The notes beneath the pieces are model-generated. The model did not search any database. It was not told the DNA's origin and saw nothing but the letters and a program-made list of their open reading frames with translations. From Spirochaetales bacterium (GTDB taxonomy: Bacteria; Spirochaetota; Spirochaetia; Sphaerochaetales; Sphaerochaetaceae), in assembly GCA_028719825.1 (NCBI GenBank), contig JAQYLW010000034.1:1-36230 (forward strand): a stretch of 36,230 bases of DNA, in the 5' to 3' direction. Position numbers and translations under genes: made by a program. Below, piece after piece: positions 1-36,230 of the stretch. How positions within the stretch are numbered: position 1 is the first letter of the stretch; each line of letters begins with the position of its first letter.

Positions 1-533
1 ACTACATCAGCATTTTCTCCTGCAAGTGTTCCTCCACCCTGACGAATTACTTCATATTGAAGGCCTGACTCTGTTTCTATAACTCCTTCGCGTTTTTTGT
101 TTTCATCTAAAAATTCTTGAGCGATTACTATGTTTTTATCAGCAATTATTTTAGTAATTTCATCAATTCTTTCCCTGAAGGCGTCTTCTATTTCTTGTCT
201 TTCTTCTTCACTAACCTCAATACCTTCATTCGCATCCGTGATGCCTTTAATAAGGTTGTTCATAGCATCTGTAATTGCATTGTCATCAAAGCCATAGTAT
301 GAATATTCGCCTTTCATATTACTCATTGTGGCATTGCCGATAAGATATGCAAACCTGTTCTCACCGGTAATAGAAGATGGATTTTCATCGCTTGGAGATT
401 CTATAGTTTCCGTAACCTGAGGTTGTGCGCTTTCGGAAGAAGAAGGATTAATATGACCTATAGCATAACCTAAAATAAAAGCGATAACGCATACCACGCA
501 CAGTATGACTATTGATTTTTTTGAAATTGTCAT
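1..533 (-). CDS. FKBP-type peptidyl-prolyl cis-trans isomerase, N-terminal part (runs off window edge)
   Basis: Reverse-strand translation from ATG at 533: MTISKKSIVILCVVCVIAFILGYAIG... then ...EEERQEIEDAFRERIDEI...EFLDENKKREGVIETESGLQYEVIRQGGG, typical of an FKBP (Mip/FkpA) N-terminal domain leading into the FKBP fold. Absent from the ORF track because it is truncated. Confidence 0.85.
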   Translation of the reverse strand, partial: MTISKKSIVILCVVCVIAFILGYAIGHINPSSSESAQPQVTETIESPSDENPSSITGENRFAYLIGNATMSNMKGEYSYYGFDDNAITDAMNNLIKGITDANEGIEVSEEERQEIEDAFRERIDEITKIIADKNIVIAQEFLDENKKREGVIETESGLQYEVIRQGGGTLAGENADV

Positions 534-620
534 TTTCCCCTCACTAATAATACTCTTTATTAATTTACAAATAACCGTGCATTATTTCAATAGAACGCCT
601 CTTGGCAAAAGACCGTATAA

Positions 621-1304
621 CTAAAACTTCACTCCTGCATAAAGCTTATTCTCTTTTATGGAAATAAGCATATAATTGAGTTCTTTTTTAAACATCATCG
701 CATTGATTTTTTCTATTTCCTCTGCAGAGACAACATCAGCCTGATTAAAAACTATAAAGCTGTATCTTCCCTTTTTATCCTTTTGAATACAGGAGGGGTT
801 GTCTATGAGCTTTTCGATAAACGAAAGTGAGCAAATCGGGGGAAGAGGCGTGGTTTCTTTTATAAGCTCTTCATATCCGAACAGGACATCCTTTATGGGT
901 TTACCTAATGCCGATAAGCCTACAACACAGAGGGTTGAATCCGTTTCATCTATAACGACAGGATCACGTTGTGTGTGAAATTTAAGGGGCAGACCACGTG
1001 AACCGTCTGCCTCTATTATTGTTTTATCGTATTTTACAAGGTTTTCTTTAATAACAGCTTCACCAGGATTTATGCATTTGCCGTTTTGATAATTCCACAA
1101 ACACGTTGCACCTTCAAACACAAGATTTGACTGAACCTTTGTTGTTGTAGTTACCAATACCCTTTCCCCGTATGAAGAAAAAATATTGGCAAGCTTCACC
1201 ATTAAGGATGTTTTCCCCCCACCTCCCGTTATGGAGATAACGCTTGCATCCTTTAAAAAGAACCTGAGCGAAGATGATAAAATCTCATTATAAACGGATT
1301 TCAT
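621..1304 (-). CDS. yqeC: YqeC-family putative selenium-cofactor/hydroxylase accessory protein
   Basis: SITGGGGKTSLMVKLANIF...VLVTTTTKV plus EADGSRGLPLKFH motifs; next to selD. Confidence 0.88.
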   Translation of the reverse strand: MKSVYNEILSSSLRFFLKDASVISITGGGGKTSLMVKLANIFSSYGERVLVTTTTKVQSNLVFEGATCLWNYQNGKCINPGEAVIKENLVKYDKTIIEADGSRGLPLKFHTQRDPVVIDETDSTLCVVGLSALGKPIKDVLFGYEELIKETTPLPPICSLSFIEKLIDNPSCIQKDKKGRYSFIVFNQADVVSAEEIEKINAMMFKKELNYMLISIKENKLYAGVKF

Positions 1305-2329
1305 TATTCTACTATAATCTGATGAGTATCCTTATCCGTGACTTCACCTATTATCCGAGCATCCGTATATTCGCTTACAAATTCCTCGGCTTCATTATAA
1401 GGAAGGGAGAGCAAAAGTCCTCCCGATGTCTGAGGATCATACAGAATATCCGTAAGTGGAAGAGGGATTGATTCTTTTATTAAAATCTTACCCTCCGTGT
1501 ATTCCCTGTTGTAATATGAGGCACAGGGCAGATAACCGTACTCTGCAAGCGAAAATGCTTCTTCTATATAGGGCACAGCTTTTGCTTTGATTCTTATGCT
1601 GTATTCCTTTTTATCTGTCATTTCGGCAAGGTGTCCCAAAAGACCAAAACCCGTAACATCGGTTGCGGCATGTACCGTGTGGTTTTTGGCAATTAAACAG
1701 GCGTATTTATTCAAAAGCGTCATGCTGTCAATTGCACTCTTTATTCCCTGTTGCGATACGGCAGAACATCTGTATGCCGTGTTTATTATCCCAACCCCCA
1801 AGGCCTTTGTAAGTACTACTGCATCCCCTTTTACTATTGTGTTGTTGCGCCACACCTTGTTTTTTTCAACCTTACCCGTAACGGCAAGCCCGTATTTAAT
1901 TCCCTGATCTTCTATTGTATGTCCGCCGGCAATCGCTATCCCTGCTTCTGTTGCCTTGGATATTCCTCCCTCAAGAATCCTTTTCAAAATTCCTTTATCG
2001 AGTTTTTGAACAAAGCACATTAGGGATAAGGCATAAATGGGTTCTGCTCCCATTGCATATATGTCACTTAACGCATTTGCTGCTGCAATCTGTCCAAAAA
2101 TAAAAGGATCATCAACCATAGGAGGGAAAAAGTCAACGGTGGATACTAAGGATAAATCATTTGTAATATTATAAACAAGCGCATCTTCCGCACCGTCAAA
2201 CCCCACTTCAAGATGCTCATCTTTAAAAGACGGCAGTCCTTCAAGAACTTTCATAAGGTCACGTGCTTTAAGCTTTGCCCCGCATCCTGCTGCTGAAGAA
2301 AAACTTGTCAACTTAACATTATCGCTCAT
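1304..2329 (-). CDS. selD: Selenide, water dikinase (Cys form)
   Basis: AAGCGAKL active site with Cys; VSTVDFFPPMVDDPFIFGQIAAANALSDIYAMGA; AIAGGHTIED; ATDVTGFGLLGHL; DPQTSGGLL. Start placed at 2329 (good SD) rather than 2374. TAATG overlap with yqeC. Confidence 0.95.
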   Translation of the reverse strand: MSDNVKLTSFSSAAGCGAKLKARDLMKVLEGLPSFKDEHLEVGFDGAEDALVYNITNDLSLVSTVDFFPPMVDDPFIFGQIAAANALSDIYAMGAEPIYALSLMCFVQKLDKGILKRILEGGISKATEAGIAIAGGHTIEDQGIKYGLAVTGKVEKNKVWRNNTIVKGDAVVLTKALGVGIINTAYRCSAVSQQGIKSAIDSMTLLNKYACLIAKNHTVHAATDVTGFGLLGHLAEMTDKKEYSIRIKAKAVPYIEEAFSLAEYGYLPCASYYNREYTEGKILIKESIPLPLTDILYDPQTSGGLLLSLPYNEAEEFVSEYTDARIIGEVTDKDTHQIIVE

Positions 2330-2564
2330 ATATAATCTCCTTTTCTTTTCCGCAAACTGCATATATCCCCTCAAGCCCTTCGGATTTTTTCATCTGTTCA
2401 ATATCATCCCTTTGCATATCGTTTTGCAAAACAAGACAAGAGGAACAACTTGATGAAATGAAACGCGGAGTGGGAGAAATACAAAACGGATAAGACTTGA
2501 ATTTTTTCTTTGCAAGAATAGTGTGATAGTGAGATTCAAAAGTGACTACAAGAACCTTGTCCAT
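2319..2564 (-). CDS. DUF3343 family protein (putative Se/S carrier-like)
   Basis: Small protein VVTFESHYHTILAKKKF...PFCISPTPRFISSSCSSCLV; overlaps selD start. ATG at 2564 rather than the TTG at 2567. Confidence 0.8.
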   Translation of the reverse strand: MDKVLVVTFESHYHTILAKKKFKSYPFCISPTPRFISSSCSSCLVLQNDMQRDDIEQMKKSEGLEGIYAVCGKEKEIIYER

Positions 2565-3049
2565 CAATTCAAAAACTCTTTGCTCTTTTCGTTGATACGC
2601 TTACTTGCATATGAAAACATATGCATTCTTTTCATAAGACCCTGCGATTTTTTCTTGCCGCTTTGCTCTGCTTCTAAATATTCGTCTATAGTGTTGCACG
2701 AAGACATGTACAATCTGTACATATCCCTGACCTTTGCGGATAAACTGGACATTATCGCCATGATTCGCTGAGGTTTTGCATTGAAGAACTCCGTGAAATT
2801 ATCATGAGTAATGATTTCAACCTCGGTATCTTCCAATGCCACTGATGTTCCATAGCGAGGGAGCGACTCCAAAAACCCAAGCTCTCCGAAAAAACTACAT
2901 CTTTCGTTCACGCTTAACACAACCCTGTGTTCAGTGTTGTATCCGCCATAGATTCCAACCCTACCCGACACAATATAGTACATCCAAAGCTCAAAATCGC
3001 CCTCGTTCGATATAATCTGACCTTTCTTGAATTTTTTATTCTCAATCAT
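2564..3049 (-). CDS. Cyclic-nucleotide-binding (CRP-like) domain protein without a recognisable HTH
   Basis: KKGQIISNEGDFELWMYYIVSGRVGIYGG...RCSFFGELGFLESLPRYGTSVALEDTEVEII matches the CNB fold; no helix-turn-helix in the remaining ~60 aa. Confidence 0.82.
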   Translation of the reverse strand: MIENKKFKKGQIISNEGDFELWMYYIVSGRVGIYGGYNTEHRVVLSVNERCSFFGELGFLESLPRYGTSVALEDTEVEIITHDNFTEFFNAKPQRIMAIMSSLSAKVRDMYRLYMSSCNTIDEYLEAEQSGKKKSQGLMKRMHMFSYASKRINEKSKEFLN

Positions 3050-3200
3050 GTGAATCTCGTTTTATATATGTATTATATACTATTTTCATTATATTTTAAA
3101 ATAAGGGATGGAGAGCTGATTGATCCTCTCTCATAACATACTGATATTATTCTCTTTCTAAAAGATAAACAGAATACTTTTCAGCCTGATAGTTGTCCCT

Positions 3201-3869
3201 TTATTCTCTACAGAGCCCTGAATGCTCTCTGACATATTTAGGACCTTTGGCATAATCGTCAAAATCCATATTTTTTGCAATTTCAATCATTGTAAATGCA
3301 GGATTTTGAATTTGATCCTTTGATGCAAAAAGTATGTCTTTTTTGTATGAATCAGTCGCAATATCAATAAGCGACAACACCTTGTCCCTTTCATCAGGAT
3401 GCGTTACAAACGCAATTTTGTCGTATGGCTTTTTAAGTATATTCTCAAAAGAGATATCCTCATCATCAGATAAGCGCTCTTTATCTTTAAAAACAGCAGA
3501 GTAAAATCTGTTCATACGTGCATCTATTAGAGGAATTACAACCCTGTCTTTGTCGTGATTTTTATAAGACAAGGCAAGGGTTAAGAGCGAGGATACGCTT
3601 TTTATTCTAATCCCCTTTGATGATGTAAATCCCTTAGCCACGGATGAGGCAATGCGCAGCGATGTAAACGAACCCGGCCCCTCTGAAATAACAAAATACT
3701 CTATATCGTCCAAACACACATTGTGCTCGTCCATAATTTCCAAAATGCCATCAAGAAGCTTCTTATCCGCCCTTCTCAAATCCGGATAGCTTTTACAAAA
3801 AATTTCATCATTCACTTCAAGCGCAATGTAAAGCGAATCCGATGACGAATCAATTGACACTATAGCCAT
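3201..3869 (-). CDS. tsaB: tRNA t6A biosynthesis protein TsaB
   Basis: MAIVSIDSSSDSLYIAL...ISEGPGSFTSLRIASSVAKGF...SLLTLA. Confidence 0.88.
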   Translation of the reverse strand: MAIVSIDSSSDSLYIALEVNDEIFCKSYPDLRRADKKLLDGILEIMDEHNVCLDDIEYFVISEGPGSFTSLRIASSVAKGFTSSKGIRIKSVSSLLTLALSYKNHDKDRVVIPLIDARMNRFYSAVFKDKERLSDDEDISFENILKKPYDKIAFVTHPDERDKVLSLIDIATDSYKKDILFASKDQIQNPAFTMIEIAKNMDFDDYAKGPKYVREHSGLCRE

Positions 3870-3870
3870 T

Positions 3871-4308
3871 TTATCCTGCCTTTGAAATAACAACCTCTCT
3901 ATCACCGTTTTGATTTATTGAAATTGTTATTGAATTATAAGATATGTTCTTAAGATAATCCTTAATCAAAAGGGGCCATTCAATACACACAATGCTATCT
4001 GATGACAAGATGTACCTTCCGTCTATAAGATCAAATTCAGTAGGATCGGAAAGCCTGTAAAGGTCAAGATGATAAAGGCTGTTTTTACCTGATGTATAAT
4101 GCTGAACAAGTGTAAAGGTTGGAGAAACAATGGGCTCCGTAATACCAAGGCACTCTGCTATTCCTTTAACAAAAACAGTTTTTCCTGCCCCTAAACTCCC
4201 TGACAAAGTTACAACGCTTCTTTGTTTTAAACCTGCCATAAATTCATAGGCAAGAGAGAGCATTTCATCCTCGTTATGAACGATGTATTTTTTATCAAAC
4301 TCTATCAT
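3871..4308 (-). CDS. tsaE: tRNA t6A biosynthesis ATPase TsaE
   Basis: LSGSLGAGKTVFVKGIAECLGI..VSPTFTLVQHY...LYHLDLYRL...CIEWP. Confidence 0.95.
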   Translation of the reverse strand: MIEFDKKYIVHNEDEMLSLAYEFMAGLKQRSVVTLSGSLGAGKTVFVKGIAECLGITEPIVSPTFTLVQHYTSGKNSLYHLDLYRLSDPTEFDLIDGRYILSSDSIVCIEWPLLIKDYLKNISYNSITISINQNGDREVVISKAG

Positions 4309-4323
4309 TGTTGTTTATTCCCT

Positions 4324-5559
4324 TTAATCATGCTTATGACAATCACAATGCGTATGATCGCTATGATGGTGTTCATCGCTTTGTATATGTTCCTTATCAT
4401 GACAATCGCATTCGTGTTCATCCTTGTCCTTGTTAGGATATACGAACTTATAAGGAGCTGAAGCATTAAATTCCTTTATAAGCGAGTCTATCATGGGATC
4501 CTTATCGTCTGTTTCAATAAGGTTATAAAGGGATTTTTCGGCATTCTCATAATCGGATGTGTACAAATTCATCAGCACTAAATTTGACGAATAGGAAGGA
4601 TTATCCCTATCTAAATCCTCTGCTGTTTTCATATACACTTTAGCCAGCTCCTTTGAACCCACTTCCCATTCAGACATAGCAAGTTCGTTATAGAACAAAG
4701 CGTCTGTATTATCGCTTTTAAGACACGACAACAAAACATTTCGTGCCTCTTCAAATTTACGAGATACCCTCAATGCCCAGCCGTACAAAAGCGCATATTG
4801 ATATTCCTTGTTGTATTTTTCGTATAATGCGAGGGCTTTTTTAATCCCTTCGTCAAACCTGTCTGTCATTATAAGATCATACACTTCGGCATATTCGTCT
4901 TCCTTCTCCATGGCTTCTGCTGCCTTACTTCGCATTTTTTTTGCGTTTTTAAGGCGGGCATCCTCTGTTTTATACGATGCTATAAATTCATCAAGATATT
5001 CTGCGGATGATACAAAATTCCCCTCTCTGAAATGGAACGATGCAAGTTCATATGCGATATCCGAGCTTTGGGGGAACATAGCCCGAGCGGCTTTTAGAGT
5101 TTCAAAAACAAGATTGTCATATGCCTCGTAATCCTCAATATTTGTTTTTTGAGCTTCGGCGGCCTTATAGGCATAAACGGCAGACAAGAGAATAAAGGTT
5201 TCTTCATTAGGCATTAGTATTGAAATTGCTTTCAAAAGTGTTTCGGCATTGTCATAGTCCTTTTTTTCAATGCGTACCTTTGCAGCCGTTAACAGATTCA
5301 AAACGGCATTTTCTTCGCCTAAAATAATACTCTTGTAATAATCAAGATACTTATGTGCAAACCCTTTACTGTCTGACGCATAATGAGAAAGAGCATAGAT
5401 TATCCCTGTTTTAATAGCAGACAATTCAACATCAGATGTATTGTCGTTTCCACTTCTTAAAACCGGAAGAGGAATTTCGGGATTGAGGCGTACCCCACCC
5501 ATTATAACAGAACTGCCGGGAGGGATTTTGATATATTCAATATACGACTTGTTATCCAT
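4324..5559 (-). CDS. TPR-repeat protein with Asp/His/Cys-rich C-terminal tail
   Basis: Repeated helical TPR-like segments; C-terminus DKDEHECDCHDKEHIQSDEHHHSDHTHCDCHKHD. Confidence 0.75.
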   Translation of the reverse strand: MDNKSYIEYIKIPPGSSVIMGGVRLNPEIPLPVLRSGNDNTSDVELSAIKTGIIYALSHYASDSKGFAHKYLDYYKSIILGEENAVLNLLTAAKVRIEKKDYDNAETLLKAISILMPNEETFILLSAVYAYKAAEAQKTNIEDYEAYDNLVFETLKAARAMFPQSSDIAYELASFHFREGNFVSSAEYLDEFIASYKTEDARLKNAKKMRSKAAEAMEKEDEYAEVYDLIMTDRFDEGIKKALALYEKYNKEYQYALLYGWALRVSRKFEEARNVLLSCLKSDNTDALFYNELAMSEWEVGSKELAKVYMKTAEDLDRDNPSYSSNLVLMNLYTSDYENAEKSLYNLIETDDKDPMIDSLIKEFNASAPYKFVYPNKDKDEHECDCHDKEHIQSDEHHHSDHTHCDCHKHD

Positions 5560-8210
5560 TATTTCTCCCATGATAAAAGGATTTCATAAGACTCATTTAA
5601 TTTCTTAAGAGTTTCTTCGGCTTCTTCCCTTTTATTCCTCTCTTTTTGTACGGCATTCTCGGATGCTTTATTTATAAATTCATCCGATGATAGCTTCTTT
5701 TCAGCCTCGCTGAGCAGCGTATTGTTCTTGTCTATGTCCTTTTTTATTCTTTTAAGACGTGCTGTAATATCAACGTCAAAAGGCACCTTCACAGAACACT
5801 CATAACCGTATGAACCCGTAAAGATATAACCATCACGCTTTGCACGATCGGAGAATTCTATACTTGAAAGAGCTGCGCCCGTCTTTATGTATTCGCCCTC
5901 GTTTTTAACAAATTCTATAAATTCATCACCGGTGGCGCTGACAATGGCATCTGTTTTATAGCTGTCCGTAAGACCCAGAGTGATTTTTAATGATCTTAAA
6001 TCACGCAGTATTTTTTTAACAAGCTCCACCTTTGCTTCATCTTTGTCTGATATTGCATTCAAATCCGGAGTTGGGTAAGAGAGAGCTATCAACGGCTTTT
6101 CGGAATGTGGAAGATTGGAATAGATTTCTTCTGTTACAAGAGGTATAAACGGATTCATCATAAGCAATGACTTTGAGAGTATATCAAGAAGAATACTGAT
6201 TGTTTCGTTTTGAACATTTTGATCCTCGCTTGATAAAAACAGTTTTGCCCTCTCAATATACACCGCACAGAAGTCATTCCAAAAGAAATCATAAACGGCG
6301 GCTGCGGCATCGTTGATTTTATACTGTTCAAAGCTATCAGAGATTTCCTTTAACGTTTTATTTAAACGAGAATAAATCCATTTGCCCCAGGTATTGAGTT
6401 TTATTGAATTAACATCAACAAGGGTGCGCCCTTCAAGGTTCATCAAAAGATATCGAGAGGCATTCCAAACCTTGTTGGCAAATTTGCTTCCGAATTTGAA
6501 GCTGTCCTTGTCTATCTGTATATCCTGCCCCTGACTTGCCATGTATGCAAGAGTGAACTTCATGGCATCAGAACCATATTCGTTTACAATCTCTATAGGA
6601 TCTATTCCGTTACCAAGGCTCTTTGACATTTTTCTGCCTTTCTTATCACGCACAAGAGAGGTGATATATATGTCTTTAAACGGAACCTCTCCCGTGAACT
6701 CCAAGCCCGCCATTATCATCCTGGCTACCCAAAAGAAAATAATATCATATGCCGTTATAAGAGCATTTGTGGGATAGAAGGTTTTTAAATCCGCAGTTTT
6801 TTCGGGCCACCCAAGCGTGCTGAAAGGCCAAAGCCACGATGAAAACCACGTATCAAGAACATCCTCATCCTGTTTAAGATTTTCGGATGAGCATTTTGGA
6901 CACTTATGAGGTTCATCCTTTGAAACAATAACATGTCCGCACTCCGAGCAAGTCCATACCGGTATTCTATGTCCCCACCACAGCTGTCTTGAAATACACC
7001 AAGGCCTTATGTTTTTCATCCAATGGATGTATGTGCTTTCCCATTTTTCGGGATAAAACCGTATCTTACCCTCCTCAAGCGCTTTTAGGGCCTTTTCTGC
7101 CATTCCGTCCATTTTTACAAACCACTGTTTTGAGAGATACGGCTCTATAAGAGTTGAACATCTGTAGCAGTGTCCGACCTCGTGAGTAAGCGGAGTTTCA
7201 CTTATATAAAAACCGCCCTCCTTTAGTTTCTCAACCGTTTTCTTCCTTGCCTCTGTTACGCTTAAATTTCTAAACTCTTCGGGCACAGCGTTATTCAATG
7301 TTCCGTCAGGGTTCAAAATATTGATCTTTTCAAGGTTGTGGCGTCCTGCACATTCGTAGTCGTGAATATCGTGCGCAGGCGTAATTTTGACGGCCCCTGA
7401 ACCAAATGTCATATCTACAAAGGAATCGGCAACAATTTTGATTTTCCTGTTTGTAAGGGGCAGATCTATTTCTTTACCTATAAGATCCTTATACCTTTCG
7501 TCGTCCGGATGAACGGCAACAGCAGTATCGCCAAACATGGTTTCGGGTCGTGTTGTTGCAACAACAACATAGCCGCTTTTATCACTAAAGGGATATTTTA
7601 TATTCCACAAAAATGAGTCTTCCGAAGAATAGTCAACCTCATCATCTGAAAGGGCTGTTCCGCAGTGAGGACAATAGTTGACAAGATACTCTCCCTTATA
7701 AATCAAACCCCTTTCATAAAGAGTGACAAAGCATTCCTTAACGGCATCCTGCAGTTTTTCATCCATAGTAAAACGCTCTCTTGACCAATCGCATGAGCAG
7801 GCTATTGTTTCAAGCTGGCGTTTAATAATATCGTGGTGTTTGTCCTTTACAAGCCATGTCCTTTCTAAAAATTCCTCACGGCTCATATCCCTGCGTTTTT
7901 TTCCCTCCTTCTCAAGGGCGCATTCAACAACATGTTGAGTTGCAATGCCGGCATGATCAGTTCCGGGAAGCCATAGAGTTTTATAACCCGTACTTCGTTT
8001 ATACCTTACTATAATATCCTGAAGAGTGTTGTTAAGAGCATGCCCCATATGCAAGATGCCCGTAACATTTGGAGGTGGCATAACAACGGAAAATGTTTTA
8101 TCACTATTTGAATTATCAGGATTGTAATACCCTTCGTTCAAAAGCTTTTTATAAATTCTTTCTTCAAAATCCTTTGGTGAATAAACCTTAGACAGTTCTA
8201 TATTCTTCAT
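5559..8210 (-). CDS. valS: Valyl-tRNA synthetase
   Basis: PPPNVTGILHMGHALN, LPGTDHAGIATQ, ATTRPETMFGDTAVAVHPDDERY, GRKMSKSLGNGIDP. Confidence 0.98.
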   Translation of the reverse strand: MKNIELSKVYSPKDFEERIYKKLLNEGYYNPDNSNSDKTFSVVMPPPNVTGILHMGHALNNTLQDIIVRYKRSTGYKTLWLPGTDHAGIATQHVVECALEKEGKKRRDMSREEFLERTWLVKDKHHDIIKRQLETIACSCDWSRERFTMDEKLQDAVKECFVTLYERGLIYKGEYLVNYCPHCGTALSDDEVDYSSEDSFLWNIKYPFSDKSGYVVVATTRPETMFGDTAVAVHPDDERYKDLIGKEIDLPLTNRKIKIVADSFVDMTFGSGAVKITPAHDIHDYECAGRHNLEKINILNPDGTLNNAVPEEFRNLSVTEARKKTVEKLKEGGFYISETPLTHEVGHCYRCSTLIEPYLSKQWFVKMDGMAEKALKALEEGKIRFYPEKWESTYIHWMKNIRPWCISRQLWWGHRIPVWTCSECGHVIVSKDEPHKCPKCSSENLKQDEDVLDTWFSSWLWPFSTLGWPEKTADLKTFYPTNALITAYDIIFFWVARMIMAGLEFTGEVPFKDIYITSLVRDKKGRKMSKSLGNGIDPIEIVNEYGSDAMKFTLAYMASQGQDIQIDKDSFKFGSKFANKVWNASRYLLMNLEGRTLVDVNSIKLNTWGKWIYSRLNKTLKEISDSFEQYKINDAAAAVYDFFWNDFCAVYIERAKLFLSSEDQNVQNETISILLDILSKSLLMMNPFIPLVTEEIYSNLPHSEKPLIALSYPTPDLNAISDKDEAKVELVKKILRDLRSLKITLGLTDSYKTDAIVSATGDEFIEFVKNEGEYIKTGAALSSIEFSDRAKRDGYIFTGSYGYECSVKVPFDVDITARLKRIKKDIDKNNTLLSEAEKKLSSDEFINKASENAVQKERNKREEAEETLKKLNESYEILLSWEK

Positions 8211-8228
8211 ATCCTAATAATGATAGAA

Positions 8229-8891
8229 TTAATAGGATATTTTTTCAACAAATGCCCTCTTGTCGGGTGCTTTTACAAAGGACGATCCCGTAACCAGAAT
8301 ATCCGCACCACAGTGTTTGAGCTCTTCGGCATTTTGGGCCGTCACCCCTCCGTCAACGGAGATCTTGTATGAATAGTGCTCTATTTGCCTTATCTCATCA
8401 AGCATTTTTATCTTATTCAATGAAGATGGTATAAAGTTCTGTCCTCCCCAGCCCGGATTAACGCTCATAACAAGAACAAGATCCACATATTCTAAAATCT
8501 CGCTTAGGGCGCTTACGGGTGTTGAAGGAACAATGCTTACTCCGGCCATTATAGAATGTTTTTTTATCATTCCTATCACTCTGTTTAAATGCACAGTGCT
8601 CTCGTAATGAACTGTTATGGCATCAGAGCCTGCTTTTGCAAAGTCATCAATAAAATTTTCTGGTTTCTCAACCATTAAATGGGTGTCAAAAAACAAATCC
8701 GAATGCGGACGAGAGGATGAAATAAGCTGTGAACCAAATGTTATTGGTGGAACAAAATGTCCGTCCATAACGTCAAAATGCACCCATGGGGCAGAGCTTT
8801 CTTTAATTGTTCTAAGAGAAGAACGAACATCTGAAAAATCAAATGCCAATAGCGATGGTGATACGATTGTTTTATGTTCTTTATCCATCAT
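8229..8891 (-). CDS. rpe: Ribulose-phosphate 3-epimerase
   Basis: SPSLLAFDF, HFDVMDGHFVPPITFG, VMSVNPGWGGQNFI, VDGGVTAQN. Confidence 0.97.
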   Translation of the reverse strand: MMDKEHKTIVSPSLLAFDFSDVRSSLRTIKESSAPWVHFDVMDGHFVPPITFGSQLISSSRPHSDLFFDTHLMVEKPENFIDDFAKAGSDAITVHYESTVHLNRVIGMIKKHSIMAGVSIVPSTPVSALSEILEYVDLVLVMSVNPGWGGQNFIPSSLNKIKMLDEIRQIEHYSYKISVDGGVTAQNAEELKHCGADILVTGSSFVKAPDKRAFVEKISY

Positions 8892-8904
8892 CCCTCCGAT
8901 TATA

Positions 8905-10602
8905 TTATGCCGAAAGCTTTGAATACGATTGGGCTATGTTAGTGCAAAAATCACCGATATGTTCAAGATGACGTGTCATATCAAACAACAAGAGTTCCTT
9001 TTGAATGTTATCGGATGATACCTGCATTCTCTTTTCAACATAATCAACAAGTGAGCTTCTTTCCTTATTTATTTTATTTTCAAACTCGTATGCTTTCATA
9101 AGATCATTTTTACTGAAAGAGGTCTTAATATGCTCATTTATATAAGAAAGATACTCTGTGACCATGTCAACATAGTACAGTATTCGCGTTTCTGCTTCTT
9201 TTGAGAAAACATATCCCTCATCACGCCTTTTTTTGGCATCACACACAAGGGTAAAACAGCTGTCAGTTATGGACTCAAGCTCATCAATCCCCCTTATATA
9301 ACAGGTTAGTTTATTAACAAGTCCGCTTGACGGCGATTGCTTCATAAGCTTAACACAAAGGGAGGTCAAAACATCTTGCATATCATCAGCATAATCCTCA
9401 TCTGCTCTCATTTTGTTTACAACATCACCCATATCTTCGTTTGGATGACTTATCACTATCCTAAAATCTTTAATCATACCAAGCGTCAGTTCACCGAGTT
9501 TTGCAATTTCATCTCTCACCGCACCTAAATACAATTCCGGGGTTGAGGAATACGATATTGCCGAGCTTACGCTAAAAGCATATTTCTTTTTAACATCCTT
9601 GCTTTCTGTTTCAGGAAGGATTGTTTCAATAAATTTCGCAAGGTATTTGGTAAACGGAAAGAATATAAGAGTATTAAGAACATTGAATATGGTATGGAAC
9701 ATTGAAAGATAAAACGGAAGAATTGATGAAAGCTCAGTACTTGTTGCCGTAAATACATCACCGGGAGTAATGTAGTTTACAAGGTTCATAAGAGGCTTTA
9801 AAAATATCAATGCGATAACAGAACCTATAACGTTGAACAAGGTATGGGCAACGGCTGCACGGCGAGCATTGACATTTGTACCTATTGACGAAAGAAGAGC
9901 AGTTATGGTTGTACCTATGTTTTGCCCCAAACACAATGCACAGGCGGCATATGGTCCAATCCATCCCTGATATGCAAGGGTGATAGTAAGCGCCATTGAA
10001 GCCGCAGATGCCTGAATAATACCCGTAATAAGCATACCGAGTACGGTACAAAGGATCATATTTAAAACGGTAGGCTCACTTAAACGCCTAAAGAATTCAA
10101 ACAGCGCTACGTTTTCGCTCACATCAGGTATTGCCTTTTGAATGAAGAACAGACCAATAAACAGTATTCCAAGCCCCGCAAATACATCTGCAATATTAAG
10201 CACCTTTTCTTTTTTTACAAACTGCATGGGGAAAGAAATAAACAAAAGTAAAAATGCAACAAGAACTATATCAAATTTAAAGCCGAAAAGCGAAACTATC
10301 CATGCAGAAACCGTGGTACCTATATTAGCACCCATTATAACGTTAATTGCCTGAACGAGATTGATAAAACCGGCATTTGCAAAGCCCACAACCATAACCG
10401 TGGTTGCAGAGGACGACTGAATTAAAATAGTAACCAAAACACCTGTAAGAATACCGACTATTCTGTGTCCGGTCATGAAATGCAGTATTGATTCAATGCG
10501 TTTTCCGGCAACCTTTTGAAGACCCTGCGACATCATTTTCATTCCGAAAATAAACAACCCGATGCTTCCGAAAAACTGCAAAATTCCTGCAACTATCTTC
10601 AT
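8905..10602 (-). CDS. Na/Pi-cotransporter family protein with PhoU-like C-terminal domain
   Basis: GSIGLFIFGMKMMSQGLQ...ILIQSSSATTVMVVGFANAG, MGANIGTTVSAW, second QASAAS repeat, helical PhoU-like tail. Confidence 0.93.
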   Translation of the reverse strand: MKIVAGILQFFGSIGLFIFGMKMMSQGLQKVAGKRIESILHFMTGHRIVGILTGVLVTILIQSSSATTVMVVGFANAGFINLVQAINVIMGANIGTTVSAWIVSLFGFKFDIVLVAFLLLFISFPMQFVKKEKVLNIADVFAGLGILFIGLFFIQKAIPDVSENVALFEFFRRLSEPTVLNMILCTVLGMLITGIIQASAASMALTITLAYQGWIGPYAACALCLGQNIGTTITALLSSIGTNVNARRAAVAHTLFNVIGSVIALIFLKPLMNLVNYITPGDVFTATSTELSSILPFYLSMFHTIFNVLNTLIFFPFTKYLAKFIETILPETESKDVKKKYAFSVSSAISYSSTPELYLGAVRDEIAKLGELTLGMIKDFRIVISHPNEDMGDVVNKMRADEDYADDMQDVLTSLCVKLMKQSPSSGLVNKLTCYIRGIDELESITDSCFTLVCDAKKRRDEGYVFSKEAETRILYYVDMVTEYLSYINEHIKTSFSKNDLMKAYEFENKINKERSSLVDYVEKRMQVSSDNIQKELLLFDMTRHLEHIGDFCTNIAQSYSKLSA

Positions 10603-10609
10603 AATACCC

Positions 10610-11083
10610 TCATTGTTGTTTGTTCCGGATAGCCTCACTTATCGTGATCGGAACAAACTGTGAAACATTTACATTATGCTGTATCAATTCCCTCACAAGC
10701 GAAGAACGGACTATTCTATACTCCTCGCTTGACGGAAGAAAAACAAAATCCAAATTGTAATTTAAAAGCTTATTTGCAGAAGCAAGCTCCGATTCGTAGT
10801 CATAATCGGATGAATTTCTTACTCCGCGAACTATAACGCCTATATTATGCTCTCTTGCATAGGAAGCAACAAGATCAGAGGTTGAATCCACATATACGTT
10901 ACTAAACTCTCCAAGGCATTCTTTTAAAAGTTCAACCCTCTCTTGAGTTGTAAAAAGCGGTTTTTTTAAACTGTTTTGAGCAACGACAACATAAACATAA
11001 TCAAAAAGGGATGCAGCTCTTTTTATAATATCCAAATGACCGTTTGTAGGTGGATCAAAAGAACCTGGCACCATCACCTTCAT
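10610..11083 (-). CDS. coaD: Pantetheine-phosphate adenylyltransferase
   Basis: PGSFDPPTNGHLDII, RGVRNSSDYDYE, FLPSSEEYRIVRSSLVREL. Confidence 0.97.
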   Translation of the reverse strand: MKVMVPGSFDPPTNGHLDIIKRAASLFDYVYVVVAQNSLKKPLFTTQERVELLKECLGEFSNVYVDSTSDLVASYAREHNIGVIVRGVRNSSDYDYESELASANKLLNYNLDFVFLPSSEEYRIVRSSLVRELIQHNVNVSQFVPITISEAIRNKQQ

Positions 11084-11088
11084 TATGT

Positions 11089-11553
11089 CTACCTCTTATT
11101 TTTTTGTACTATTTCTTGTAGGAGAGCATTGTTTTCCTTAGACTCAGCAACGCATTCTTCAACAATTTGAAAATCAAAAACTCTTTTTGTCTTTCTGGTC
11201 TTTTCATCGAAAACAAGGCCGGAGCGGTTTACCTTTATCTTTGCAAATTTTCCTGAACCGACATATGATACTACTTCATCGCTTGCCGGATTCAGAGCTT
11301 TTTTTGCCTCGGATAGCGCACAGTCAAAATGCACAAATCCATCACCGTCCTGAGATGAAAAAGCTTCAGAAATATAATGAATATCCTTACCGCATATTTT
11401 GCACTTTATATGCGGATCGTTTAAATGAATATCTTCAGAACCATCATCAGTAAAAGAAGACGGCTTACATGGTTTTTTATGTAAAGTATATGGAAGTGAA
11501 AACTGTCCGTCGTCTTCTTTTGCCGTTTTTTGGTTTCTGATTTTTTTTTGCAT
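11089..11553 (-). CDS. Conserved-looking hypothetical with a Cys-rich putative zinc site
   Basis: KCKICGKDIHYISEAFSSQDGDGFVHFDC (CxxC...HxxC), SD and continuous ORF between coaD and rplS. Confidence 0.65.
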   Translation of the reverse strand: MQKKIRNQKTAKEDDGQFSLPYTLHKKPCKPSSFTDDGSEDIHLNDPHIKCKICGKDIHYISEAFSSQDGDGFVHFDCALSEAKKALNPASDEVVSYVGSGKFAKIKVNRSGLVFDEKTRKTKRVFDFQIVEECVAESKENNALLQEIVQKNKR

Positions 11554-11576
11554 CTAATCTGAAATCGCCGTAAAAA

Positions 11577-11939
11577 TTATTTTGCAGTCGCTTTACCGCC
11601 GACTCTTTCCTTTACCTTTGCTTGCTTACCGACCTTATCACGCAGATAATAAAGTTTTGCTCTGCGGACTTTACCAAAGCGGGTAACCTCTACTTTTTCA
11701 ACACGAGGGCTTGCAAGCGGGAAAATTCTTTCTACTCCAACTCCGTAAGAAATCTTTCTAACCGTAAAGGTTCTGCGAACACCGGAATTGTTCAAAGCTA
11801 TGACTGTTCCTTCAAAAACCTGAACTCTTTCGGTAGTTCCTTCAATAATTTTAAAGTAAACCTTAACGGTATCACCTACAGAAAATGTCTCTTTTCCCTC
11901 TTTAATCTGCTCATTTTCAATCTTCTTGATATAATCCAT
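11577..11939 (-). CDS. rplS: Ribosomal protein L19
   Basis: [74 protein letters not shown]. Confidence 0.98.
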
Positions 11940-11958
11940 TTTAAGATCCTTTTTATTA

Positions 11959-12636
11959 TCAGTTGATATTTTTACTCATTAAGTCTATACGATTTTTTAT
12001 TGTTTTTTCAAGTCTTTTTTTATATCTCCAATCGTTAATTTGCTTATGGTTTCCCGAAAGCAAAACTTCAGGCACTCTCATCCCCTCATATTCCTGAGGA
12101 CGAGTGTATTGAGGATACTCTAACAGAGAATCGTTAAAACTCTCTTCAACAAGGCTTTCGGGGCTTATCACCCCGTCTATAAGGCGATAAATTGCATCAA
12201 CCATTACAAGGATAGCCGTTTCTCCTGAGGATAACACATAATCCCCTATTGAAAGCTCATCCGTAACAAAAGAATCTATTACCCTTTGATCTAACCCCTC
12301 ATAGTGACCGGCTATAAAAACAAGTTCTTTTTCATTTGAAAGCTCTTTGGCAATACTCTGATTGAAAAGCTTACCGGAAGGAGTTGGGTATATAACACGC
12401 TTAGAGGTGGCATCTATGCTTTTTAGGGCCTTGAACAGAGGTTCGGGCTTCAATACCATACCGGCGCCCCCACCGTAGGGCTCATCATCACATTTATGGT
12501 GTTTATCGGTGGTATAATCCCTAAAGTTGATTATATTGACATCCAAAAGGCCTTTTTCTTTTGCCAATAACGGTATACTGGTGGAGAAAAACCCTTCAAA
12601 TACTTCCGGAAATAGAGTAAGTATAGTTATTTTCAT
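11959..12636 (-). CDS. trmD: tRNA (guanine-N1)-methyltransferase
   Basis: [47 protein letters not shown]-like motif. Confidence 0.98.
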
Positions 12637-13139
12637 AGATCGAGAAGCTCCAAATTCAACAATTCAATTTCGCCTTTTACAAGATCCACATCGCCTAAGA
12701 AATGCTTCTGATAGGGTATAATGAAATGTTTTCCGTCATTGCGCATCACTTCTAAAAAGGGCACATTCCCACCTTCTATAATATATATAATGCTGGCAAC
12801 CTTTTGTGCATTGTACATAACATCAAGTCCGATAAGATCACTGGTGTAAACCTCATCCTTTTCAAGACGATGGGCAAATTCACGTTTTACATACAGCTTT
12901 GCCCCACTGAGCACAGCGGCCTTTTCCTTTGTATCGTACCCTTCAAATAGCATGAAATACATTCCGGCCTTATGATTGCTCTTTTTGATCTTTTTAACTA
13001 TGAGCTTTATGATGCTTTTGTTTTTAAGATGAGCAGTTACTTCCATTCCTGCTTTAATATGCTCACCGGATGAAGAAAAAAACAAGGCCTTGACAATTCC
13101 ATCAAGGCCAAATGTTGAGATGAGTGTAGCTGTTAACAA
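12633..13139 (-). CDS. rimM: Ribosome maturation factor RimM
   Basis: Position between trmD and KH protein; ISTFGLDGIVKALFFSS...LIGLDVMY...VPFLEVMRNDGKHFIIPY. Confidence 0.92.
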   Translation of the reverse strand: MLTATLISTFGLDGIVKALFFSSSGEHIKAGMEVTAHLKNKSIIKLIVKKIKKSNHKAGMYFMLFEGYDTKEKAAVLSGAKLYVKREFAHRLEKDEVYTSDLIGLDVMYNAQKVASIIYIIEGGNVPFLEVMRNDGKHFIIPYQKHFLGDVDLVKGEIELLNLELLDL

Positions 13140-13150
13140 CTCGTCGTTTT

Positions 13151-13384
13151 TCAGTCAATAATCTCCAAAATTGCATGCTTACCGGTTTTTACCGAAACAG
13201 CAGAGAGTAATGTGCGAATTGCCTTTGCAATGCGACCCTGCTTTCCGATAACCTTTCCGATATCTTCACGTGCAGTTCGAAGCTCTATCACAATTGATTT
13301 TTCTCCCTCTACCATCTTAACATCAACTTGGTTAGGATCGTCAACAAGCTTTTTTGCAATAAACTCAATTAGCTCTTTTTCCAT
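13151..13384 (-). CDS. khpA: KH-domain RNA-binding protein
   Basis: 77 aa, VIELRTAREDIGKVIGKQGRIAKAIRTLLSAV. Confidence 0.93.
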   Translation of the reverse strand: MEKELIEFIAKKLVDDPNQVDVKMVEGEKSIVIELRTAREDIGKVIGKQGRIAKAIRTLLSAVSVKTGKHAILEIID

Positions 13385-13390
13385 ATATTC

Positions 13391-13639
13391 TCACCTCTCT
13401 ATTTGTACACCACACTTGTTCAATATACTCTTAACGGTATCGGATGGAACGGCTCCTTTTTTAAGCCAATCCTTTACCCTATCCTCTTTAATAGAATATT
13501 GATTTTGCTTTTCGCACGGATGATAGTACCCCAGTTCTTCAATGACTGCCGCAGATCGTGAAAATCGTGAATCTGATACGATAATTCTATAATATGGGCG
13601 CTCTTTCTGACCCATTCTTTTCAATCTCATACTTACCAT
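13391..13639 (-). CDS. rpsP: Ribosomal protein S16
   Basis: MRLKRMGQKERPYYRIIVSDSRFSR...EELGYYHP. Start 13639 or 13630. Confidence 0.96.
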   Translation of the reverse strand: MVSMRLKRMGQKERPYYRIIVSDSRFSRSAAVIEELGYYHPCEKQNQYSIKEDRVKDWLKKGAVPSDTVKSILNKCGVQIER

Positions 13640-13672
13640 AATAAGCAAAAAACTCCTTATATCTTCGTTATT

Positions 13673-15010
13673 CTATTCCAACATACCGATTTTTTCAAGC
13701 AAAGCGGATTGTAATTTTTTATTTTTGGTCACTTTTCTCATTGTTAATCTAATTTTTTCAAATTTTTTTAAGAATCTGTCTACATCTCCTATGCTCACTC
13801 CGGCGCCGCGTGCTATTCTTTTTCGCCTTGGAGGACCTATGAGGCGGTAGTTGTCTCTTTCTTTCTTTGTCATTGAATACATAATGGCTTTTTCTTTTTT
13901 AAGCTCATCGGTATTTATTGCATCCTCGCTTATCGCAGTGCTCAAACCCGGAATCATGGACAGCATTTTTTTAAATCCACCCATCTTGTTTACGCTCTCA
14001 AGCTGCATAAGATAGTCCGCTATTGAAAAAGCATGGTTTTCAAGTCTTTCTTCCATGCGGCGTGCTTCTTCTTCGCTTATGGTCTTCTGAGCCTGTTCAA
14101 CAAGCGACACAACATCGCCCATGCCAAGGATTCTTGAAGCTATACGCTCCGGATAGAATACATCGAGGTCCTCTTTTTTCTCACCGTTTCCTACGAACTT
14201 TACACTTTTTTGAGTAATTGAAGCTATGGAAAGAGCCGCACCGCCTCGTGTATCCGAATCGAACTTTGTAAGAATAACGCCGGTTATACCGATTTTTTCG
14301 TTAAACTCTTTTGCAATATTGGCAGCTTCCTGACCGATTGACGCATCGGCAACAAAAATCTTTTCGTCAGGCTTTGCGACCTCAACAATAGAGCCAAGCT
14401 CGTCCATAAGTGACGTATCTAAGGACAGGCGACCGGCTGTATCCAGAATAACAGTATCTATTTGATTCTTTTTTGCATACGAAATTGCTCTTTCTACTAT
14501 GGCGCAGACATCGCTTGTATCCTCGCTATAGAACTCTACGCCTGCATCCGATGCAACAATTTTAAGCTGTTCAACCGCAGCTGCTCTTTTTAAATCGCAC
14601 GCAACAAGCATTACACGTCTGTTTTCGCTTTTCAGCCTGTATGCAAGCTTACCTGCCGTTGTGGTTTTTCCGTTTCCCTGAAGCCCCATAAGGACTATGA
14701 CGGATACAACGTCCGGCCCCTTGAGATGAAGCGATGAATCCCCATCCCCCTTAAGCAATGCCGTTATCTTATCATAGACAATTTTTACAAACTGTTCCTT
14801 GGGATTTACGCTTTGAAGAACAGCAGTTCCTTTCACCTCATCAAGGGTAGAGTTTACAAACCGCCTTAGGACCCTCAGATTTACATCTGCATCCAAAAGC
14901 GCATTCTTTATATCTTCAACTGCGTCTTCTACATTCCTCTCCGTAATCTTTGAATTACCCGAAAGTTTTTTAAAGACAGACGCTATTCTTTTTGATGTAT
15001 TTTCAAACAT
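13673..15010 (-). CDS. ffh: Signal recognition particle protein Ffh
   Basis: GLQGNGKTTTAGKLAY, DLKRAAAVEQL, DTAGRLSLD, TKFDSDTRGGAALS, M-domain tail. Confidence 0.98.
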   Translation of the reverse strand: MFENTSKRIASVFKKLSGNSKITERNVEDAVEDIKNALLDADVNLRVLRRFVNSTLDEVKGTAVLQSVNPKEQFVKIVYDKITALLKGDGDSSLHLKGPDVVSVIVLMGLQGNGKTTTAGKLAYRLKSENRRVMLVACDLKRAAAVEQLKIVASDAGVEFYSEDTSDVCAIVERAISYAKKNQIDTVILDTAGRLSLDTSLMDELGSIVEVAKPDEKIFVADASIGQEAANIAKEFNEKIGITGVILTKFDSDTRGGAALSIASITQKSVKFVGNGEKKEDLDVFYPERIASRILGMGDVVSLVEQAQKTISEEEARRMEERLENHAFSIADYLMQLESVNKMGGFKKMLSMIPGLSTAISEDAINTDELKKEKAIMYSMTKKERDNYRLIGPPRRKRIARGAGVSIGDVDRFLKKFEKIRLTMRKVTKNKKLQSALLEKIGMLE

Positions 15011-15075
15011 ACAAACTATAATATTCAATAAAATAATGTATTACAAGTTTACAAAAATCCTGTTTCCCTGCTTGT

Positions 15076-16206
15076 CTATTGCATAAAACCATACATGGAA
15101 TTTCTGCACATTAAAGCAAACTTTGCACATCTGAGGGATAGTTGTTCTATAACTTCCTCTGCTGTTTTATCGAATGTGAAATTACTGTATTTAACACATC
15201 CGTCCTTTATTGTTTTTATAACCGATGAAGGCAGTTCTTCTTTTCCTATGCATGATGAAAGATACACAAAGCACTCATCATTGTTTTCAAGGTGATCTAT
15301 TGCAAGTTTTCGGGCGTATAAATTAAGGGAAACATCAGCCTTGCTTGCATCCTTTGTCCAAACGCTGCCGCCTCCTATAGGAGATGTAACGGAATAGAAA
15401 TCGCACGCAAGTTTTCTTCCCGTGATTCCGCAGTCGGCAACTGACGAATGGGTTGTGTATTTGCCGGTTCCGTTAATTACATATTTTGCACCCTGTTCAC
15501 CTATCTGAGCTTTAATAAACGATACAAGATGTTCTTCGGATCCCGAAAGAACAGGCACGGCAGCTATAACCGTGTTTGTTTTTCCGTTTTCATCAAGGGT
15601 AATCTGCGTTTTTATATCAAGACCCAAAACAGGAGCGTCCGGGAGAGCATAGAACTTTTTATATTCCTCCGTATTATGTCTGAAAAACTTGCTTTCTGGA
15701 CTATATCTGTACAGTGCAAGTTCGTACAAAACGGAGCAAAGGCGTTTTGCCCTCATATGAGCAAGGGAGAGAAATTTATCAGAGCGTGATGCATAACCCA
15801 CAAATACTCCCTGATCTCCCCAGCCTGTAACTTCCTTGTTGCACTGTCTGTTCGGACTGCTGACTCCCATTGAAATATCCTCTGATTGCTCGCCGATAAG
15901 GTTGATAACATTGATTTTATCCACCTCTATTGCGTTATCCTTCCATAAATCACCGTAGCTCTTTGAATAGCCTATTTCGCTCAAAGCTGATATAACAAAT
16001 TCCTTAATCTGCTTATCATCAAAGTGCTTTGTGCTTTTAACCTCTCCGCCTAAAACAACCGTGTTCCCTTTTATAAGAACCTCTACGGCATATCGCGTAA
16101 AAGGATCATAGGATAAATAGCGATCTAAAACATAGCTTGAAATGTAATCTGCACACTTATCGGGGTGCCCTAACGAAACTGCTTCTGCAGTACTTTGAAA
16201 ACTCAT
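15076..16206 (-). CDS. metK: Divergent S-adenosylmethionine synthetase
   Basis: SEAVSLGHPDKCADYIS-type N-terminus, LGGEV, GEQSEDISMGV, GWGDQGVFVGYA, DIKTQIT, DCGITGRKL, GGGSVWTKDASKAD. Confidence 0.88.
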   Translation of the reverse strand: MSFQSTAEAVSLGHPDKCADYISSYVLDRYLSYDPFTRYAVEVLIKGNTVVLGGEVKSTKHFDDKQIKEFVISALSEIGYSKSYGDLWKDNAIEVDKINVINLIGEQSEDISMGVSSPNRQCNKEVTGWGDQGVFVGYASRSDKFLSLAHMRAKRLCSVLYELALYRYSPESKFFRHNTEEYKKFYALPDAPVLGLDIKTQITLDENGKTNTVIAAVPVLSGSEEHLVSFIKAQIGEQGAKYVINGTGKYTTHSSVADCGITGRKLACDFYSVTSPIGGGSVWTKDASKADVSLNLYARKLAIDHLENNDECFVYLSSCIGKEELPSSVIKTIKDGCVKYSNFTFDKTAEEVIEQLSLRCAKFALMCRNSMYGFMQ

Positions 16207-16213
16207 AACGTCT

Positions 16214-16276
16214 CCTTTTTAGCCTCTCTCGTGGGCAATTTGGAAATAAATCCACGGCCTTAAATCAGCGAAATTA
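16214..16276 (-). promoter_or_regulatory. Candidate SAM-responsive leader (SAM-II-like) of metK
   Basis: Minus strand TAATTTCGCTGATTTAAGGCCGTGG...CCAAATTGCCCACGAGAGAGGCTAAAAAGGAG. CGCTGATTTAA and GGCTAAAAAGG blocks resemble the remembered SAM-II aptamer ends; helices TAATTT/AAATTG and GGCC+GTGG/CCAC+GGCT could form a pseudoknot. Confidence 0.4.
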
Positions 16277-16305
16277 ATAATAATAAATAATCATTCGTCA
16301 GTCAA
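16277..16305 (-). promoter_or_regulatory. Putative sigma70-type promoter for metK
   Basis: Minus strand TTGACT (16305-16300), 17-bp spacer, TATTAT (16282-16277). Confidence 0.6.
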
Positions 16306-16306
16306 G

Positions 16307-16340
16307 AAAAAAAAACCCGAAGCGAACACCACGCTTCGGG
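16307..16340 (-). terminator. Rho-independent terminator of the mraZ-rsmH-ftsL-like transcript
   Basis: Minus strand CCCGAAGCG-TGGTGTT-CGCTTCGGG followed by nine T. Confidence 0.93.
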
Positions 16341-16437
16341 TCAAGTGATGAAAAAGGAGGCATTATCACCACTTTAAGGAGATACAAAAATGGCTATTCA
16401 CAAATTCACTACCACATAATAATTGACTATAAATCCC

Positions 16438-16695
16438 TTATACATCGCTGACCTCATTTTTATACATGAGAGTCGCAACGTGCTTTTCATTATCCGAATG
16501 AGTCATAAGCGCATTAGCAACAAGCGCCCTGTTTTCATTCTCCAGCTCGGCAAGAATCTGCTCATTTTTACGAACGCTTGCCACAGTGCTGTCGTAGCGA
16601 GATGACTGGTAAAGGAAAAAGAATAGACTGCAGTTAGTTAAAACAACCATCATAATAAGCGTGAGATAAGTTTTAAAACTGATTCTATGTTCCAT
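16438..16695 (-). CDS. FtsL-like small single-pass membrane coiled-coil protein
   Basis: 85 aa, N-terminal TM (YLTLIMMVVLTNCSLFFFLY) plus short coiled coil, immediately after rsmH. Confidence 0.65.
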   Translation of the reverse strand: MEHRISFKTYLTLIMMVVLTNCSLFFFLYQSSRYDSTVASVRKNEQILAELENENRALVANALMTHSDNEKHVATLMYKNEVSDV

Positions 16696-16696
16696 A

Positions 16697-17578
16697 CTAT
16701 TTCTCCTTTACTGCAACACGCAATTTCGAACTGCGTGATGACGGATTATTGGTCAATTCTTCATCTGACGGCACAACAGGCTTTTTTGTAAGTATGCTAA
16801 TCTTACCGTCTGCATTAAGAGAACGAAATGTCCATTTGGCTATTCCGTCCTCGAGTGAATGAAACGAAATTACCTCTATTCTTCCGTTTACATTCAAAAT
16901 TTCATAAGCGCTTAAAAGAGCACTTTGAAATCTTTTTAATTCATCGTTTACCTCTATTCTCAGAGCCTGAAATGATTTTGTTGCCACATCGGTTTTGCTT
17001 TTCGCTCTTTGTGAAGCGGAAAAACATCCCGAAATTATTTCGTGCAACTCGCTGCTCGAATTAATTTTTTTGTTCTTTCTGTACTTTACTATTGCCCCGG
17101 CTATACGGCGCGAATTCTTCTCGCCGCCGAATTTATAAAGAATATCCCGAAGCGATTCTTCACTGTAGGTGTTAACAACCGTATATGCGCTTTTTGAAGA
17201 ATTCTCATCAAGACGCATATCGAGTTTTTCGTCCGTAAACGAAAACCCTCTTTGTGCTTCTTTGAAATGGTACATACAAAGTCCCAAATCAAAAAGGATG
17301 AGATCTGGTTGTTCTCCTTTGTAGGATGAAAGGAACTCATCACTCCATGCATGAACGCTTTTAAATCTGTCCTTAAAAGGAAAGAGGCGTTCATTTGCCC
17401 TCTCTATCATTTTTTCATCAGCATCCACACCTATGATTTTTAACTGCGGATACTTATTCAAGAAAGAGAACGTGTGCCCTCCTTCTCCTAAATTCATATC
17501 AAACACAAGGCGCGCATTATCCGCACCAGATAACTCAAGAACCTCATTCAACAATACCGATTTATGAATTGTCGTCAT
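16697..17578 (-). CDS. rsmH: 16S rRNA (cytosine-1402-N4)-methyltransferase
   Basis: HKSVLLNEVLEL, DMNLGEGGHTFSFL, LFDLGLCMYHF, RGFSFTDEKLDMRLD, QALRIEVNDEL, VISFHSLED. Confidence 0.97.
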   Translation of the reverse strand: MTTIHKSVLLNEVLELSGADNARLVFDMNLGEGGHTFSFLNKYPQLKIIGVDADEKMIERANERLFPFKDRFKSVHAWSDEFLSSYKGEQPDLILFDLGLCMYHFKEAQRGFSFTDEKLDMRLDENSSKSAYTVVNTYSEESLRDILYKFGGEKNSRRIAGAIVKYRKNKKINSSSELHEIISGCFSASQRAKSKTDVATKSFQALRIEVNDELKRFQSALLSAYEILNVNGRIEVISFHSLEDGIAKWTFRSLNADGKISILTKKPVVPSDEELTNNPSSRSSKLRVAVKEK

Positions 17579-18042
17579 TTTTTGACTGCCACCGGCATTG
17601 CCTGTTTTACGGCATTCTCTATTTCCGCAGGGTCATCTGCTTTTGCTATATATGACTCATATAGCGCCTTGTTCCATATCTCTATTCTGTTCATCATACC
17701 CACAACCATTATTTCGCTTTTCAACTCAAGGGAAGCAAAAGCCCTAAGGTTTGCAGATATCATGATTCGTCCTGCTTTATCAAACTGTACTTCCGTTGCC
17801 GGTGCTACAACATGCATCTGCAAAAGCTGCCATGCCGGGTCGAAAGATTTTTCTCCATCGTCCAGCAAGGTGTTTGCCAGTTTTTCAAAATTCTCGGGTT
17901 TTAGAACCTGCAAACACCTGCGTGAATCAGACGACTTTGTTACGACGAGTGTTGTTGTGTCAAATTGACTTTTCAGCCTTGAGGGGATCAATAAACGACC
18001 TTTTTCATCAAGAGACACACTGTGCTCGCCTGTTAATAACAC
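17575..18042 (-). CDS. mraZ: Transcriptional regulator MraZ
   Basis: LLTGEHSVSLDEKGRLLIPSRLKSQF...FDKAGRIMISANLRAFASL. Confidence 0.95.
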   Translation of the reverse strand: MLLTGEHSVSLDEKGRLLIPSRLKSQFDTTTLVVTKSSDSRRCLQVLKPENFEKLANTLLDDGEKSFDPAWQLLQMHVVAPATEVQFDKAGRIMISANLRAFASLELKSEIMVVGMMNRIEIWNKALYESYIAKADDPAEIENAVKQAMPVAVKK

Positions 18043-18162
18043 CTTATTTCTCCATTAATGAAAGAATAAAGCACTTACGAAGTGCCCTCCGTAAGCACCC
18101 TATCTGTTGGAACACGTATTCGGCTTTTTTCCCACTTTATATAAAAAAACTGAACCAACGTT

Positions 18163-18185
18163 CCATTTTCTCCCACTTTTTACCA
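18163..18185 (-). promoter_or_regulatory. Putative MraZ-binding direct repeats
   Basis: Minus strand TGGTAAAAAG-TGGGAGAAAA-TGGAACG: TGG repeats at exact 10-bp period (18183-85, 18173-75, 18163-65) upstream of mraZ. Confidence 0.6.
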
Positions 18186-18330
18186 TTAATCTACACCATT
18201 ATCCCAAACCTTGCAAGGGACAATAATTGATATTTTGTAGCTATAAAGATGCTACCTATACAAATGTTTAGTATTGTGTGATAAGATGCTGTCGTAAACG
18301 TTAACAATATTAGATAAAAAAGTAAAAATT

Positions 18331-19044
18331 TTAGTGGGATGTAAGTTCGCCTACATTATAGCTTTTTATTGAAGAATCAAAGGTCTCAATTAACAGCTCT
18401 CCGTTTTCGTTTACACCTAAACATTTCCCCTCTACAATTTGGTTGTTGTAGAGGGTTTTAAGAGAGACATTACTTCCCTTGTATAAAAGAACGCTGTTAT
18501 AGTATTCAAATAATGCTCTGTTCTTGATTAACGGTTGAACTTCTCTGAGCGCATTTAAAAGTTCTGCAGCAATTTGTTCTATAGGGGGACAAGCTGAGGA
18601 AGTGTTAAACAGCGATATCGCTTTATCACTGAGTGAAGAATCAAACTTGTCAATTTTATAATTCAATCCGACCCCAACTATCAAATCACCCATCTTTGTT
18701 TGTTCGCATAGAATACCCGAACATTTCTTGTTGTTATATATCACATCATTTGGCCATTTAATACAGGTATCAATGCCCAGCTTATTTTTTATAAACATTG
18801 ATACAACTGCAGCAACAGACGGCATTACGGAAAGAATTTCTTTTTCTTTACCTCTTATGTTTCCATAGCAAAAAGAAATATATACACCACCCTGAGGAGA
18901 TTCAAAAGAACGATTTAGCCTTCCCCTGCCATTTGTTTGTGAAAAGGCAATCACGGCATCCTTTGCCTCTAATATGCCCGCGTTTGATTTTTCCTTTAAA
19001 TAGTCGTTTGTAGAACCAATCGAATCAAAATACTCTGTAGTCAT
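18331..19044 (-). CDS. birA: Biotin--[acetyl-CoA-carboxylase] ligase, no N-terminal HTH
   Basis: GSTNDYLKE, TNGRGRLNRSFESPQGGVYIS, IKWPNDVIYNNKKCSGILCE, GVGLNYKI. Confidence 0.95.
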   Translation of the reverse strand: MTTEYFDSIGSTNDYLKEKSNAGILEAKDAVIAFSQTNGRGRLNRSFESPQGGVYISFCYGNIRGKEKEILSVMPSVAAVVSMFIKNKLGIDTCIKWPNDVIYNNKKCSGILCEQTKMGDLIVGVGLNYKIDKFDSSLSDKAISLFNTSSACPPIEQIAAELLNALREVQPLIKNRALFEYYNSVLLYKGSNVSLKTLYNNQIVEGKCLGVNENGELLIETFDSSIKSYNVGELTSH

Positions 19045-19046
19045 AG

Positions 19047-22000
19047 CTATTGGATATATTTTTTATGTTCTTTTACAAAAGAGGCTGAGAGCTTTAAAAG
19101 TCGCTTAATGTCCTTTTTTTCGGCATTCGGGAAATAAACAACCAAATCCTGAAAAACAGTTTTTGGAGTGATACTCACGTTCTTGATTATTCTGTCGATA
19201 AACAAATCACCAATGAGCGCTTGTATTTCTTCGTTTGATATGTTTTCAACAAGACGTTCGTCCTGTTTTGTATATGAATGGCGGAATATGATCTCTGAAG
19301 AGCTGTTGTATATAAAGCCCTTATAGCGTGATATAAAAGGATTCTCTTTAACTATCTTTGAAATCATAGCATTAAACGCCTTAAAAGCATCCTTATTCCT
19401 TAAAGAGGAATACCACTTAACAACATATCTGGAAAACAGCCATTGCTCATTTATGGGTGCTTCATTCTTAATTACTTCAATACATTCGTCCTCCGGAGAA
19501 ATACCCTGCTTTTGAGGAGTAATGCTATAGTAATAATTAGGTTTCATTATATTAGGATATGGAATTACCGTTTTCTCACTCGTAGTTGAGCTGTTTTTAC
19601 TTCCTTTTAAAACTGCATTGGAAACAGAGGCTGATGCGCTAAGATGATCCGTATACCACTGGGATGAGAATTGTCTGATATAGCTTATGCCGCTTTGCTC
19701 TATTATATGTCGCTTTACATATTCGTTTTTATAAATTTCCTCATATGTGGGATTATATTTAAAATCAAAATCCGATACGCACAGTATCTTGGACATATCA
19801 TTTGAGATTACCGTTAGATTAATATATCCCCCGTTTTTGTTAAAGTTGTAAAATGCCTTATATCCCCTGTTTAAAAGGAACGTTGTAGCAGGAGGGAAAA
19901 CAGCTTGATTTTTTAATGTGGCATAGGAATACGAAGAAATGCTTGTTACTAATTTTGCAAACATTTTTTTACCTATTGTTTTATACTCTCCCAAACACTC
20001 CTCTTTTGAAAAAGATGAAACTATAATAATCCCTTTAGAAGCTTTTGAAAGAATGGTAGGAACAAGAATATCATCATCTATGGGAGAATCGTATTTTTTA
20101 AAATTTGTAATAGAAGATGAAAAAATCACATAGTCTGTTTTAAAAGGCGGCGCTTCCTTGTATGAGGAAATAAAAAGCTGCTCATTAGCACGTGATGATG
20201 TCAAAAAAGCTTTAAAGCGAGGAGAAGAGATAACTTTTGAATTGAGTTCATTAATAATTTCTCTGCATTGAGCACTATATGAACAAAGAACGCTTATTGA
20301 AGAATTGGGCCTTTTAATAACTATGCTCTTTACAATATCTGCAATCCTGTCTGCCTCAGAGGAGTTAACTCCTGATTGTATATCAAAAGATGCACCTGTT
20401 ACATTTTCAAATCTGATTATTTTATTCTTGTCCTCAAAGCTTTTTTCCTGAGTTAAGCATACAAATGAATCGTCGTTATATAAGTCCTCTTTGATTTTTT
20501 CAATATAAGCGTTATCCGCTTCTGTTATATAGCCATGCTTATACACTTCAAGTTTCTGTCGAGATATATCGAATAAACTGTTTAGGGACAAGGCGGAAAC
20601 ATCTGAGCGTTCTATCACCCTGTGTGTTCTGTATAAATTGAATCCATGCTCTTTTTGCCCTATTATAACAACCCTTTTGCATCGCTCTAAAACGGACAGA
20701 ACATCAGGCAGTGAAAGGGTTTCGGCATCATCGATTATAAGAACGTCAAACTTGCTTTCCGAGGGCAAAAAACGAACTGTGTCTTTTATGTTCATTATTG
20801 TGAAAGGAAAGGATGATATAAACGTTTGCATAAGACGATTTATATTACTGTCATCAAGCGAAAGGGCTTCTGTTTTATGCTTTATACACGAAACAAGCAT
20901 ATTTTTGTCAGAAGTTGAAATAGATGACAGCATTTCTTTTTGTTTGTTTTTATAAACGGCATTTATGTTTTCAACATTCTCCCTATGAAATATTGAAAGC
21001 AAGTTATCTAATGAATTGTACAAAAGATCAAACTTTGCTGAGGTAACATTTTTGATGCTGTCGTGATAGGTAATACGGCTGATGATTTTATGAAGGATAC
21101 CCTTTTTAAACACATCGGATGAGGATTTTATTAAATGCTCGTTATGCACTTTAACGGCAAACCTCAGCAATCCTAACTTACTAAGCTCATCCTCAATCTC
21201 ACTAAGAGTTGTAAGTTCGCTTTCCCCTATTGCCGTAATTCCTTCATACAGTTTCTTCATATACGTTTTACATACTGTGAAGTCACCCTGTAATGCACCA
21301 CCTACATCGGGAATAAACCTGCTTAAAAATTCTATGCGTTTTTCTGAATTTACATCATTAAAACATAAAAGATGTTTTTTGATTTGTGTAAGTTTAGTGC
21401 AAAATTCTTCCTCGCTCTCGTTTTCAGAATAAATTGCGTTTAAAACCTTACTGAGCATTTCATTGTTGCTGAAATAACACGTCTCTTTAAGAACGCGTCT
21501 ATTCGCGCTGTTTTCCAAAAGAAACTCTACGGTTTTAAGAGCCTGCCTGGCTTCTCGGCTTGATGCGATCTTTAAACCATACTTCTTGAGAGAATCCGTC
21601 TGTTTTAAGAAGTATTTTAATTCATCGTTAATTCCATTTAAACAAAGGACAATATTTTTAATATCTTCTTTTGTAAAACGTTGTTTTTTATTCTCATTAA
21701 GCCAGGGGTTGTTGATAAGCGTAATGTCTTTATTTACGTTAAGCCGTACTTTGTCGTACTTATCAAGAGTGTTGTATATAAAACGTACATCCTTTTCGTT
21801 TAATTTGTTTTTGTCAAGAAATTCCAACGGAATAAGCGGCAATTCGGATAGCTTTAAATACTCTTCAAATATATATTCAAAGGGCAGATTCAAAAAGTTA
21901 TCCTTTCTTTGCAAGGAATAAATAAGCTGTTTGTATTCATCTAATGTCTTTTTTATATTATCGGCAGTTTTTGAAACTTCGGATGAAGGAACAGAAACAT

Positions 22001-23144
22001 TGTTCTTATTTGAATCATATATGTTTTTTAGAAATCTGAGCGCCAATGCTACAAACATCTCGTTAAATTTGCCACACGGCATTAAAATCAGCCCCATAAG
22101 GCTCAGCCTGTCCAACTTCTCTTTTAATTCTATGATTGTTTTATCATATCTTGAAACATAAAGAACACTCTGATTATCCGATACTGCCTCTGCTATTAAA
22201 TTGACTATGGCCGAAGCTTTATCACATCCGGAATAGTTTTCTATAACAAAGGATTCTCCCCTTTTAACGGCAGCCATTGTCCTAAGAACATCAGGAGGGG
22301 CAAAGGTTACCTCATTCAAATTGTTCGGTATATCATCGTGGTTTTGATTGTCATTGTTTGTTAAAGAATTAAATCTATCAAGCACAGAATTTATATCTGC
22401 GTTTTCTTCCCTTGCCTCTTTATAATTGATTATATGATCGGCATACATATAGGATGTGAATACGGGGAAAACTGTCAGATTAAGAACATTAAAATCCAGC
22501 ATCACCTTTTTATACAAGGAAGAGGATTTGACAATTCCCTTAATCCTGTTTACGGCATTAACAAAACTGCCGTCTGCACAAAGTGGAAATGATACAGGCA
22601 GAACAACATTGTTTTCTTCATAGAAATATAGCCTTGCTACGGGATTTACAAAAATACAGTCTGATTGTCCTACAAGGACAAAACTGTCCTCGTCTTTTTG
22701 TTTTATTTCTACAGGGTACAGGAACAAAGGAGTTTTAATTATTTTGTTATCGGAAGTGCTATGTTCAAAACAGCCGTAAAAAACAAACATTCCGGGATTG
22801 TTATAAGTCTTTTGAATTTTAACGGAGTTTAAGAAAAGATAATCAAATGCTTCTATGGCCGATCCGGTAATGTTTATAAAACTTAGTATATCACTTGAAG
22901 CTTCAATGTTTTTCATCTGTCCGGCTTTGGCAAGGCGTTCATTTTTAAGGATAGTTTTTAGAGAGATATCAAATTTTGTTCCGTTTGCAAGCGCATATAA
23001 GAGGTCATCGGCATGAGGACTCATTATACACAATTCATTGAACTTATCTGCCTTATAGCTGAATAGCCTGTTGTTCTTTGAAAATGCGGCAAGGTCATTA
23101 TTCTGATCTTCAATAAAACTCATTAATCTCCTTAAAACACTCAA
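19047..23144 (-). CDS. DUF4011/SF1-helicase/REase/DUF3320-type multidomain protein with degenerate catalytic motifs
   Basis: N-terminal DUF4011-like (FVFYGCFEHS..TPLFLYPVEI); VLRTMAAVKRGESFVIENYSGCDKASAIVNLIAEAV at Walker A; KFDVLIIDDAETL at Walker B; C-terminal REase-like fold then DUF3320-like CIEVIKNEAPINEQWLFSRYV. Confidence 0.8.
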   Translation of the reverse strand: MSVLRRLMSFIEDQNNDLAAFSKNNRLFSYKADKFNELCIMSPHADDLLYALANGTKFDISLKTILKNERLAKAGQMKNIEASSDILSFINITGSAIEAFDYLFLNSVKIQKTYNNPGMFVFYGCFEHSTSDNKIIKTPLFLYPVEIKQKDEDSFVLVGQSDCIFVNPVARLYFYEENNVVLPVSFPLCADGSFVNAVNRIKGIVKSSSLYKKVMLDFNVLNLTVFPVFTSYMYADHIINYKEAREENADINSVLDRFNSLTNNDNQNHDDIPNNLNEVTFAPPDVLRTMAAVKRGESFVIENYSGCDKASAIVNLIAEAVSDNQSVLYVSRYDKTIIELKEKLDRLSLMGLILMPCGKFNEMFVALALRFLKNIYDSNKNNVSVPSSEVSKTADNIKKTLDEYKQLIYSLQRKDNFLNLPFEYIFEEYLKLSELPLIPLEFLDKNKLNEKDVRFIYNTLDKYDKVRLNVNKDITLINNPWLNENKKQRFTKEDIKNIVLCLNGINDELKYFLKQTDSLKKYGLKIASSREARQALKTVEFLLENSANRRVLKETCYFSNNEMLSKVLNAIYSENESEEEFCTKLTQIKKHLLCFNDVNSEKRIEFLSRFIPDVGGALQGDFTVCKTYMKKLYEGITAIGESELTTLSEIEDELSKLGLLRFAVKVHNEHLIKSSSDVFKKGILHKIISRITYHDSIKNVTSAKFDLLYNSLDNLLSIFHRENVENINAVYKNKQKEMLSSISTSDKNMLVSCIKHKTEALSLDDSNINRLMQTFISSFPFTIMNIKDTVRFLPSESKFDVLIIDDAETLSLPDVLSVLERCKRVVIIGQKEHGFNLYRTHRVIERSDVSALSLNSLFDISRQKLEVYKHGYITEADNAYIEKIKEDLYNDDSFVCLTQEKSFEDKNKIIRFENVTGASFDIQSGVNSSEADRIADIVKSIVIKRPNSSISVLCSYSAQCREIINELNSKVISSPRFKAFLTSSRANEQLFISSYKEAPPFKTDYVIFSSSITNFKKYDSPIDDDILVPTILSKASKGIIIVSSFSKEECLGEYKTIGKKMFAKLVTSISSYSYATLKNQAVFPPATTFLLNRGYKAFYNFNKNGGYINLTVISNDMSKILCVSDFDFKYNPTYEEIYKNEYVKRHIIEQSGISYIRQFSSQWYTDHLSASASVSNAVLKGSKNSSTTSEKTVIPYPNIMKPNYYYSITPQKQGISPEDECIEVIKNEAPINEQWLFSRYVVKWYSSLRNKDAFKAFNAMISKIVKENPFISRYKGFIYNSSSEIIFRHSYTKQDERLVENISNEEIQALIGDLFIDRIIKNVSITPKTVFQDLVVYFPNAEKKDIKRLLKLSASFVKEHKKYIQ

Positions 23145-23178
23145 TAATATATTTTAATATAGATTTATAGGTTTTTTA

Positions 23179-24453
23179 CTAAAAAATGAAGAAATTTGCT
23201 CCGATATCACTTCTGTACCAAGCGCCCGGAAACAGATCTGAGAGTGAGTATAAAAAGGAATATGCCTTTCTGTTTGTTCTTTCGATACTGCTGTCCTTTA
23301 CAACAAGCGTAAACGGTCGACCACCGTTTGTATAGTATTCATTCCCCTCTTCACTTACAGCGCCGAAGAATAAGCTCATATCTTTAGAAAGGCTTTCTCT
23401 GGCATATGAAAGCATCCTTTTGTCTATATGTTCTTTACAAATTAAATCCTTATCCGGATATCCTAATGAAGCAATAACTACATCAAGAGCATAGTTTGAA
23501 TTGTCAATGTTAAACTCAACAGGCTCAAGCTTTCCCTGCATTGCTTTTTTGAGTTCTCTCACGCCATCATCCTTTACAAGAGAAAGCATTGCTGCGGCAG
23601 ATGGATCGCTAAGACGTGTTTTCATGTTGAGCAAATATACATCACCCGATGAAGTTATAAGAAGATGGAACGTCATAAATCCTTTATAGACAATTTTGTC
23701 GTTCTTCAAACCGTTTATCATCTTTTTTATAACTTCCTCTCCAACCCTGTCACGAGTGTATTTGCTCAGAGGTAAGGGTGCTAAAGCTCCCATTCCAGAT
23801 GAAAATGAGCCTTCATTGTCTTCCTTGCTTCTGTCATAATCACAGGCTATCGGCAACAAGCGGTAATTAGTACCATCTGTCAATATTGTTGCAGTTGCAG
23901 TAAGTCCTTCAATAAATTCTTCTATAAGTATAGGTGAGTTATCTATGTGGTTCTTTGCCCATTCAACTGCCCTTTCAAACGAGGAGGTATCACATCTGTC
24001 CCGTCCTCTGCCTTTTACGCATTTTAGGGCAACCATTCTGTTTTTAAACTGAGAAAGAGCGCTTTCAAGCTCTTCCATCGTATTTGCAATTTTGGCTTTT
24101 TCAAGGGTTTTGATTCCATAATCGCTTGCTCTTTTACGAAGCGTTTGAAGATTCTCATATGTATAGGCATCCCTTCCGGGACCAATTACTTCGGCTCCCA
24201 ATGCTTTGAGATCCTCGTTAATACCCTCTTCTATCAACCTTCCCGTTGAGGAAACAATCAGATCTATGTGATTTTTCTTTACACAATCTATAACAGCACT
24301 CTTGTTATCTCCCATCTGCTTTACTATGTGAGCATATTCGCTCATACCGGGATTTCCCGGATAGACAAATAACTCTTTTTCTTCTTCACTCTCACAAAGC
24401 CATTTGAGAAGAGCATGTTCTTTTGCAGTGTTTCCTAATACAAGAATTTTCAT
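23179..24453 (-). CDS. PurD-like (GAR synthetase/ATP-grasp) protein, probably diverged
   Basis: MKILVLGNTAKEHALLKWL..YPGNPGMSEY, LIEEFIEGLTATA, SFSSGMGALAP, YTNGGRPFTLVV track PurD throughout; key motifs altered (see findings). Confidence 0.85.
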   Translation of the reverse strand: MKILVLGNTAKEHALLKWLCESEEEKELFVYPGNPGMSEYAHIVKQMGDNKSAVIDCVKKNHIDLIVSSTGRLIEEGINEDLKALGAEVIGPGRDAYTYENLQTLRKRASDYGIKTLEKAKIANTMEELESALSQFKNRMVALKCVKGRGRDRCDTSSFERAVEWAKNHIDNSPILIEEFIEGLTATATILTDGTNYRLLPIACDYDRSKEDNEGSFSSGMGALAPLPLSKYTRDRVGEEVIKKMINGLKNDKIVYKGFMTFHLLITSSGDVYLLNMKTRLSDPSAAAMLSLVKDDGVRELKKAMQGKLEPVEFNIDNSNYALDVVIASLGYPDKDLICKEHIDKRMLSYARESLSKDMSLFFGAVSEEGNEYYTNGGRPFTLVVKDSSIERTNRKAYSFLYSLSDLFPGAWYRSDIGANFFIF

Positions 24454-24498
24454 ATGTTTCTCTTAATAAACAGTTTCATTGATAAATAGAAAATAAAA

Positions 24499-24584
24499 TA
24501 CCGGTGGTCGGACTCGAACCGACACGAAGGTCACCCCTCGACAGATTTTGAGTCTGTTGTGTCTGCCAATTTCACCACCCCGGC
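24499..24584 (-). tRNA. tRNA-Leu (anticodon CAA), no encoded CCA
   Basis: Reverse complement GCCGGGGTGGTGAAATTGGCAGACACAACAGACTCAAAATCTGTCGAGGGGTGACCTTCGTGTCGGTTCGAGTCCGACCACCGGTA; long variable arm; anticodon loop CTCAAAA. Confidence 0.93.
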
Positions 24585-24626
24585 ATTTTTACTTTGTATA
24601 TTTTATATAAAAGACTGTTTTAAAAT

Positions 24627-24779
24627 CAAGGTGAAAAGCCTGTCACTGCTATCATTGTATAATTCCATATTTTTTTTAAAAACGGCAATGAATTTATTGA
24701 ATGTCGATAATGCATTGTTTCTACAGAGGAATGCTTACAATCATTTGAAAAATGCGGTAGGCTGCTTGTTTTCACCTTG
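24627..24779. other. Large inverted-repeat element, candidate structured RNA (strand unknown)
   Basis: CAAGGTGAAAAGCCT (24627-24641) pairs with AGGC-tgcttg-TTTTCACCTTG (24759-24779): 11 perfect bp plus 4 bp with a bulge. Confidence 0.45.
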
Positions 24780-24811
24780 AGTTCCTAACAAACATTAGGT
24801 AATATTTTATT
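24777..24811 (+). promoter_or_regulatory. tetR promoter with operator-like inverted repeat in its spacer
   Basis: TTGAGT (24777-24782), 17 bp, TAATAT (24800-24805). CCTAA-N6-TTAGG at 24784-24799 fills the spacer. Confidence 0.65.
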
Positions 24812-25375
24812 ATGAGCTCAGATACCAAGGACAGGCTGTTTTTAATTGCAATTAAAGAATTGGCAAAGAACGGCAAAAGCGGATTTAAACTATCTAAGAT
24901 AGCAGAGGAAGCCGGTATTAAAACCCCGTCGATCTATGCCTTTTTTAAATCAAAAAAAGACCTTATAGATTACACAATTAACCGGTGCGATGAAAGCATT
25001 AAAAGAAACAGTCCTCAATGCGATATCTCCGATGATATTCATACACTGCTATTTAATATTTTTATTCACTACATAAATGAATTTTCAAAGGAGCCTCTGT
25101 TATCTTACTATATATTTCTTGCAAAGGAATCGCTTAGCGACAAAGACGCGTATCAGAGATATAATGCACTCCTTTATTCCGTAGAGGTTCAAATTTCGTT
25201 TATCGTAAATGAGAAGATTTCCTACAATTCCGAAAAAGCAGATATTACAAATGCAATAACATCCGTTATTATAAAATCCTTCCCCTCCGTTATGCTTATT
25301 CTAATAAACGAAGGGGAAAAAGCCGCTGTTTACGAAGTGAACAATATTATTTCTTTTTCTTCTTTGCTTCAATAA
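24812..25375 (+). CDS. TetR family transcriptional regulator
   Basis: RLFLIAIKELAKNGKSGFKLSKIAEEAGIKTPSIYAFFKSKKDLIDYTI N-terminal HTH. Confidence 0.92.
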   Translation: MSSDTKDRLFLIAIKELAKNGKSGFKLSKIAEEAGIKTPSIYAFFKSKKDLIDYTINRCDESIKRNSPQCDISDDIHTLLFNIFIHYINEFSKEPLLSYYIFLAKESLSDKDAYQRYNALLYSVEVQISFIVNEKISYNSEKADITNAITSVIIKSFPSVMLILINEGEKAAVYEVNNIISFSSLLQ

Positions 25376-27710
25376 GGGCAATGGCATCATCAATTGTTAT
25401 ATTGATAATATCCTTGGGATGTGACAAAGATGCATAAACTCCGGCATTTCTCACAAATGCACCATATCGTCCTATTCCTATTTGGATGTCCTCGTTGTTC
25501 TCAGGATGTTTACCTATAACACGTGGTAGTGAGAACAAATATTCCACATCCTCATTACTCCAATCGGTATAAACCGTTCCGCGAGGAACCGCACAGAATT
25601 TAGCGTCCTTTTTATTTGCCGTAGAACCGACAAACCAAAACGGACCGTATTTACCGTTTGCCGAATAATAAACAGGATAACCGTAGGTTGGACTTACATA
25701 TAGTTTTACGTATTTGTCATCAAGCTTCTCTTCAAGGGTTCTGGTATCGTTTAAAAGAGCATCTATTTTTTCATTGCTCAGATCCCCTACAAGCCAATCC
25801 TTGGGAATGCTTTTATTCTTCTTGTTGCCAAGTTGTATATAAGCTCCAAAGCGTCCATAGCATATTTCGTAATTGTCTGTTTTGATAGTTGGGAATTTAA
25901 GAATCTTAGCTTCCTGTGCCTTTACGCTCTTGTTTACAGCCTCTACGGTTTCCTTCAGTCCACCCTTTCCGGCATAGAATGAACTCAGATAATTATAAGT
26001 GTTCTCGTTGTGCTCCGAGATTTTATCAAGTTCACTCTCCATGTCAGAGGTAAACGAATATTGAGAATATTCTTCAAAATACTTATCAAGGAACTGCGTT
26101 ATCTCCACTCCTAAGAATGTGGGGGCAATCTGTAGTGATCGGGGAATGCGCACAACATAGCGCTTTGTAATGAGGGCCGTGAGAGTTGATGCATAAGTTG
26201 ACGGTCGCCCTATACCTATTTCTTCCATTTTCTTAATTAGAGAAGCTTCCGTATATCTGTTTTTAGGTGAGGTTTGAGCCTCTTTTGCCGAGGTTGATAT
26301 GCATTTTAGCAATTCACCCGTTTTAAGAGAAGGCAATACATTTTCTTCATCTTCCGTCTTGTACTTTTCAAATGCCTTTAAATACCCTTTAAAACGCATT
26401 TCCATACCACGGGATACGAGTACAGCCTTTTCTATTTTCTCAGATGTCGCTTCAATAACAACGGTTCCGGACATTTTAACGGCATCTTTCATCTGAGTTG
26501 CAATACAGCGCGCATAAATTAAGGAGTATAGCGTTTTCTCACGTCCTGTAAGTCCTGTATCATCAGGGTGAACAAACATATCGTTTTTTATACTCGGTCG
26601 GATTGCTTCGTGCGCTTCCTGTGCATTCTTGTCCTTTGAAACGAAGTTACGGGCGGTGGGAAGCAAGTAGTCTTTTCCGTATAATTGTTCAACCGCTTTT
26701 CGTGCATATTGTATTCCCTCTTCGGAAATATACGGTGAGTCGGTTCTCATATATGTAATCCAGCCCTTTTCATAAAGGCTTTGTGCAACGCTCATCGTTA
26801 TATGCGGTGTGTAGTGCAGCTTTGTGTTTGCATCCTGCTGCAGTGTACTTGTTATATAAGGAGGCGGAGAAGAACGGCGTACTTCTTTTTGTTTAATATC
26901 AACAACCTTATATTCTGCAGTTTGTAAATCAAGTGCCAGTTGTTTTGCGTTTTCTGGCGTTAGAACAATTACGTCATCAGCATTTTTAAGGTCGCCTGTG
27001 GTTTCATCAAAAAAGTCCTTACCCGTAACAACGCGCTTACCATTGTAGCTTTCCACAGAAGATGAAAATGAACTTTTTGAACTGTTTGAAAGAATTGCCT
27101 GAACAACGTTATAGGATGTTACCTTATACTTCATTCTTTCAAGTTCTCTATCTACAACCAGCTTCAAAGCCGGGCTTTGAACACGCCCTGCAGACAGATT
27201 GCGCAATGAGAGTTTACTCCAGAGAATCGGGGAAATCATATAGCCGAATAACCTGTCCAAAACACGGCGAGCCTTTTGAGCATTGACCATATTCATATTC
27301 ACATCGCGCGGATTGTCCATTGCATTTAATATTGCCTTTTTTGTTATTTCATGGAACACGATACGCTTTGTGGGTATTGTTGGTTTCAGCACTTCTTTTA
27401 AATGCCAGGCAATACTTTCTCCTTCCCTATCGCTATCTGTTGCAAGCACCAGATATTCAGAGTCATTAAGAGCCTTTTTCATTTTTTCTATAATGCTGTT
27501 TTTGTTATCAACAATAAAATATTCAGGCTCGAATGTCTGTAAATTTACCCCCAACTCATCATTTGGCAAATCACGAATATGCCCTTCGGATGCGATGATG
27601 GTACAATCCGGTAAAATTGAACTTATCACCTTGGCTTTGGTAGGTGATTCAACGATAATAAGAGTTTTTAACTTGCTGTTTTTATTCATTTTATCTTTTT
27701 CGGATTCCAT
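25347..27710 (-). CDS. topA: DNA topoisomerase I
   Basis: TLIIVESPTKAKVISSIL, ATDSDREGESIAWHL, LSAGRVQSPALKLVVDRE, TYMRTDSPYIS, glycine-rich Topo C repeats. Confidence 0.97.
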   Translation of the reverse strand: MESEKDKMNKNSKLKTLIIVESPTKAKVISSILPDCTIIASEGHIRDLPNDELGVNLQTFEPEYFIVDNKNSIIEKMKKALNDSEYLVLATDSDREGESIAWHLKEVLKPTIPTKRIVFHEITKKAILNAMDNPRDVNMNMVNAQKARRVLDRLFGYMISPILWSKLSLRNLSAGRVQSPALKLVVDRELERMKYKVTSYNVVQAILSNSSKSSFSSSVESYNGKRVVTGKDFFDETTGDLKNADDVIVLTPENAKQLALDLQTAEYKVVDIKQKEVRRSSPPPYITSTLQQDANTKLHYTPHITMSVAQSLYEKGWITYMRTDSPYISEEGIQYARKAVEQLYGKDYLLPTARNFVSKDKNAQEAHEAIRPSIKNDMFVHPDDTGLTGREKTLYSLIYARCIATQMKDAVKMSGTVVIEATSEKIEKAVLVSRGMEMRFKGYLKAFEKYKTEDEENVLPSLKTGELLKCISTSAKEAQTSPKNRYTEASLIKKMEEIGIGRPSTYASTLTALITKRYVVRIPRSLQIAPTFLGVEITQFLDKYFEEYSQYSFTSDMESELDKISEHNENTYNYLSSFYAGKGGLKETVEAVNKSVKAQEAKILKFPTIKTDNYEICYGRFGAYIQLGNKKNKSIPKDWLVGDLSNEKIDALLNDTRTLEEKLDDKYVKLYVSPTYGYPVYYSANGKYGPFWFVGSTANKKDAKFCAVPRGTVYTDWSNEDVEYLFSLPRVIGKHPENNEDIQIGIGRYGAFVRNAGVYASLSHPKDIINITIDDAIALIEAKKKKK

Positions 27711-27765
27711 ACAATCTTTATATATTATTACGAAATAAATTTTAATTTTTCAACATATAGAGCAA

Positions 27766-28275
27766 TTAGACTGTTCTTTTAAGATACTCATAAAACATAA
27801 TCAAAGCATCATTCATAACATTTTGCCTGATTTTTATTCTGCCCAAACTTCCATCATACATGAACTGTTTTATCTCATAATTATTATTGTCGCTTACAGC
27901 AATAAATACCTTACCAACACTCTCACCCTCAGGACCGGCATAGCCTGTTACCGCAATGGAGAAATCGGATTTAAACAGCTTGTTCGCACCAAGGGCCATC
28001 TGTACAGCGCATTCCTTTGAAACGGCACTATACTCTTGCAGAACTTGTTTCTCCACTCCCAATACGCTGTTTTTAACCTCATCACTATAGCTTACTATGC
28101 CGGATGAAAACCATTTTGAAGAACCCGGAACATCTGTAAATGTTTTGGCTATAAGACCACCCGTAATGCTTTCGGCAAGCGAAACGGTTTTTCCTTTTTG
28201 AACAAGAAGGAGCGCTATTTCGCTTACCGTTTTAAGGCAATTATCAATTTGAACACTTGTATTCTTTTCTGTCAT
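27766..28275 (-). CDS. CinA C-terminal-domain (nicotinamide-nucleotide amidase-like) protein
   Basis: KGKTVSLAESITGGLIAKTFTDVPGSSKWFSSGIVSYSDEVK...AVTGYAGPEG. True start MTEKNTS at 28275; the track's longer ORF is antisense-of-nothing extension inside nrdD. Confidence 0.9.
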   Translation of the reverse strand: MTEKNTSVQIDNCLKTVSEIALLLVQKGKTVSLAESITGGLIAKTFTDVPGSSKWFSSGIVSYSDEVKNSVLGVEKQVLQEYSAVSKECAVQMALGANKLFKSDFSIAVTGYAGPEGESVGKVFIAVSDNNNYEIKQFMYDGSLGRIKIRQNVMNDALIMFYEYLKRTV

Positions 28276-30037
28276 TGAACTCTTCCCTTTTACCATCATT
28301 CCAGTTTTGCACAGGACGATAATACCCCGTAATACGAGAGTAAACCTCCGTTTCGCTTCCACATTCGGGACACGTGAAATGCTCACCTGTAATATATCCG
28401 TGTTTTTTGCATACGGAGTACGTTGGAGAAATGGTGAAATACGGCAGGCGGTAATTTTCTGCGATTGTACGAACAAGAAGGGCAGCCTGCTTCCACGATG
28501 AGAGCTTTTCACCCAAAAAAGTATGGAATACTGTGCCGGATGTATACAATATCTGAAGATCATCCTGATGACGAAGCGCTTCAAAAACATCATCGGTATA
28601 TCCAACGGGAAGATGTGATGAATTTGTATAATACGGAGGGAGCAAGGGTGATTTGGAAGCTGTTATAATATCGGGGAATAGTTTTTTATCATGCTTTGCA
28701 AGCCTATATGAGGTGCTCTCTGCAGGGGTTGCCTCCAAATTAAACAGCGTACCGTATTTTTCCTGATACAAGCTAAGTCTTGAACGCATATGCTCAAGGA
28801 CCTCTATTGCGAACGCCTTGCCTTCTACAGATGCTATATTATCCCTTATAAATTCAGCGTTTAGCAGGCACTCATTCATTCCTACAAGTCCGATGGTTGA
28901 AAAATGGTTGTTGAATGAACCAAGATAATGCTGAGTATATGGGTACAGGCCTTTTTCAAGAAGCGATGAAATAAACGATCTTTTAATTTCAAGGCTTTCT
29001 GCGGCAAGATCCATAAGGCGATCAAGAGACGTGAAAAACTCTTCTTTTGTTTTTGACTTGTAGCCAAGGCGCGGAAGATTTATAGTTACAACTCCTATAG
29101 AGCCCGTGCTTTCTCCCGAACCAAAGAAACCGCCTGCTTTTTTCCTTAGTTCCCGTAAATCAAGACGAAGCCTGCAACACATTGATCTTACATCGCTTGG
29201 CTTCATGTCGCTGTTTATATAATTTGAAAAATAAGGCGTTCCGTATTTTGCAGTCATTTCAAAAAGAAGCTTGTTGTTTTCTGTTTCACTCCAATCAAAG
29301 TCACGGGTTATGGAATATGTGGGGATTGGATATTGAAAACCTCTGCCGTTAGCATCCCCTTCTATCATAATCTCTATAAACGCCCTATTAAGAGCATCCA
29401 TCTCTTTTTGACAATCTGCGTATTTAAAATCCATACGCTTTCCGCCTACTATGGCGTATTCGTCCTTTATGTCCTCAGGAACTTTCCAATCAAGCGTAAT
29501 ATTTGTAAAAGGCGCCTGACTTCCCCAGCGTGAAGGAGTATTTACACCAAAAACAAATGTTTGTATGCATTGTTTTACCTGTTCATATGAAAGATTATCA
29601 GCCTTAACAAACGGAGCAAGATATGTGTCAAACGAAGAAAATGCCTGTGCTCCTGCCCATTCGTTTTGCATTATTCCCAAAAAGTTCACCATTTGCTGAC
29701 ATATGGTGGAAAGATGACGTGCAGGACGGGAAGCAATTTTGCCTTCGGCACCTGAGAGTCCCTCTATAATAAGCTGTTTTAACGACCAGCCTGCACAATA
29801 ACCCGAAAGCATGGAAAGATCATGAAGATGAAAATCACCGCTTGTATGCGCATCGGATATCTCTTTTGTATAAATTTCAGAAAGCCAATAATTTGCAATC
29901 ATTGCCCCGCTGTTTGAAAGTATCAAGCCGCCAAGAGAATATGAAACTGTTGAATTCTCCTTTACTCTCCAGTCGGAAAATCCAAGATAATCCTCTATTG
30001 TTTTTTTTGTATTTATATAATTCTTTGTGCTATCCAT
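28244..30037 (-). CDS. nrdD: Anaerobic (class III) ribonucleoside-triphosphate reductase
   Basis: HTSGDFHLHDL, FVFGVNTPSRWGSQAPFTN, GRGFQYPIPTYSIT, C-terminal CKKHGYITGEHFTCPECG and glycyl-radical YSRITGYYRPVQNWNDGK. Confidence 0.97.
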   Translation of the reverse strand: MDSTKNYINTKKTIEDYLGFSDWRVKENSTVSYSLGGLILSNSGAMIANYWLSEIYTKEISDAHTSGDFHLHDLSMLSGYCAGWSLKQLIIEGLSGAEGKIASRPARHLSTICQQMVNFLGIMQNEWAGAQAFSSFDTYLAPFVKADNLSYEQVKQCIQTFVFGVNTPSRWGSQAPFTNITLDWKVPEDIKDEYAIVGGKRMDFKYADCQKEMDALNRAFIEIMIEGDANGRGFQYPIPTYSITRDFDWSETENNKLLFEMTAKYGTPYFSNYINSDMKPSDVRSMCCRLRLDLRELRKKAGGFFGSGESTGSIGVVTINLPRLGYKSKTKEEFFTSLDRLMDLAAESLEIKRSFISSLLEKGLYPYTQHYLGSFNNHFSTIGLVGMNECLLNAEFIRDNIASVEGKAFAIEVLEHMRSRLSLYQEKYGTLFNLEATPAESTSYRLAKHDKKLFPDIITASKSPLLPPYYTNSSHLPVGYTDDVFEALRHQDDLQILYTSGTVFHTFLGEKLSSWKQAALLVRTIAENYRLPYFTISPTYSVCKKHGYITGEHFTCPECGSETEVYSRITGYYRPVQNWNDGKREEFNDRKEYKCSN

Positions 30038-30070
30038 GCACTTCCCCCCTTTCTAAAATGCTCATATAGC

Positions 30071-30099
30071 AGAATAATACCCTATTTAAAGACAGTCAA
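30071..30099 (-). promoter_or_regulatory. Putative nrdD promoter
   Basis: Minus strand TTGACT (30099-30094), 17 bp, TATTCT (30076-30071). Confidence 0.6.
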
Positions 30100-30112
30100 C
30101 TATATATAGAAA
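30097..30112. promoter_or_regulatory. NrdR box (proximal, weaker)
   Basis: caaCTATATATAGaaa matches the core of acaCwAtATaTwGtgt. Confidence 0.7.
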
Positions 30113-30127
30113 GATTTTTTTATTACA

Positions 30128-30143
30128 ACACAATATATAGTGG
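30128..30143. promoter_or_regulatory. NrdR box (distal, strong)
   Basis: acacaatatatagtgg matches acaCwAtATaTwGtgt at 15 of 16 positions; 31 bp from the proximal box. Confidence 0.78.
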
Positions 30144-30162
30144 TTGCTAAAAAATGAGCTGT

Positions 30163-30843
30163 TTAGTAAAAAACGTAGTTTTTGTAATTAATATATTGAT
30201 TTAACAAGGATTTAAGGTATTTTGAAGGGATCGGGGATAAGGGTAAGGAGCATGAAGGGGGAGTTCTGAATTCCTGCATTCTCCAAAGCAATACGTGGCG
30301 CATATAATCTGCTAAACTAAGAATATCATCATCGCTATGCAATTCACGAACAAGTGTTGTTCTGAATTCATAATCTACCTTGCTGTTTTTAATCAATTCA
30401 ATTGATGAGCGGATTCTTTCAACATCTATGTTTGCCACACCCGAACAGAGAGCATAGGATGCAAATGAGCTTTTAACATCCATTGCTATATAGTTTACAA
30501 GATTTTTTTCTATTACATCCTCTAATAAGCTTGTATTGTATCCGTTTGTATCAAGTTTTACCTTAAATCCCATATCCCTTATACGGGCTATAAAATCAAC
30601 AAGACCTTTTTGAAGTGTAGGCTCACCGCCTGAGATACAAACGCCCTCAATCAGCTTCTTCCTTGTTTTTAAAAATGAAATAACATCCCCCTCTGAAATA
30701 CGCCCCGATTCGGGAGATGAGGTTATAATTCCCGCATTATGGCAATAAGGGCATCTAAAATTGCATGATGGAGAAAAAAGCGTACAGGCAATATGATTCG
30801 GATAGTCGAGCAATGTAAACTTTTGTATTCCTTCAAACGTCAT
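30163..30843 (-). CDS. nrdG: Anaerobic ribonucleotide reductase activating radical-SAM protein
   Basis: SPSCNFRCPYCHNAGII, GVCISGGEPTLQKGL, KLDTNGYNTSLLE; adjacent to nrdD. Confidence 0.93.
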   Translation of the reverse strand: MTFEGIQKFTLLDYPNHIACTLFSPSCNFRCPYCHNAGIITSSPESGRISEGDVISFLKTRKKLIEGVCISGGEPTLQKGLVDFIARIRDMGFKVKLDTNGYNTSLLEDVIEKNLVNYIAMDVKSSFASYALCSGVANIDVERIRSSIELIKNSKVDYEFRTTLVRELHSDDDILSLADYMRHVLLWRMQEFRTPPSCSLPLSPIPSKYLKSLLNQYINYKNYVFY

Positions 30844-31397
30844 TATTCCTCTATCATTGCCATGTATTTTCTGTTTTCAATATTTTCAAATACACCAAGC
30901 ACTTTATAATAGTTCAGAAGTTCTGCTTTTATATTGTTGCAAATATGATCGAAAATATCCTTAGGGGCAATTATTTCTGTTTCAATAAAATATCCCAGAT
31001 CCCTTATCCCCTTGTTTCGGCTATGTCCTTTAACATTTACAATTTCTATGTTCATATCATAGCCGTAGATGTCTTTTGTTGACCAGATATATCCTTCCTT
31101 GGTTTTTTTAATAAACAACAGCTCGTCTTTAAAAAGCGCATCATATTCGCTTTGGCTTAAAATCCTTTCATATTCGCTGTTTACCTCAACCCCGTCTGAA
31201 AGACTGTTATTCTTCTTTGTATAAATATACTCGTTGTTTTGCTTCCTAAGCCGGTATAGCTCTCCGCTTGGTTCTTTAAAGTAAGCATCGCATTTATACT
31301 CGCTTTTTGCAGCATTATATAAATTGTTAAAATACCCTGTTAAACTGTTTTTTTGATCTGCCCTCAGACGGGCCTTTACCTCTATTTCCGTATGCAT
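30843..31397 (-). CDS. CYTH domain protein (CyaB/ThTPase superfamily)
   Basis: N-terminal EIEVKARL (ExExK signature), YRLRKQNNEYIYTKKN, DLGYFIETEI. Confidence 0.88.
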   Translation of the reverse strand: MHTEIEVKARLRADQKNSLTGYFNNLYNAAKSEYKCDAYFKEPSGELYRLRKQNNEYIYTKKNNSLSDGVEVNSEYERILSQSEYDALFKDELLFIKKTKEGYIWSTKDIYGYDMNIEIVNVKGHSRNKGIRDLGYFIETEIIAPKDIFDHICNNIKAELLNYYKVLGVFENIENRKYMAMIEE

Positions 31398-31471
31398 AAT
31401 ATGTTGAATATCACCTTTTATTTATGATAGATTATAAAAAAGTTGCCGTATTAAGTGCAACACCGTTTTAC

Positions 31472-31543
31472 GAGTCCGTAGCTCAGTGGGAGAGCATTAC
31501 CTTCACACGGTAGGGGTCGTTGGTTCAAACCCAATCGGGCTCA
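31472..31543 (+). tRNA. tRNA-Val (anticodon CAC), no encoded CCA
   Basis: GAGTCCGTAGCTCAGTGGGAGAGCATTACCTTCACACGGTAGGGGTCGTTGGTTCAAACCCAATCGGGCTCA; complete cloverleaf. Confidence 0.95.
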
Positions 31544-32290
31544 ATGAATATTTTTTTATTGCTTGCTTTTTTATTCTATATTGGCTCAACCCTTGGGTGG
31601 ATTGCAGAATTGTTGTTCAGACGTTTCAAACTCAGCAACAAAGACCACTGTTGGGTAAATCCGGGTTTTCTCATAGGTCCTTATTTACCTCTTTACGGTT
31701 TTGGTTTGGACATATTGTTTTTATGCTCACTATTAAAAAAACATATTCCGCCACTCCCACTCGGAGTAGAAATACTTGTCGTATTTATCTTTCTATCGGT
31801 TTTAATGACTTTGTTAGAACTTATTGCCGGTGAAATATTTATAGTCGGGTTTAAAGTAAAATTATGGGATTACACCACCAGAAAATGGAACTACAAGGGC
31901 ATAATATGCCCGCTTTTTAGCGTTATATGGGGTGTTGTAGGCTTAATTTATACTTATTTTATACACGCATATATAACAAAAGCCATAATGTGGTTTTCAA
32001 ATAACCTGGCATTTTCATTTGTTGTGGGACTGTTCTTCGGTGTTTTTATTGTTGATGTATGTTATTCGTTAAAACTCACTACAAAGATACGCAAATTTGC
32101 AAAAGAGAGCAGAATAGTTATTCTGTATGAAGATTTCAAGCAATCTGTACGTATTAAAGAAATGCAAGCAAGAGGCAGGAGAGCACGATTTCTTCTTTCC
32201 ATTGTACCAAGCATCAAAAGTTTAAAAGATTATGTAGAAGAATGGAAAAACGAATATTGTGACAAAGTGAGAACGATAAAGAAAAAATAA
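31544..32290 (+). CDS. Putative ABC-transporter type IV / CmpB-like multi-pass membrane protein
   Basis: MNIFLLLAFLFYIGSTLGWIAELLFRRF..WVNPGFLIGPYLPLYGFG...LWDYTTRKWNYKGIICPLFSVIWGVVG. ATG at 31544 directly follows the tRNA. Confidence 0.88.
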   Translation: MNIFLLLAFLFYIGSTLGWIAELLFRRFKLSNKDHCWVNPGFLIGPYLPLYGFGLDILFLCSLLKKHIPPLPLGVEILVVFIFLSVLMTLLELIAGEIFIVGFKVKLWDYTTRKWNYKGIICPLFSVIWGVVGLIYTYFIHAYITKAIMWFSNNLAFSFVVGLFFGVFIVDVCYSLKLTTKIRKFAKESRIVILYEDFKQSVRIKEMQARGRRARFLLSIVPSIKSLKDYVEEWKNEYCDKVRTIKKK

Positions 32291-32296
32291 ATGTAA

Positions 32297-33475
32297 TTAC
32301 TCAAGAAGCGATTCAAGAATACTTACATATCCCTTCTTTACTTTCAAAAGCGAATCGATCTCTATGTATTCGTCCCTTATATGTGCTAAAAACTCTTCTG
32401 ATGGTCCATAGCCTATCCCCTTAATGCCAAGAGTACCGCAGTAATGGGCTCCGTTTGTACAAAATGAAAAATGGGATATATTATGCGGAAGATGAGCTTT
32501 TTTAAGCCCTTCTATGCTTTTTTTGATCATCTCATCATTTTGGTCATAGCACCATGCCGGGAAAAACCTATCGGATGTAATTCGGTAGCCTGTCCAACAG
32601 TCTGCTTCCCCTTTTATGATATAGCTTTTTGCTTTAAAATTTTTATTCCTTTGTTGAACTCTTTTAAGCGCATCGTTGACCTCGGACAAAACGCTTTCTT
32701 TGCTTTCTCCCGTTAAGGTTCGCCTGTCGAATGTTGCTCTGCAAACGGATGGAAGAACTGAAGATCCGGGATATGGATATGAGATTATATCCGTTAATTC
32801 CAATATTCCCTTTCCGAGAACAGGGTGTTTATTCGCTTTGATCTTTTGTATTTCCCCTATTGCTTCGTTCATCAGATATACGGCATTTACACCTTTTTCA
32901 GGATTTGATGAATGACAGCTGACACCTTCAGTTTCCACACATATTTCTGCCCTTCCTCTGCCGCCTATTTTAACGCTGCCGCTTGTTGCCTCTCCTATGA
33001 TAACAAAATCAGGCATAATCCTGTTTGTAATTCCTTTACAGGCTATCCCTTCAAAACATTCCTCGTGTACAATACCGGCTATGGCAACTCTTCCCTTAAA
33101 ACATCCACCCGTTTTCTTTTTAAACTCTGCAGCTGCTATGATAGAAGCACACACGCTTGATTTCATATCGGATGATCCGCGAGCATAAATACGTCCGTCC
33201 ACCTCTTTTGCACTAAAGGGAGGAAACGTCCACTTGTCCTTATCAATTGCATCAACTGTATCCATATGACCGTCTATCAATACAGTTTTACCCCTCTCCG
33301 AACCGTTTATGATTCCAAGCACGTTTCCGTATTCGTCAATGCTCACCTCATCAAATCCAAGCTCTTCCATGGCTTTTTTAAAAAAGAGGGCAACTCTTTT
33401 TTCCTTTCCGGAGAAGCTTGGTATTCTCAATGCCTTTTTAGTAAAACGTATAAGATCCTTATCGTCTTTTATCAT
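32297..33475 (-). CDS. YgeY-family selenium-metabolism-linked peptidase/hydrolase (M20-like)
   Basis: DGHMDTVDAIDKDKWTFPPFSAKEVDGRIYARGSSDMKSSVCA, VHEECFEG, GEATSGSVKIGGRGRAEI, FDRRTLTGES. Confidence 0.88.
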   Translation of the reverse strand: MIKDDKDLIRFTKKALRIPSFSGKEKRVALFFKKAMEELGFDEVSIDEYGNVLGIINGSERGKTVLIDGHMDTVDAIDKDKWTFPPFSAKEVDGRIYARGSSDMKSSVCASIIAAAEFKKKTGGCFKGRVAIAGIVHEECFEGIACKGITNRIMPDFVIIGEATSGSVKIGGRGRAEICVETEGVSCHSSNPEKGVNAVYLMNEAIGEIQKIKANKHPVLGKGILELTDIISYPYPGSSVLPSVCRATFDRRTLTGESKESVLSEVNDALKRVQQRNKNFKAKSYIIKGEADCWTGYRITSDRFFPAWCYDQNDEMIKKSIEGLKKAHLPHNISHFSFCTNGAHYCGTLGIKGIGYGPSEEFLAHIRDEYIEIDSLLKVKKGYVSILESLLE

Positions 33476-33633
33476 AATATCTCCTTTTCACATAAGAGAT
33501 AGTTTTTCTCATTCCCTATGCGAATTCTAAGATGTAAATATTGTCCTTTTATAATTATGATATCAAATTAATTTTGATGGTTGTAAAAAAATATACAGCG
33601 AGCCGATATTTGTAAACCAAGATGTCAAATATA

Positions 33634-33661
33634 AAAAAAGGCCCTTAAAAGGACCTTTTTT
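33634..33661 (-). terminator. Rho-independent terminator after rpsG (T-runs on both sides)
   Basis: aaaaaaaggcccttaaaaggacctttttt: hairpin with one C/A mismatch, near-symmetric A/T tracts. Confidence 0.8.
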
Positions 33662-33674
33662 AAAACCATAAAAC

Positions 33675-34145
33675 TTACCATCTGAAATTGGAAAATGCCT
33701 TGTTGGCCTCTGCCATTCTGTGCGTATCTTCCTTTTTCTTGAATGCGGCTCCTGTTGAAGCAGCTGCATCGATAAGTTCTGATGCGAGTTTATCACTCAT
33801 AGACTTTCCACTTCTTGCGCGTGCTGCGGTGATAATCCATCTCATGGAAAGCGCTTCACTTCTTGGCTTCTTAATCTCGATAGGAACCTGATAGTTAGCT
33901 CCTCCAACACGTCTTGTTTTTACTTCAACAAGCGGTTTAACGTTATCAACTGCTTTGTTAAATATATCTAATGCTTTTTCACCGGATTTTTTAGCAGCAA
34001 TATCAAGTGCATCGTACACTATAGTTGTCGCTACGCTCTTCTTACCGTTAAGCATCAATCTGCAGATGAATTTTTCAACAGTTTTAGACCCATATCGAGG
34101 ATCCGGCAATGTTTCCCTTACGGGAGCTTTGTTTCTTCTTGACAT
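33675..34145 (-). CDS. rpsG: Ribosomal protein S7
   Basis: [55 protein letters not shown]. Confidence 0.98.
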
Positions 34146-34158
34146 ACTGTTCTCCTCA

Positions 34159-34533
34159 TTAAGCCTTAGGTCTCTTTGAACCGTATTTAGATCTTGATCT
34201 CATGCGTTTTTCAACACCGAGAGCATCCTTACTTCCTCGGATAATATGATATCTTACACCGGGCAAGTCCTTAACACGTCCCCCACGGATTAATACGACA
34301 GAGTGTTCCTGTAGCGTATGCCCGATTCCGGGGATGTATGCTGTTACTTCTATTCCGTTAGAAAGACGAACACGAGCAACTTTACGCATAGCTGAGTTAG
34401 GCTTTTTAGGCGAAACTGTCATCACACGCGTACATACTCCTCTTTTCTGAGGACATGCTGACAAAGCAGGAGACTTTGTCTTTGCTTTATGCGCCTTTCG
34501 TCCGTGGCGAACTAATTGGTTAATTGTAGGCAT
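34159..34533 (-). CDS. rpsL: Ribosomal protein S12
   Basis: [47 protein letters not shown]. Confidence 0.98.
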
Positions 34534-34652
34534 TCTTTAAGCCCCTCCATATTTTTCGGTTATCCACCGTTTATTATCTGTGACCTAAGGCCACATTCAT
34601 CACATCAGAGTCAGCATGGGAGATTGCTCTCCTACCTCCGGTGTAAATTATT

Positions 34653-36230
34653 TTAATTCTCAGCGTTTAATATATTTGCTTTTTGAATTATTTCTTCAAC
34701 TCTTTCTTCTTCGTCTGTGTTCACAAGTTCAATATTCTTATAGCATTTCATACCTGTACCTGCAGGTATAGCATGACCTATAACAACATTTTCCTTAAGA
34801 CCGCTCAACGTATCAATACTACCTGCTATTGCTGCATTAGTCAAGACCTTTGTTGTTTCCTGGAACGATGCTGCAGCTATAAACGAATTGGACAGAGAAG
34901 CCTTGGTAATTCCCTGAAGTACAGGTGTTGCAACAGCGCATTCTCCTCCCTGTTCTTCAACCCGCTTGTTTTCTTCACGGAACTTGAATTTATCAACAAG
35001 CTGATTTTGAACAAAGGTTGTATCCCCTACCTTGAGAATCCTTACCTTTCTAAGCATTTGGCGGATAATAATACCGCAGTGTTTCTCGTTTATATCTACC
35101 TTTTGCGCTCGGTATACTTTTTGAATTTGATTTACAAGGAATTCTTCAAGAGCGCTTTCACCCTGAATTTCAAGTATATCATGCGGACTTACAGGTCCGT
35201 CGCAAAGAGCTGTTGCGCTTTCAACCCTATCCTTATCACGAACAAGAATATGTTTTGTAAGAGGAATAAGATGCTTGTATCGTTTACCAAAATCGTCCTC
35301 GATATAAATAACCCTGTTTCCTCTCTCACGTCCTTCAAAATGAACAACACCGTCAGCTTTAGCAAGAACTGCAGGGGATGCGGGGCGTCTGGCCTCAACA
35401 AGCTCTTCAATTCTTGGCAGACCTGCAGTAATATCCGAGCTCTTTACCCCTTCTTTATTCAATTTCACAAGGATATCGCCTGCTTTAACTTCCTGCCCTT
35501 TGTCAACCTGAAGCACAGAGCCACCGGGGAGCAGATATGTTTGTAAAATATTGCCTTTTTTATCTTTTATGATAATAGCCGGTTCAATGTCCTTATATAC
35601 GTGTTCGCTGATCTTTCTTGTGACTTCTCCGCTTTCCTCCGAATAGTCCTCAATGAGGGTAGTTCCATCCTGTATATCGTGGAATTCTACAATACCGTCC
35701 TCTTCAACAAGCATTGGTTCACTGAACGGATCGAATGTTACAAGAGGCTCTCCCTCTTTAAGAATTGCACCGACTGAGGTTTCAAATTTACTTCCCGGAG
35801 CAATTTCTATTCTTTCACTTTCGCGTTTTACGACAAGAAGCTTGTTGTCGATAAATTTAACAACTCCGTTGGCAGTAGATAAAACCTCCTTGCCTTTTGC
35901 ATCCTTACCTATAGACGATCCTACTCTTACGGGCTCCCCTTCGGTAACGGTATACTCTTTTGCTGAAAGAGTATCCATAATTCTCAGGTAATTGATATAT
36001 GCCTTTCTTGTAAACAGTTGTGCATTATCCGATTCTCTTGTTATCAAATCACCTTGAACCTTTGTAATCAATGCATCGTGAGCAAATACAATCTTGTTCT
36101 CTTCAGCAACGGCATGAGCAACTCCTCCTTCGTGGAAGGTTCTCATGGTAAGCTGGGTTCCGGGCTGTCCGATTGACTGTGCAGCAATTATTCCCACAGC
36201 CTCACCGATATCAACAGGCCTATTGTTAGC
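34653..36230 (-). CDS. rpoC: DNA-directed RNA polymerase beta' subunit, C-terminal part (runs off window edge)
   Basis: Open to the edge: ...[84 protein letters not shown] at 36197 is internal. Confidence 0.97.

What the first reader, a model, noticed from the sequence alone, without database searches (positions are those of the whole stretch)
19047..23144. Full-length DUF4011-type helicase/nuclease homologue with every catalytic motif apparently lost
Against the remembered family consensus: Walker A GPPGTGKS reads NYSGCDKA (22215-22238); Walker B DEAS reads DDAE (near 20727-20732); motif III GDPKQLPP reads GQKEHGFN; the HYRS arginine segment reads VYKHG; the QGDERD segment reads PPFKTD; motif VI LNVAVTRAR reads VPTILSKAS (20037-20063). 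In the C-terminal REase-like region (19635-19931) GYRIDL reads GYINL and IECDG reads VSDFD. The DUF3320-like end is retained. A 4.1-kb uninterrupted ORF in a tight gene cluster argues for selection on a non-catalytic (scaffold or sensor) role rather than decay.
Basis: partly seen in the sequence, partly recalled or inferred. Interest (0 to 1): 0.85.

Follow-up and report, generated by a model that had tools for sequence, protein, structure and literature searches.

The report
Retained dead helicase-nuclease in spirochaetes
Two related small-genome spirochaetes each carry, just before the same gene, a large relative of a candidate anti-phage DNA-unwinding and DNA-cutting enzyme whose active sites have almost all been lost, yet the rest of the protein is still being conserved, so it probably does a structural or binding job instead of a catalytic one.

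Summary
Window 19047-23144 (-) encodes a 1365-aa, uninterrupted, strongly diverged member of the DUF4011 / SF1 helicase / REase family, closest to PADLOC candidate PDC-S37. A sister species (G001, CAMDZB01, 1.2 Mb) has a co-located orthologue (1036 aa, 26% identity), also upstream of birA-mraZ-rsmH and also degenerate. It is therefore neither a recent lesion nor an assembly error.

"Every motif lost" is slightly too strong. The window copy keeps the Walker A Lys and Walker B Asp, and probably an acidic residue at the REase Glu position. The sister lost that Lys but keeps ERD and the REase Asp, so some losses were independent.

Evidence for continued selection: synonymous sites are saturated while the protein still aligns over its length. 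In 91 canonical pairs the catalytic core is always better conserved than the flanks. In the dead pair that excess is gone, but the flanks remain about as conserved as between canonicals.

No other homologue read in the phylum lacks its helicase motifs, and neither genome has an intact PDC-S37.

Best reading: a retained pseudo-helicase/nuclease acting as a nucleic-acid-binding or scaffold protein. The biochemical role is inferred. Slow decay remains a serious rival.

The parts
19047..23144 (-). Degenerate PDC-S37 / DUF4011 helicase-nuclease homologue, 1365 aa (TTG start; ATG at residue 8 is an alternative start)
22635..23144 (-). DUF4011 N-terminal region (residues 1-170); 27-32% identical to the sister, canonical pairs average 31%
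22260..22634 (-). Linker between DUF4011 and Walker A (residues 171-295)
22095..22259 (-). Degenerate RecA1 first half (residues 296-350), motif I NYSGCDKA at 22215-22238 in place of GPPGTGKS (G306, K309 kept); motif Ia lost
20850..22094 (-). Variable insert within RecA1 (residues 351-765), much shorter in the sister
20595..20849 (-). Degenerate RecA1 second half (residues 766-850): motif II IIDDAET 20718-20738; motif III GQKEHGFN 20637-20660
19920..20594 (-). Degenerate RecA2 (residues 851-1075): motif IV WHYRS lost (VYKHG, 20532-20546, nearby), motif V PPFKTD 20133-20150 for QGDERD, motif VI VPTILSKAS 20037-20063 for LNVAVTRAR
19620..19919 (-). Degenerate MTES_1575-type PD-(D/E)xK region (residues 1076-1175); GYINL 19815-19829 (Asp to Asn), VSDFD 19764-19778
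19050..19619 (-). Basic linker and C-terminal DUF3320-like region (residues 1176-1365, pI 9.4); residues 1213-1365 are 27% identical to the sister, canonical pairs average 21%
18331..19044 (-). birA-like biotin ligase, 2 nt downstream; the conserved downstream partner (overlaps the orthologue's stop codon in the sister)
17575..18042 (-). mraZ, shared downstream neighbour in both species
16697..17578 (-). rsmH (mraW), shared downstream neighbour in both species

Best explanation
The ORF is a pseudo-helicase/pseudo-nuclease. It is a vertically inherited descendant, shared by at least two small-genome spirochaete species, of a PDC-S37-type DUF4011-SF1-REase protein. Shown: its ATPase/helicase motifs and most of its nuclease site are gone in both species, partly by different substitutions. 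Shown: the protein sequence is still conserved beyond synonymous saturation. Shown: only the excess conservation of the catalytic core has been lost. Inferred: it keeps the family's overall shape (DUF4011 region, two RecA-like lobes, REase-like fold, basic DUF3320-like tail) and works as a non-catalytic nucleic-acid-binding or protein-binding scaffold or sensor, perhaps as RecC and Deinococcus PriA do after losing catalysis. Which partner or substrate it binds is unknown.
For: Syntenic orthologue in G001 immediately upstream of birA-mraZ-rsmH, with a 2-nt gap in one species and an overlap in the other. The two form one clade, 100/99, with end branches about 4.9 and 4.8 against a median of 0.93. 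Motif columns are lost in both. Four-fold sites are saturated (0.29 vs 0.26 expected) while aa identity is 26%. Core/flank log-odds of identity: 91 canonical pairs 0.36 to 1.33 (median 0.88), dead pair -0.21 with 99% CI -0.65 to 0.22. Flanking identity: C-terminal region 27% in the dead pair, 21% mean in canonical pairs. Foldseek of low-confidence models still returns Upf1/Sen1/Senataxin/Dna2/Aquarius-type SF1 helicases, and the REase region keeps an alpha-beta-beta-beta-alpha-beta order. Both dead proteins have pI above 8 (8.2, 8.9), whereas all 15 canonicals are 7.0 or below. No intact PDC-S37 in either genome.
Against: Only two sequences of the dead type are known, so selection after the last motif loss cannot be timed. 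The divergence is extreme (24-27% while rsmH is 65%, metK 59%, birA 47%), which also fits relaxed constraint. The sister lost about 330 aa. The window copy keeps K309, D805 and D806, so nucleotide binding is not excluded. AlphaFold models are poor (mean pLDDT 52.9 and 50.8), and their alignments contained a canonical sequence. Some other G000 housekeeping proteins also have pI above 8, so basicity is weak evidence. No partner was identified.
Confidence: 0.68

Rival explanations
1. Slow decay: a formerly useful defence gene has been losing constraint in a shrinking genome and simply has not yet acquired a stop or frameshift; it has no present role.
For: Very fast divergence, independent loss of different motif residues in the two lineages, a large internal shortening in the sister, and genomes of only 1.15-1.2 Mb.
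Against: About 102 stops expected by composition, none seen. Four-fold sites saturated while the protein still aligns over most of its length. Uniform erosion from a canonical-like profile should leave the core above the flanks, but the dead pair shows no core excess while the flanks keep canonical-level identity.
Confidence: 0.2
2. It is still an enzyme: an ATPase or nucleotide-binding switch using atypical residues (K309, D805, D806, K1034), or a nuclease with a rearranged site.
For: The window copy keeps the Walker A Lys, the Walker B Asp and an acidic residue after it, and probably an acidic residue at the REase Glu position.
Against: The orthologue lacks the Walker A Lys, has Asn for the Walker B Glu and Asn for the REase Glu, so no alternative catalytic set is shared; WHYRS, the Gln and PP of motif III, QGD and the motif VI Arg are gone in both.
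Confidence: 0.08
3. The frame is kept open only because translation through it feeds birA downstream; the protein itself is useless.
For: The stop lies 2 nt from the birA start in the window and overlaps it in the sister.
Against: Coupling needs an open frame, not a conserved protein of over 1000 residues; amino-acid conservation exceeds synonymous conservation, and a much shorter leader would suffice.
Confidence: 0.04

Closest known systems
PDC-S37 (PADLOC candidate defence protein: DUF4011-SF1-MTES_1575)
   Same: Domain order and near full-length profile match (E=1.4e-32); same phylum carries canonical members.
   Different: About 110 bits against 834-1366; helicase motifs and most nuclease residues lost; located in a housekeeping cluster.
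Hhe / ProA (DUF4011 anti-phage proteins, NCBIfam NF042953, NF058533)
   Same: Partial profile matches (E=6.9e-12 and 1.6e-25).
   Different: 44 and 89 bits against cut-offs of 2000 and 1500; not a member.
RecC (inactivated SF1 helicase and PD-(D/E)xK-like domain in RecBCD; PMC1185551)
   Same: Precedent for a protein whose nuclease-like domain (and, from general knowledge, helicase domain) is inactive and used to hold DNA.
   Different: Different SF1 subgroup; RecC works inside an active complex, no active partner is known here.
Deinococcus radiodurans PriA pseudohelicase (PMC4504706)
   Same: Chromosomal helicase whose motifs eroded within one lineage, retained with DNA-binding activity and a partner interaction.
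   Different: SF2 PriA, no nuclease domain; shown biochemically, whereas this one is only inferred.

Membership tests
PDC-S37 / DUF4011 helicase-nuclease | DUF4011 N-terminal region | tested here: met
   PF13195 33.9 bits, cut-off 22.2; 25.4 bits in the sister
PDC-S37 / DUF4011 helicase-nuclease | Near full-length match to the PDC-S37 profile | tested here: met
   E=1.4e-32 but only 110 bits, in four stretches; hhalign 1226 columns, 99.9%
PDC-S37 / DUF4011 helicase-nuclease | Intact SF1 motifs I-VI | tested here: not met
   all 10 canonicals aligned have them
PDC-S37 / DUF4011 helicase-nuclease | Intact PD-(D/E)xK residues (IDLAV ... IECDG) | tested here: not met
   window N1109 for Asp; sister Asn for Glu
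PDC-S37 / DUF4011 helicase-nuclease | C-terminal DUF3320 domain | tested here: inconclusive
   Not called by Pfam, E=0.12 in the sister, but E1228/P1230/R1288/E1306 conserved
SF1B (Upf1-like) helicase fold | Two RecA-like lobes with Upf1-like topology | tested here: inconclusive
   Foldseek top hits Senataxin, Sen1, Upf1, Ighmbp2, Dna2 (E down to 4.7e-11), but models have pLDDT about 51-53 and low TM-scores
Hhe anti-phage protein | Score above NCBIfam equivalog cut-off | tested here: not met
   43.6 bits, cut-off 2000
RecC-type inactive partner of an active helicase-nuclease | Encoded with an active partner | tested here: not met
   No other PDC-S37 in G000 or G001 and neighbours are housekeeping genes
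RecC-type inactive partner of an active helicase-nuclease | Physically complexed to an active helicase-nuclease | not testable with these tools
   Needs pull-downs
Pseudoenzyme (works-like category) | No ATPase, helicase or nuclease activity | not testable with these tools
   Needs biochemistry

The most novel reading that the evidence does not exclude
A candidate anti-phage helicase-nuclease was stripped of both catalytic activities in a genome-reducing spirochaete lineage and recruited into a conserved birA-mraZ-rsmH locus as a housekeeping or sensing DNA-binding scaffold: a second, independent, RecC-like double pseudoenzyme.
Probability: 0.2. Interest if true: 0.72.

Novelty: new variant of a known kind. 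Interest (0 to 1): 0.52.

Why it matters
Anti-phage helicase-nucleases are usually assumed to act by catalysis. A lineage that lost both active sites yet still conserves the protein offers a natural separation-of-function case: it would show which part of the DUF4011 architecture has a value independent of ATP hydrolysis and DNA cleavage. It also warns that profile-based defence annotation can count dead proteins as systems, and that loss of motifs in reduced genomes need not mean loss of the protein.

Tried and rejected
Genome-wide erosion as the cause: the upstream PurD-like protein looked motif-poor too, but its sister-species orthologue has the same features and related genomes carry a second, similar PurD-like copy. 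MetK is divergent but 59% identical in the sister and keeps GHPDK.

Assembly artefact or recent lesion: rejected by the independent sister MAG.

A second, intact copy in the genome: none found.

More dead orthologues: none in 141 family genomes, about 395 phylum genomes or the genome collection; other hits that were read have intact motifs I and II. The IMG/VR scan gave two canonical relatives only.

dN/dS not attempted as a number because synonymous sites are saturated. PDB sequence search gave no match. No paper in the library names PDC-S37.

Full report
WHAT IS THERE. The window ORF 19047-23144 on the minus strand is a single uninterrupted frame of 1365 aa. Its sequence gives weak but consistent matches to DUF4011 (33.9 bits, above cut-off), the AAA_12 second helicase lobe and the MTES_1575 REase (both below cut-off) in the right order, and a 110-bit match to the PADLOC candidate defence protein PDC-S37 (E=1.4e-32), for which canonical relatives score 834-1366 bits. 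A profile comparison of the two dead sequences with four canonical ones aligns 1226 columns with 99.9% probability. Random sequence of this composition would hold about 102 stops in the frame.

WHICH RESIDUES ARE LOST. Motif I QGPPGTGKSQT is ENYSGCDKASA in the window and KSPKCRNSTSY in the sister. Motif II FDEASQ is IDDAET / IDNASS. Motif III GDxxQxPP is GQKEH / GDDTTYTEQ. WHYRS is lost in both. Motif V QGDERD is PPFKTD / GYLERD. Motif VI LNVxxTRA is VPTILSKA / ISTILNSA. In the REase, IDLAV is INLTV / FDLAI and IECDG is SDFDF / INFDE. The window therefore keeps the Walker A Lys and the Walker B Asp; the sister keeps the Walker B Asp, ERD and the first REase Asp but has lost the Walker A Lys and the Walker B Glu. 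Each family residue kept by one species was, by parsimony, present in their ancestor, so a part of the loss happened independently in the two lineages. At family-conserved motif columns the window keeps 10 of 49, at other conserved columns 47 of 98 (Fisher p=0.001); the sister 17 of 53 and 44 of 91 (p=0.08, not significant).

WHERE IT OCCURS. The genome is a 1.15-Mb spirochaete MAG. A species of the same GTDB genus, G001 (1.2 Mb; CAMDZB01, 'uncultured Spirochaetaceae bacterium'), carries a 1036-aa orthologue. In both, the gene lies directly before birA, mraZ and rsmH; the gap to birA is 2 nt in the window and an overlap in the sister. Upstream genes differ. A third species of the genus, G002 (2.0 Mb), has recR before birA and two canonical PDC-S37 genes elsewhere. 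No other degenerate member turned up in 141 family genomes or about 395 genomes of the phylum; the other hits read have intact motifs I and II. Neither small genome contains an intact PDC-S37. The two dead proteins form one clade (100/99) on very long branches (4.94 and 4.80, median 0.93); which canonical lineage they came from is unresolved.

IS IT UNDER SELECTION? Between the two species, four-fold degenerate sites are at chance level (0.29 observed, 0.26 expected), and nearly so in birA, mraZ, rsmH and metK. Under such divergence an unconstrained protein would be unalignable, yet the two share about 26% identity over about 1000 aligned residues. In 91 pairs of canonical proteins the catalytic core (RecA lobes and REase) is always more conserved than the flanks (log-odds 0.36 to 1.33). 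In the dead pair the value is -0.21 (99% CI -0.65 to 0.22), and a separate pairwise alignment gives -0.06 (-0.46 to 0.35). By region, the canonical means of 69% (RecA1a), 50% (RecA1b), 46% (RecA2) and 46% (REase) fall to 24, 27, 18 and 24%, while the DUF4011 region (27 vs 31%) and the C-terminal region (27 vs 21%) stay near the canonical level; the linker before Walker A does fall (20 vs 32%). Uniform decay would be expected to leave a core excess; this is an inference about expected profiles, not a fitted model.

HOW IT MIGHT WORK. The simplest reading is a pseudo-helicase/nuclease kept for its shape and binding surfaces. The C-terminal region is basic (pI 9.4), and the whole proteins are basic (8.2, 8.9) where all 15 canonicals are at or below 7.0, but several other proteins of the same genome are basic too, so this is weak. 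AlphaFold models from three to four sequences are poor (pLDDT 53 and 51), and their alignments included a canonical member. They nevertheless match Upf1, Senataxin, Sen1, Ighmbp2, Dna2 and Aquarius and the sister's model keeps the REase order of elements. Precedents are RecC, whose nuclease-like domain lacks catalytic features and serves as a hoop for single-stranded DNA (PMC1185551), and D. radiodurans PriA, which lost ATPase and unwinding but kept DNA binding and a DnaB interaction (PMC4504706). Both steps, binding and partner, are inferred here.

NOVELTY. Pseudohelicases are known; a pseudo-helicase that is also a pseudo-nuclease, derived from a candidate anti-phage protein and fixed in a housekeeping locus of two species, was not found in the literature searched, but the library is partial.

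LIMITS. Two sequences only; both from MAGs; no strain-level variation; no biochemistry. Slow decay (about 0.2) remains the main rival.

Noticed in passing
L107, L108, L109, L110 (G006, G112, G004, G015): A subgroup of longer PDC-S37-like proteins (1800-1970 aa, with N-terminal extensions) keeps all helicase motifs but reads ILLDG, VLLDG or IILDF where others read IECDG, so the nuclease Glu appears lost; L109 also has Ala for the first Asp.
   Followed up: partly
window 23179-24453 (-): PurD-like protein lacking several usual PurD residues (NTAKEHA, FSSGMGA, LLNMKTRLSDPS). Its sister-species orthologue shares these features, and other genomes of the family carry an 'AKDHA'-type PurD-like protein, in two of them beside a normal PurD.
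   Followed up: partly
window 15076-16206 (-): S-adenosylmethionine synthetase far diverged from the rest of the family (30-36% identity) but 59% identical in the sister species and with GHPDK kept.
   Followed up: partly
window 34653-36197 (-): Frame matching RNA polymerase beta' domain 5 that runs close to the window edge; looks like the C-terminal part of rpoC.
   Followed up: no

Follow-up and report, generated by a model that had tools for sequence, protein, structure and literature searches.

The window analysed here is a stretch of 36,230 nt, contig 34 of one metagenome-assembled genome (1.15 Mb, 94% complete, 92 contigs, 0.22% estimated contamination) of a small-genome gut spirochaete. 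It carries a 72-nt tRNA-Val(CAC) gene on the plus strand at positions 31472–31543, on which ARAGORN and the Rfam tRNA model (62.2 bits) agree. Base 31543 is the discriminator A, and it is followed not by CCA but by the ATG (31544–31546) of a cmpB-like gene encoding 248 amino acids (31544–32290, plus strand; stop codon TAA at 32288–32290). The gap between the tRNA and the coding sequence is zero, leaving space for neither a terminator nor a separate promoter. With its canonical fold and a discriminator that lacks an encoded CCA, the tRNA is of the CCA-less precursor type; none of the 30 tRNAs of this genome that were checked has a CCA directly 3’ of it. The original prediction had placed the tRNA end and the start codon at these same bases and had stated that CCA is not encoded; the first point holds by sequence, ARAGORN and Rfam alike, and the second by the ATG that follows the discriminator.

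Downstream, the tRNA-cmpB unit is closed by a convergent M20 peptidase gene (32297–33475, minus strand; ORF listing and profile match). Upstream lies a divergent CYTH-domain gene (30843–31397, minus strand), whose profile score of 23.0 bits is marginal against a cut-off of 23.2. The 74-nt intergenic region between them (31398–31471) would have to hold the tRNA promoter and probably that of the CYTH operon as well. Hexamer scoring gave weak candidates on the plus strand (e.g., TATAAA at 31433) and, on the minus strand, TATAAT at 31436–31431 as a candidate promoter for the CYTH operon; the promoter-match listing held no promoter-like plus-strand match in this region.

Start codon and Shine-Dalgarno signal of the cmpB-like gene

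The CmpB-like protein belongs to Pfam family PF06541 (ABC_trans_CmpB), which it matches over residues 9–175 at 124.6 bits (curated cut-off 25.9; E = 4.7e-36). The Pfam name, putative ABC-transporter type IV, makes no statement about CmpB function. Across an alignment of six homologues (the window protein and five others), Met1 never varies and the first hydrophobic segment begins at a common position; by homology, ATG 31544 is therefore secure as the start codon, and the earlier view that the N-terminus fits the family start was right. The reading frame of 248 aa is unbroken, and every conserved position of the alignment is retained.

At –18 to –4 of this gene the anti-Shine-Dalgarno (anti-SD) duplex energy is only –2.5 kcal/mol. 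The median for 55 cmpB homologues is –7.4 kcal/mol, and 84% of them have –5 or better; these values assume the usual anti-SD sequence, and the assembly has no 16S rRNA match. The annotated start thus has no usable SD on this measure, and the original prediction holds in that a good SD is lacking. The cmpB gene of the congener G001 also has a weak value (–3.5 kcal/mol), and its ATG overlaps the stop codon of the upstream gene (TAATG), an overlap that could mediate translational coupling; cmpB in the window has no adjacent upstream coding sequence on its own strand. Across 60 sampled genes of the window genome the SD signal rises only mildly over background, so the absence of an SD is in itself weak evidence. 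The first 35 nt of the mRNA predicted below are A/U-rich and weakly folded.

Gene order around tRNA-Val(CAC) in relatives

Two genomes of the same genus, G001 and G002, were compared with the window. Their tRNA-Val(CAC) genes are 99% and 89% identical to that of the window, respectively; at position 4 of the acceptor stem (31475) a T in the window gives a U-G wobble pair, and the C found there in G001 gives a C-G pair. Some 50 nt beyond the G001 tRNA come CYTH and nrdG-like genes in the same orientation; in the window the CYTH-nrdG genes sit upstream of the tRNA and are directed away from it. The tRNA thus adjoins these genes in both genomes with the relative orientation reversed (G001 locus, L157), which suggests a local inversion at the tRNA. 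In G002 the tRNA is followed by an apparent ymdB-like gene, identified by eye from the sequence, and no match to cmpB was found in that genome. Identity in the three-way alignment ends at the tRNA boundaries, and the same tRNA has three unrelated downstream contexts within one genus.

The original prediction had named conservation of the junction in relatives as a check, and here it fared badly: the junction is in neither congener, and a tRNA directly upstream of CmpB occurs at 0 of 80 further loci from other genomes. The arrangement does not have the distribution of a conserved tRNA-mRNA regulatory unit. Since the congeners have other genes after the tRNA, identity stops at the tRNA ends and the 80 loci lack the arrangement, the junction is most simply read as a lineage-specific rearrangement with its breakpoint at the tRNA end.

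The closest relative of the window CmpB is that of G001, at 56% identity; the G001 contig is CAMDZB010000007 (uncultured Spirochaetaceae), in which a CmpB segment is 58% identical. Substitutions between the two genes are concentrated at codon position 3 (96, 47 and 166 at positions 1, 2 and 3, respectively), a pattern that points to selection since the split from G001 and provides no date for the rearrangement. Beyond the genus, gut Clostridia (Ruminococcus, 49–53%) supply most of the nearest CmpB proteins and Treponema (48–50%) some; within the family, most of the other genomes have copies that are far more distant than these. Acquisition of the window cmpB by gene transfer is possible.

In five Treponemataceae genomes from two genera (L010, L013, L015, L017, L209), a tRNA-Val(TAC) lies ~70–80 nt upstream of a distant CmpB paralogue. 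We rejected this synteny as support for the zero-gap junction: the tRNA is a different one, the CmpB is more distant, and several of the spacers that were read contain a hairpin and a T-run.

Distances between tRNAs and downstream genes

Figures given for the window genome as a whole come from its tRNA loci and a set of 60 genes. Among the 41 tRNAs read in the window genome, only tRNA-Val(CAC) abuts a gene. A same-strand frame starts within about 45 nt of the tRNA in roughly ten cases, including genes for a YggS-like protein (14 nt), a U32 peptidase (19 nt), SecE (27 nt) and an SNF transporter (35 nt), and transcripts headed by a tRNA seem to be frequent in a genome this compact. All of these other genes are set off from their tRNA by a spacer, several with an SD. 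The junction is the zero end of the genome’s distribution of tRNA-gene distances and, because close same-strand frames are this frequent, a single zero-gap junction in a single genome is no great surprise. The YggS-like gene (Ala_racemase_N; L037:1587-2282) follows tRNA-Val(TAC), and the spacer has a T-run but lacks a clear SD; a very short leader after RNase Z cleavage is possible for this gene.

We scanned 139 genomes of the family for a T-arm pattern with an ATG at the correct distance. The pattern fits 26 of 30 tRNAs of the window genome; the survey covers ATG starts, with GTG and TTG starts outside its range, and the sites inspected were tRNA-like sites and automatically saved loci. The 102 distinct sites inspected included 19 ARAGORN-confirmed tRNAs with an ATG directly after them. 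Seventeen of these ATGs open frames of only 1–71 codons (the 71-codon frame apparently runs through a further tRNA), one opens a frame that lies antisense to a longer frame, and one alone of the 19, that of the window’s cmpB, opens a convincing gene. An ATG directly after a tRNA is by itself unremarkable. The antisense case, a tRNA-Cys followed by a 284-aa frame in another genome (G153), was rejected as a second zero-gap junction: the opposing frame is 450 aa long, and the tRNA is followed by a hairpin with a T-run.

Predicted processing of the tRNA-cmpB transcript

With zero gap, neither a terminator nor a separate promoter fits between tRNA and gene, which makes co-transcription nearly inevitable; a single RNA almost certainly spans the two. 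The genome encodes a single complete RNase Z (334 bits; curated cut-off 293), with the HxHxDH motif present as HMHADH, and two homologues of PolyA_pol-type (CCA-adding-type) nucleotidyltransferases, and hence both kinds of enzyme that would act on a CCA-less tRNA precursor. The two PolyA_pol-type genes (L213 on contig C64 and L214 on contig C21) stand in a genome of 1.15 Mb, and either product may add CCA.

RNase Z cuts CCA-less precursors right after the discriminator, and cytidines just downstream suppress cutting (PMC7479834). From this specificity, the tRNA coordinates and the missing CCA, a cut at 31543/31544 (plus strand) is likely, and the 3’ product would start with pAUG, given that the trailer released by RNase Z bears a 5’ phosphate (PMC9181182). 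The position of the cut may vary: on one CCA-less substrate in vitro, Bacillus subtilis RNase Z cut 50% at the discriminator and 50% 5–6 nt downstream (PMC7479834), and a cut of the latter kind at this junction would remove the cmpB start codon. No RNase J was found over the family cut-off in the assembly (best score 23 bits against 400), so the predicted 5’-phosphorylated AUG mRNA would probably escape this enzyme. The RNase list of Borrelia burgdorferi likewise includes RNase Z and lacks RNase J (PMC10319736).

We therefore favor the following course of events, to which, taken as a whole, we give about an even chance. A rearrangement with its breakpoint at the 3’ end of tRNA-Val(CAC) would have put cmpB directly behind the tRNA in this lineage, and a promoter ahead of the tRNA would drive a single transcript of both. 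The tRNA would be cut out by RNase P and RNase Z and finished by a CCA-adding enzyme, and the cut after A31543 would leave a cmpB mRNA with a pAUG 5’ end that is translated as a leaderless mRNA. Leaderless translation of cmpB is plausible, and we judge it about an even bet that the cut RNA is what ribosomes mainly translate. That RNase Z maturation of the preceding tRNA is the sole source of the pAUG end, tying CmpB output to tRNA-Val(CAC) processing, falls somewhat short of an even chance. In Leptospira, also a spirochaete, leaderless transcripts are common, with about 440 having a 5’ UTR <10 nt (PMC5243855). Several points weigh against the favored course: RNase Z may also cut a few nt into cmpB (PMC7479834), the genus is not known to use leaderless mRNAs, the junction is found in a single metagenome-assembled genome, and the upstream promoter match is weak.

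The proposal that RNase Z would create a leaderless AUG at this site thus survives in part. The coordinates, the absence of CCA, the weak SD, the start codon and the presence of the enzymes all speak for it; its further suggestion, a link between tRNA maturation and expression, does not fare well as an evolved one, the junction being unconserved. Because near relatives lack the junction, a chance rearrangement is a better account than an evolved switch. An evolved regulatory link between tRNA maturation and cmpB is improbable, and the present evidence reveals no such circuit; the arrangement would be a one-gene case of mitochondrial-like punctuation that arose as a by-product of gene order.

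Alternative explanations

The fusion could be real and cmpB poorly expressed or silent, with most of the RNase Z trailer degraded and the rearrangement recent and neutral or slightly harmful. The lack of the junction in both congeners would suit such a history, as would an SD lost relative to most homologues and the absence of a cmpB match from G002, by which the gene seems dispensable in the genus. We nevertheless regard this as unlikely, given a 248-aa frame that has kept every conserved position and an assembly in which RNase J was not found.

Translation mainly from the uncut precursor has a lower probability still. It could begin at the ATG without an SD or at an in-frame UUG at 31520, within the T arm, which would add 8 residues to the protein. 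The open frame of cmpB does extend into the tRNA, and an SD-like GGGG lies just upstream of the UUG (duplex energy –6.2 kcal/mol); however, only 3 nt separate this run from the UUG and it forms part of the tRNA fold, homologues begin at the ATG position, and tRNA processing strips the upstream part.

Fragmented metagenome assemblies are often misjoined at tRNA genes, and the junction might be an artefact in which two loci were joined at the tRNA of a genome that is in 92 contigs, the breakpoint coinciding with the tRNA end. We consider this quite improbable: tRNA-Val(CAC) is single-copy in the assembly (the other match is one different tRNA, at 82%), the best relative of cmpB is from a congener (56%), the breakpoint lies in the interior of a contig of 36 kb whose genome has little estimated contamination, and the tRNA adjoins the CYTH-nrdG genes in both species. 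Least probable of all is a promoter inside the tRNA gene that gives a primary leaderless transcript from 31544 or near it, for although leaderless mRNAs usually come from transcription starts at the start codon (170–184 such genes in Leptospira; PMC5243855), the tRNA is 99% conserved in G001, where a different gene follows, and the bases 7–12 upstream of the ATG are unlike a –10 box.

Comparison with known systems

Co-transcription followed by RNase Z cleavage and leaderless translation, the reading we prefer, has counterparts of several kinds. Co-transcripts of tRNA and mRNA are known in bacteria, e.g., E. coli secG-leuU and tufB. These and the other tRNA-headed genes of the window genome are alike in placing a tRNA and a coding sequence in one transcript, whereas in the window genome the latter keep a spacer, several with an SD, and tRNA-Val(CAC) and cmpB have none between them.

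In animal mitochondria, the tRNA punctuation that Ojala et al. are said to have described in 1981 has RNase P and RNase Z release mRNAs without 5’ UTRs. The junction resembles this system in that the tRNA abuts the coding sequence without a leader, CCA is unencoded and RNase Z would make the mRNA 5’ end (PMC9181182, PMC5203842). In contrast to a genome-wide scheme in which many genes are separated by abutting tRNAs, the window genome has one such junction (1 of 41 tRNAs), its ribosomes are bacterial, other genes have an SD, and the arrangement is known here from sequence.

A downstream RNA whose 5’ end is proposed to come from RNase Z has been described in Nanoarchaeum equitans, in the tRNA-Val(TAC)-sRNA8 precursor (PMC3491384). 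There too the RNA lies immediately downstream of a tRNA-Val, but that system is archaeal and the RNA is a C/D box sRNA, where here it would be a bacterial mRNA. Bacterial leaderless mRNAs, such as those of Leptospira (PMC5243855), Propionibacterium (PMC3848588) and Streptomyces (PMC4681348), are alike in that the ribosome would start on a 5’-terminal AUG without an SD. They differ in origin: theirs come from transcription starts and have a 5’ triphosphate, while the cmpB mRNA would be a processing product with a monophosphate.

The literature searched, which was non-exhaustive and included few subscription papers, yielded no report from bacteria of a leaderless mRNA made through tRNA processing. 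If the preferred reading is true, the locus would be a clean bacterial example of a leaderless mRNA created by tRNA processing and would allow a bacterial test of whether RNase Z trailers with a 5’-terminal AUG get translated. It would also bear on the origin of mitochondrial punctuation from ordinary compact gene order. The junction illustrates that a rearrangement can yield a zero-distance fusion of tRNA and gene with the gene left intact.
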